Below the pieces are notes generated by a model that was given only the letters and a program-made list of their open reading frames with translations, was not told the DNA's origin and searched no databases. The translations under genes were made by a program, and so were the position numbers. Positions 1 through 40,563 of a stretch of 40,563 bases of DNA are shown here, one piece after another. Source of the stretch: Microvirga lupini (lineage in GTDB: Bacteria > Pseudomonadota > Alphaproteobacteria > Rhizobiales > Beijerinckiaceae); the NCBI GenBank assembly GCA_000517005.1, contig KI911970.1:21733-62295 (forward strand), written 5' to 3'. Position 1 is the stretch's first letter. Each line of letters begins with the position of its first letter.

Positions 1-291
1 AGGGCAGGGGTGATCCCCTCGAAAGGGTCTCGTTAGCCTCTCCCTCCACCTAACCACCTCACGCCAAACGCCTTTTCTGCAAGGGCTTCCGAAGTTTCCA
101 AGGGGTCTCGTTTAGTGAACCCTAGGTCACTTCTGGGCGCCCTAGAGGGGAGGGCGTTTGACAAACAGTCCAGCCATTCGAACCCTCTAAAAACAAAATC
201 CCCCTTTTTGTGACTTTCCAAAGCGTCACCTTGCAGAGTGGGAATAAGACCCCCCGCCCCCGTTCAGATATATCTCTAGGAGTTGCCACCG
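1..291. other. Non-coding leader region before the RNA polymerase gene
   Basis: No credible gene is seen here. The stretch holds two copies of GGGTCTCGTT (near 25 and 101), one copy of the 28-bp repeat element (210-237), a C-rich run after ATAAGAC, and a Shine-Dalgarno AGGAG at 278-282 before the polymerase ATG. If the genome is circular in this assembly, the stretch continues the GTGAC/GTCAC-rich sequence at the right end of the window, making about 425 bp between the RTX gene and the polymerase gene. A TTGACA at 158-163 has no convincing -10 partner. Confidence 0.7.
210..237 (+). promoter_or_regulatory. 28-bp repeat element, copy 1; candidate phage RNA polymerase promoter
   Basis: First of six copies with the same layout: GTGAC (or GGCAC), a variable middle, then GGCACCTTGCAGA, with the two constant parts always 16 bp apart. 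Here the right part reads TCACCTTGCAGA. It lies 54 bp before the polymerase ATG. Copies at gene-block borders in a phage carrying its own single-subunit polymerase suggest a phage promoter. The middle can also fold (CTTT/AAAG), so an RNA hairpin or protein-binding role is the alternative. Confidence 0.55.
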
Positions 292-2889
292 ATGAGCACC
301 TACGAAATCACCGCCGAACTTCTCGATGCCCAGATGAAGCTCGAAGAGGAGAGCGTGAACAATGGCGTTGATGCTGCCAAGAAGAAGCACCTCGCCACCG
401 TCCAGAACGAGGAGCAGAGCAAGACCCAATACGGCATGACCATCCTGCGCCTGGCCACCGCGAAGGTCGCCGAGGCAATCCAGCAGGTGGTCGTCGAGAG
501 CAAGCTGGCTGGCCGGGGTCGCCGGGGCGCCTACATCCCGTACCTCGAAGAGATCAAGGACAAGGAAGGCAAGCCCGACTTCTTCACGACCGCTTGGCTG
601 GCCCTCTCGGCGGTCATCGACGGCCTCTCGAAGGCTCGCCCCCAGGATCAGGTAGCCGTGGACATCGGCACCCGTATCAACAACGAGGCCTGGATGCGGG
701 TCTACAAGGAGAGCAAGGCGAAGGAGTACGAGCGCACCCTGAAGACCATCAAGGAGCGCACCGACCAGCGCGGCAAGGACGTCATCGCGAAGCTCATGGC
801 CCGTCGCAACGGTGTCGACCGGGCGTGGCCCGAGACTGTCCGTGGTCAGGTGGGGCACGTCCTCATCGACCTGCTGGAGCCGATGGGTCTGTTCACCATC
901 GAGCGCCGGAACGTGTCGGCTGGCAACAACCCCAACTTCCTGATCGCCACCGAAGACTTCAACAAGCGGATGGATGCGGCCAATGCCGAGGTGTTCCTGG
1001 CGACCCCTCAGTACATGCCGACGATCATCCCTCCGAAGCCCTGGACCGCATTCGATGATGGCGGCTATTGGTCTGGTTACTTCGATCTACCCTTCGTCAT
1101 CAAGAGTGATGGCCGGGTGGTCAAGGATTACGACCTGACCAACATCTATGATGCCATCAACCTAATTCAGGAGACCCCCTGGCGGGTCAACACGGACGTC
1201 CTGACGGTACTCGATGCCTGCCTGGACGATCCCCTGAAGCGTCCCTTCAAGGGTCTCCCTGCGCTTAATAAGAAGCAGCAGCAGGAGATGCCTTCAGGTC
1301 TAACCGAGGAGGAACGAGTGAACTGGAAACGTGAACAGAGGAACGAGTGGAAGGAAGACGGACGGCAGGGTTCCAAGCGTGGGCAGATGTTCAAGGTTCG
1401 TTCCATCGCCCATAAGTTCAAGGATCACGAGCGGATCTTCTTCCCACACCGGCTGGACTATCGGGGCCGCGCATATGCCATCCCCATGTACCTCAACCCG
1501 CAAGGCGATAGCCTGACCAAGTCCCTCCTGCGCTTCGCAGACACCAAGCCGATCACCAATGAGGTTGCGGCAGGGTACCTAGCGATGCACGGGGCGAACG
1601 AGTACGGCCTCGATAAGAAACCCATGGACGAGCGCATCGCCTGGGCCTTCGACGAGATCGAGAACATCCGCATGGTCGTGGCCGATCCGTTAGGGGAGGG
1701 GTTCCAGTTCTGGCAAGACGCAGACAAGCCGTGGACCTTCCTGGCCTGGGCTTATGATTGGGTGGGCTTCATGAACCAAGGCTATGGCTATGAGAGCCAC
1801 ACCGGAGTTGCGTTTGATGGGGCCTGCAATGGCATCCAGCACTACTCGGCAGCACTCCTCGATCCCGAGGGTGCCAAGCAAGTGAACCTCGTGCCGTCCA
1901 CCTCAAAGGATCACCCGGCAGACATCTACATGGCAGTCGCGAAGGCCTCCGAGCGGCTCCTCAGGGTATTGCTTTGCCTTGAGGGTCCAGCAAACGCGAC
2001 CGTTGCCTCCTTCTGTAAGGAACAGGTGACCGCCTGGGAGAAGACCAAGACGGACGAGGAGGGTAACCCCCTGCCTCCGATGGATTGGAAGCTCATGGCT
2101 GGCAAGTGGCTGCAACTCGGGGTCTCCCGCGACGTGGCCAAGCGCCCGACCATGACGACGCAGTACGGCGGCAAGGCGACGAGCCAGCGCGAGTATATCC
2201 AAGAGAAGCTGAAGGATCCCGAGGGCCTCTTCCGCATCTCCGCGAACCTCGACGGGCGCTTCCGTGCGGCCACCTTCCTCCAACCCATCATGAACCAAGC
2301 CATCGCCGACGCGGTGCCTGCGGCTCGCCGTGCCATGACCTATCTGCAGGACATGTGCCGCCTCGTTACGGCATCCGGTAAGACGCCGTTCTGGGTCACT
2401 CCTGATGGGTTCCCGGTGGCTCAGCGGTATATGATCGGTAAGGGTGTCGAGATCAAAACGACCCTCCGGGGGAAGCAGCGCGTCCTCACCCTTCGCGAAG
2501 ATACCAACAAGGTAGACCGCATGGGCCACGCTGATGGCATCGCGCCCAACTGGGTTCATAGCCTCGACGCTACGGCCCTCCGCACGACAACAATCATGGC
2601 TCATAACAACGGGGTGACCCACTTCGCGATGATCCACGACAGCTTCGGTACCCACGCGGCTGACGCTGCGACCTTACTGACGTGCACCAAGGAAGCGTTC
2701 ATCAAACTTTATACTGACAACGATCCCCTGGCGGACTTCCATGCCCGTCATATCGGTCTCATCGATCCGAAGGTGGTCGAGAAGAGCAAGAAGAAGATCA
2801 CCCCCGAGCTGCCCCAGAAAGGCGACCTTCACACTGGCGAGCTGCTGGATCTCTCCGGCATCCGCGACAGCGAATATTTTTTCGCTTAG
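292..2889 (+). CDS. Single-subunit DNA-directed RNA polymerase (T7 gp1-like)
   Basis: Phage RNA polymerase that transcribes the middle and late genes from phage-specific promoters. The product is about 865 aa, close to T7 gp1 (883 aa). Motif A contains AFDGACNGIQHYSA with catalytic D509. Motif B has K617 and Y625 with the 8-residue spacing of T7 K631/Y639. Motif C reads MIHDSFGTHAADA with D783. The C-terminus ends SEYFFA, resembling the FAFA-type end of T7 polymerase. ATG 292 is chosen because AGGAG lies 9 bp upstream; an in-frame TTG at 283 is less likely. The gene is preceded by a 28-bp repeat element and followed by an AGGGTCCA/TGGACCCT hairpin. It is placed after the early genes, as in T7. 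Confidence 0.98.
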   Translation: MSTYEITAELLDAQMKLEEESVNNGVDAAKKKHLATVQNEEQSKTQYGMTILRLATAKVAEAIQQVVVESKLAGRGRRGAYIPYLEEIKDKEGKPDFFTTAWLALSAVIDGLSKARPQDQVAVDIGTRINNEAWMRVYKESKAKEYERTLKTIKERTDQRGKDVIAKLMARRNGVDRAWPETVRGQVGHVLIDLLEPMGLFTIERRNVSAGNNPNFLIATEDFNKRMDAANAEVFLATPQYMPTIIPPKPWTAFDDGGYWSGYFDLPFVIKSDGRVVKDYDLTNIYDAINLIQETPWRVNTDVLTVLDACLDDPLKRPFKGLPALNKKQQQEMPSGLTEEERVNWKREQRNEWKEDGRQGSKRGQMFKVRSIAHKFKDHERIFFPHRLDYRGRAYAIPMYLNPQGDSLTKSLLRFADTKPITNEVAAGYLAMHGANEYGLDKKPMDERIAWAFDEIENIRMVVADPLGEGFQFWQDADKPWTFLAWAYDWVGFMNQGYGYESHTGVAFDGACNGIQHYSAALLDPEGAKQVNLVPSTSKDHPADIYMAVAKASERLLRVLLCLEGPANATVASFCKEQVTAWEKTKTDEEGNPLPPMDWKLMAGKWLQLGVSRDVAKRPTMTTQYGGKATSQREYIQEKLKDPEGLFRISANLDGRFRAATFLQPIMNQAIADAVPAARRAMTYLQDMCRLVTASGKTPFWVTPDGFPVAQRYMIGKGVEIKTTLRGKQRVLTLREDTNKVDRMGHADGIAPNWVHSLDATALRTTTIMAHNNGVTHFAMIHDSFGTHAADAATLLTCTKEAFIKLYTDNDPLADFHARHIGLIDPKVVEKSKKKITPELPQKGDLHTGELLDLSGIRDSEYFFA

Positions 2890-2911
2890 AGGGTCCATTT
2901 CAGTGGACCCT
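2890..2911 (+). terminator. AGGGTCCA hairpin after the RNA polymerase gene
   Basis: Perfect 8-bp stem AGGGTCCA/TGGACCCT with loop TTTCAG, starting one base after the polymerase stop codon and followed by TTATAAT rather than a clean T-run. It belongs to a family of similar hairpins (10572-10593, 36261-36284, a weaker one at 9974-9991). It may act as terminator, mRNA stabiliser or processing site; the sequence does not decide. Confidence 0.5.
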
Positions 2912-2932
2912 TATAATCCAAAAGGAAACAAC

Positions 2933-3403
2933 ATGAAGACCAAGCCTACACCCGAGCGGCTCCGCGAGCTGTTCTCCTACGACCCAGATACTGGGGCCGT
3001 CACCCGCCGTTCTACTGGAGGGACCGGTACGCTGAATGATCGTGGATACCTGTGCTTCAAAGTCGATGGGGCACTGATCCGCGCCCACCGCATCGCATGG
3101 GTACTTGCGTATGGCGCCTGGCCAGACCTCCCGGTGGACCACCGCGATATGAACAAGCAGAACAATCGCCTCGACAACTTACGCCTCGCCACGTGCTCCC
3201 AGAACAACGCTAACCGCCCCGCATTACGGAACAACAAGCTCGGGATCAAAGGTGTGGACCTCCACAAGGGGCGGTTCAGGGCAAAGATAAATGTGAACAA
3301 CAAGTTGATCCACCTCGGCTGCTTCGACACCCCCGAGGAAGCCTCCGCTGCCTATCTCGCAGCCGCCCAGAAGTACTTCGGCGAGTTCGCTCGGGCCGCC
3401 TAG
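2933..3403 (+). CDS. HNH homing-type endonuclease with AP2 DNA-binding domain
   Basis: About 156 aa. The N-terminal half carries an HNH_3-type nuclease core (RAHRIAWVLAYG, then VDHRDMNKQNNRLDNLRLAT). The C-terminal half is an AP2-like DNA-binding domain (GIKGVDLHKGRFRAKINVN, GCFDTPEEASAAYLAAA). This architecture is known from free-standing phage homing endonucleases, which nick DNA and spread into phages lacking the gene. ATG 2933 is preceded by AAAGGAAA. It sits between the polymerase and the next 28-bp repeat, a typical place for an inserted selfish gene. Biological target unknown. Confidence 0.9.
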   Translation: MKTKPTPERLRELFSYDPDTGAVTRRSTGGTGTLNDRGYLCFKVDGALIRAHRIAWVLAYGAWPDLPVDHRDMNKQNNRLDNLRLATCSQNNANRPALRNNKLGIKGVDLHKGRFRAKINVNNKLIHLGCFDTPEEASAAYLAAAQKYFGEFARAA

Positions 3404-3414
3404 TCCCCCGGTTT

Positions 3415-3442
3415 GTGACTTTCCAAAGTGGCACCTTGCTGG
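3415..3442 (+). promoter_or_regulatory. 28-bp repeat element, copy 2
   Basis: GTGAC at 3415 and GGCACCTTGC at 3430-3439; the 3' end deviates (TGG for AGA). The left half matches copy 1 (GTGACTTTCCAAAG). The middle is a dyad, ACTTT-CC-AAAGT. It precedes the antirepressor-like gene by 46 bp. Confidence 0.5.
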
Positions 3443-3487
3443 CCAACGGTTTGCTCCCCCTCCCTCATCATCTCGAAAGCGAACATT

Positions 3488-4174
3488 ATGAACGATCTTA
3501 TTCTCTCTACCATCAACAACGAGCCTCGCGTCCTTGACACAGATCTCGCTGAGCGACTGGGCTTCTCCGCTCCTCGCCAGATCCGCGAGATCATCCGGCG
3601 AAACCTCTCGGAACTTGAGGGGTACGGGGGTGTCGTAACTTACGACGCCCTGGTCTGGGGCAACCCGGTCTCTCAGTTCTACCTCAACGAAGAGCAGGCT
3701 CTCCTGATCTGCATGTTCTCCCGCACAGAGAACGCCAAGCAGGTCCGCGCCATGCTCATCAGGGTCTTCCAGGCGTATCGCAAGGGTCAGCTTACCGAAG
3801 CCCCTCCTGCTCTCCCTCAGACCTACGCCGAGGCCCTCCGTGCCCTAGCCGACGAAGCTGAGAGGACCGAGCGCCTGGCCGTTGAGAACAAGGCGATGAA
3901 GGTGGTGTTCTCGGAACACGACCACACCCTCGGCCGGTTCGCTCGGACACTCGATGGCGTCAACACCCAGAAGGTCAAGAAGTCCCTGTTGGATCTCGGC
4001 TACCTCTACCAAATGCGTGGGGTCTACCGGGTCTATGCGCAGTACAAGCATCTCTTCGTTGAGCGCATGGTCGAGGCCTACGGGTCCATCGACATCATCC
4101 CCACCGAGGACGGCAAGGTCCTCCTCACGAAACTCCACGCAGAACGCAAGCTCGCCCGTGTGAAGGGTCGCTAG
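3488..4174 (+). CDS. Rha/antirepressor-like phage DNA-binding protein
   Basis: About 228 aa. The N-terminal part (residues 1-95) resembles the Rha/antirepressor N-domain: LDTDLAERLGFSAPRQIREII, then FYLNEEQALLICMFSRTENAKQVRAMLIRVFQAYRKGQ. The C-terminal part (about 125-225) resembles the KilA-C/ANT type, with a basic end. Such proteins in temperate phages counter repressors or affect growth in particular host backgrounds. That fits the integrase elsewhere in the window, although a helix-turn-helix regulator of another kind is possible. ATG 3488 is the first start after the repeat element; the Shine-Dalgarno is weak. Function is inferred from family resemblance only. Confidence 0.65.
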   Translation: MNDLILSTINNEPRVLDTDLAERLGFSAPRQIREIIRRNLSELEGYGGVVTYDALVWGNPVSQFYLNEEQALLICMFSRTENAKQVRAMLIRVFQAYRKGQLTEAPPALPQTYAEALRALADEAERTERLAVENKAMKVVFSEHDHTLGRFARTLDGVNTQKVKKSLLDLGYLYQMRGVYRVYAQYKHLFVERMVEAYGSIDIIPTEDGKVLLTKLHAERKLARVKGR

Positions 4175-4184
4175 TCCCCTTTTT

Positions 4185-4212
4185 GTGACCGCCAATAGCG
4201 GCACCTTGCAGA
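4185..4212 (+). promoter_or_regulatory. 28-bp repeat element, copy 3
   Basis: GTGAC at 4185 and GGCACCTTGCAGA ending at 4212. The middle can pair CCGC/GCGG around ATA-containing sequence, different from copies 1 and 2 but still complementary. It lies 41 bp before a run of small genes. Confidence 0.55.
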
Positions 4213-4253
4213 CCAACGTCTTGCCCACTCCTCCTACCCAAGGGATCATCCCA

Positions 4254-4430
4254 ATGAAGATCACCATTCGCATCGGCGCTTCCCATGACGAGGTCGCCAT
4301 CCGCCTCCATGGCGAGACCCATACCTTCGACCGGTCGAAGCTGCGTGGCTACCAACGACATCTCTTCAATCGCCATATCGTCGCTATGTTCAAGATGCGC
4401 CGCATCCAGGAGGGCCTCAATGCGCTCTAA
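4254..4430 (+). CDS. Small basic protein, unknown function
   Basis: 58 aa, rich in His and Arg (ends KMRRIQEGLNAL). It starts 41 bp after repeat copy 3, with AAGGGA about 8 bp before the ATG. Its end overlaps the start of the next gene by 11 bp, suggesting translational coupling. No family recognised. Confidence 0.7.
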   Translation: MKITIRIGASHDEVAIRLHGETHTFDRSKLRGYQRHLFNRHIVAMFKMRRIQEGLNAL

Positions 4431-4692
4431 GGATCTCTATCAGCGTATGGTGAATGCACCCCGCCAGGAGACAGCCAACACTGCCCTGCACGTCATCACC
4501 GCAGCCCAGAACAACGCACGGTCCGAGGCTCAGATCCCCGCGCTATGTGCCGCCTTCCTCCTCATGTGTGAGGCAAAGGGTATCCCCGCCCAGGACGCAT
4601 TCACGGTCACCAAGAACCTCATCAACAGCCACGACACGCACCTCGGTACCGACTTCGAGGCGATCCGGCTCTATGTCAGGAACGAACTCTAA
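4420..4692 (+). CDS. Small protein of unknown function
   Basis: 90 aa. The start overlaps the upstream gene's end and has a good AGGAGG 5 bp before the ATG. The stop overlaps the next ATG (TAATG). It is predicted mostly helical (HVITAAQNNARSEAQIPALCAAFLLMCEAKG). No recognised domain. Confidence 0.75.
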   Translation: MRSKDLYQRMVNAPRQETANTALHVITAAQNNARSEAQIPALCAAFLLMCEAKGIPAQDAFTVTKNLINSHDTHLGTDFEAIRLYVRNEL

Positions 4693-4877
4693 TGATCACC
4701 ATCCTCACCATCCTCGTGATGTTCCTAGGTCAGCCTGTAGTGGTCTCGAAGGTAGTCCCCACGGACGCCTGTGCGGTCACCGCCGAGGAACTCATCCCTG
4801 ACATCATCGAGACCCCTGGCGTCACCTCCCTCAACTGGCAGTGCGTCAACGTCGAGATCCCCGGAAGACCCGCTTGA
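4692..4877 (+). CDS. Small protein with N-terminal signal-like segment
   Basis: 61 aa. It starts on the last base of the preceding stop codon. The N-terminus (ITILTILVMFLGQPVVV) is hydrophobic and could be a signal peptide or anchor. Two cysteines follow (near residues 27 and 51), compatible with a disulfide in an exported protein. No family recognised. Confidence 0.6.
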   Translation: MITILTILVMFLGQPVVVSKVVPTDACAVTAEELIPDIIETPGVTSLNWQCVNVEIPGRPA

Positions 4878-4926
4878 TCCCGGAGTACCCCCTTCAGCCA
4901 CTCACCCAGTCACAAGGACAATCACA

Positions 4927-5121
4927 ATGCGCATCACCTACAAGTATGCCACCGGCGACTACGTTCACATCGCCTCGGGTGACTCCACCCTGTGCCTCGT
5001 CGTAAGCCGTAAGTATTCCAACAAGACGGGACGCATCTTCTATATCCTCGAGATCGTCGAGGGTCCGTTCACCGGCCATCTGGTCACGGCTAACGAGGTG
5101 GAACTGGAGGCCGCCGCATGA
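4927..5121 (+). CDS. Small protein of unknown function
   Basis: 64 aa, beta-rich by appearance (YVHIASGDSTLCLVVSRKY, FYILEIVEG). AAGGA precedes the ATG. Its TGA overlaps the next gene's ATG (ATGA), indicating coupled translation. No family recognised. Confidence 0.7.
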   Translation: MRITYKYATGDYVHIASGDSTLCLVVSRKYSNKTGRIFYILEIVEGPFTGHLVTANEVELEAAA

Positions 5122-5249
5122 TCGACCCAAACGAACTCACCAACGCAGCCTACGAGGAAGCAATAGGGCCCCGCTTCTGGGTCTCCGTAACCATCTCATT
5201 CATCGCCTACCTCATCATCCTCGCCGCGATCATCGGCGCTGTATATTAG
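5118..5249 (+). CDS. Small single-pass membrane protein
   Basis: 43 aa, translated from ATG 5118 (ATGA overlap with the gene before). About 18 acidic or polar residues are followed by one strong membrane segment (VSVTISFIAYLIILAAIIGA). Too short to assign; early phage membrane peptides sometimes affect the host envelope, but nothing here shows it. Confidence 0.6.
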   Translation: MIDPNELTNAAYEEAIGPRFWVSVTISFIAYLIILAAIIGAVY

Positions 5250-5259
5250 GACCATCCCC

Positions 5260-5439
5260 ATGTCACAGTATGAAAGCATCCTCTCCCAGGCCATCGCCAT
5301 CTGGCAGTCCGGTCGACGCATCTCCATGGTGCTCGCCGTGAAGCTCATGGAAGAGGGCTACGATGTTCCCGCACTGGAACGCGCATACACCAAGAAGCGC
5401 ATAGGCATGCGTCAAGGGTCCATTGAGGTGGACGCATGA
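5260..5439 (+). CDS. Small helical protein, unknown function
   Basis: 59 aa from ATG 5260, 10 bp after the previous stop. The sequence includes SQAIAIWQSGRRISMVLAVK and a basic TKKRIGMRQG stretch, perhaps helical and nucleic-acid binding. The end of the gene contains a GTCCA/TGGAC pair like the intergenic hairpins. A 10-codon ORF overlaps its stop (ATGA at 5436, ending 5468), just before the terminator; I do not call it. Confidence 0.6.
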   Translation: MSQYESILSQAIAIWQSGRRISMVLAVKLMEEGYDVPALERAYTKKRIGMRQGSIEVDA

Positions 5440-5475
5440 GCGGCTTCATTCCCTTCAACATCAACTGACCAACGC

Positions 5476-5510
5476 GCCCTGCCTCACCCGAGGCGGGGCT
5501 TTCTTTATTT
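5476..5510 (+). terminator. Intrinsic terminator before the SSB gene
   Basis: 9-bp stem GCCCTGCCT/AGGCGGGGC (5476-5484 with 5491-5499, one G-T pair), loop CACCCG, followed by TTTCTTTATTT. It closes the small-gene cluster and separates it from the replication genes. Confidence 0.8.
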
Positions 5511-5531
5511 CAAGCACAGGAAATCCAGCAC

Positions 5532-6239
5532 ATGGCTGACAAGAAGTTCGACAAACTCCCAATCCACCAGTCCCCTGAGGGCACGGCTATCTTCCCGCAC
5601 CTGAACACCCCCGACACCAAGTTCAAGAAGGAAGGCGAGTTCAAGGTGAAGCTCTCGATGGACGGCACGGAAGCGCGGGGTCTCAAGAAGATCGTCGATG
5701 AGCAGATGAAGGTCGCCGAGGAGGAGGCCATCGAGAAAGCGAAGGAAGCCACCAAGAAGACCAAGAAGAAGGTCGAGGCGAAGGCCGCTGACCTCCCGTA
5801 CTTCGACGAGGTTGACGACGAGGGTGACGAGACAGGCCGCGTGTCGGCTAACTTCAAGTCCACCGCCTCGGGTATCTCGAAGAAGACCGGCAAGCCGTGG
5901 AAGCGGCAGATCCCGCTGTATGACGCCAAGGGTAACGCCATGCGTAAGCTCGTGTACGGCGGCTCAACGATCATTGTGGCCTACACCGCGAAGCCTTGGG
6001 TCAATCCGAAAAATGAGTACGGGGTGCGCTTGCAAATCGAAGCCGTACAGGTGGTCGAGTTGGTCTCTGAAGGTGGCTCGTCGCAGCGTCAGGCTGGGGC
6101 CTTCGGCTTCGGTGCTCGCGATGGCTACACGGATGACGGCCAGGATCCCACGAAGGATTCCATCTCGGTTGACGAGGACGGTGACGACCAGACGGACGGT
6201 ACCGTCTTGGGCGACGATGAAGAATCCGATAAATTTTAA
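5532..6239 (+). CDS. Single-stranded DNA-binding protein (T7 gp2.5-like)
   Basis: 235 aa, matching T7 gp2.5 (232 aa) in length. It coats ssDNA and organises the replisome. The N-terminal OB-fold region includes GTAIFPHLNTPDTKFKKEGEF. There is a charged insertion rich in Lys and Glu (about residues 55-90) and a strongly acidic C-terminal tail ending EESDKF. In T7 the acidic tail with terminal Phe contacts the polymerase and helicase. The gene follows a terminator and precedes endonuclease I, as in T7. Confidence 0.93.
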   Translation: MADKKFDKLPIHQSPEGTAIFPHLNTPDTKFKKEGEFKVKLSMDGTEARGLKKIVDEQMKVAEEEAIEKAKEATKKTKKKVEAKAADLPYFDEVDDEGDETGRVSANFKSTASGISKKTGKPWKRQIPLYDAKGNAMRKLVYGGSTIIVAYTAKPWVNPKNEYGVRLQIEAVQVVELVSEGGSSQRQAGAFGFGARDGYTDDGQDPTKDSISVDEDGDDQTDGTVLGDDEESDKF

Positions 6240-6258
6240 ATAAAGTTACATCCTAGTC

Positions 6259-6726
6259 GTGCCAACAGTACGCAAGGGGGCCGCTCGCAAGGCGGCTCCC
6301 ATCGACCCCGGTATTCTCCACGGTTTCCGCTCAGGCCTGGAGGAAAAGATCTGCCAGGAGCTTCGTGCTCTTGGTGTTGATTACGAATACGAGACACACC
6401 GGCTCCCCTACACCAAACCGGTAAAGGTTCAACACTACATGCCAGATATCATTCTCCCCAACGGGATTGTGGTAGAACTAAAAGGTCGCTGGGTGACAGC
6501 CGACCGCCAGAAACATATCGCCGTTAAGGCTGCTCACCCTGACGTAGATATCCGCTTCATCTTCTCCCGCAGTAAGTCACCCATCTCGAAGGGCTCGAAG
6601 ACCACCTACGCTGACTATTGCCGGAAGCATGGGTGGCTTTACGCCGACGCAGTGATCCCCCGTGAATGGATCAACGAGCCGGTAAACGAGAAGTCCCGTG
6701 CGGCTCTGTGTAGCCTGCGGAAGTGA
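6259..6726 (+). CDS. Endonuclease I, Holliday-junction resolvase (T7 gp3-like)
   Basis: 155 aa with a GTG start at 6259. It cleaves branched DNA and degrades host DNA in T7. The PD-(D/E)xK catalytic set is visible: E28 (in GLEEK), D63 (in YMPDIILPNG), E73 and K75 (in VVELKGRW). Each is offset by eight residues from T7 E20, D55, E65 and K67. The later stretch DIRFIFSRSKSPISKGSKTT also matches the family. It lies directly after SSB, the T7 order. Its 3' end overlaps the next gene by 29 bp. Confidence 0.95.
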   Translation: MPTVRKGAARKAAPIDPGILHGFRSGLEEKICQELRALGVDYEYETHRLPYTKPVKVQHYMPDIILPNGIVVELKGRWVTADRQKHIAVKAAHPDVDIRFIFSRSKSPISKGSKTTYADYCRKHGWLYADAVIPREWINEPVNEKSRAALCSLRK

Positions 6727-7123
6727 GAAGGAGGAGCGTGAGTTCTACCAGCGTAAGCAGGGAAAGAACCGCCGCTGTAAGCCCTGCCACGAAGCGCGAC
6801 GACGTGAAGTAGATCCGTACTTAAACATCAAGGCTTCGCTAGGGCAACGCAGGCGTGACGCCCTACGGCGCGGCCTGCCCTTCGCGATCACTCTCGCCAA
6901 TCTACTGCCACTACCGGATTCGTGCCCTGTCCTGGGTATCCCCTTGTTTGTGGGCCCGTCCGGTGGCGGAGACAACTCCCCATCCATCGACCGCATCATT
7001 CCCGCCGAGGGCTACGTCCCTGGCAACGTGATCGTGGTCTCCCTCAAAGCAAACCGTATCAAGAACGACGCGACCGTGGATGAACTCCGCAAGGTCGTCG
7101 AGTTCTATGAAAGGATCACATGA
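6698..7123 (+). CDS. HNH endonuclease with N-terminal zinc ribbon (paralogue of 12708-13169)
   Basis: 141 aa from GTG 6698. Zinc-ribbon cysteines occur as CVAC and CKPC near the N-terminus. The nuclease core carries the phage HNH signature NSPSIDRIIPAEGYVPGNV followed by SLKANRIKNDAT. A second gene at 12708 has the same layout and shares this signature, so the two are likely duplicated or independently inserted mobile endonucleases. The start overlaps endonuclease I and the stop overlaps the lysin ATG. The start is uncertain; a later alternative would lose the zinc ribbon. Confidence 0.85.
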   Translation: MRLCVACGSEKEEREFYQRKQGKNRRCKPCHEARRREVDPYLNIKASLGQRRRDALRRGLPFAITLANLLPLPDSCPVLGIPLFVGPSGGGDNSPSIDRIIPAEGYVPGNVIVVSLKANRIKNDATVDELRKVVEFYERIT

Positions 7124-7692
7124 AGTATGACCGCAAGGAATTCTTCGATGCAGTCCGTCCGCATTTCGGTTCGGGCAGGCTCACCTCCGAACAGGTCACT
7201 GGCCTGGACTTCATCCTGTCCGTCTATGAGCGCATCCACCCGAGCGGATCCATGAAGTACCTAGCGTACATGCTGGCGACCACATTCTGGGAGACTGCTC
7301 AAACGATGCAGCCCATCGAAGAGTATGGCCGTGGCAAGGGCCGCAGGTACCACGCCTCTGGTTTCTGGGGTCGTGGCTACGTCCAGCTGACATGGGACTA
7401 CAACTACACCAAGGCCACCACCGAACTTCGAAAGCTCGGACTCATAGACGAGACGGTGTCGTTCACCCAGAAGCCTGACCTCGTGATGAAGCCCGAGTAC
7501 GCCGTGATGATCCTCATCGTGGGCATGGAGCAAGGCTGGTTCACCGGACATAAGCTGGAGACCTTCTTCGGTGGGACCAAGGCTGACCCGGTCAACGCCC
7601 GTCGTATCATCAACGGGAACGACAAGGCCTTGCAGATCGCCGGGATCTACCGCTGGTTCCTCGCCGCGCTGCTCCATTCTCAGCAGCCCTAA
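7120..7692 (+). CDS. Endolysin, glycoside hydrolase 19-like muramidase/chitinase fold
   Basis: 190 aa. It degrades peptidoglycan for host lysis. The GH19-type core includes LATTFWETAQTMQPIEEYG, with probable catalytic E58, and FWGRGYVQLTWDYNY, a typical substrate-binding loop of this family. There is no signal peptide, so release would need a holin. It occupies the position of T7 lysozyme gene 3.5 but is a different enzyme: T7 gp3.5 is an amidase that also inhibits the polymerase. ATG 7120 overlaps the preceding stop (ATGA). Confidence 0.88.
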   Translation: MKYDRKEFFDAVRPHFGSGRLTSEQVTGLDFILSVYERIHPSGSMKYLAYMLATTFWETAQTMQPIEEYGRGKGRRYHASGFWGRGYVQLTWDYNYTKATTELRKLGLIDETVSFTQKPDLVMKPEYAVMILIVGMEQGWFTGHKLETFFGGTKADPVNARRIINGNDKALQIAGIYRWFLAALLHSQQP

Positions 7693-7702
7693 TCCACTCA
7701 AT

Positions 7703-7730
7703 GTAACCGCCAGCAATGGCACCTAGCATA
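7703..7730 (+). promoter_or_regulatory. 28-bp repeat element, copy 4 (diverged)
   Basis: GTAAC at 7703 and TGGCACCTAGCATA at the right. It is the most diverged copy but keeps the exact 16-bp spacing, and its middle can pair GCC/GGC. It lies just before a terminator-like hairpin and about 78 bp before the helix-turn-helix gene. Confidence 0.4.
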
Positions 7731-7735
7731 TCAAC

Positions 7736-7768
7736 GCCCTCAGGTCATCCAGGCCTGGGGGCTTTCTC
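7736..7768 (+). terminator. Intrinsic terminator-like hairpin after the lysin gene
   Basis: 9-bp stem GCCCTCAGG/CCTGGGGGC (7736-7744 with 7754-7762), loop of nine bases, followed by TTTCTC. Its flank (GGGGCTTTCT) resembles the terminator at 5476-5510. It lies immediately downstream of repeat copy 4, which is odd if that copy is a promoter. Confidence 0.6.
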
Positions 7769-7807
7769 ATTCCAGCGTCTCAACGCACTTCCACAAGGAT
7801 TAAGGAA

Positions 7808-8053
7808 ATGACCCACGCACAGTTCACCCACATTCTCTCCCTGTCCCCGCAACAGCGCCTCATCCTGGTCCACATCAAGGAGGCCGGTTCGATCTCCGCC
7901 CGTGAGGCTATGGCTGACTATGGTATCACCTCGGCCACCCTGGCTCGCCGCATCTGTGACCTCGAAGCAGAGGGCTACAAGATCAAGCGCGAGAAGAAGC
8001 TCCATCCGATCTTCAAGCGGGAATACACCCGGTACTCCCTGGTCGCTGCCTAA
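7808..8053 (+). CDS. Small helix-turn-helix (winged-helix) DNA-binding protein
   Basis: 81 aa. LSPQQRLILVHIKEAGSI is followed by SAREAMADYGITSATLARRI and CDLEAEGYKIKREK, a winged-helix layout common in phage regulators. ATG 7808 has AAGGA upstream. It is placed just before the primase-helicase operon. Target unknown. Confidence 0.7.
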   Translation: MTHAQFTHILSLSPQQRLILVHIKEAGSISAREAMADYGITSATLARRICDLEAEGYKIKREKKLHPIFKREYTRYSLVAA

Positions 8054-8063
8054 GGAGGGCACC

Positions 8064-8300
8064 ATGAAACTCTACACAAAGAACGCAATGCTCGGTCGGT
8101 TCTTCCTCGTGAAGTTCGATACGAACGGTGAGCGATCCGCGATGACCACCTCGGTGGCTCCTGGCGGGTTCGATAAGTACGAGGATGCCGAGGCTGCTCT
8201 CCAGCGTGTCGGGGTGAAATCCGGTGAGGTCTACCTGATCGTTCAGGTCTCTGGTGAGTTCAAGACCAAGGCGCAGATCGTCGAGGTTCACCCAGCGTGA
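8064..8300 (+). CDS. Small protein of unknown function
   Basis: 78 aa. A strong AAGGAGG precedes ATG 8064. The stop overlaps the primase-helicase GTG start (GTGA). Contains KYEDAEAALQRVGVKSGEVY; no recognised domain. Confidence 0.7.
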   Translation: MKLYTKNAMLGRFFLVKFDTNGERSAMTTSVAPGGFDKYEDAEAALQRVGVKSGEVYLIVQVSGEFKTKAQIVEVHPA

Positions 8301-9967
8301 GCCTCAAGAAACATGAGGAGGTCGAGAGTGAGTTCATTCAGCACCAACCCTGCGACAACTGCGGGTCGTCGGATGCCAACTCCCTCTACTCAGACGGCCA
8401 CCAGTTCTGCCACAAGTGCGACCACTACGTTCCACCTCCGAGAGATGGGGAAGAACGTGAAGTACCAGATCGTGCCCCCCGAGATGCTAAGTTTCTCGAA
8501 GGACGGTACGATGACCTTGAGCCCCGAGGCCTCCGAGAAGCTACCCTACGTAAGTTCGGGTACCGCATTGGTGCCCAGTACAACGGAGAGAGAGTCCACG
8601 TAGGGGATCTCTACGATACCAAGGGTGACACCCTGGTCGCTCAGCAGCTCCGGTACCGCGACAAGGACAAGGGCTTCCCCATCGTAGGCAACATCAAGCA
8701 GGCTGGCCTCTTCGGTCAGCAGGCTTGGCGTACTGGCGGCAAGATGGTCGTCATCACCGAGGGATACTTCGATGCAATGTCAGGTGCCCAGGTGCAGGAC
8801 CTCAAGTGGCCGTGGGTCTCCGTGACGAACGGGGCCAAGGCCGCGAAGAAGTCCATCGCCCGAGCAATCGAGTGGTTGCTCACATTTGAAACCATCATCC
8901 TGTTCTTTGATAACGACGAGGACGGCATAGCGGCAGCGCAGGAGTGCGCCATGCTGTTCCCTGCTGGCCGCGTCAAGATCGCCAGGATGGACGAATACAA
9001 GGATTGCAATGAAGCCCTCGTCGCAGGAGACGGGCGGAAGATCATCGATGCCGTCTGGGGAGCCCGAGCGTTCCGTCCTGACGGTGTGCTGCGGGTATCG
9101 GACGTTAAGGCCCGAGCCCTTACTGATCCTGAAATCGGATACCCATGGTTCGACGAGCGCCTCACCGCGCTCACCTATGGACGACGGGCTGGTGTCTATT
9201 GCTTTGGCGCGGGCACAGGCTGCGGTAAAACTGACTTCCTTATCCAGCAGGTCCAGTACGACGTCGACGTCCTCAACGAGAAGGTCGGTGTCTTCTTCCT
9301 TGAGCAGCCACCCGACGAAACCCTCAAGCGGGTCGCAGGGAAGTTCGCAGGGAAGTCCTTCCACGTACCGGACGGAAGCTGGACCAAGGAGGAACTCGGG
9401 AGTGCCCTTGATCGCCTTGAAGCGGACGACCGGATCCTGTTCTACGACAGCTTCGGGTCAACCGAGTGGGATACCGTAGGGGCAACCATACGGTTCCTCG
9501 CCCATAGCGAAGGCATCAAGCTCTTCTACGTCGATAACCTCACTGCGTTGGCTGCTGCTTCCCCTCTGTCTGAGAAGGAAGCGCTTGAAGAGATGATGGA
9601 GAAGATCGCCACCCTGGCCAAAGAGCTGGACGTGATCATCCATCTGGTGACCCACCTGTCCCGCCCTGAGGGTAAACCTCACGAAGAGGGTGGCCGGGTC
9701 ATGCTCCGTCATTTCAAAGGATCATCGGCCATCGGCTTCTGGGTAAACTTCGCCTTCGGGATCGAGCGTGATCAGCAGAACGAAGACCCGGTGCTCGCCA
9801 CCCTAATGACCTTCCGTATCATCAAGGATCGCCTCTCGGGGCGGTCCACAGGCAAAACGATCCACTTTGGATACGACCCTGCCGCCTCCCGCCTGATCGC
9901 CGCTGACGCCCCTCCTGAGGGCTCCAAGCACGGCTTCCAGAACCGAGAGGACGACAGTCCATTTTAA
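8297..9967 (+). CDS. Bifunctional DNA primase-helicase (T7 gp4-like)
   Basis: 556 aa from a GTG start coupled to the upstream stop; T7 gp4A has 566 aa. The N-terminal zinc-binding domain has C19, C22, C38 and C41. The TOPRIM primase part shows VITEGYFDAMSGAQ and ILFFDNDEDGIAAAQ. The RecA-like hexameric helicase part has Walker A FGAGTGCGKTDF and Walker B-type LFYVDNLTALA, then LVTHLSRPEGKPHEEGG. The C-terminus (NREDDSPF) is acidic with terminal Phe, as in T7 gp4 where it contacts the polymerase. It unwinds DNA and makes primers at the fork. Confidence 0.97.
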   Translation: MSLKKHEEVESEFIQHQPCDNCGSSDANSLYSDGHQFCHKCDHYVPPPRDGEEREVPDRAPRDAKFLEGRYDDLEPRGLREATLRKFGYRIGAQYNGERVHVGDLYDTKGDTLVAQQLRYRDKDKGFPIVGNIKQAGLFGQQAWRTGGKMVVITEGYFDAMSGAQVQDLKWPWVSVTNGAKAAKKSIARAIEWLLTFETIILFFDNDEDGIAAAQECAMLFPAGRVKIARMDEYKDCNEALVAGDGRKIIDAVWGARAFRPDGVLRVSDVKARALTDPEIGYPWFDERLTALTYGRRAGVYCFGAGTGCGKTDFLIQQVQYDVDVLNEKVGVFFLEQPPDETLKRVAGKFAGKSFHVPDGSWTKEELGSALDRLEADDRILFYDSFGSTEWDTVGATIRFLAHSEGIKLFYVDNLTALAAASPLSEKEALEEMMEKIATLAKELDVIIHLVTHLSRPEGKPHEEGGRVMLRHFKGSSAIGFWVNFAFGIERDQQNEDPVLATLMTFRIIKDRLSGRSTGKTIHFGYDPAASRLIAADAPPEGSKHGFQNREDDSPF

Positions 9968-9973
9968 CCAGAG

Positions 9974-9991
9974 GGTCCACCAAGCGGGACC
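9974..9991 (+). repeat. GGTCC/GGACC hairpin between helicase and methylase genes
   Basis: 5-bp stem GGTCC/GGACC. It is preceded by TTTAACCAGAGGGTCCA, which recurs exactly after the next gene at about 10564-10580. Likely the same element type as the hairpins at 2890 and 10572. Confidence 0.45.
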
Positions 9992-10003
9992 GAAAGGAAA
10001 TCC

Positions 10004-10567
10004 ATGAGAGTTCTAGTAGCTTGTGAATACTCCGGTCGGGTCCGTGATGCGTTCATCCGGCGAGGCCACGACGCGATGTCCTGTGATCTCCTCCCCACGG
10101 AGGTCGATGGGCCGCACTATCAGGGCTCCGTGGTGGATGTCCTGAATGATGGGTGGGATCTCATGGTCTGCCACCCACCTTGCACAGACCTGGCGGTATC
10201 GGGGGCCAGACACTTCGCGGCGAAGATCGCGGACGGACGACAACAGAGGGCGCTCGACTTTGTGTCCCTCCTGCTCGACGCCCCCATCCCCCGTATCGCC
10301 CTAGAGAACCCCATCTCGGTGATCTCCTCGAAGATCCGCAGGCCAGACCAGATCATCCACCCATGGATGTTTGGTCATGGCGAGACGAAGGCGACGTGCC
10401 TCTGGCTCAAGAACCTCCCACCGCTGGTTCCTACCGACGTTGTCGATGGGAGGTCTGACCGTATCCACAAGATGGGCCAATCCAAGAACCGCTGGAAGGA
10501 ACGCTCCCGCACATACCTCGGCATCGCGGAAGCCATAGCCGACCAGTGGGGAAGCATTTCGATTTAA
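10004..10567 (+). CDS. Phage DNA (cytosine-type) methyltransferase-like protein
   Basis: 187 aa. The N-terminal MRVLVACEYSGRVRDAF looks like the SAM-binding start. VCHPPCTDLAVSG carries a PPC motif with C60 as the probable nucleophile, and IALENP follows near residue 99. HPWMFGHGETKATCLWLKNLPPL matches the tail of short phage proteins annotated as DNA methylases. It is much shorter than standard Dcm enzymes (over 300 aa) and no target recognition domain is evident. Its specificity cannot be read, and it may be a minimal or non-canonical enzyme. It sits between hairpins in the replication region. Confidence 0.75.
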   Translation: MRVLVACEYSGRVRDAFIRRGHDAMSCDLLPTEVDGPHYQGSVVDVLNDGWDLMVCHPPCTDLAVSGARHFAAKIADGRQQRALDFVSLLLDAPIPRIALENPISVISSKIRRPDQIIHPWMFGHGETKATCLWLKNLPPLVPTDVVDGRSDRIHKMGQSKNRWKERSRTYLGIAEAIADQWGSISI

Positions 10568-10571
10568 CCAG

Positions 10572-10598
10572 AGGGTCCATTTCGGTGGACCCTTTGTT
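10572..10598 (+). terminator. AGGGTCCA hairpin with short T tail
   Basis: Stem AGGGTCCA/TGGACCCT (10572-10579 with 10586-10593), loop TTTCGG, followed by TTGTTC. It is nearly identical to the hairpin after the RNA polymerase gene. The T-rich tail makes weak termination plausible. Confidence 0.55.
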
Positions 10599-10628
10599 CA
10601 TCCACACGCTAGTCGAAAGGGACAGCGC

Positions 10629-10754
10629 ATGAACTGTAAGAACCACTACTGGCGCTACACGAGTGCCAACCACCGATACTGCCCCTCCTGCCGTAAGGAA
10701 GAGCACCGCTACTGGTGCAACGGCTACACGATCCGCGCATGGGTGGCCGTCTGA
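10629..10754 (+). CDS. Small zinc-ribbon-like protein
   Basis: 41 aa from ATG 10629. It contains CPSC and two other cysteines, with many His, Tyr and Arg, suggesting a small metal-binding fold. The stop overlaps the DNA polymerase ATG (TGATG), so it is probably translated with it. Function unknown. Confidence 0.6.
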   Translation: MNCKNHYWRYTSANHRYCPSCRKEEHRYWCNGYTIRAWVAV

Positions 10755-12706
10755 TGCGGCGCTTGGTTTGGGATATAGAAACGGACGGACTCCTCCCGGA
10801 GGTCACCAAGCTGCACTGCATAACCATCTTAGACATCGATACCGACGAGAAGATCATCGCCACGGACAACCCGTACATCCCGGCGGATGACGTCAAGCTC
10901 ATAACCATCGCGGATGGTCTAGCCTTACTGTCGTCGGCAGAGTTACTCATAGGACACAATACGCTATCCTATGACATCCCTGTCATCCGTAAGCTATACC
11001 CGAGGTTCTCCTTCAAAGGCGCCCACCGCGACACGATTGTCATGGCCCGTGTGGTCTGGCCGAAGGATCATCTCCGAGAGAAAGACTTTACGCTCCACAA
11101 GAAGGAGCGGATCCCCGGCAACCTGATCGGATCCTACTCACTCCAGGCGTTTGGCTACCGGCTCATGGAGTACAAGGGCGACTTCAAGGGAGAGTGGCAC
11201 ACGTTCACTCAGGAGATGGGCGACTACGCCGTGCAGGACGTAGTGGTCACTCGGAACCTATGGCAGCGCCTCCAGAAGGAGGAGTGGCCCGAGGAAAGCT
11301 ACGAGCTGGAGCACATCGTCCAGGAGATCATCTTCCGCCAGGAGATGTATGGCTTCAAGTTCGACGAGGATCTCGCCCGGTCACTCATCGCGGAAATCCA
11401 GGGATACAAGTATGAACTCGAACAAGAACTCCAGAAGCTCGTCCCTCCGTGGGAAGTCCGCACAACACACATCGCAGGCGCTAACAACAAGAAGCTCGGG
11501 CGGATCAAAGGTCAAGCATACGAGAAGGTCAAGGTCGTTACGTTCAACCCTGGAAGTCGGCTGCACATCGCTCATGTTCTTCGGACCAAGTACGGGTGGG
11601 TGCCGACGAAGTTCACGCCAGACGGACGTGCACAGGTGGACGAGAGCGTCCTTGATCAACTCCCGTATCCCGAAGCTAAGTTGCTCTCTGAGTATCTTAT
11701 GGTCACCAAACGGCTCGGCCAGATCTCGGACGGCAAGGAAGCGTGGATTAAAACGGTCGGTTCCGATGGTCGGATCCATGGCCGGGTAACAACCAACGGA
11801 GCAGTCACGGGTCGCATGACCCACAGCAAGCCCAACATGGCCCAGGTGCCAGGGGTCAAGAAGGATAAGCAAGACAATGTCATCTATGGCAAGGCTGGTG
11901 GATGGGGCGCTGAGTGCCGCAAGCTATTCACTGTGGCCAAGGGTAAGGTACTGGTTGGCTGTGATGCTGCTGCGTTGGAGCTTAGATGTCTCGCAGCCTA
12001 TATGGGCGACCCGGCGTACATCGACACGGCCATCAATGGCACTTCTGCGGCTGGGACGGACGTTCACTCTGTCAACTCGAAGGCTCTCGGCCTCACTCGT
12101 GGCGAAGCCAAGACGTGGTTCTATGCGTTCCTCTACGGGGCTGGTGACGCAAATCTAGGTAACGGTGACGTCAACCGAGGAAGAAGCCTCCGTGCCCGAT
12201 TCATGAAGAACCTCCCGGCCCTCGGGAAGCTCGTCGAGAGCGTCAAGGCGAGGGTCGATGGGCGTATCGCCAAGATCGACGGCAAGACCCGTATCTTCAG
12301 GACTATCGCCGACACGAAGGCTGCGATCAGTCGAGCCAGGAAGGAAGGCAAGGATATCGTCATCCCGCCGCAGTGGCTCCGTGGTCTCGACGGTAGACGC
12401 CTTCAGTGCCGCAGTTCTCACTCAGCTCTCAACACGCTCCTGCAGTCGGCAGGCGCAGTCATCATGAAGAAAGCACAGGCAATCCTAGATCACGACCTTC
12501 AGGAACTCGGTCTTGTGCCGGGGGTGAACTACGAGTTTGTCGCGACGGTTCATGATGAATGGGAACTTGAAGTCGACGAAGACAAGGGAGACCTTGTCGG
12601 ACGAGTAGCTAAGGAGGCCATTAAGAAGGCAGGCGAGGTGTACAACTTCGCGTGTCCGCTAGAAGGCGAGTACAAGATCGGCTCGTCCTGGTTTGCTACC
12701 CATTGA
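10754..12706 (+). CDS. DNA polymerase, family A (T7 gp5-like)
   Basis: 650 aa, against 704 in T7. Replicates the phage genome. The 3'-5' exonuclease domain begins with RRLVWDIETDG (D7 and E9). In the polymerase domain, motif A reads GCDAAALELRCLAAYMG, the finger helix includes RGEAKTWFYAFLYGAG, and motif C is VATVHDEWELEV near the C-terminus. ATG 10754 is coupled to the upstream small gene; a longer reading from 10715 would add 13 residues before the conserved WDIE start and is less likely. Confidence 0.97.
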   Translation: MRRLVWDIETDGLLPEVTKLHCITILDIDTDEKIIATDNPYIPADDVKLITIADGLALLSSAELLIGHNTLSYDIPVIRKLYPRFSFKGAHRDTIVMARVVWPKDHLREKDFTLHKKERIPGNLIGSYSLQAFGYRLMEYKGDFKGEWHTFTQEMGDYAVQDVVVTRNLWQRLQKEEWPEESYELEHIVQEIIFRQEMYGFKFDEDLARSLIAEIQGYKYELEQELQKLVPPWEVRTTHIAGANNKKLGRIKGQAYEKVKVVTFNPGSRLHIAHVLRTKYGWVPTKFTPDGRAQVDESVLDQLPYPEAKLLSEYLMVTKRLGQISDGKEAWIKTVGSDGRIHGRVTTNGAVTGRMTHSKPNMAQVPGVKKDKQDNVIYGKAGGWGAECRKLFTVAKGKVLVGCDAAALELRCLAAYMGDPAYIDTAINGTSAAGTDVHSVNSKALGLTRGEAKTWFYAFLYGAGDANLGNGDVNRGRSLRARFMKNLPALGKLVESVKARVDGRIAKIDGKTRIFRTIADTKAAISRARKEGKDIVIPPQWLRGLDGRRLQCRSSHSALNTLLQSAGAVIMKKAQAILDHDLQELGLVPGVNYEFVATVHDEWELEVDEDKGDLVGRVAKEAIKKAGEVYNFACPLEGEYKIGSSWFATH

Positions 12707-12707
12707 T

Positions 12708-13169
12708 ATGAAGTCCTGCCGCAAATGCGGTGAGGATAAGCCGGAAGATGCCTTCACTAAATCATGGTGGAGGGATCAGGCGGGCAACAGGAAGTACACC
12801 CTGCGCCTCGACTGCAAGCCCTGCGAGAACTCCAAGAAGGATCGCAAGGCCATCTATAGGGCTCTCACGATTGAGGCCCGCCTAATCTACGGCTCCCGCA
12901 ACCGCGCACAGCAAACGGGTATCCCCCACAATCTAACCGCTGAGGACATCATCATCCCCGATGTATGCCCTGCCCTTGGCATCCCCTTGATCGACACGCC
13001 AGGAACCCGGACGGACAACTCCCCATCCCTGGACAAGATCATCCCATCTCTCGGCTACGTCCGAGGCAATGTCGCTGTCATCTCGTGGCGGGCCAATCGC
13101 CTCAAGAACGACGCCTCACCCTTGGAGTTAGAACGCCTTGCCGCGTACTGTAAAACACCGCCTCAGTGA
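12708..13169 (+). CDS. HNH endonuclease with zinc ribbon (paralogue of 6698-7123)
   Basis: 153 aa. It starts with CRKCGEDKPEDAFTKSW and CKPC zinc-ribbon cysteines. The core NSPSLDKIIPSLGYVRGNV followed by SWRANRLKNDAS is shared with the gene at 6698. It begins one base after the polymerase stop, without a clear Shine-Dalgarno, so reinitiation is likely. An inserted homing-type endonuclease beside the polymerase gene is a common phage arrangement. Confidence 0.85.
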   Translation: MKSCRKCGEDKPEDAFTKSWWRDQAGNRKYTLRLDCKPCENSKKDRKAIYRALTIEARLIYGSRNRAQQTGIPHNLTAEDIIIPDVCPALGIPLIDTPGTRTDNSPSLDKIIPSLGYVRGNVAVISWRANRLKNDASPLELERLAAYCKTPPQ

Positions 13170-13368
13170 AGAACAGCAGGAAGTCCTAGTGACATGCTGG
13201 ACCAACCCTCCGTCGGTTAAATCAGACCTCGCTCGGGCCCTCGCTGCTGAAGTGGCGTGGGCCTCCTCATCCAACCTCATCACCACTCGTGTGGCTCCCG
13301 GTAAGTTCGGCCGCAAATGGCTGATCACGGCCAGGGGCCTCGAAGTCTTAAGGAAGTCCTATGCTTGA
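13138..13368 (+). CDS. Small winged-helix-like protein
   Basis: 76 aa from TTG 13138, overlapping the upstream gene by 32 bp. The segment VKSDLARALAAEVAWASSSN followed by KFGRKWLITARGLEVLRK has a helix-turn-helix and wing look. The start is uncertain because TTG is unusual; the reading frame itself is convincing. Confidence 0.6.
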   Translation: MPRTVKHRLSEEQQEVLVTCWTNPPSVKSDLARALAAEVAWASSSNLITTRVAPGKFGRKWLITARGLEVLRKSYA

Positions 13369-13459
13369 CATCACGAAACTCACCCGCATCCAGCTCGCGG
13401 CATGGATGACCTTCCACCTGTTCTGGGCTGACGCTGTGAAGGCGCTCGCGGAGGACTGA
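13361..13459 (+). CDS. Very small protein, unknown function
   Basis: 32 aa. It starts within the end of the previous gene (ATG 13361, after AAGGAAG) and its TGA overlaps the next ATG (TGATG). Sequence starts LDITKLTRIQLAAWMTF. Supported mainly by overlaps and the Shine-Dalgarno. Confidence 0.5.
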   Translation: MLDITKLTRIQLAAWMTFHLFWADAVKALAED

Positions 13460-13638
13460 TGGAAGACGACTACCTCCCGCCGTACCTCCACATCGACGTC
13501 CATACGGGACGGCTCCAGACACCAATCGGTTTCCTCTGGCACATCCATACTGCCCCGAAGCCCAAGAGCCGCCCCAAGAACCCCATCACACAGCTCGCAA
13601 AGAAAGGCCAGCTATGGCAAACGAACAAGAGCCGCTAG
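13459..13638 (+). CDS. Small proline-rich basic protein
   Basis: 59 aa. The N-terminus is acidic and Pro-rich (EDDYLPPYL); the C-terminus is basic (APKPKSRPKNP). It is coupled by TGATG to the gene before and overlaps the next gene by 25 bp. No family recognised. Confidence 0.55.
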   Translation: MEDDYLPPYLHIDVHTGRLQTPIGFLWHIHTAPKPKSRPKNPITQLAKKGQLWQTNKSR

Positions 13639-13850
13639 TTTACGTACAGGCCCCCGAGAAGGTGGTCTCCACCGGCTTCATCCAGCACGACCTGACGACA
13701 TGCTCTGCACTCCTCGTGTTCCGCCCAGGCGCGGACATTGAAGCGATCCTCGTCGAGGCTCTCGCCTACTTTCAACAGGACGTGGTCCAACAGGCGGTCG
13801 ATCTGATTGCCGAGAGAAATCCCGACGACACCAAGAGGACCCTCAACTGA
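13614..13850 (+). CDS. Small protein of unknown function
   Basis: 78 aa, with FRPGADIEAILVEALAYFQQ then VVQQAVDLIAERNPDD, probably helical. ATG 13614 follows AAGAAAGG; its stop overlaps the next start (TGATG). No recognised domain. Confidence 0.65.
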   Translation: MANEQEPLVYVQAPEKVVSTGFIQHDLTTCSALLVFRPGADIEAILVEALAYFQQDVVQQAVDLIAERNPDDTKRTLN

Positions 13851-14080
13851 TGTGGCAAGCACTCAAGCGCCATATCATCCTGGCGGCCCCCCACTGCATC
13901 CTCTGGCGGTGGGACTGGGACCGCCTCGCGTGGGTCTTCCGGCCCTACCCGAAGTGGCACATCACGAAGGCTGACTACGTCATCGAGATGTGGCGCGGCA
14001 CTCAGCGGGAGTACTTCGAGACCATCACCCGTGGCGGCACCTTCGAGGCCGCTGGGATCAACTCGGAGATCCGCTCGTGA
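13850..14080 (+). CDS. Small tryptophan-rich protein
   Basis: 76 aa with many Trp and Arg residues (LWRWDWDRLAWVFRPYPKWH). Coupled to both neighbours. No recognised domain. Confidence 0.65.
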   Translation: MWQALKRHIILAAPHCILWRWDWDRLAWVFRPYPKWHITKADYVIEMWRGTQREYFETITRGGTFEAAGINSEIRS

Positions 14081-14172
14081 TCGGTATCGAAATCGCCTGC
14101 CTGATCCTCCTTGGCGCCGCCTTTGTCCTATCCATGCTCAGCCTCTGCGCCCTCGTGTTGGGGTGGACCTGA
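14077..14172 (+). CDS. Very small membrane protein
   Basis: 31 aa from GTG 14077, overlapping the previous stop. Almost entirely one hydrophobic helix (ACLILLGAAFVLSMLSLCAL). The TGA overlaps the exonuclease ATG. Function unknown; upstream coupling of exonuclease translation is a possible role. Confidence 0.5.
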   Translation: MIGIEIACLILLGAAFVLSMLSLCALVLGWT

Positions 14173-14963
14173 TGAGCCGTACTCTCCTCATCGACGCTGA
14201 CGTGGTGGCCTACGAGGCCGCCTTCTCTAACGAGCAAGCCTTTGAGTTCGAGCCTGGCTGGTGGACATGGCAGGTGAAATGGGACGACGTGCTGGAGAGC
14301 TTCGACGCGACCGTCCAGACAATGATGGATACCCTCCAGGCGGATGACTTCAAGCTGTGCCTCACGGACAGCGAGGGGAACTTCCGCTTCGGGATCCACC
14401 GGGACTACAAGGGCGGGCGTAAGTCCGTCAGGAAGCCAATCATCCTCAAGCACTTCAAGCAGTTCCTCATCGACGAGCGTAAGGCATTCTTCAAGCCGGG
14501 TCTCGAAGGCGACGACTGCATGGGAATCCTGGCGACCCACCCCAAGCTGATCCCTGGCGAGAAGATCATCGTGTCGATTGACAAAGACATGAGGACCATC
14601 CCTGGCAAGTTCATCCGGTGGGGCACCGAGGAAGGCTGTGTGATCGAGGAGATCAGCCCGTCGCGAGCCTTCTATAATCATATGAAGCAGACCCTCACAG
14701 GCGACACAACGGACGGCTACAAGGGTCTCCCTGGGTGTGGACCTAAGAAGGCCGAAACCATCCTCAACATGGACCCGAGCGAAAGCCCCGATCTCTCACC
14801 GGAGACTGCGGGTATCGTCTGGCGTTCCGTGGTCGCTGCCTACGAGAAGGCTGGCCTCACCGAAGACGACGCTGTTGTACAGGCACGGATGGCTAAGATC
14901 CTCGACGCCAAACATTATGACTTCAAAGCACAGAGAGAGATACTATGGAATCCCCCTTCGTAA
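14172..14963 (+). CDS. 5'-3' exonuclease (T7 gp6-like, FEN family)
   Basis: 263 aa. Removes RNA primers and degrades host DNA in T7. Metal-binding acidic residues are visible in TLLIDADVVAYEAAF, LEGDDCMGILAT and IVSIDKDMRTIPGKF. The helix-hairpin-helix part reads GDTTDGYKGLPGCGPKKAET, standard for the flap/5' nuclease family. Start at ATG 14172 is coupled to the small gene before. It follows the polymerase as in T7. Confidence 0.95.
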   Translation: MSRTLLIDADVVAYEAAFSNEQAFEFEPGWWTWQVKWDDVLESFDATVQTMMDTLQADDFKLCLTDSEGNFRFGIHRDYKGGRKSVRKPIILKHFKQFLIDERKAFFKPGLEGDDCMGILATHPKLIPGEKIIVSIDKDMRTIPGKFIRWGTEEGCVIEEISPSRAFYNHMKQTLTGDTTDGYKGLPGCGPKKAETILNMDPSESPDLSPETAGIVWRSVVAAYEKAGLTEDDAVVQARMAKILDAKHYDFKAQREILWNPPS

Positions 14964-15142
14964 TCTTCACGACTGACCAGGGCCGTAAGGTCGCTATTGA
15001 TGCTCGCAAGGTCTTCAGCATCGTCGAAGAAGCTGACCATACCCGCATCGACTTCGATGACGACGTCCACTTCGAGCAGGTCAAGGAGTCAGTCTACGAC
15101 GTCATGTGCTGCATCAACCGCGCATTCAAGAGGCAATCATGA
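14945..15142 (+). CDS. Small protein of unknown function
   Basis: 65 aa. It starts inside the exonuclease end (overlap 19 bp) after a GAGAGA purine stretch. Contains FVIFTTDQGRKVAIDARKV and an acidic middle. The stop overlaps the next ATG. No domain recognised. Confidence 0.65.
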   Translation: MESPFVIFTTDQGRKVAIDARKVFSIVEEADHTRIDFDDDVHFEQVKESVYDVMCCINRAFKRQS

Positions 15143-15324
15143 ACACCAAGCTCCTGGCCTTCAGAGGCCTCTACACAAGCTACCGCGATTGGTACTTCAC
15201 CGTCCACTCCCCGCGCCTCAAGAAGACCCTCCTCGTGATCGACGTCTGGCCTGACCTCCTGCGTGATAAGACAAGCTATTACATCCGCCTCGGACAGCGG
15301 ACGGTGAGACGCAACTATGTCTAA
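15139..15324 (+). CDS. Small basic protein of unknown function
   Basis: 61 aa, rich in Arg, Tyr and Leu (FRGLYTSYRDWYFTVHSPRL). ATGA overlap with the gene before and 8-bp overlap with the kinase after. No domain recognised. Confidence 0.65.
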   Translation: MNTKLLAFRGLYTSYRDWYFTVHSPRLKKTLLVIDVWPDLLRDKTSYYIRLGQRTVRRNYV

Positions 15325-15880
15325 GCCCGTCGTCATCGGACTGTACTCACCTCGTCCTCAGAGCGGTAAGTCCACCTTCGCTGATCACCTCGTCGAGAAG
15401 CACGGCTTCGTCCGTGTGAAGTTCGCTGGTCCCTTAAAGAAGATGGCCCGTTGTTTACTCCAGGCTGCTGGCATCAGCACCTCGGACATCGAGAGTATGA
15501 TTGAGGGGGACCTGAAGGAACAGATCATACCCGGCTTCGAGTTCACTCCGCGACAGCTCATGATCAAGATCGGGGATGACATGCGAGCCCTCCAGGGTGA
15601 CCTGTGGGTCCGCATCACGACAACGTGGGTGAACCACTGGACCTCTCAGGGGCGTAGCGTGGTCATCGACGACGTACGCTATAGGAACGAGGCAGAGGCC
15701 GTCAGGACGGCTTTAGGCGGCTCCCTGGTGCGTGTGTACCGGCTCCTCGGTGCAGGCCCCCAGACGGTCTCTGAGGGGCTCCTAGAGGATCTATTGTTTG
15801 ACCACTATGCGTTCAACAATGGGACCATTGAGGATCTTCACGATCAGGCCGACCTGATGGTTACCCGGCTTGCCGCGTAA
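15317..15880 (+). CDS. Deoxynucleoside monophosphate kinase (P-loop)
   Basis: 187 aa. Phosphorylates dNMPs released from host DNA to feed phage DNA synthesis. The P-loop is SPRPQSGKST near residues 10-19. The next conserved parts are FVRVKFAGPLKKMAR, PRQLMIKIGDDMRAL and SVVIDDVRYRNEAEAV, typical of T4 gp1-like and other phage dNMP kinases. It sits next to the exonuclease, consistent with a nucleotide-recycling role. Confidence 0.88.
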   Translation: MSKPVVIGLYSPRPQSGKSTFADHLVEKHGFVRVKFAGPLKKMARCLLQAAGISTSDIESMIEGDLKEQIIPGFEFTPRQLMIKIGDDMRALQGDLWVRITTTWVNHWTSQGRSVVIDDVRYRNEAEAVRTALGGSLVRVYRLLGAGPQTVSEGLLEDLLFDHYAFNNGTIEDLHDQADLMVTRLAA

Positions 15881-15896
15881 ACTCTTCGGCTCGGGG

Positions 15897-16058
15897 GTGA
15901 ACAACCCTCGGGCCACCATCACGGAAGACCAAGTGCGAGCCTTCAAGGGGTTCCGGCGTCAGGGCTACTCAGTCCCCGCCGCGTCCCGCGAGGCTGGCAT
16001 CTCGGTCGACCAAGGGAAGAAGATATCCTACCGCAATGCGTGGAAACACGTTGATTGA
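15897..16058 (+). CDS. Small helix-turn-helix-like protein
   Basis: About 53 aa from GTG 15897, or 62 aa from TTG 15870 overlapping the kinase gene; the start is not settled. TEDQVRAFKGFRRQGYSVPA followed by ASREAGISVDQGKKISYRNAW looks like a homeodomain-type or terminase-small-type helix-turn-helix. The proper small terminase is at 32763, so a regulator is more likely here. Confidence 0.55.
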   Translation: MNNPRATITEDQVRAFKGFRRQGYSVPAASREAGISVDQGKKISYRNAWKHVD

Positions 16059-16062
16059 CCGT

Positions 16063-16090
16063 GGCACTCAATAAAGAGGCACCTTGCAGA
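16063..16090 (+). promoter_or_regulatory. 28-bp repeat element, copy 5, before the structural genes
   Basis: GGCAC at 16063 and AGGCACCTTGCAGA ending at 16090, with CTC/GAG able to pair in the middle. Six bases further upstream it shares TGACCGTGGCACT with copy 6. It is placed at the switch from DNA metabolism to virion genes, where T7 has its phi6.5 promoter. Only three bases separate it from ATG 16094, which raises the question of how that gene is translated. Confidence 0.55.
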
Positions 16091-16093
16091 CAA

Positions 16094-16291
16094 ATGTCTG
16101 AACTCCCCAAAATTCCCCCATTAGACACCTCCTTGATTGAGGCCCTCGATAAGAGGTTCCCAGAGCGTAGCCCTGATCCCGACTGGTCCGACCGTAAGAT
16201 CTGGATTGAGGTGGGCAAGCGCGAGGTGATCCGCTTCCTGTTGGCTGAATTCAAGAAGCAGTCTAACAACATTCTGGAAGTGAAAAGATAA
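16094..16291 (+). CDS. Conserved small podophage protein before the portal block
   Basis: 65 aa with LIEALDKRFPERSPDPDWSDRKIWIEVGKREVIRFLLAEF, shown here for position only in parts: LIEALDKRFPERSPD and KREVIRFLLAEF. Similar short proteins sit before the portal gene of many T7-like phages; function is not known. ATG 16094 has no Shine-Dalgarno and directly follows repeat copy 5. Longer starts (GTG 16061, TTG 16055) would run through the repeat. The stop overlaps the next ATG. Confidence 0.7.
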   Translation: MSELPKIPPLDTSLIEALDKRFPERSPDPDWSDRKIWIEVGKREVIRFLLAEFKKQSNNILEVKR

Positions 16292-16698
16292 TGGGATTTC
16301 TCTCATCCCTCGGCGGTGGCATGTCCAAGCGCAAGATTGCAGCCATGCAGGCCGAGACAAATGCAAAGATGGCAGAGCAGACCGCTCTGATGAAGAAGAA
16401 CTCCAACCGACAGGCGAGCCTTGCCAAGAAGGAACTGAAGCTCAAGAAGCAGGAGCTCAAGGATCAGAAGGCGCAGAACGCAGCCATCATGGAGCAGCTT
16501 GAGGCCGCCAACGCGATTGCCTCCCGGCCTGACGCGGTGATCCCTCAAGACGACGGCACGATTGTCACTGGCGGCTCCTCCATGGACGAAGCACTCGACA
16601 CTGAGAAGAAGAAGGTCGGTCGTGGCCGGGCATCCCTTCGGATTGACCTGGCGACATCTACTGGTCCCGCAACGGGCATCAACGCGCCCCGAGGCTGA
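16291..16698 (+). CDS. Virion-associated protein, gp7.3-like
   Basis: 135 aa. A Gly-rich start (GFLSSLGGG) is followed by a long Lys/Glu/Gln coiled-coil segment (about residues 15-75). The end GRGRASLRIDL then TGINAPRG resembles the C-terminus of T7 gp7.3-type tail or adaptor proteins (GRxSLRI...GLNI). Gene order before the portal fits. The resemblance is short, so the function is tentative. Confidence 0.55.
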   Translation: MGFLSSLGGGMSKRKIAAMQAETNAKMAEQTALMKKNSNRQASLAKKELKLKKQELKDQKAQNAAIMEQLEAANAIASRPDAVIPQDDGTIVTGGSSMDEALDTEKKKVGRGRASLRIDLATSTGPATGINAPRG

Positions 16699-18248
16699 TG
16701 CGCGGTCAACCCGCGTCGACGGCTAAGGGACGGTACTCTGAGCTTTCGTCAGGCCGCTCCCCCTTCTTAATGAGGGCGCAGGACTGTTCGGAACTCACGA
16801 TCCCAAGTCTTCTACCGCGATCAAATATCTCCACGTCCTCAAACCTCCCCACCCCGTACCAGGGCATGGGAGCACGAGGCGTCAACAACCTAGCTTCTAA
16901 GCTGCTTCTGGCCCTCCTCCCGCCCAACCAATCGTTCTTCCGCTTCAGGATGGACGACCAGACCCTCGCCGAACTCGGCGCGTCTGACCGTGCGACTGCG
17001 GAGGAGGGCCTCGCCAAGATGGAGCGCGAGGTCCAGATGGAAGCTGAGAGTACCGCAACCCGGTCGCCTCTCTTCGAAGCCCTCAAGCAACTCCTGGTGA
17101 CCGGCAACGTGCTGGTCTACCTCCAGCCTCAAGGTGGCCTCAAGGTCTACCGCATGGACAAGTACGTCGTGAAGCGTGATCCCGCAGGTAACCTGATGGA
17201 GATCGTTGTCCACGAATGCGTCCACCCCGAGGCGCTCCCAGAGAAGATCCAGAAGACCGTCAAGGAGACCATGAAGGGTCAACAGCGGATGGCGGATCTC
17301 TACACATGGGTTAAGCGCGTGGGCGGTATGTATCACGTCCATCAGGAAGTGTCCGACGCTGTGGTCCCTGGCTCCAAAGGCAAGTGGCCTCTCGATAAGC
17401 TCCCCTTGTTCGCCCTTCGGTGGGCCCAGGTGGACGGCGAGGACTATGGCCGTGGTCACGTTGAGGAATACATGGGCGATCTTCGCTCCCTCGAAGGTCT
17501 CATGGCCGCAATCGTCGAAGGCTCCGCAGCCGCCGCCAAAGTGCTGTTCCTCGTGAACCCCAACGGTGTCACGCAGGAGACGACGATCTCCAACTCGCCG
17601 AACCTTGCGGTCCGCTCTGGCCTCGCCACGGACGTCACAGTGCTTCGCCTGGAGAAGGCCAACGACTTCCGTGTGGCACTGGAAACGGTGACCACCCTCG
17701 AAGCTCGTCTCGCCCAAGCCTTCCTTCTCACGTCCTCGATCCAGCGCAACGCTGAGCGTGTGACGGCTGAAGAGATCCGCCTCATGGCCTCGGAACTGGA
17801 AGATGCCCTCGGCGGTGTCTATTCGATCTTGAGCCAGGAGTTCCAGCTTCCCTACGTCCGCCGCATGGTCCACCAACTGACTATGCAGGGCAGGCTTCCA
17901 CAGCTTCCCGATGGAACGGTTAAGCCCACCATCGTGACTGGCATGGATGCCCTAGGACGCGGCCACGATCTCCAGAACCTCATGTCGTGGTCCCAGGCGA
18001 TTACTCAGGTGCTAGGCCCAGAGGCTCTCCTCCAAGAGGTGAACCCCCAGGCCATCATCAAGATGATCTCCTCGGCCCTCTCGGTTGACAGCAAGGAACT
18101 CCTCAAGAGCGAGGAACAGAAGGCGCAGGAAGCACAGGCTCGTAAGCAGCAAGAGCTTCTCACCCAACTCGGACCTGAAGCCATGAAGATGGCCACAGCC
18201 CAGAAAGCACAAGGAGCCCCAAGTGGCCAAGCAGCCCCGCAAGGCTAA
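16698..18248 (+). CDS. Portal / head-tail connector protein (T7 gp8-like)
   Basis: 516 aa, against 536 in T7. Forms the dodecameric portal for DNA entry and tail attachment. The N-terminal region includes TPYQGMGARGVNNLASKLL and LLPPNQSFFRFRMDD, and the middle region ERVTAEEIRLMASELEDALG, both standard for T7-type connectors. ATG 16698 overlaps the previous stop. The gene ends in a Gln/Ala-rich tail and overlaps the next gene by 26 bp. Confidence 0.97.
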   Translation: MRGQPASTAKGRYSELSSGRSPFLMRAQDCSELTIPSLLPRSNISTSSNLPTPYQGMGARGVNNLASKLLLALLPPNQSFFRFRMDDQTLAELGASDRATAEEGLAKMEREVQMEAESTATRSPLFEALKQLLVTGNVLVYLQPQGGLKVYRMDKYVVKRDPAGNLMEIVVHECVHPEALPEKIQKTVKETMKGQQRMADLYTWVKRVGGMYHVHQEVSDAVVPGSKGKWPLDKLPLFALRWAQVDGEDYGRGHVEEYMGDLRSLEGLMAAIVEGSAAAAKVLFLVNPNGVTQETTISNSPNLAVRSGLATDVTVLRLEKANDFRVALETVTTLEARLAQAFLLTSSIQRNAERVTAEEIRLMASELEDALGGVYSILSQEFQLPYVRRMVHQLTMQGRLPQLPDGTVKPTIVTGMDALGRGHDLQNLMSWSQAITQVLGPEALLQEVNPQAIIKMISSALSVDSKELLKSEEQKAQEAQARKQQELLTQLGPEAMKMATAQKAQGAPSGQAAPQG

Positions 18249-18420
18249 GCAAACAGAGACCCCGGTGGTGGACCAGCAGATGCCTGAACTGGCTGATGTG
18301 GTCTCCACCGTGGAGCCGACCGAACAGCCCAAGTCCATGGAAATGGAATGGGCCTCTGACAAAACGCCCCGTGGTCCCATCGTTGAGGATCTCGGCGGTA
18401 TCACAAGGATCACCTACTGA
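18223..18420 (+). CDS. Small protein between portal and scaffold, unknown function
   Basis: 65 aa from GTG 18223 with AAGGAG upstream inside the portal gene. Basic start (AKQPRKAKQ), then an acidic region. Its TGA overlaps the scaffold ATG. No recognised domain. Confidence 0.7.
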   Translation: MAKQPRKAKQTETPVVDQQMPELADVVSTVEPTEQPKSMEMEWASDKTPRGPIVEDLGGITRITY

Positions 18421-19193
18421 TGACAGTTATGTCAGTCGCCGCAGCGCCTGAGGCTGGAGCCGAGGCACCCGTACAGGGAGCCCAACCGAACTCCAGTTCC
18501 GCCGCTGCTAACTCGCTGCCCACCCCCATGGCGGCAGTTCAGAATACCCCCGAGCAGAATGCCAGCCGTCCCGAAGGTCTCCCACAGGAGTTCGCTTCGA
18601 TGGCTGATTTCACGGCGGCGTACAATGCCCTGAAGACAGGCCAGACCTCCGAGACCCCGACGGATGAGGGTGGAGATCTGAACGAGCAGGTTGAGACCGC
18701 TGGTGTTGACCTCGAAGCCCTGACGCAGGAGTGGCTCACCAACGGCTCGAAGCTGTCGGAAGCCAAGTACGCTGCGCTTGCCAAGGCGGGTATCTCGCGA
18801 GACTTCGTTGACGCCGCCTTGAGCGGTCGAGAGGCCGCGTATCAAGCTGAACTGACGGACATCAAGTCCGTGGTGGGCGGCGACGAAGGCCTCAAGCGTC
18901 TTCAGGAATGGGGCACCGCAAACCTCCCGCAGAGCGAGCGGGATGCCCTGAACAGCGTGATCGACACGGCACCCGCCGAGGTCGTGAAGCTGACGCTCCT
19001 GGGCCTCCAGGCGAAGTTCGATGCTGCCAATGGATCCGAGCCGAACCTCGTGGGTGGTGGATCTGCAACCAGTGTCGTGCCCTTCGCCAGCACTTTCCAG
19101 GTGACCCAGGCCATGAGCGATCCGCGCTATGCCCAAGACCCGTCCTACCGTGATGAGGTCGCCCGGCGTCTCGCAGTCTCCAGCGTCCTCTAA
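18420..19193 (+). CDS. Capsid scaffolding protein (T7 gp9-like)
   Basis: 257 aa. Guides procapsid assembly and is lost on maturation. Ala/Pro/Glu-rich N-terminus, acidic middle (TDEGGDLNEQ), and a helical C-terminal part with FASTFQVTQAMSDPRYAQDP then YRDEVARRLAVSSVL, a strongly conserved end of T7-like scaffolds. Position between portal and major capsid gene agrees. Confidence 0.93.
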   Translation: MTVMSVAAAPEAGAEAPVQGAQPNSSSAAANSLPTPMAAVQNTPEQNASRPEGLPQEFASMADFTAAYNALKTGQTSETPTDEGGDLNEQVETAGVDLEALTQEWLTNGSKLSEAKYAALAKAGISRDFVDAALSGREAAYQAELTDIKSVVGGDEGLKRLQEWGTANLPQSERDALNSVIDTAPAEVVKLTLLGLQAKFDAANGSEPNLVGGGSATSVVPFASTFQVTQAMSDPRYAQDPSYRDEVARRLAVSSVL

Positions 19194-19205
19194 CAAGGAA
19201 GTCCA

Positions 19206-19481
19206 ATGGAAACACTCGTAGCCATCACTGCGTTCGTCGTCACGAATTGGGACAGCATCATCATCGTTGCTGCCTCGGTCCTGGCGCTGGTCGCGGTGAT
19301 CGCCAAGCGCACCTCCAACACCGTCGACGATGAGATCGTTGAGGCTGCTAAAGAGGTACTCGACGTGGCCCGCAAGGTGCCCGTCAAAACAAAACCAACT
19401 ACCCCGCCGAGTGCAACGCTCGGTAAGGTCGTGGATGTTCTCGATGAGGTCGGTGATCTCGTTAAGGCTGTCCGCAAGTAA
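19206..19481 (+). CDS. Small membrane protein, possible holin or capsid-linked protein
   Basis: 91 aa. One strong membrane segment at about residues 17-33 (SIIIVAASVLALVAVIA), followed by a basic spacer and helices (DDEIVEAAKEVLDVARKV). The NWDSIIIV start resembles small phage membrane proteins often labelled putative holins. AAGGAAG precedes ATG 19206. The position between scaffold and capsid genes is unusual for a holin, so the role is open. Confidence 0.6.
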   Translation: METLVAITAFVVTNWDSIIIVAASVLALVAVIAKRTSNTVDDEIVEAAKEVLDVARKVPVKTKPTTPPSATLGKVVDVLDEVGDLVKAVRK

Positions 19482-19488
19482 CTGACTT

Positions 19489-19555
19489 GGCCTCACCCTC
19501 TGCCTTACGCTTCCGTTCTCAAAGACGGCGGATACCTCTTGGGCACGGTGAGGCC
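19489..19555 (+). other. Long-range stem-loop between scaffold block and capsid gene
   Basis: Perfect 9-bp arms GGCCTCACC (19489-19497) and GGTGAGGCC (19547-19555) enclose 49 bases, within which CCGT/ACGG (19513-19528) forms an inner hairpin. A third hairpin-like stretch, CTCT-TCTTA-GAG, lies further on near 19584-19595. Possible roles are mRNA processing, attenuation or stabilisation of the capsid message. Confidence 0.55.
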
Positions 19556-19643
19556 CTCTCATCCTGTGGGTGCATAGCACTGTCTCTTCTTAGAGAGGCG
19601 CTTCAGGCCATCCGGCCATTCTCACACACAGGATAGATAGACT

Positions 19644-20588
19644 ATGGCAAATGCCACTCCCTCCCGCCTTGGTATGATCAACGGCACGGGTGCTGACGAT
19701 GCTCTGTTCCTCAAGGTGTTCTCGGGTGAAGTCCTCACGGCCTTCGCTGAGACCAACGTGATGCAGGGTCGTCACCTCGTTCGCACGATCTCCAACGGCA
19801 AGTCCGCTTCCTTCCCGGCTACGTGGAAGGTGGACAGCTACTACCACGTTCCCGGCCAGGAAATCACCGGCAACACCATCAAGCACGGCGAGCGCATCAT
19901 CACCATTGATGACCTCCTGATCGCTCCGGTGTTCATCGCCGCCATCGACGAGGCCAAGAACCACTACGACGTCCGCTCGATCTACACGAAGGAGACCGGC
20001 AACAGCCTGTCCAACACCTTCGACAAGAACGTCCTCCAGACGGCTGTCCTGGCTGCTCGTGCGGCTGCGACCATCGACGTGGGCTTCGGCGGCTCCAAGC
20101 TGAACCTCGGCGCTGACGCTGTCACCAATGCCAACTCGGCACTCGTGAACGGCCTCTACGCTGCCGCCCAGACCCTCGACGAGAAGGACGTACAGGAGCA
20201 GGGCCGCTTCTCGGTCTTCAAGCCTGCGCAGTATTACAAGCTCGTGCTGGATGAGAAGGTCATTAATCGTGACTTCAACGACAACAACGGCTCCATTGCG
20301 AAGGGTCAGGTCTTCGAGGTCGCCGGTATCCAGATCGTTAAGTCCAACCACCTGCCGACCACGAACATCACCACCGGTAACACCAAGTACCAGGGTAACT
20401 TCGCGGACACGGTGGGTCTGGTCATGCACCAGAATGCTGTTGGCACGGTGAAGCTGCTCGATCTGGCAACGGAAGGGGAGTACGACATCCGCAGGCAAGG
20501 TACGCTGATCGTGTCCAAGTACGCGGTCGGGCACGGTATCCTTCGCCCTGAGGCTGCTGTCGAACTCTCGAAGGCCGTCGCCGCCTAA
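19644..20588 (+). CDS. Major capsid protein (T7 gp10-like)
   Basis: 314 aa, close to T7 gp10A (345 aa). Forms the icosahedral shell (HK97 fold). Typical parts: LFLKVFSGEVLTAFAETNVM, then RTISNGKSASFPATWKV and HGERIITIDDLLIAPVFIA. The C-terminus YDIRRQGTLIVSKYAVGHGI followed by LRPEAAVEL is characteristic. ATG 19644 is preceded by ACAGGATAG. A terminator with six T residues follows, as T-phi follows gene 10 in T7. Confidence 0.98.
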   Translation: MANATPSRLGMINGTGADDALFLKVFSGEVLTAFAETNVMQGRHLVRTISNGKSASFPATWKVDSYYHVPGQEITGNTIKHGERIITIDDLLIAPVFIAAIDEAKNHYDVRSIYTKETGNSLSNTFDKNVLQTAVLAARAAATIDVGFGGSKLNLGADAVTNANSALVNGLYAAAQTLDEKDVQEQGRFSVFKPAQYYKLVLDEKVINRDFNDNNGSIAKGQVFEVAGIQIVKSNHLPTTNITTGNTKYQGNFADTVGLVMHQNAVGTVKLLDLATEGEYDIRRQGTLIVSKYAVGHGILRPEAAVELSKAVAA

Positions 20589-20600
20589 TCACTAACCCAT

Positions 20601-20642
20601 GGGGGCCTCTTCATCATACCGATGTGGGGGCCCCCCTTTTTT
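20601..20642 (+). terminator. Intrinsic terminator after the capsid gene
   Basis: GGGGGCC (20601-20607) can pair with GGCCCCC (20629-20635), with TTTTTT at 20637-20642. It matches the position of the T7 T-phi terminator behind gene 10. Alternative pairings within the second G5C6 run are possible. Confidence 0.75.
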
Positions 20643-20672
20643 CGGCGACTAGAACATCATAAGGAGTAACCC

Positions 20673-21275
20673 GTGGCGCTCGCTTTGACCACAACGCTCG
20701 ATGCCGTGAATACCTGCTTGGCGGTCATCGGCGAAACCCCTGTCAACTCCCTGTCTACCGGCTTGGTGGACGCGGTGTTGGCCAAGCAGACCCTCGACGA
20801 AACCATGCGTGAAGTCCAAATGATAGGCTGGCATTGGAACACAGATCCCAACGTCACCCTCTCGCCTACCTTCCCGCTCCCTGGCGACATATACGTCCCC
20901 GCCAACACCCTCTCGCTCGACGCAGTGGATCCCTCAGTGGACGTGGTGGTTCGCGGCGTGAAGCTGTGGGACCGGGCCAACCAGACCTTCAAGTTCACCC
21001 AAGGTGTCAAGGTCACCATCAAGCGCTTATTAGAGTTTGAGGAAATCCCCCAAGTCGCGAGGCATTACATAATGATCAGGACGGCCAGGAAGTTTCAGGA
21101 CCGCGTGGTCGGCTCCCAGACCCTCTCGGGGTTCTCTGGTACTGACGAGGTCCGTGCCCTGGTGACCCTCCGCAACGACGAGGCTGAGAACGCCGACTAC
21201 ACGATCTTCAACAACGTCGACACCCTCCGTATCCTTGGAGGCTACCCGGCGAAGCCCTGGGGAGGTCGTTACTGA
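20673..21275 (+). CDS. Tail tubular protein A (T7 gp11-like)
   Basis: 200 aa, against 196 in T7. Adaptor ring joining portal and nozzle. GTG 20673 with AAGGAG upstream. Starts ALALTTTLDAVNTCLAVIGE, then INSLSTG-like TPVNSLSTGLVDAVLAKQTL, the family's usual N-terminus. The stop overlaps the tail tube B start. Confidence 0.95.
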   Translation: MALALTTTLDAVNTCLAVIGETPVNSLSTGLVDAVLAKQTLDETMREVQMIGWHWNTDPNVTLSPTFPLPGDIYVPANTLSLDAVDPSVDVVVRGVKLWDRANQTFKFTQGVKVTIKRLLEFEEIPQVARHYIMIRTARKFQDRVVGSQTLSGFSGTDEVRALVTLRNDEAENADYTIFNNVDTLRILGGYPAKPWGGRY

Positions 21276-23677
21276 TGGCCACCCAATCGGCAACTCAGCT
21301 TGTCTCGGGGAACATCCCGAACCTGAACAACGGTGTGAGCCAGCAGCCCTTCCCGCTGCGTCTCGCCTCGCAGGCCAAGGAGTGTGTCAACGGGTGGCCC
21401 ACGGTGGCCGAGGGTCTCAAGAAGAGGCCCCCAACGAAGTTCGTGGCGAAGCTCCTGGCGAGCGTCCCTGACACCGCTAACATCCATGTGATCGAGCGGG
21501 GGGATGCTGAGCGGTACATCGTCGTGATGATGCCGGGGCAGCTCCCTCAGGTGTTCGACTTCGATGGCATCCCCAGGACGGTCGCTGCTCCAAACGGGAT
21601 CGGCTACATGTCCGCTGGTGGGAAGTTTGAGGCTACCACCGTGGCCGACTACACGTTCATCCTGAACACCGCAATGGTGCCACAACTGAGCGCAGCCCTA
21701 GGACCGGGCCAGTACCCGAGCGCCCTCGTGTGGATCAAGGCAGGCAACTACCTTACCTCCTACACAATCGTCATCGACGGCGTCCATAGCTTTACCTATA
21801 CGACCCATCAGACGGAACCGGCCACGATCAACACGGCCCACATAGCGGGTCAGTTGGTCTCCCAGATCAACGCCCACGGACACATCCAGGCGTGGCAGAT
21901 CGGCTCAGTGATCCACCTTATCCGGTCGAACGCTGGCTACCCTCAGTTCACGGTTCGCACTGAGGACACCATGGGTAATAGCGCCATGGGTGTCATTAAG
22001 GACCGCGTCAACTCCGCAGCTGATCTCCCGAAGTATGCCACCAGCGGCTTCGAGGTGGAGATCACCGGGATGCAGGGGAACGCCCACGACAACTACTACG
22101 TCCGCTTCACGCAGACGGCAGGGTCCGACGATAATGCCCTAGGCGGTGTCTGGCAGGAGTGTGCGAAGCCCTACAGGCAGACCTCACTCAACCCGGCCAC
22201 CATGCCCCACATGCTGGTCCGCGAGGCCAACGGCACGTTCACCTTCAAGCAGGCCCCTTGGGTCGATTGCCGAGCGGGTGACGAGACGACGAACCCCACG
22301 CCCTCGTTCGTTGGAAAGAAGGTCAACGACATCTTCTTCTACAAGAACCGACTGGGGATGATCGCTGACGAGAGTGTGATCCTGTCCAAGACGGGAGAGT
22401 ACTTCAACTACTGGCGAGACACGGCCACGACGCTCCTTGACACGGACCCCATCGACATCACCGTGGCTCACGTCAAGGTCTCGATCCTGAAGTATGCGAT
22501 CCCGTTCAATGAGGCGCTGCTTCTGTTCGCGGACAAGACGCAGTTCGAACTGAAGGGGGAGGGCATACTCTCGCCGAACACCGTCAGTGTCTCTCAGATG
22601 ACCGAGTTCGAGACAGCCAACACCGTGCGTCCTGTGGGCGCTGGCCGCTATGTATTCTTCTCGACCAAGAAGGGCAACTACGCGGGTCTCCGCGAGTACT
22701 TCGTGGTGGACGGGCAGTCCCAGGCGAACGACGCGAACGACGTCACGTCTCATGTCCCGAGCTACATCAAGGGCGACGTCACGATCATGTCGGGCTCGAC
22801 CAATGAGGACTGCGTGGTCTGCGTGACGGAGGAAGAACCAAACACGATCTACCTCTACAAGTACTACTGGATCGGTCAGGAGAAGGTTCAGTCCTCGTGG
22901 ACCAAGTGGACCTTCGACAGCAACGTCACGTTCATCGATCTGGCGTTCAATAAGTCCACCCTGTGGATTGTGAGCCGACGTGATGACGGGTCGCTCACCT
23001 TGAGCCGACTGGACCTCGCGTGGGGCGAGACGGAGATGCATCTCGACTACATCGTCCACCTCGACGAGCAGTTCACCAAGACCACGCCCGGTATCGTCAG
23101 GACCGTCAACACGGACAGCAAGGGGATCAAGACGACCACCATCACGATCCCAACGCCCCTCGACGATCTCCAAGTGGTGGCCCTGCAAGGGGACGCGACC
23201 TACAAGACAGGCTCTCCGATCCCTGCGGCGACACCCTACAATCCCGCCACGAGAACCATCATCCTCAAGGGTGAGGTCACCGAGTGGCTCGCCGGGGCTC
23301 CCTACAGCCTGAAGTACACGTTCTCCCCGCTGATGATGCGTAAGGCCGCCCCGCAAGGAGGCCTCGTCGCGGTCACCTCGGGACGCACTCAGCTTCGGCG
23401 CATGTCGCTGAACTTTGCGGACACCGGGTACTTCCGCGCGGAGGTCACGGCACAAGGACGGGACACGTACACGAACGTCTTCACCGGGCGAATCCTAGGG
23501 TCGATCAACAACCGCATTGGCGTTCCTGCCATCGAGACGGGTACCTACCGGTTCCCCATCATGGGCAACAATATGAACCTCGATATTAAACTCATCAACG
23601 ACACTCCATTCCCCTCCACGTTCCTCAACGCGGATTGGGAGGCGCTCTATACGGTGCGCTCAGTGGATGTCGGCTAA
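21275..23677 (+). CDS. Tail tubular protein B, nozzle (T7 gp12-like)
   Basis: 800 aa, same size as T7 gp12 (794 aa). Forms the hexameric tail nozzle. Characteristic sequences are IPNLNNGVSQQPFPLRLASQ near the N-terminus, FFYKNRLGMIADESVILSKT in the middle, and TYRFPIMGNNMNLDIKL near the C-terminus. ATGG start overlaps the previous TGA. Confidence 0.97.
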   Translation: MATQSATQLVSGNIPNLNNGVSQQPFPLRLASQAKECVNGWPTVAEGLKKRPPTKFVAKLLASVPDTANIHVIERGDAERYIVVMMPGQLPQVFDFDGIPRTVAAPNGIGYMSAGGKFEATTVADYTFILNTAMVPQLSAALGPGQYPSALVWIKAGNYLTSYTIVIDGVHSFTYTTHQTEPATINTAHIAGQLVSQINAHGHIQAWQIGSVIHLIRSNAGYPQFTVRTEDTMGNSAMGVIKDRVNSAADLPKYATSGFEVEITGMQGNAHDNYYVRFTQTAGSDDNALGGVWQECAKPYRQTSLNPATMPHMLVREANGTFTFKQAPWVDCRAGDETTNPTPSFVGKKVNDIFFYKNRLGMIADESVILSKTGEYFNYWRDTATTLLDTDPIDITVAHVKVSILKYAIPFNEALLLFADKTQFELKGEGILSPNTVSVSQMTEFETANTVRPVGAGRYVFFSTKKGNYAGLREYFVVDGQSQANDANDVTSHVPSYIKGDVTIMSGSTNEDCVVCVTEEEPNTIYLYKYYWIGQEKVQSSWTKWTFDSNVTFIDLAFNKSTLWIVSRRDDGSLTLSRLDLAWGETEMHLDYIVHLDEQFTKTTPGIVRTVNTDSKGIKTTTITIPTPLDDLQVVALQGDATYKTGSPIPAATPYNPATRTIILKGEVTEWLAGAPYSLKYTFSPLMMRKAAPQGGLVAVTSGRTQLRRMSLNFADTGYFRAEVTAQGRDTYTNVFTGRILGSINNRIGVPAIETGTYRFPIMGNNMNLDIKLINDTPFPSTFLNADWEALYTVRSVDVG

Positions 23678-23689
23678 GGAGATCCGAAC

Positions 23690-24436
23690 ATGATCATGGG
23701 ATTGGGTGCTATCCTTGGGACTGGCACCTCCATCCTCTCCTCCATCATGGGCTTCAATGCTCAGAAGCAGCAGGCGAAGCTCAACAATATCTACAAGCTG
23801 CAAGACCAAGCGTACCAGATGGAGGTGCGTAACGAGCAGCATAAGTACCAGAACATCGTCTACGACAACGACATCAAGTATCGCAAAGAGGTCTTGGACT
23901 TCCGCCGCGATGAGTTCGAACGTCAGACCGAGTTCGTCAAGGAATCCACCGAGAACCTCGAAGAGAACTACCTCACGAAGGTCGGCCAGATGCTCACTCG
24001 GGTAATCGAGGAGAACATGGCCTCTACGTTCCAAGACTTGGAGATCCAGAAGCAGGGCACCACTGTCCGCGCTTCGGTCAAGGCCACAGTCTCCGAGCGT
24101 GGCTTCGAGGGGAACACCGCAGATGCTCTTGTGGGAGAGGTCTACCGTCAGGAAGGTGAGAGCCTCAACATGAGTGCCCTCAATGACATCTCCCGTCAGC
24201 GCCAGTCGCAGTGGGATATGAAAGGTCTCAAGGCCGAGCACGACACCAAGATCGGCTCGCTTCAGATCCAGGCTGACGCACCGCTCGCTCCAATCAACCA
24301 ACCGGGACCGCTCCAGCCCATCCGCCCCGCGCAGATGGAGAGTGGCCCATCCGCAGGAACCCTTGGCGTCCAGATCGCCTCCGCTGCCCTCTCGGGCCTC
24401 GCGGGGTATCGACAGGCCAACGGGCTCAAGTTCTAA
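23690..24436 (+). CDS. Internal virion protein B (T7 gp14-like)
   Basis: 248 aa. Core protein ejected into the host envelope during DNA entry. N-terminal Gly/Ile-rich segment (GLGAILGTGTSILSSIMGF) could insert in a membrane. The rest is a long Gln/Glu/Lys helical region, and the protein ends with GVQIASAALSGLAGY. AAGGAG lies 8 bp before ATG 23690. Position matches T7 gene 14; sequence in this family diverges strongly. Confidence 0.85.
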   Translation: MIMGLGAILGTGTSILSSIMGFNAQKQQAKLNNIYKLQDQAYQMEVRNEQHKYQNIVYDNDIKYRKEVLDFRRDEFERQTEFVKESTENLEENYLTKVGQMLTRVIEENMASTFQDLEIQKQGTTVRASVKATVSERGFEGNTADALVGEVYRQEGESLNMSALNDISRQRQSQWDMKGLKAEHDTKIGSLQIQADAPLAPINQPGPLQPIRPAQMESGPSAGTLGVQIASAALSGLAGYRQANGLKF

Positions 24437-24445
24437 GGAAACCAA

Positions 24446-26833
24446 ATGTCAGGTGGTATCACCCCCATCAAGTTCACCCCTCAGGCTCGTCCTGTAGATA
24501 CCGTGGGGGTGGACACCTCGTTTCAGCGCATGGCCGCACCTGTGGAGAGGCACGTCAACCCTCTCCGCAATCCCCCGGCCTTCGCGCCTACTCCCCCAGA
24601 GAACACCACGGGACGGACGCAGGCGCTCGTCGAGGCTCTCGCTGGGTTCACCCGGTCAGCTAGCCAGATCGGTAGTCAGTATGATCAAGAGCAGGCTGAG
24701 AAGCTAAGGCTCGAAGCTGAGTTCGACGCTGTGAAGATGCAGGCCCTCTCCTGGGAGCAGGCCGTCAAGCAGAACCCGGCGCTCGCTGATAAGTCCCCGT
24801 TCTATCGTGAGGTCTTCACCGCGAGGATCGCTGAGAACGCCGCCATCGCCAAGATGCGGGAACTTGATAACGAATACGTCAACTCTCCCCTGGTCAACTC
24901 CACGAACCCGGCAGACGGCCAGAAGTGGCTCACGGAGAAGATGGACGGATGGATCGACCAGTTCACCGATCCGTCTGCCCGAGCCGCTGCGATCAAGGTC
25001 CTGAACCAGAGGGCACAGACGTTCCTCTCGGATCACGCCACGAACGCACGAACGAACCTCATCAAGAAGAACCAGCAGGGGTTCGCTGTGGCTACGGGTA
25101 CGGCCATCGACGACGAAGCTGCAATGTCTGTGGCGCAGCCTTACGATAGCGGTCCTCCGACCGGCGTGGACGAAGCGATCCAGAAGGCAGGTCTCCCTCC
25201 CGAAGCCCGAGCGTTTATCCATGCGCTCATGCCCGGAGAGAACGCAGGCGGTCAGTTCAATATCACCTACGGGGGCCACAAGTTCGATATCAACGGTCCT
25301 CACCCAAATATGAAGATCCCCATCGAGAGCGGCCCCAACAAGGGCCAGACGTCCTCGGCGGCGGGTCTCGGTCAGTTCATCTACGGGACGTGGCTGGATG
25401 TATGGGGCGGCGAGAACCGTGCCATGACCCCAGAGAACCAAGTGATGGCGATCTGGATCAACGCCCAGAAGAACTACAAGGGCAACCTCCTCGAAGACCT
25501 GAAGAAGAATGGTCTCACCGTCCCCATGATGCGCCAGCTAGGTGGTCAGTGGGAGGCATGGCGATCCTACAGGTCTGGTCCAGAGAAGCTGGCCCGCTAT
25601 GCGGCCACATACCGGAAGGCTCTGGGTGACGCTGGCGTGGAAGCGCCGGGTGACTCTCGCGAGCCGAACCTCCAGGCGATCACCGAGAACATCTATGCGG
25701 ATGCCGATAGGCAGCGCAGCATCGGTGTCACGGATGATGTGGTGGACAACACCATCGTCAACACGGTCATCACAAAGGCCTACCAGTACCGCGACCCGAC
25801 ATACCTCAACATCCTGAAGTACAGCCGGAATGGACAGAAGTCCCTCTACGACCGCCCTGAGGTGGCCGAGAAGGTTCACGCTGCCGTCGACCGGATCCAG
25901 GCCAGGGTGATGCAGGATGATAACCAGCGAGCCGCGTCTCAGCAGGCCGCCCGTGCTGCTGCCATCGCGTCCAAGCGTGACGAGCTTTACTCGGGAGCCC
26001 TGGCGGCTATGCGTTCGGGAGAGGATCCGTCCTTCTCCACTGAGCAGATCCTGACCGCAGAGAAGGTCTCCAGGGAACTCGGCGAAGACCTGAGGCGCAT
26101 CAACAAGTCCTACGAGGAGGGCCGCACGGTTAAAGCCTCGGACGAGAGCGTAAATGAGGTCTGGCGTGAGATCTACGACGGCAAGCTGAACATGGAGGGC
26201 CTCTTCAAGGCGCTTGGCGACAAGCGCATCACGGACCCCCAGGTGTTCAAGTCGATGGCCGATGAGATCCAGCAGAACAAGGCCAAGCACTGGCTGACCG
26301 GTGAGGTCTTCAAGAGCCAGCTTAGAACACTCGACGACTACTTCAGGAACGACCTTGAGGACCGACCGGACCTCGCGGCCCGGAAGGACACCGTCGCTTC
26401 AGAGCTTCGTAGGAACTTCTCTTCATGGATGGAGCGTAACCCCGACAAGGTCGATGACCTCGAAGCCCAGACGAACTTCCTTGAGAAGACCCGCTTCGCA
26501 CTCCTGAGGGCACACATCCCACAGTTCAAGGATGCGGTCCAGAGCGGCAACACCGAGGCCCCCGTACCGAAGTCAGCCTTCGAGGACGGAGCCAAGCCCA
26601 CCACTCCGGTGGAGGCACCTGCCACAGCCGCCCCTGGTCAACAGGCGTGGCGAGAGAAGCCCGTCGTCAAGGACTTCAACACACTCAGGCAGATGGTCGC
26701 CGAGTACGCTCAATCGGGCGGCAAGGCGGGGCAGCTTATCAAGATCTTCGAGATCCACGGTATCCGCTCCGAGGCCGACCAGAACGAATTCATTCGGGCG
26801 CAGAAGATCCTCCTCCAGAGGTCCGCGCCATAA
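24446..26833 (+). CDS. Internal virion protein C (gp15-like) carrying a lysozyme/transglycosylase domain
   Basis: 795 aa, against 747 in T7 gp15. Residues about 245-398 look like a peptidoglycan-cleaving domain of the lambda-endolysin (GH104) type: a likely catalytic E265 in HALMPGENAGGQF, then IESGPNKGQTSSAAGLGQF, MTPENQVMAIWIN and GGQWEAWRS. In T7 the murein hydrolase is at the N-terminus of gp16, not in gp15. The remaining parts are helical core-protein sequence. The protein would help DNA injection by local wall digestion. Gene order fixes its identity as a core protein; the domain assignment is from motif resemblance. Confidence 0.85.
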   Translation: MSGGITPIKFTPQARPVDTVGVDTSFQRMAAPVERHVNPLRNPPAFAPTPPENTTGRTQALVEALAGFTRSASQIGSQYDQEQAEKLRLEAEFDAVKMQALSWEQAVKQNPALADKSPFYREVFTARIAENAAIAKMRELDNEYVNSPLVNSTNPADGQKWLTEKMDGWIDQFTDPSARAAAIKVLNQRAQTFLSDHATNARTNLIKKNQQGFAVATGTAIDDEAAMSVAQPYDSGPPTGVDEAIQKAGLPPEARAFIHALMPGENAGGQFNITYGGHKFDINGPHPNMKIPIESGPNKGQTSSAAGLGQFIYGTWLDVWGGENRAMTPENQVMAIWINAQKNYKGNLLEDLKKNGLTVPMMRQLGGQWEAWRSYRSGPEKLARYAATYRKALGDAGVEAPGDSREPNLQAITENIYADADRQRSIGVTDDVVDNTIVNTVITKAYQYRDPTYLNILKYSRNGQKSLYDRPEVAEKVHAAVDRIQARVMQDDNQRAASQQAARAAAIASKRDELYSGALAAMRSGEDPSFSTEQILTAEKVSRELGEDLRRINKSYEEGRTVKASDESVNEVWREIYDGKLNMEGLFKALGDKRITDPQVFKSMADEIQQNKAKHWLTGEVFKSQLRTLDDYFRNDLEDRPDLAARKDTVASELRRNFSSWMERNPDKVDDLEAQTNFLEKTRFALLRAHIPQFKDAVQSGNTEAPVPKSAFEDGAKPTTPVEAPATAAPGQQAWREKPVVKDFNTLRQMVAEYAQSGGKAGQLIKIFEIHGIRSEADQNEFIRAQKILLQRSAP

Positions 26834-26850
26834 CCAAGCAAAGGTAAGAC

Positions 26851-29800
26851 ATGGAAGAAGAGAACCTCCAGCAGGCCTCGATCCCGGCCGATGGCCAGCC
26901 ACTCCCTGAGGGGGACGGCGGCGTCGATCAGGCTCAGAAGCTTCTGGACATACTCAACTCTCCTGAGGAAGAGGGGGCGGCTCCGGCTGCTCCCACTCCC
27001 ACGGAGACGCCTAAGGAAGGCGGGAGGGGCTACATCGCGGACATCGGTGCGGGTATCGCGCAGGGTGCCATGAAGGCCGTGAACGCCACCTACGACGCCG
27101 CACAGCAGGCTGACCAGTGGCTTAACGACAAGGCCGTGGACGTGGTCCGCAAGGTCGGTGGCGAAGAAGCCGCCAAGACCGCTGAAAGCTGGTTGTCGTG
27201 GGTCCCATCTGCGGATTGGATCTTCGGCAAGGACGAACTGGTCCCGAACAAGTACATCCCCGAAACCGAGACGCTCCCTGGCGATCTCACCTCGGGCTTC
27301 GCTCAGTTGGGCGTGGGCCTGATCGGTGTTGGCAAGCTCGTGAAGCTGAAGCAGGCCGCGACCATCGGCGGGTCAATCGTGCAGGGCGCCTTCAAGGGTG
27401 CCATCGCGGACTTCACGGTCTTCGATGGGAACGACGAGCGGCTGTCAAACCTGGCTGTCAAATACGACTGGTTCAACAACGGCCTCACGCAGTATCTCGC
27501 TGCGGATGAGGATGACGGTGAGTTCGAAGGCCGCTTCAAGAACGTGCTGGAAGGCGCGGGTATTGGCGGGGCCATCGATGCTGTCATGACCTCAGCGAAG
27601 GTCGCCAGGGCTCGCATGAAGGGTTGGCTTGGTAAGGGCGATGGTCCTGTAGGTCAGACCGTGGAGGAAGTCCTCGACGATCTCGATACACAGGCTGACG
27701 CTGCCCGCGCACAACCTGAGGCACCCGTCCAGGCCCCTAAGGAGCCCGCACAGGGCGATCTCTTCGGGAACGCACCGACTACACCCAAGGCACCCGAGAT
27801 GCCCGCCAGCGAGGCTCCTACGGCCCTCCAGGCGAAGCCGCAGTTCGAAGCTGACGAGACCGGGCAGCTCGACATGGGCCTCGGCGAGAAGTCCGTGGAG
27901 CAGGCTGTCAAGGAGACGAACCCCCCGAGCGTGGCTCCCGCCGCGAAGCCGATCTCCCGACTGGTCAACCTCGACGACCCGACCTTCAACAAGATCCTCG
28001 AAGAGCGCGACTGGCAGGGTGGCCTGTTGGGTGATGATAAGATCCACGGTCTGAACCTCGATAACATCACGAACGCTGACGAACTTGCGGTCGAACTCCG
28101 CACGGTCGCCTCGGTGTACGAGGACAAGATGGTCAAGGCCATGGGCGGGGACGCTAACGGTGTCCGCTCCTGGGAGGCCACCAAGGCCAACGCTGACCGT
28201 CTCGCTGACATCCTCGGGGATGACCCGTTCATGCTCATGCAGCGGTTACGGATGACCCAGATCCGCTCCACTCAGCTTGATGCCGAGATGCTGGTCTACC
28301 GGGACTTCCTCAACACCGCAGCCTCCAAGGTCCACGAACTCAGCGAACTCGTCGCGAACCCCTCGGTCCTGCCTCCGAAGTACCCGAACCGGGAAGCCCT
28401 CCTGGTTGACTTCAAGAAGCACTACGAGATGCTCGCGGAGATCCAGCTCAACATGAAGGGCATCCAGACCAACGTTGCCCGGTCCATGAACGCCATGAAG
28501 ATCTCCTCGAAGATCCGCGATGGCTTCAAGGACATCACCCCCGATGACCTCTGGGCTTCCCCTGAGAGCATCGAGAAGCTGGCCCGCCGTGTCGCCTCCA
28601 CCGGAGGAGATCCCAAGGCCATCGTCAGGGGCGCTCAAGGGGCCAAGTTCGGTCTGCCTGGGCGTGTCGTTGGTGAGTTCTTCATCAACAACATCCTGGC
28701 CTCCCCGAAGACACTCGTGGTCAACACCGTGTCGTCTCTCGGCAACGCGGCCTGGATGACCAACGAGCGTATCCTGGCCGGGGCTCTCCGCTACGGCACC
28801 GAGAGTGGACGGCAGGAGTTCCGTGAGGGTCTCCTCCAGTACCGGGCTCTGGGTGCTGCGTTCCAGGACGCATGGCGTCTGGCGGGTAACGCCTTCCGTG
28901 ACGAGCGAGCGATCCTCGATCCGAGCGGTATGGGCGTTGAGGATGCCAAGGCTATCACGGCTGCGGCGTTCAACATGGACAAGGACAGTGTGGGTGCCGG
29001 GATCGTCAACGCCATCGGTGTGGCTGTGCGTGTCCCCACGCGGCTCATGGCGACCTCCGATGAGTTTGTCAAGCAGACGGTCTTCCGGTCTCACGTTCGG
29101 GCTCGCGCAATGCGTGAAGCACAGGACCAAGGCTTGAGGGGCGCTGACTTCGACAACTTCATCCAGGCGAGGCTCGACAACTCCGTCACCTCAGACGGCA
29201 TGGCGAATACGAAGGAGGCTCACTATGAGCAGGCCCTTGAGGCAGCACGGAAGGCGACCTTTTCGAATAGCCTGAAGCCCTCCTCGACGGTGGGAGGTTT
29301 ACGCTCCTTCGGCGAGATCGCCCAGGAGACCGCTGCGTCTCACCCGGCGCTGCGTATCATTCTCCCGTTCGTCCGTACCCCTACCAACATCATGCGTTGG
29401 TTCTGGGATCGCTCCCCGATCCTTAACATGGTTCGTAAGGAGAACTGGGATGACATGCTTGGGAAGAACGGCGAGAGGGCCCAGGGGGCATTCCGTGCCC
29501 GACAGGTCACTGGCATCGCCATCTGGGGAACCGCCATCATGGCCGCGATGAACGGCATGATCACTGGCGGCGGACCTACGGACCCCGAGCAGCGCAAGAA
29601 CCTAGAGATGACCGGGTGGAAGCCCTATCACCTCTTCGTTCCCATGCCTGACGGATCCACCAAGGCCATCGACTTCAGGCGCTTGGATCCCTTCGCAACC
29701 TTCCTGGGTCTCGTTGGAGACTTCGCGGACATCGCTGGACAGGCGAACGATCAGGAACGCGACACGATGGCTGCGATGGCGATCACCTCGATGGCCAAGC

Positions 29801-30654
29801 AGCTCCAGAACAAGACGTACCTCCAGGGTATCACCAACTTCATGAAGTTCCTCTCGGACCCCGTGAAGAACCACAAGCAGTGGGTCGGTACCACGCTATC
29901 CAGCTTCGTGCCCTACTCAGGTCTCTCAAGGGATCTGGCAGTAGCTGCGGATGACGGCACGGCGAAGGAGATGCGGACCTATCTGGACTACGTGCGCTCG
30001 CGTATCCCGGGCTTCTCCGACAACATGGACGTACAGCGTAACATCCTCGGCGAGAAGGTACTGGCACCCAGGGGCTTTGGCTCTGAGTGGATGTCACCCT
30101 TCCTGTCAGGCGTCAACGACTTCTTCCAACCCATCAAGGAGGGAGGAAGGATCAAGGCGGGGCAGGACATACCGAACTCGGAAGAGTGGCGTAACACCGT
30201 CCAGCAGGATTGGCGTCAGGAGCTTATCCGCCAAGGAACGATCAACGGTAAGGAGTTCTTCAACGCCCCGAGCACCATCGGGAACGTGGACCTTCTTGAC
30301 GAGGCCTACAGGGTCTCTCCGAACCAGACCGCCATGGGTCGCTACGAGGAACTCATTGGCACCGTGAAGAGGGGCGGCAAGACGCTCGCCCAGGCACTCG
30401 AAGCGAAGATCAAGGGCTACAACTACCAGAACCGCATGGGGGATGGTGACCACGAGGGATCCGCTGATTACGAGGGGTCGCGTGTGTTGCAGCTCCAGAA
30501 GATCTTCGGGAAGTATCGGGAGCAGGCCAAGCGGCAGCTCTTCAAGGAACTCCCCGCTCTCGGCGCGGCAGTCGAAATGGACCGCAAACTGGCTAACCAA
30601 GCCAAGAAGCCTGAACAGCAGGCTGCGGACCTCCTCAAGCTACTCGAAGACTAA
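26851..30654 (+). CDS. Internal virion protein D (T7 gp16-like)
   Basis: 1267 aa, nearly the length of T7 gp16 (1318 aa). Largest ejected core protein, building the channel for DNA entry. The N-terminus is acidic and Ala/Pro-rich and I see no SLT transglycosylase motif, which agrees with a hydrolase domain in the preceding gene. A Pro/Ala-rich linker lies near residues 285-345. The C-terminal two thirds contain HPALRIILPFVRTPTNIMRW and several hydrophobic stretches (about residues 890-915), as in other gp16 proteins. Confidence 0.93.
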   Translation: MEEENLQQASIPADGQPLPEGDGGVDQAQKLLDILNSPEEEGAAPAAPTPTETPKEGGRGYIADIGAGIAQGAMKAVNATYDAAQQADQWLNDKAVDVVRKVGGEEAAKTAESWLSWVPSADWIFGKDELVPNKYIPETETLPGDLTSGFAQLGVGLIGVGKLVKLKQAATIGGSIVQGAFKGAIADFTVFDGNDERLSNLAVKYDWFNNGLTQYLAADEDDGEFEGRFKNVLEGAGIGGAIDAVMTSAKVARARMKGWLGKGDGPVGQTVEEVLDDLDTQADAARAQPEAPVQAPKEPAQGDLFGNAPTTPKAPEMPASEAPTALQAKPQFEADETGQLDMGLGEKSVEQAVKETNPPSVAPAAKPISRLVNLDDPTFNKILEERDWQGGLLGDDKIHGLNLDNITNADELAVELRTVASVYEDKMVKAMGGDANGVRSWEATKANADRLADILGDDPFMLMQRLRMTQIRSTQLDAEMLVYRDFLNTAASKVHELSELVANPSVLPPKYPNREALLVDFKKHYEMLAEIQLNMKGIQTNVARSMNAMKISSKIRDGFKDITPDDLWASPESIEKLARRVASTGGDPKAIVRGAQGAKFGLPGRVVGEFFINNILASPKTLVVNTVSSLGNAAWMTNERILAGALRYGTESGRQEFREGLLQYRALGAAFQDAWRLAGNAFRDERAILDPSGMGVEDAKAITAAAFNMDKDSVGAGIVNAIGVAVRVPTRLMATSDEFVKQTVFRSHVRARAMREAQDQGLRGADFDNFIQARLDNSVTSDGMANTKEAHYEQALEAARKATFSNSLKPSSTVGGLRSFGEIAQETAASHPALRIILPFVRTPTNIMRWFWDRSPILNMVRKENWDDMLGKNGERAQGAFRARQVTGIAIWGTAIMAAMNGMITGGGPTDPEQRKNLEMTGWKPYHLFVPMPDGSTKAIDFRRLDPFATFLGLVGDFADIAGQANDQERDTMAAMAITSMAKQLQNKTYLQGITNFMKFLSDPVKNHKQWVGTTLSSFVPYSGLSRDLAVAADDGTAKEMRTYLDYVRSRIPGFSDNMDVQRNILGEKVLAPRGFGSEWMSPFLSGVNDFFQPIKEGGRIKAGQDIPNSEEWRNTVQQDWRQELIRQGTINGKEFFNAPSTIGNVDLLDEAYRVSPNQTAMGRYEELIGTVKRGGKTLAQALEAKIKGYNYQNRMGDGDHEGSADYEGSRVLQLQKIFGKYREQAKRQLFKELPALGAAVEMDRKLANQAKKPEQQAADLLKLLED

Positions 30655-30660
30655 CCATAA

Positions 30661-30685
30661 GGCTCCCGCTTCATAGGCGGGGGCC
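30661..30685 (+). other. GC-rich hairpin before the tail fibre gene
   Basis: 9-bp stem GGCTCCCGC/GCGGGGGCC with loop TTCATAG, 7 bp after the gp16-like stop. No T-run follows (TACCACC), so mRNA processing or stability is as likely as termination. Confidence 0.55.
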
Positions 30686-30708
30686 TACCACCATTCAAGG
30701 GATTATAA

Positions 30709-32520
30709 ATGGCACTTACCTATGTGCAGTTCACCGGAGACGGAACCACCGACACGTTCGGCATTCCGTTTCCCTACTTAACTAAGGACAGCATCCTCGC
30801 CTCCATCGATGGTGTCTCTACCGACTATACATGGAATGACGTACAGACCATCAAGCTCGCTGCGGTCCCCGCGAACGGCGCTGTCATCGACATCCGTCGC
30901 TCGACCCCCCGCGAAACCCGTATGGTCGACTTCGTGGACGGCTCGGTGCTCACTGAGAACGACCTCGACACGGCAGACTTGCAGGTGTTCTACATCGTGC
31001 AGGAAGCCATCGACATTGCAGGCGGCACCCTGGAACTCAAGCCGGATGGCTCCTACGGCGCAGGCCTGAGGCGCATCACCGAGGTAGCTCCCCCGGTCGA
31101 CGAGTTCGATGCGGTCAACAAGGGCTACTACGAGAGCACCTTCCTACCTCAGATGCAGGCGTTGCTCGACCAGACGACCACCCTCAAGAACGCTACGGAC
31201 ACCAACAAGACCGCGACGGACACCGCCCTGGCTGCGGCTGTGGCGGCTCGAGATCTCGCTCAGCAGTACCGCGACACGACCAAGGGGTATCGCGATGAGG
31301 TCCAGGGGTGGAACACCAACGTCAACGCCAAGTCGGCGAACGTGGACGCGAAGTCAGCCAATGTGGACACCAAGTCCGCGAACGTCGACACGAAGGCGGC
31401 CCAGGTTGACGCGGACATGGCGACGACCCTCGGGTATCGTAATGAGGCCGAAGGGTTCAAGAATGATGCGGCTGCATCTGCGGCTGCGGCTCAGACGTGG
31501 GACCCCACTAACTACATCCCCAAGACCGGAGAGGGCTTCGGACAGTTCGGGTTCCGTAACAGGATCATCAACGGAACCGGACGGATCAACCAGCGTGGTT
31601 ATGGCTATGTCAACACGTTCGGCGCTTACCATGCAGACCGCTGGTTTCTGGGAATAAGCGGCGTGGCCGGATTGACAGGTACCTCCGATGGAGCGGTGAG
31701 TAATAACGGCTCTACCCACCTCTCCCTTATTAGTGAGGCCGTAAAGGCCTCCCCGGCGGCTGGCGACTTCCTGTTCATGTCGCAGCGGATCGAGGGAGTT
31801 AATGTCGCCGATCTCAAATGGGGTACGGCTAGTGCGAAGCCCATCACAGTATCGTTCCGCGCAGAGGCGAGCGTTGGGTCAACCACCATTGCTGTGTCCG
31901 TCCGGAACGCTGATGCTTCCCTTTCCTATGTAGCGCTGGTCACAATCGCTAACACTCCCACGAATTATACAATCGTCATCCCGGGATGCACCACTGGTAC
32001 CTGGGACAAAGGGACCTACATCGGTATAGAGCTAGCGTTCTGCGGGGTTGCGGGAGCTAACTTCCAGGCTCCCAGTCCGAACACATGGGCGTCCGGTAAC
32101 TACGTTGGTGCTGCCGGAATGTCCAATCTGGTGGACACGTATGGCAGGTTCATCAATATCACCGATGTCCAACTTGAAGCTGGATCGGTTGCGACCCCAT
32201 ACGAGGTGCGTCCCTACTCCCTCGAATTGGCCCTGTGCCAGCGGTACTACTGGCGTGGTCTCCCTCTTACGGATGTCAACTATCCCGCATATATACCGGG
32301 TGCCGTTATGTCGTGGGCTATAATGTTCCCTCAGACAATGAGGATTGTCCCATCGCTGTCAATCTCCTTCAGCGGTGTACTCTCCTCGTCTCAAGCACCG
32401 GCGGTAGGATCCCCGACCAAGGACGGATGCCGACTCCTCTGCATTGCCACTGCCGCAACGAGCAACGCCTCGGTCGCTTTCGCTGCCAACGACTTCATCG
32501 CGGCGTCGGCTGAACTCTAA
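30709..32520 (+). CDS. Tail fibre protein (T7 gp17-like N-terminus)
   Basis: 603 aa. The N-terminal ~150 residues match the T7 tail fibre attachment domain: YVQFTGDGTTDTFGIPFPYL, SVLTENDLDTADLQVFYIV. A helical shaft follows, with five 7-residue repeats of the VDxKSAN type (about residues 205-239). The distal part begins with FRNRIINGTGRINQRG and YHADRWFLG, a motif seen in receptor-binding ends of many phage fibres. This distal half has visibly lower GC and less biased codons than its neighbours, suggesting exchange of the host-recognition module. Confidence 0.93.
   Translation: MALTYVQFTGDGTTDTFGIPFPYLTKDSILASIDGVSTDYTWNDVQTIKLAAVPANGAVIDIRRSTPRETRMVDFVDGSVLTENDLDTADLQVFYIVQEAIDIAGGTLELKPDGSYGAGLRRITEVAPPVDEFDAVNKGYYESTFLPQMQALLDQTTTLKNATDTNKTATDTALAAAVAARDLAQQYRDTTKGYRDEVQGWNTNVNAKSANVDAKSANVDTKSANVDTKAAQVDADMATTLGYRNEAEGFKNDAAASAAAAQTWDPTNYIPKTGEGFGQFGFRNRIINGTGRINQRGYGYVNTFGAYHADRWFLGISGVAGLTGTSDGAVSNNGSTHLSLISEAVKASPAAGDFLFMSQRIEGVNVADLKWGTASAKPITVSFRAEASVGSTTIAVSVRNADASLSYVALVTIANTPTNYTIVIPGCTTGTWDKGTYIGIELAFCGVAGANFQAPSPNTWASGNYVGAAGMSNLVDTYGRFINITDVQLEAGSVATPYEVRPYSLELALCQRYYWRGLPLTDVNYPAYIPGAVMSWAIMFPQTMRIVPSLSISFSGVLSSSQAPAVGSPTKDGCRLLCIATAATSNASVAFAANDFIAASAEL
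31321..31425 (+). repeat. Five in-frame 21-bp repeats in the tail fibre shaft
   Basis: Five consecutive 21-bp units encode seven-residue blocks VNAKSAN, VDAKSAN, VDTKSAN, VDTKAAQ and VDADMAT. Heptads of this kind form a trimeric coiled coil. Unit number could change by recombination and alter fibre length. Confidence 0.85.
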
Positions 32521-32766
32521 ATGACCACCTCCGACCCGCAACTCTATGCGGCGGTGGGACGGCTGGAGGGGAAGATTGACGTCCTCCTCTCCAACCAGTC
32601 TCGCTTCGATAAGCGCCTGGATGACCAGGACAACCGCATCACTGCACTAGAAACCAACCAGACGAAGCAGGGAGGCATCCTCCAGGGTGCCCACCTGATC
32701 GCCGCTGGTATCGCCTCTGTTGTCGCATTCGTTCTCCCATACCTGAAAGGATTTATCGGCCTATGA
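32521..32766 (+). CDS. Small coiled-coil protein with C-terminal membrane segment, candidate holin
   Basis: 81 aa. DPQLYAAVGRLEGKIDVLL and RFDKRLDDQDNRITALETNQ form a coiled coil; a hydrophobic end follows (LIAAGIASVVAFVLPYL). The layout is XhlA/holin-associated-like and the place is that of T7 holin gene 17.5, between tail fibre and small terminase. It starts directly after the fibre stop codon and overlaps the terminase gene by 4 bp. The lysis role is inferred. Confidence 0.65.
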   Translation: MTTSDPQLYAAVGRLEGKIDVLLSNQSRFDKRLDDQDNRITALETNQTKQGGILQGAHLIAAGIASVVAFVLPYLKGFIGL

Positions 32767-32984
32767 GCAAGGCATCTCAAGACACCCTCTTCGATCTCCA
32801 CGCGTCCCTCGCTAGGGCGATGCAGGAGAAACTCGACGACGGGACTGCAACGGCGGCTGATCTTTCAGCCATCGCCAAGTTCCTCAAGGACAACAACATC
32901 AGCGTGGACGCACAGAACGCCAACAGCCCCCTGGCGGGTCTCCTCGCGTCTCTCCCGTTCAACACTCAGGAAGCTCGTAACTAG
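32763..32984 (+). CDS. Terminase small subunit (T7 gp18-like)
   Basis: 73 aa, against 89 in T7. Recognises concatemeric DNA for packaging. Sequence SQDTLFDLHASLARAMQEKL followed by TAADLSAIAKFLKDNNIS is typical of T7-type small terminases. ATGA overlap with the gene before; the large subunit follows after 93 bp. Confidence 0.88.
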   Translation: MSKASQDTLFDLHASLARAMQEKLDDGTATAADLSAIAKFLKDNNISVDAQNANSPLAGLLASLPFNTQEARN

Positions 32985-33000
32985 CTCACTGACGGCAATC

Positions 33001-33032
33001 CAGGGCCTTCCGGTACTCACCCTACCGGGAGG
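33001..33032 (+). other. Small hairpin between terminase genes
   Basis: CCGGTA and TACCGG (33009-33014 with 33024-33029) pair around CTCACCC-like sequence, in the 93-bp gap between small and large terminase. No T-run follows. The gap has no other recognisable feature. Confidence 0.45.
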
Positions 33033-33077
33033 CTCTCCGTGGCCGCCTATGACCCCTTAGAACGCAAAGAAAGGAAC

Positions 33078-34760
33078 ATGACACCTACGAACCCTAATGT
33101 ACCCCCGGCTCTGCAAGATTTCCGCAACTATCTTTACATCTGCTGGCTCCACCTGAACCTGCCAGAGCCCACCGACGTTCAATTCGACCTAGCTCACTAC
33201 CTCCAACACGGTCCCAGGCGATGCATCATCGAGGCCTTCCGAGGCGTCGGTAAGAGTTGGATCACTTCGGCCTATGTCACTTGGCTCCTGCTCATGGACC
33301 CCGACCACAAGATCCTCGTGGTGTCCGCCTCCAAGGACCGTGCAGACGCCTTCTCGACCTTCACCATGCGTCTCATCAAGGAGATGCCTGTCCTGGCCCA
33401 CCTGATCCCCGGCAAGGGGCAGCGGGACAGCATGGTGGCCTTCGACGTGGGACCGGCTCGTGCCGCTCACGCCCCCTCCGTGAAGTCCGTGGGTATCACC
33501 GGGCAGCTCACCGGCTCCCGCGCCAACACGATCATCGCGGACGACATCGAGGTCCCAAACAACAGCGCCACGCAGATGATGCGGGACAAGCTCTCGGAGA
33601 CCGTGAAGGAGTTCGACGCGCTGCTGTCTCCTGGTGGTCGCGTCGTGTACCTAGGCACCCCCCAGTGTGAGATGAGCCTCTACAACGAACTCACCAACCG
33701 TGGATACGAGATGAGGGTCTGGCCTGCCCGTATCCCTGACAACAAGGCAATCGAAGGTTACGGCAGTCGTCTGGCCCCATACATCATGGACCTCATGGCC
33801 CAAGGATGGAAGGAGCGCCAACCCACCGATCCCAAGCGGTTCTCCGACATGGACCTCATCGAGCGCGAGGCATCCTATGGCCGGGGTGGCTTCGCCCTCC
33901 AGTTCATGCTGGACACCCGCCTGAGTGACGCTGATAGATACCCGCTGAAGCTCTCCGATCTGATCATAATGTCCTGCCGCTCCGACGTAGCCCCTGTAAA
34001 GCTCTCCTGGGCCTCAGGAAGCCAATACGAGCTCCAAGGGCTACCTATGGTCGGCTTCAACGGAGATCGCTTCCACGGGCCTGCATTCGTGTCTAATGAG
34101 TATGCTGAGTTCACTGGCTCCGTCATGGCTATCGACCCCTCGGGCCGAGGCACCGACGAGACCACCTATGCCGTCGTGAAGTTCCTCAACGGCCACCCCT
34201 ATCTGGCGGCGGCTGGTGGTCACATGGACGGCTACTCGGATGAGACCCTGGAGCGCCTTGCGAAGCTCGCCAAGAACCATGCAGTGAACCATGTGATCAT
34301 CGAAGCGAACTTCGGTGACGGTATGTTCACCAAGCTGATCCAGCCGGTGTTCCATAGGATCCACCGCTGCCTGATCGAGGAGGTCAAACACTCCAAGCAG
34401 AAGGAAGCCCGGATCATTGATACCCTGGAACCCGTAATGATGCGCCACAAGCTCATTGTGGATCCCCTGGTGATCAAGGAGGATCTCGCCTCTATCCAGT
34501 CCTACCCGGCAGATAAGGCCATGAACTACTCCCTGTTCTACCAGATGACCCGCATCACGAAGGACCGGGGCTCCCTGGCCAAGGATGATCGCCTGGATGC
34601 CGTGGCTATGGCCGTGGCCTACTGGACGGAGCATATGGCACGGGATGCCGACAAGGCTCACGAGCAGCACATGGAGAAGCTCCGCGAGGAGGAACTCAGG
34701 AAGTTCATGTCGAACTTCGGCAAGGACCGGAACAGGGATAACCTCTGGGTCAGGGTCTAA
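33078..34760 (+). CDS. Terminase large subunit, DNA maturase B (T7 gp19-like)
   Basis: 560 aa, against 586 in T7. ATPase-nuclease that packages DNA and cuts the termini. Walker A is EAFRGVGKSW, Walker B region IIADDIEVPNNS. The RNase H-like nuclease contains VMAIDPSGRGTDETTYAVV, IIEANFGDGMFTKLI and KDDRLDAVAMAVAYW. ATG 33078 with AAGGAA is preferred over in-frame GTG 33039. It is the last gene before the repeat-rich stretch, as gene 19 is in T7. Confidence 0.97.
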   Translation: MTPTNPNVPPALQDFRNYLYICWLHLNLPEPTDVQFDLAHYLQHGPRRCIIEAFRGVGKSWITSAYVTWLLLMDPDHKILVVSASKDRADAFSTFTMRLIKEMPVLAHLIPGKGQRDSMVAFDVGPARAAHAPSVKSVGITGQLTGSRANTIIADDIEVPNNSATQMMRDKLSETVKEFDALLSPGGRVVYLGTPQCEMSLYNELTNRGYEMRVWPARIPDNKAIEGYGSRLAPYIMDLMAQGWKERQPTDPKRFSDMDLIEREASYGRGGFALQFMLDTRLSDADRYPLKLSDLIIMSCRSDVAPVKLSWASGSQYELQGLPMVGFNGDRFHGPAFVSNEYAEFTGSVMAIDPSGRGTDETTYAVVKFLNGHPYLAAAGGHMDGYSDETLERLAKLAKNHAVNHVIIEANFGDGMFTKLIQPVFHRIHRCLIEEVKHSKQKEARIIDTLEPVMMRHKLIVDPLVIKEDLASIQSYPADKAMNYSLFYQMTRITKDRGSLAKDDRLDAVAMAVAYWTEHMARDADKAHEQHMEKLREEELRKFMSNFGKDRNRDNLWVRV

Positions 34761-34788
34761 GCTTCGGCTGAAGCCTCTAGCTGACCGT

Positions 34789-34816
34789 GGCACTTTATAT
34801 AGCGGCACCTTGCAGA
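34789..34816 (+). promoter_or_regulatory. 28-bp repeat element, copy 6, after the terminase gene
   Basis: GGCAC at 34789 and GCGGCACCTTGCAGA ending at 34816. It shares TGACCGTGGCACT at its left end with copy 5 and a downstream AATAAGACCCCC with copy 1. The position matches T7 phi-OR at the right genome end, which drives transcription used in replication or packaging. Confidence 0.55.
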
Positions 34817-34858
34817 GGGATAAAATAAGACCCCCGCTTTGTGTATATATAGGTGTAT

Positions 34859-34925
34859 CTTTAGGTATATCTTTAGGAGACTCTTTAGGTATATCTTTAG
34901 GAGACTCTTTAGGAGGCTCTTTAGG
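34859..34925 (+). repeat. Tandem CTTTAGG array, like T7 terminal short repeats
   Basis: Six perfect CTTTAGG heptamers start at 34859, 34871, 34883, 34895, 34907 and 34919, exactly 12 bp apart, joined by TATAT or AGACT/AGGCT spacers. The reverse complement CCTAAAG is the heptamer of the SRL and SRR arrays next to the terminal repeats of T7. Degenerate units follow near 35052 and at 35064-35075. Confidence 0.9.
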
Positions 34926-35165
34926 AGACCTGGGAGAGTGATGCTAGGGATGATGATGCTTATGCATCCTCCTTAGTCTCACCTCTCTAGGTCTTCGTTA
35001 GGGTGTCCTGGGTATCCTGTCTAGGCTTTGCCTATCCACTCAACCCAGGACTCTATAGGAGTTTCTCTAGGAGACCCCCTAGGTTTTGTTACAAAATTGT
35101 TAAAGCCAGTATCTAAGGCGAGAGCGGATCGCTTCCCCCCGGTACCCCTTCCTGCGTGTGCAGGC

Positions 35166-35241
35166 GGTATCGGGCGTGTGTCGTCGCGGGTGTGATACCG
35201 GGTGCATGATACCACGTGGGTGACGTCACCCGGGCGATACC
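35166..35241. repeat. GATACC iterons around a 14-bp perfect palindrome
   Basis: GATACC at 35194, 35208 and 35236 and its complement GGTATC at 35166. Between the last two forward copies lies the perfect palindrome GGGTGACGTCACCC (35218-35231). It looks like a protein-binding array. A role in packaging, origin function or repression is possible. Confidence 0.65.
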
Positions 35242-35401
35242 GTGCGTTCATTATCCGCTCAAATGGGGGTCTTGTAGAGCTCTTATCGAGGTCTTTGTGA
35301 CCATCGCCTAGGGAAACCGAGGGGATGCTGTATCCCTTTCCTGTGACGTAAGCAGTTCTTCACTGCGTTCAGAGGGTCTAGCGGGGCGTACCGTGAGCCA
35401 T

Positions 35402-35455
35402 CGCCAGGACATCGGCACGACCACGCCAGGGACACGCCAGGACACCGCCAAGGGT
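35402..35455. repeat. CGCCAGGACA-type direct repeats
   Basis: CGCCAGGACA at 35402 and 35435, CGCCAGGGACA at 35424 and CGCCAAGG at 35446: four related units in 54 bp with 11-22 bp spacing. Unknown role; possible terminase or replication-protein binding repeats. Confidence 0.6.
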
Positions 35456-35729
35456 CGGGGCTTGTCGCCGTGTTTGCCTTGTGCATCGCTGATTTATCGT
35501 TTTGCCTCACCTAGCGTCCACCTAGCGAAGCACCACAAGAGCCCTACGCAGCCTCTAGGCGAGGCTTAGGCCAAATCACACCGCAAGAGGGCCCAACGCA
35601 GTGCTGAAAGGGTCTCGCAATGAGTACCGCAAGACACCTCCAAGGCCTCTCCACGTCACAAAACTCGCCAGGAAAACCCAACGAAAACAAGCATTTATCA
35701 TTTTTTTGTTCTTTTTTGAAAATAGGGGA

Positions 35730-35758
35730 TTGACGGTCCAATACGCTGTACCCTATGT
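35730..35758 (+). promoter_or_regulatory. Host-type early promoter
   Basis: TTGACG (35730-35735), 17-bp spacer, CTATGT (35753-35758). This fits the alphaproteobacterial housekeeping pattern CTTGAC-N17-CTATAT. A T-rich run with TTTTTGAAAATA (35700-35723) lies just upstream and could act as an UP element. Transcription would begin near 35765, directly before the CACCGCA hairpin. It is the strongest host-like promoter in the window and precedes all left-end early genes. Confidence 0.65.
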
Positions 35759-35766
35759 TTATCTCA

Positions 35767-35938
35767 CACCGCAGCGACATGCGGTGCCGGTCCAGCCCGG
35801 TGCAAGGCTCCTTCGAGGCCTGAGAGACAAGCTCCAAGAGCGGAGCGGTAAACATCGAAGCGCCAGGGTGGATACTCGGGGCGGCTCGGCAGCGGCATGA
35901 CGGATAGTGATGTGAACGCGAGGGCCTCAACCGACCGG
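35767..35938 (+). ncRNA. Multi-helix structured leader RNA, unknown class
   Basis: Begins with hairpin CACCGCA/TGCGGTG (35767-35786). Nested helices follow: CCGGTC 35787-35792 with GACCGG 35933-35938; GAGGCC 35815-35820 with GGCCTC 35923-35928; GCTCC 35831 with GGAGC 35842; ACATC 35852-35856 with GATGT 35909-35913, extended across a GTAA/GAA internal loop to GCG/CGC (competing with the GGAGC pair); and CGCC 35861 with GGCG 35880. All are consistent with one fold. I recognise no known RNA class. It lies between the early promoter and the first ribozyme. Confidence 0.5.
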
Positions 35939-35967
35939 ACATCAGGGTAAGTAAGCGGGTAGATCCC

Positions 35968-36053
35968 GGAGAAGTTGGTCTAGGGGTGACGCTCCCCTAC
36001 TGACGAGCCTAGCGTTGCTAAACGCAACCAGAGCAGGGCGAAACCAACTCTCT
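35968..36053 (+). ncRNA. Hammerhead ribozyme 1 (type III, open at stem III)
   Basis: Stem III: AGTTGG 35973-35978 with CCAACT 36044-36049, extended by GGAG/CTCT across one bulged A. Cleavage triplet GTC 35978-35980, cut expected after 35980. Stem I: TAGGGG 35981-35986 with CCCCTA 35994-35999. Core CTGACGA 36000-36006. Stem II: GCCT/GGGC plus GC/GC and GTTGC/GCAAC (36007-36039). Core GAAA 36040-36043, whose last A pairs with T 35979. Every conserved hammerhead core position is present. The Shine-Dalgarno AGGAG of the first early gene starts right after stem III. Confidence 0.9.
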
Positions 36054-36066
36054 AGGAGAACACCTA

Positions 36067-36237
36067 ATGACACGAGAACAAGCCCTATGGGCCTCCAAGC
36101 ACGATTGGTGGCTCTGCACCATCATAGGAAGCACAGGTGAATGTGTGGTCGTCGTAAGAGACTGGGACGATGGCGGTAAGGAGATCGAGATCGGTTTCCG
36201 CGACTACCGCAAGCTCAGGGCATGGGCAGGGTACTGA
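36067..36237 (+). CDS. Small early protein, unknown function
   Basis: 56 aa: TREQALWASKHDWWLCTIIG followed by an acidic, Val-rich part and FRDYRKLRAWAGY. TAGGAG (36053-36058) lies 8 bp before ATG 36067 and next to ribozyme 1. First gene of the early region; T7 has anti-host proteins such as gp0.3 here, but no resemblance is seen. Confidence 0.7.
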   Translation: MTREQALWASKHDWWLCTIIGSTGECVVVVRDWDDGGKEIEIGFRDYRKLRAWAGY

Positions 36238-36260
36238 GTACCACGCTTTTGTGATGGTCC

Positions 36261-36284
36261 AAGGGTCCACTACGGTGGATCCTT
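36261..36284 (+). other. 10-bp AAGGGTCCAC hairpin between early genes
   Basis: AAGGGTCCAC and GTGGATCCTT pair over ten positions (one G-T) with loop TACG, in the gap between the first two early genes. Same family as the GGGTCC hairpins at 2890 and 10572; no T-run follows. Confidence 0.6.
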
Positions 36285-36350
36285 CAGCGATCACAGGATC
36301 GATAGATCCCGCAAGGATCGACACGCAACCCTCAACACTGGAGAACACCA

Positions 36351-36509
36351 ATGCTTCTCAATTCCCTCTCGATTGCCCTGTGTGTCGCTCGGCAGCATCG
36401 TTTCGGCGCAGGGCGCGGCTACACCTACCGAGCCTCGCGGAGCCCATTCCATCCCGGTTACTTTAGCGTTGTCGTCTACCGCTATGGCCAGCCCGTGACC
36501 TACCTGTGA
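36351..36509 (+). CDS. Small basic early protein, unknown function
   Basis: 52 aa from ATG 36351 with GGAG upstream. Rich in Arg, Tyr and Ser (RQHRFGAGRGYTYRASRSPF). The stop is followed after three bases by AACGGTCCACCATA, which recurs at 37242-37255, and then ribozyme 2. No family recognised. Confidence 0.6.
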   Translation: MLLNSLSIALCVARQHRFGAGRGYTYRASRSPFHPGYFSVVVYRYGQPVTYL

Positions 36510-36534
36510 CCTAACGGTCCACCATACTCAACCA

Positions 36535-36609
36535 TCAAGGCGAAACCTAGGGTCCTCTCAAGGGGGCCCGATGGTCGACCGCTAGGGGCGGTCCTGATGA
36601 GCCTACTGA
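36535..36609 (+). ncRNA. Hammerhead ribozyme 2 (type II, open at stem II)
   Basis: Stem II: AGGC 36538-36541 with GCCT 36601-36604, extended by TCA/TGA across a two-base bulge. Core GAAA 36542-36545. Stem III: CC/GG next to the core, an internal loop, GGGTCCTC with GGGGGCCC-type pairing (36550-36557 with 36562-36569) and loop TCAA. Cleavage triplet GTC 36574-36576. Stem I: GACCGC 36577-36582 with GCGGTC 36588-36593, loop TAGGG. Core CTGATGA 36594-36600. It ends 16 bp before the Shine-Dalgarno of the kinase gene. Confidence 0.88.
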
Positions 36610-36636
36610 CTGTCAGCCTTCATGTGGAGAATGACC

Positions 36637-37242
36637 ATGGAAACCTTCAAAAGCTCTAAAGCCTACATCGCTGCCCTTCGAGGTCGCGGCTTCAAGGTCA
36701 TTGGGATGGGGTTCTTCTCGATGGTCTTAGGGAAACCAGGGTGCTCCCAGGTGGTCAAGGTGTGTCGTGATAGGGACGATGTGTGGCCTCTCTATGCGGA
36801 GTGGGCCTTCCATAATCCAGGCCCGTTAGTTCCTCGGATCCTCTCGCTGAAGTGGCATGGCGAGGGTCAGGACGCATTCTTCGTGGCAGTGCTCGACCGC
36901 ATGGATGAGACGGTCCACGACCGCAGGTTCAATATGACCGTGAGACAGGATCTTCGCGACGATGCCGAACTGTTCTGCGATGCTCTGGCCCGGAACAGTA
37001 CCGGCCTCTCGCACTGCCTCAAGGCGCTTGACCGCAAGGGCTTTGGTGAGGTCGCCGATCTCCTGCGCAGGCTGCGGGAGGTCTTCCCCTACGCTTACTT
37101 CGATATCCACGCGGCCAACTGGATGTATGACGCCTCAGGCGCTCTCATCCTTACGGACCCCTTCTCTGAAGACAAGATGAAGGTCGAGCCCAAGCGCCTC
37201 AAGCATAGCCGTTCCACCGCCCCTGCCTCTCTTGCTGCCTAA
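36637..37242 (+). CDS. Protein kinase-like early protein (T7 gp0.7-like)
   Basis: About 201 aa. A Gly-rich loop region (VIGMGFFSMVLGKPG) is followed by K41 in QVVKVCRD, the likely ATP lysine. The catalytic loop is FDIHAANWM with D156 and N161, and ILTDPF carries D174 as the metal-binding aspartate. This is the layout of short podophage Ser/Thr kinases related to T7 gp0.7, which phosphorylates host RNA polymerase, RNase III and other proteins and helps host shut-off. The C-terminal part of gp0.7 that blocks transcription is absent. GGAGA lies 6 bp before ATG 36637; ATG 36631 and 36622 are alternatives. Confidence 0.8.
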   Translation: METFKSSKAYIAALRGRGFKVIGMGFFSMVLGKPGCSQVVKVCRDRDDVWPLYAEWAFHNPGPLVPRILSLKWHGEGQDAFFVAVLDRMDETVHDRRFNMTVRQDLRDDAELFCDALARNSTGLSHCLKALDRKGFGEVADLLRRLREVFPYAYFDIHAANWMYDASGALILTDPFSEDKMKVEPKRLKHSRSTAPASLAA

Positions 37243-37266
37243 ACGGTCCACCATAGGAGACCCATC

Positions 37267-37452
37267 ATGACCTTCCACATATTCCGCCGCAAGGGTCGCT
37301 GGACAGTGACCCAGGAGGCCTCTGGGCTGTCCCATGAGTGGATCACCCTGCCTGTCGTCGTGGCCTCTGGGCTGGCCTCCAAGCGTAAAGCTCAGGCACT
37401 CGCTAAGGCTCTGGGTGGACGCTCCGCAGTCATCCGCATGGAGACCGTATGA
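37267..37452 (+). CDS. Small basic early protein, unknown function
   Basis: 61 aa. FHIFRRKGRWTVTQEASG then SKRKAQALAKALGGRSAVI. AGGAG lies 7 bp before the ATG. Overlaps the next ORF by ATGA. No domain recognised, although the basic end suggests nucleic-acid contact. Confidence 0.65.
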   Translation: MTFHIFRRKGRWTVTQEASGLSHEWITLPVVVASGLASKRKAQALAKALGGRSAVIRMETV

Positions 37453-37529
37453 TGCTCCCTTATTACACCATCGCCGTGCTGAGCTTCTGTGCCGGTATCA
37501 CCCTAGCTTGGGCGGTAGTTCATAGGTAA
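37449..37529 (+). CDS. 26-residue membrane peptide
   Basis: ATGATG start overlaps the preceding TGA. Nearly all hydrophobic (TIAVLSFCAGITLAWAVVH). Too short for family assignment; supported by coupling and a clean membrane segment. Confidence 0.5.
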   Translation: MMLPYYTIAVLSFCAGITLAWAVVHR

Positions 37530-37541
37530 ACTAAACCGTTG

Positions 37542-37616
37542 TTCATGAAGGACGAAACCGCAGGGGGTGCGCTCTGCGGTCGCAGGGTTAGGCCCTGCCT
37601 GATGAGTCCACGTGGA
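37542..37616 (+). ncRNA. Hammerhead ribozyme 3 (type II, open at stem II)
   Basis: Stem II: GGAC 37550-37553 with GTCC 37606-37609, extended by TTCATG 37542-37547 with CGTGGA 37611-37616 across small bulges. Core GAAA 37554-37557. Stem III: CCGCAG 37558-37563 with CTGCGG 37574-37579, perfect. Cleavage triplet GTC 37579-37581. Stem I: GCAGGG 37582-37587 with CCCTGC 37593-37598, loop TTAGG. Core CTGATGA 37599-37605. Arrangement and stem I loop closely match ribozyme 2 although the stem sequences differ. Confidence 0.93.
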
Positions 37617-37704
37617 GATCTTAAGGGGACACATTGGTGAACCGACATGTAAAGCCCAAAATTGCGGGCTCTACTTAGTCATTCTGCCGCATTGCGGTAA
37701 TGAT

Positions 37705-37714
37705 TCGTTAACGA
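37705..37714. promoter_or_regulatory. TCGTTAACGA palindrome, candidate operator
   Basis: Perfect 10-bp palindrome upstream of the winged-helix and integrase genes. A regulator-binding role is a guess based on position. Confidence 0.3.
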
Positions 37715-37821
37715 TTACGTGCGGGTCACGGGCCTCCTAGGAACCGGCTCGGACTTCCCACAACAGGCACTTCTCGTTAGCGGCCACCGGCGTGTAATCG
37801 CTCGGGGCAATAGGGGTTATT

Positions 37822-38157
37822 ATGCACACCATTTGGTTTAGTCTCCCTCATATTGAGGTATACGCAGAGTACAATCCGCTTGCCCCTTCAACATGGGCCG
37901 TTGTACGCGACGAGGGGGGCACAGAGCTTTTCTTCTGGCGCTTTCGACTATCGGTCTCGTCTAATAAAACCACAGGGAAGTCTTATGGCATCGAAGAATG
38001 CACTTACTCGCGCCCTCCTCCTAGTGGAGGAGTTTCGGAAGGTTTATCCCGAGTTCCCGCCGCTCGCGATGTCCTGCCTTTTGCTGATAGCAGACAAGCC
38101 GCGTATTTCCCTGAAAGAACTCGGGGACCGGACAGGGGCAGGCAAGTCTACCATTAA
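37822..38157 (+). CDS. Doubtful ORF before the winged-helix gene
   Basis: 111 aa from ATG 37822 with AGGGG upstream. The first ~50 residues (HTIWFSLPHIEVYAEYNPLA) look protein-like. The second half runs out of frame through the better-supported winged-helix gene and reads like a shadow. It could be a short real gene whose true end was lost, or noise. Kept only as a possibility. Confidence 0.2.
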   Translation: MHTIWFSLPHIEVYAEYNPLAPSTWAVVRDEGGTELFFWRFRLSVSSNKTTGKSYGIEECTYSRPPPSGGVSEGLSRVPAARDVLPFADSRQAAYFPERTRGPDRGRQVYH

Positions 38158-38305
38158 CCGTACAGCCGCCATGCTGGCAGGGGGGTGGGGAACTCCTCTG
38201 ATCCAGTACGGCAGAGATCCGCTCGACGCTCGGAACAACGTCGCGTGGATGACGCCCCAAGGGGAGCGTCTTATTCGTTCCGTCCTTCACTACATGGAGC
38301 CGTGA
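37985..38305 (+). CDS. Winged-helix (MarR-like) regulator before the integrase
   Basis: 106 aa. TRALLLVEEFRKVYPEFPPLAM then ISLKELGDRTGAGKSTINRT as the probable recognition helix unit, and a wing region with ARNNVAWMTPQGERLIRSVL; this is the MarR/winged-helix layout. GGGAAG precedes ATG 37985. The gene ends 2 bp before the integrase ATG, so the two form an operon. Candidate lysogeny repressor or integration regulator; a direct excisionase role cannot be excluded. Confidence 0.75.
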   Translation: MASKNALTRALLLVEEFRKVYPEFPPLAMSCLLLIADKPRISLKELGDRTGAGKSTINRTAAMLAGGWGTPLIQYGRDPLDARNNVAWMTPQGERLIRSVLHYMEP

Positions 38306-38307
38306 GT

Positions 38308-39348
38308 ATGGCGATTAGACAACGCGGTAATAGCTGGCAGTGGGACCGCATGTTCAACGGTGAGCGCAAGCGCGAGACGTTCGTGTCCAAGGCCATCGCC
38401 GAGCTTTGGGAAGAGGAGGTGGTCAACGCACTTACCAACTACGAGCCCTACCCCGACATCGAGGCCTTCAAGAAACGCCTCACGGCACCCAAGGAAGCCC
38501 GCCGCGACACCCTGCGGTGGTGGGCTGAGGAATGCTTCCGTAAGGTCTGGAGCCAGGGCAAGGACCAACGCAAGGTCCGCATCAACATTGACGTGATGGT
38601 CCGTTACTTCGGGGAGACCAAGCTGCTCCGCGAGGTCACCACAGACGACATCGACGAGTGGATCGAGGCGATGGAGGCGAGTGGCAACAGCAACGGAACG
38701 ATCAACCGTAAGCTGGCCGTGCTCTCCCGTATCTTCCGCCATGCTCTGGAACGTGGTGGCCTGAACAAGCGCCCCATCATCGCTCGTCGTCGCGAGACCG
38801 GCGGACGCATCCGCTGGCTGACTGAGGAGGAAGAGACCAACATCCTGGCGACCCTCCGCACATGGGGCAAGGATGACCACGCGGACGTCATAGCGGTTCT
38901 CCTCGATACCGGGATGCGTCCGTCCGAACTCTACGCCCTGACCAAGCAGGACGTGGACCTGAAGACGGGCATGCTCACCATTTGGGACAGCAAGACCGGC
39001 CAGCCTCGTTCGGTGGGCATGACGACCCGCGTCAGGGAGATCGTAGCGGCTCGCAAGGGGCCCAAGCCGTTCCCCTATGACACCGAGTGGATGCGCTACT
39101 TCTGGGACAAGGCCCGCTCCCACCTGGGGTATACTGCGGATGAACACTTCGTACCCTACATCTGCCGCCACACCTGCGCCTCTCGTCTGGCACAGCGTGG
39201 GGTCCGGTTGCAGGTGATCAAGGAATGGATGGGACACAAGACCATGGACATGACCATGCGATACGCCCACCTGTCCCCTTCGAACCTCGGCGAGGCTGTT
39301 TTAGTGCTCGAAGGGTCCAGCAAGCCGAACCATGAGGCAGGGGCATGA
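38308..39348 (+). CDS. int: Tyrosine recombinase, phage integrase
   Basis: 346 aa. Catalyses site-specific integration between attP and attB. N-terminal arm-binding region (about 1-65, basic), SAM-like core-binding domain (about 75-175), and catalytic domain with R204 in TGMRPSELYAL, R287-H288 in YICRHTCASRL, H310 in GHKTMDMT and the nucleophile Y319 in MRYAHLSP. The usual His of box II (HxxR) is Tyr here (YICR). ATG 38308 follows the winged-helix stop directly; GTG 38302 would add two residues. Integrases are known in some T7-like phages but remain uncommon. Confidence 0.95.
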   Translation: MAIRQRGNSWQWDRMFNGERKRETFVSKAIAELWEEEVVNALTNYEPYPDIEAFKKRLTAPKEARRDTLRWWAEECFRKVWSQGKDQRKVRINIDVMVRYFGETKLLREVTTDDIDEWIEAMEASGNSNGTINRKLAVLSRIFRHALERGGLNKRPIIARRRETGGRIRWLTEEEETNILATLRTWGKDDHADVIAVLLDTGMRPSELYALTKQDVDLKTGMLTIWDSKTGQPRSVGMTTRVREIVAARKGPKPFPYDTEWMRYFWDKARSHLGYTADEHFVPYICRHTCASRLAQRGVRLQVIKEWMGHKTMDMTMRYAHLSPSNLGEAVLVLEGSSKPNHEAGA

Positions 39349-39393
39349 CTACCAACCAAAATTGTACTTATCGGAATCCAGGCAGGAGATAAC

Positions 39394-39639
39394 ATGGCAG
39401 ATTACAGTAATTGGCCGACCGATGCGCTAGAGGAAGTCCACCGCAAGAACCAAGAGATCTTCCGCCTTCGCGCCGCGCTGACGGATGCCAAGGAGGCGGT
39501 TCAATCCTGGGGCGCCTATGCCGATGCCTACTTTCAGCAGAAGTGGGACCTCGCCGGGGACATCAAGGCGATTGATGCAGAGGAAAAGGACCGCAGGTCA
39601 TCCTACAGCCATCCTTGGGGTGAACCAGCCGATGACTGA
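39394..39639 (+). CDS. Small coiled-coil protein, unknown function
   Basis: 81 aa. EEVHRKNQEIFRLRAALTDA is a charged helix; the rest is helical with SWGAYADAYFQQKWDL. AGGAG precedes ATG 39394. It shares the EIxRLRAAL phrase with the next gene, a phrase common in small proteins of alphaproteobacterial phages. Confidence 0.65.
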   Translation: MADYSNWPTDALEEVHRKNQEIFRLRAALTDAKEAVQSWGAYADAYFQQKWDLAGDIKAIDAEEKDRRSSYSHPWGEPADD

Positions 39640-39655
39640 GAAAGAGGTAAATGAA

Positions 39656-39865
39656 ATGATTACTTGGCAGAAGCCACTTGTAGACCGGTTGTTGGACAGC
39701 GCGGACTATCACGACAACGGCGGCGTTGCGGAACTCCAGATGTCCGACGAGGGCGCTCTACTGAGAGAGGCGGCTGACGAGATTAAACGCCTGCGGGCTG
39801 CGCTCCTCAAGGAGGTTATGACCCCGGAACCTCTCTATAGGATCTATAGAAAGAAACCGGGGTGA
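39656..39865 (+). CDS. Small protein with EIKRLRAAL helix
   Basis: 69 aa from ATG 39656 (AGAGG 8 bp upstream), or 77 aa from ATG 39632, which overlaps the previous stop. Contains EGALLREAADEIKRLRAALL. Function unknown. Confidence 0.6.
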   Translation: MITWQKPLVDRLLDSADYHDNGGVAELQMSDEGALLREAADEIKRLRAALLKEVMTPEPLYRIYRKKPG

Positions 39866-39933
39866 TAACTCCAAGACCTCCTTCAGCAGATGACCAAATA
39901 GACCAACAATCCCCCCTAACCAAGGAACACCAA

Positions 39934-40428
39934 ATGAAACTGACTTTCACTGCCCCCACCGATATGGACTTCTTTGACTTCGACCTCCTCCAGGACAGCG
40001 ACACCCTGGTCGGGAGCATGAAGAACGATAGGTTACGCGGCGAGGCCGGGGACGATGCCCTCTATGGACGCGCTGGCAGGGACGTCCTGCTTGGCGGCGA
40101 GGGAGCTGATCGCTTCGTCTTCAAGTCCACCCTGGATAGCTACGCGTTCTCCAACACGACCAAGATGGATGTCATCCTGGACTTCAACCGGGGCCAGGGC
40201 GACAAGCTCGACCTCTTCGGGATCGACGCAGTCAAGGGCCGTGCAGGTAACCAAGCGTTCTCCTATATCGGCACCAAGGACTTCACCGGGAAGGCCGGTC
40301 AGGTCGCCTGGGAGAAGGCCAAGGGTGGTGTCTACGTGGGCGCTGATACCGATGGCGACGAGATACCTGACTTCATGGTTTTCCTGAAGGGCGTCGCCTC
40401 GCTGACCAAGGGTGACTTCTACCTCTAA
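39934..40428 (+). CDS. Small RTX-type calcium-binding protein with serralysin-like C-terminal domain
   Basis: 164 aa. Residues 30-63 contain three to four glycine-rich nonapeptide units: NDRLRGEAG, DDALYGRAG, RDVLLGGEG, ADRFVF. After them come VILDFNRGQGDKLDLFGIDA and DTDGDEIPDFMVFLKGV with TKGDFYL at the end. This is the pattern of the peptidase M10 C-terminal / type I secretion domain of RTX exoproteins, with Ca2+ bound by the repeats. No protease domain is attached. It may be secreted through a host type I system from a lysogen. AAGGA precedes ATG 39934. Position between integrase and RNA polymerase suggests an acquired cargo gene. Confidence 0.8.
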   Translation: MKLTFTAPTDMDFFDFDLLQDSDTLVGSMKNDRLRGEAGDDALYGRAGRDVLLGGEGADRFVFKSTLDSYAFSNTTKMDVILDFNRGQGDKLDLFGIDAVKGRAGNQAFSYIGTKDFTGKAGQVAWEKAKGGVYVGADTDGDEIPDFMVFLKGVASLTKGDFYL

Positions 40429-40440
40429 GCCTCTGCTGTT

Positions 40441-40537
40441 CTTTGTGACGCTAGGGTCCACCTCGGTGTCACAAAGCCCGTCACGCCTGTGACAACCCAG
40501 TGACATCCAGTGCCGAACCGTCACAAGCCCTGTGACA
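40441..40537. repeat. GTGAC/GTCAC inverted-repeat cluster upstream of the RNA polymerase region
   Basis: CTTTGTGAC (40441-40449) and GTCACAAAG (40468-40476) form a 9-bp inverted repeat with an 18-base loop that itself contains GGGTCCACC. Further GTCAC/GTGAC units follow near 40480, 40489, 40499, 40520 and 40532, including GTCACA/TGTGAC as a hairpin. GTGAC is also the left end of the 28-bp repeat. The cluster could be a regulator-binding array or a terminator behind the RTX gene. Confidence 0.6.
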
Positions 40538-40563
40538 TTCCCCCTAAGACGACGGGGGACGCG

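What the first reader, a model, noticed from the sequence alone, without database searches (positions are those of the whole stretch)
35968..37616. Three hammerhead ribozymes divide the early transcript of a T7-like phage
The sequence shows three complete hammerhead motifs on the coding strand within 1.65 kb, one type III and two type II, placed between early gene groups after a host-type promoter. In T7 the early transcript is cut at RNase III sites between the early genes (established). I infer that this phage replaces or supplements RNase III by self-cleavage, giving mRNAs with a 5'-OH and a stem-loop (stem I) at the very 5' end, a form expected to resist 5'-end-dependent decay. I know of single hammerheads in phages and prophages, but not of a series used for early mRNA processing.
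Basis: partly seen in the sequence, partly recalled or inferred. Interest (0 to 1): 0.95.

Follow-up and report, generated by a model that had tools for sequence, protein, structure and literature searches.

The report
Ribozyme array in T7-like phage
Where, judging by gene order, a T7-like phage found in a bacterial genome should switch on its first genes lie three RNA motifs with the full make-up of hammerhead (self-cutting) ribozymes, predicted to chop its early message into separate mRNAs; many related phages of soil and ocean bacteria carry such motifs in the same place, with the three ribozyme designs in a preferred order that may decide which cut ends are protected.

Summary
In detail: the 40.6 kb window holds exactly three complete hammerhead motifs, all + strand: type III (cleavage after 35980), type II (36576), type II (37581). 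None reaches Rfam's gathering score, but a covariance model built only from relatives finds both type II sites (E 3e-6, 5e-6). The phage is T7-like with an integrase; the motifs lie between terminase and integrase (early region by gene order). Hammerhead series in prophages, with mRNA processing proposed, were published in 2011, so the series is not new in kind. New here: scans of 467 loci, fetched mostly by terminase likeness, gave 139 hammerheads in 64 non-redundant arrays of T7-like phages, including cultured RHEph01, TRX32-1 and pelagiphage HTVC019P, all in that region and in gene direction. Topology follows position: III first, II between genes, I last (77 concordant versus 6 discordant pairs; 8 of 8 informative clusters agree). 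I propose that topology decides which cut product keeps a terminal hairpin; the geometry supports this for III and II, less for I. Cleavage here, and any replacement of RNase III, are untested; the host has RNase III.

The parts
35730..35758 (+). Predicted host-type early promoter (TTGACG, 17 bases, CTATGT) overlapping a palindromic operator-like repeat
   Evidence: Sequence; pattern hit at 35730; repeat copies. The closest relative has TTGACG-17-CTATTG in the same place (L003 6752; L006 12820). Prediction only.
35973..36049 (+). Hammerhead 1, type III; predicted cleavage between 35980 and 35981; before the first early ORF
   Evidence: a 6-bp loop I / post-stem II pseudoknot can form.
36067..36237 (+). 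Early ORF, 56 aa, no family above cut-off
36351..36509 (+). Early ORF, 52 aa, no family found
36537..36606 (+). Hammerhead 2, type II; predicted cleavage between 36576 and 36577
   Evidence: model R1 E 5.4e-6
36637..37242 (+). T7 gp0.7-like protein kinase (201 aa from 36637, 206 aa from 36622)
   Evidence: phrog_15752, E 9.8e-16; apart from its own DNA one relative found, 66% identical
37267..37452 (+). Early ORF, 61 aa
37549..37611 (+). Hammerhead 3, type II; predicted cleavage between 37581 and 37582; last site, before the regulator and integrase genes
   Evidence: model R1 E 2.8e-6
37853..38305 (+). MarR-like winged-helix regulator (start uncertain)
   Evidence: phrog_9665 E 7.1e-12; Pfam MarR_2 below its cut-off
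38308..39348 (+). Tyrosine integrase
   Evidence: PF00589 E 1.1e-21; phrog_1 E 1.1e-59
283..2889 (+). T7-type single-subunit RNA polymerase
   Evidence: phrog_414 E 4.3e-214
33039..34760 (+). Terminase large subunit, last late gene; anchor used to find relatives
   Evidence: phrog_38 E 7.5e-117

Best explanation
The window holds a hammerhead array, one type III followed by two type II motifs on the coding strand between terminase and integrase of a T7-like phage, and it is predicted to cut the early transcript in cis into a leader and separate early mRNAs. Shown: motifs, fold, covariation, placement, recurrence. Inferred: that this region is transcribed early, from a host-type, repressor-controlled promoter near 35730; cuts after 35980, 36576 and 37581 would give a 596-nt mRNA (two small ORFs) and a 1005-nt mRNA (kinase plus small ORFs). 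Also inferred: the ribozyme's permutation decides which product keeps a terminal hairpin. Type III leaves the whole ribozyme as a 5' cap on the downstream mRNA and the upstream end bare (suited to a leader). Type II leaves the stem III hairpin at the upstream mRNA's 3' end and the stem I hairpin at the downstream mRNA's 5'-OH end (suited between genes). Type I leaves the whole ribozyme as a 3' cap on the upstream mRNA (suited to the last early gene, before the regulator and integrase).
For: Three motifs at the exact sites; simulated windows gave 1 hit of 30 or more in 150. A relatives-only model finds both type II sites. In its 13 sequences 13 of 18 stem pairs have changes on both sides, 0 of 500 shuffles as high; the loop I pseudoknot of 43 type II motifs beats 1000 of 1000 re-pairings. 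In 367 loci and records (4.83 Mb, both strands; some overlap) all 143 hits with perfect core and score 30 or more are + strand, after the terminase and/or before the integrase, 130 of them with both anchors; 3 background hits of 28-30 have one core mismatch each. A further 89 loci gave none out of place. 64 non-redundant arrays, 139 hammerheads, 38 arrays with two or more. Order III-II-I: 77 concordant, 6 discordant pairs; 8 of 8 informative clusters, sign p 0.004. Loci fetched after the idea was written down: 65 versus 5, p 1e-5 or less. Geometry of 89: median from cut to next start 71 (III), 86.5 (II), 396 (I); from previous stop 405, 54, 72; 0 of 89 inside a called ORF; III versus I on cluster means p 6e-4. 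The published A. tumefaciens triple array that cleaves in vitro and in E. coli has like neighbours (tail, ardA, marR, integrase), and an ardA homologue lies beside hammerheads in 5 of 38 arrays.
Against: No cleavage data for this phage. No Rfam match at gathering; third site not found by Rfam up to E 5. The window's last site is type II, not I. Exceptions to the order: L088 (I, II), L191 (I, III, II, I), HTVC109P (II, I, II), and I before II in L461 and L471. Type I is followed by a start within 130 nt in 6 of 21, I versus II for that distance is p 0.052, and on cluster means type I is nearer its upstream gene in only 4 of 9 clusters. The pseudoknot test fails for 25 type III motifs (73 of 1000 re-pairings as high). 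Presence is patchy: 12 of 45 terminase-integrase intervals in the first set, one of them the window's own DNA, and 7 of 19 named records. Loci were picked by likeness to hammerhead-bearing phages, copies were removed only if sharing a 60-mer, and 44 of 64 arrays fall in two clusters.
Confidence: 0.7

Rival explanations
1. The cuts mainly insulate transcripts: they would separate early lytic RNA from upstream late read-through and from the downstream regulator and integrase genes, so that these are made only from their own promoter.
For: In named phages the last hammerhead follows the last small early ORF and the next annotated CDS starts about 395-615 nt on, with regulator and/or integrase following: RHEph01 (I at 2633, next CDS 3030), TRX32-1 (40387, 41001), HTVC019P (3002, 3397). 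In LUZ100 regulator and integrase are co-transcribed from a separate promoter (PMC10134795, passages).
Against: Does not explain internal type II sites between small early genes; LUZ100 itself has no hammerhead by my descriptor.
Confidence: 0.45
2. The array replaces the RNase III sites of T7 as such: same job, other catalyst.
For: Same location in a T7-like phage; a T7 gp0.7-like kinase lies between two sites.
Against: Host encodes RNase III; no RNase III site was looked for or excluded; 33 of 45 intervals of the first set and 12 of 19 named records have no hammerhead by my descriptor.
Confidence: 0.25
3. The ribozymes make 2',3'-cyclic phosphate and 5'-OH ends for ligation, giving spliced or circular RNAs.
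For: Host has an RtcB-family ligase; RHEph21 encodes an annotated RNA ligase 2.
Against: A homologue of that ligase was found in 1 of 38 array loci only, RHEph21 itself (most loci are partial genomes); Perreault et al. report that they could detect neither spliced nor circular products.
Confidence: 0.07
4. Passenger motifs: inert or selfish sequences without use to the phage.
For: Patchy presence and turnover of number and type among relatives.
Against: Strand, place, order and pairing are kept across clades.
Confidence: 0.05

Closest known systems
Clustered hammerheads in prophages (Perreault et al. 2011, PMC3088659), notably the A. tumefaciens triple array around ardA
   Same: Several hammerheads flanking single genes or short blocks in a prophage, near marR and integrase; transcript processing proposed; cleavage reported for three tandem arrangements in vitro and for the A. 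tumefaciens one in E. coli (section 6 read, other passages seen).
   Different: In the parts read the prophages are not assigned to the T7-like group, their early region is not named, and no rule linking type to position is stated (Figure 3 itself was not seen). That the A. tumefaciens prophage is of the same group is my inference from its neighbours.
T7 early mRNA processing by RNase III (recalled)
   Same: A polycistronic early transcript cut between genes.
   Different: Here cis-acting RNA motifs, predicted 5'-OH and cyclic-phosphate ends; no host enzyme needed.
Halovirus HF1/HF2 HHphage variant (PMC3088659, passage)
   Same: Hammerhead variant in an early region, just before a gene start.
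   Different: One site per virus as described; virus of archaea.
Integrase-bearing Autographiviridae (TRX32-1, RHEph01, HTVC019P, LUZ100)
   Same: Terminase, early genes, MarR-like regulator, integrase and RNA polymerase in the same order.
   Different: Some carry hammerheads, some not (7 of 19 records scanned); 'ribozyme' does not occur in the main text of the TRX32-1 and LUZ100 papers.

Membership tests
Hammerhead ribozyme | Catalytic core CUGANGA, GAA, A15.1-U16.1, UH cleavage site | tested here: met
   All three
Hammerhead ribozyme | Three stems around the core | tested here: met
   Descriptor and MFE folds; covariation in relatives
Hammerhead ribozyme | Tertiary contact of loop I with stem II or its shoulder | tested here: inconclusive
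   Complementary run of 6 in site 1; 2 and 1.5 in sites 2 and 3 as scored; supported for type II as a group, not for type III
Hammerhead ribozyme | Match to the Rfam family at its gathering score (a curators' threshold, not a biochemical criterion) | tested here: not met
   0 matches; 34.8 and 22.6 bits, below cut-offs of 48.5 and 37, third site none. A relatives-only model is significant for sites 2 and 3
Hammerhead ribozyme | Self-cleavage | not testable with these tools
   Needs in vitro transcription
Clustered prophage hammerheads (Perreault 2011) | Several hammerheads close together flanking phage genes near an integrase | tested here: met
Temperate T7-like phage (Autographiviridae type) | T7-type RNA polymerase, terminase, head-tail adaptor, capsid, plus integrase, in T7-like order | tested here: met
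Temperate T7-like phage (Autographiviridae type) | Integration at an att site | tested here: inconclusive
   Window is bounded by runs of N; no flanking repeat longer than 13 bases and no tRNA found in the flanks taken
T7 RNase III early processing | RNase III cleavage between early genes | not tested
   No RNase III site model used; host RNase III present

The most novel reading that the evidence does not exclude
Temperate T7-like phages of Alphaproteobacteria, from rhizobia to the ocean's SAR11, use the three circular permutations of the hammerhead as position-specific RNA end-cappers: type III as a 5' cap after the leader, type II as a double cap between genes, type I as a 3' cap after the last early gene. 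That would give a reason why nature keeps three permutations of one ribozyme.
Probability: 0.48. Interest if true: 0.85.

Novelty: new member of a known kind. Interest (0 to 1): 0.7.

Why it matters
The biological role of bacterial and phage hammerheads was left open in 2011 (PMC3088659). A fixed place, a fixed strand and a preferred order of the three topologies across cultured phages turn it into a concrete, testable proposal: ribozyme permutation chooses which RNA end is protected. TRX32-1, isolated by inducing a lysogen, and cultured pelagiphages make the test possible now.

Tried and rejected
Rfam at gathering found nothing; relying on it alone would have rejected a real feature. The kinase as a probe led to one relative only and to none in 47 other genomes of the genus. 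Lack of host RNase III as the reason: rejected. Phage RNA ligases as general partners: not supported. Two model hits outside T7-like prophages (G096, G247) lack the catalytic core and were dropped. A 17-row type II alignment was dropped because four rows were misaligned, a 16-row one likewise. The L130 type III site has two possible 5' strands (versus 40); the type is the same. Searches for prior papers: (listings). I opened six papers: Perreault 2011 (section 6 and passages), TRX32-1 and LUZ100 by passages, and three listed papers for the word 'hammerhead' only (none reports a hammerhead in a T7-like phage). No listed title or abstract start pointed to hammerheads in T7-like phages or to an order of types; the library lacks most subscription papers.
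Full report
Observation. A strict descriptor of the hammerhead in all three permutations finds exactly three motifs in the window, all on the + strand: type III cleaving after 35980, type II after 36576, type II after 37581. Each folds into the three-stem hammerhead as its minimum-free-energy structure. Rfam lists nothing at gathering scores and two of the three below them. For an independent test I built a type II covariance model from 13 motifs of relatives, none from the window. It finds sites 2 and 3 with E 5.4e-6 and 2.8e-6. In the whole 9.63 Mb genome they are its only matches at E 1 or less; 150 of 9208 first-look candidates were scored. In 150 simulated windows the looser descriptor gave one hit of 30 or more with a perfect core and none of 37.6 or more; the window's three score 46.4, 37.6 and 52.9.

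What carries it. The window is one contig of a scaffold, bounded on both sides by 100 N, in a bacterial genome assembly. It encodes a T7-type RNA polymerase, primase-helicase, DNA polymerase, head-tail adaptor, capsid, tail proteins, terminase and a tyrosine integrase. [quoted passage not shown] By gene order this is the early side of a temperate T7-like phage. In the T7-like phage LUZ100 host-type promoters are assigned to the early genes, while regulator and integrase are transcribed from a separate promoter (PMC10134795, passages seen).

Relatives. In the first 45 loci that hold both terminase and integrase, 12 (one of them the window's own DNA) had hammerheads of score 30 or more in the interval, 25 in all, while the reverse strand and somewhat longer stretches of late region gave nothing above 22.1. 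In 367 loci and records, 4.83 Mb on both strands with some overlap, all 143 hits with a perfect core and score 30 or more lay on the + strand, after the terminase and/or before the integrase; for 13 of the 143 only one of the two anchors lies in the locus; three background hits of 28-30 had one core mismatch each. The two last scans added 89 loci with no hit out of place. After removal of copies sharing a 60-mer, 378 loci gave 38 arrays with 89 hammerheads and the last 89 loci 26 arrays with 50: 64 arrays, 139 hammerheads (54 III, 46 II, 39 I), 38 arrays with two or more. Seven of 19 named records carry them: Rhizobium phages TRX32-1 (isolated by induction of a lysogen), RHEph01 and RHEph21, and pelagiphages HTVC019P, HTVC109P, HTVC121P and HTVC201P; 12 do not, among them LUZ100, Pasto and Lo5R7ANS. 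For 11 of these 12 or of the seven I scanned only the early part of the record. The type II model found nothing in 28 hammerhead-less loci either. In 397 genomes of the order (stricter filters, 13 candidates scored per genome) it hit four: two are T7-like prophages, in two the hit lacks the core.

Signs of selection. In the 13 model sequences 13 of 18 pairs have changes on both sides, 0 of 500 shuffles as high. In 43 type II motifs loop I is complementary to the bases after stem II more than after re-pairing among motifs (3.97 versus 3.28, 0 of 1000). In 25 type III motifs the same test is not significant (73 of 1000; against letter shuffles 1 of 500).

Type and position. From the first map I noted the idea that type III comes first, II in between, I last, and then tested it on loci fetched later. 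In-sample: 8 mixed arrays, 12 concordant and 1 discordant pairs, p 0.005. Fetched later: 26 mixed arrays, 65 and 5, p 1e-5 or less; some of these are relatives of the first ones. Over all 64 arrays 77 and 6. In arrays of two or more the first is III in 27, II in 9, I in 2 of 38, the last is I in 24, II in 12, III in 2. Of the 26 single hammerheads 16 are III, 7 I and 3 II, but many sit on short contigs. Because arrays share ancestry I grouped early regions by DNA similarity: with the 38 arrays, one array (the largest) per cluster, the permutation p is 3e-4, 0.005 and 0.044 for 27, 19 and 13 clusters; over all 64, 8 of 8 informative clusters go in the III-II-I direction (sign p 0.004), 6 of 6 at the loosest grouping (p 0.016).

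Geometry, measured for the 89 motifs: the cut of type III lies a median 71 nt before the next start and 405 nt after the previous stop; type II 86.5 and 54; type I 396 and 72. III against I is significant on cluster means (p 6e-4; 84 of the 89 used, as five lack one of the distances). Weaker: I against II for the distance to the next start is p 0.052, 6 of 21 type I sites have a start within 130 nt, and on cluster means type I is nearer its upstream gene in only 4 of 9 clusters, against type III nearer its downstream gene in 11 of 12. So the fit to genes is good for III and II and depends on clade for I. ORF calls were crude.

Mechanism. Cleavage gives the downstream RNA a 5'-OH and the upstream RNA a 2',3'-cyclic phosphate (established for hammerheads, recalled). 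In type III the whole ribozyme stays on the downstream RNA apart from one strand of stem III, in type I on the upstream RNA apart from one strand of stem I, in type II stem III stays upstream and stem I downstream; this follows from the permutation. That such hairpins protect the end they sit on is general knowledge of bacterial mRNA decay (recalled), not tested here. In the window the model gives a bare-ended leader, then a 596-nt and a 1005-nt mRNA, each with a hairpin at both ends; the last site is type II rather than I, as in 12 of 38 multiple arrays.

Prior art. Perreault et al. 2011 (PMC3088659; section 6 read in full, other passages seen, figures not held) reported clustered hammerheads in prophages, proposed processing into operon- or gene-length mRNAs, and reported cleavage for three arrangements in vitro and for the A. 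tumefaciens triple in E. coli. A legend names tail, ardA, marR and integrase around that triple. An ardA homologue lies beside hammerheads in 5 of the 38 arrays, so that prophage probably belongs to the same group; I could not fetch it by name. The series itself is therefore a new member of a known kind. The assignment to temperate T7-like phages and the order of types I did not find in the listings.

RNase III. The host genome encodes RNase III and an RtcB-family ligase. Whether the hammerheads replace, add to or have nothing to do with RNase III cleavage is open.

Noticed in passing
window 2892, 5417, 9974, 10574, 35735, 36264, 36516, 37245, 40455: Repeated, often palindromic motif near GGGTCCA-N6-TGGACCC, mostly between genes and once across the early promoter; L006 has a different motif (near CGTTCCCACATCTGGGAACG) in similar places. 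Looks like operators of a phage repressor.
   Followed up: partly
window 34841-34930: 12-base tandem repeats just after the terminase in a long stretch without convincing genes (34761-35715), perhaps the joined genome ends.
   Followed up: no
window 39862-40428: RTX repeat / serralysin C-terminal-like protein beside the integrase, with a homologue in L006 between integrase and RNA polymerase.
   Followed up: no
L003 6855-6867: A boxA-like sequence (TGCTCTTTGAAAA) after the early promoter of the closest relative, seen by eye.
   Followed up: no
L373 (HTVC109P) 589 and 1121: Two annotated CDS starts lie inside or just before predicted hammerheads (cleavage after 593 and 1158), so those starts may be misannotated.
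   Followed up: no
L368 (RHEph21) 13906-14523; L369 (Lo5R7ANS) 8855-10050: Annotated RNA ligase 2 and 'tRNA splicing ligase' genes; of the two phages only RHEph21 has a hammerhead.
   Followed up: partly
G000:C39 21633-21732 and 62296-62395: Runs of 100 N on both sides of the window in the scaffold; no att repeat over 13 bases and no tRNA found in the flanks taken.
   Followed up: partly
L155, L161, L244, L148, L152: Anti-restriction gene ardA homologue beside hammerheads in five arrays.
   Followed up: partly
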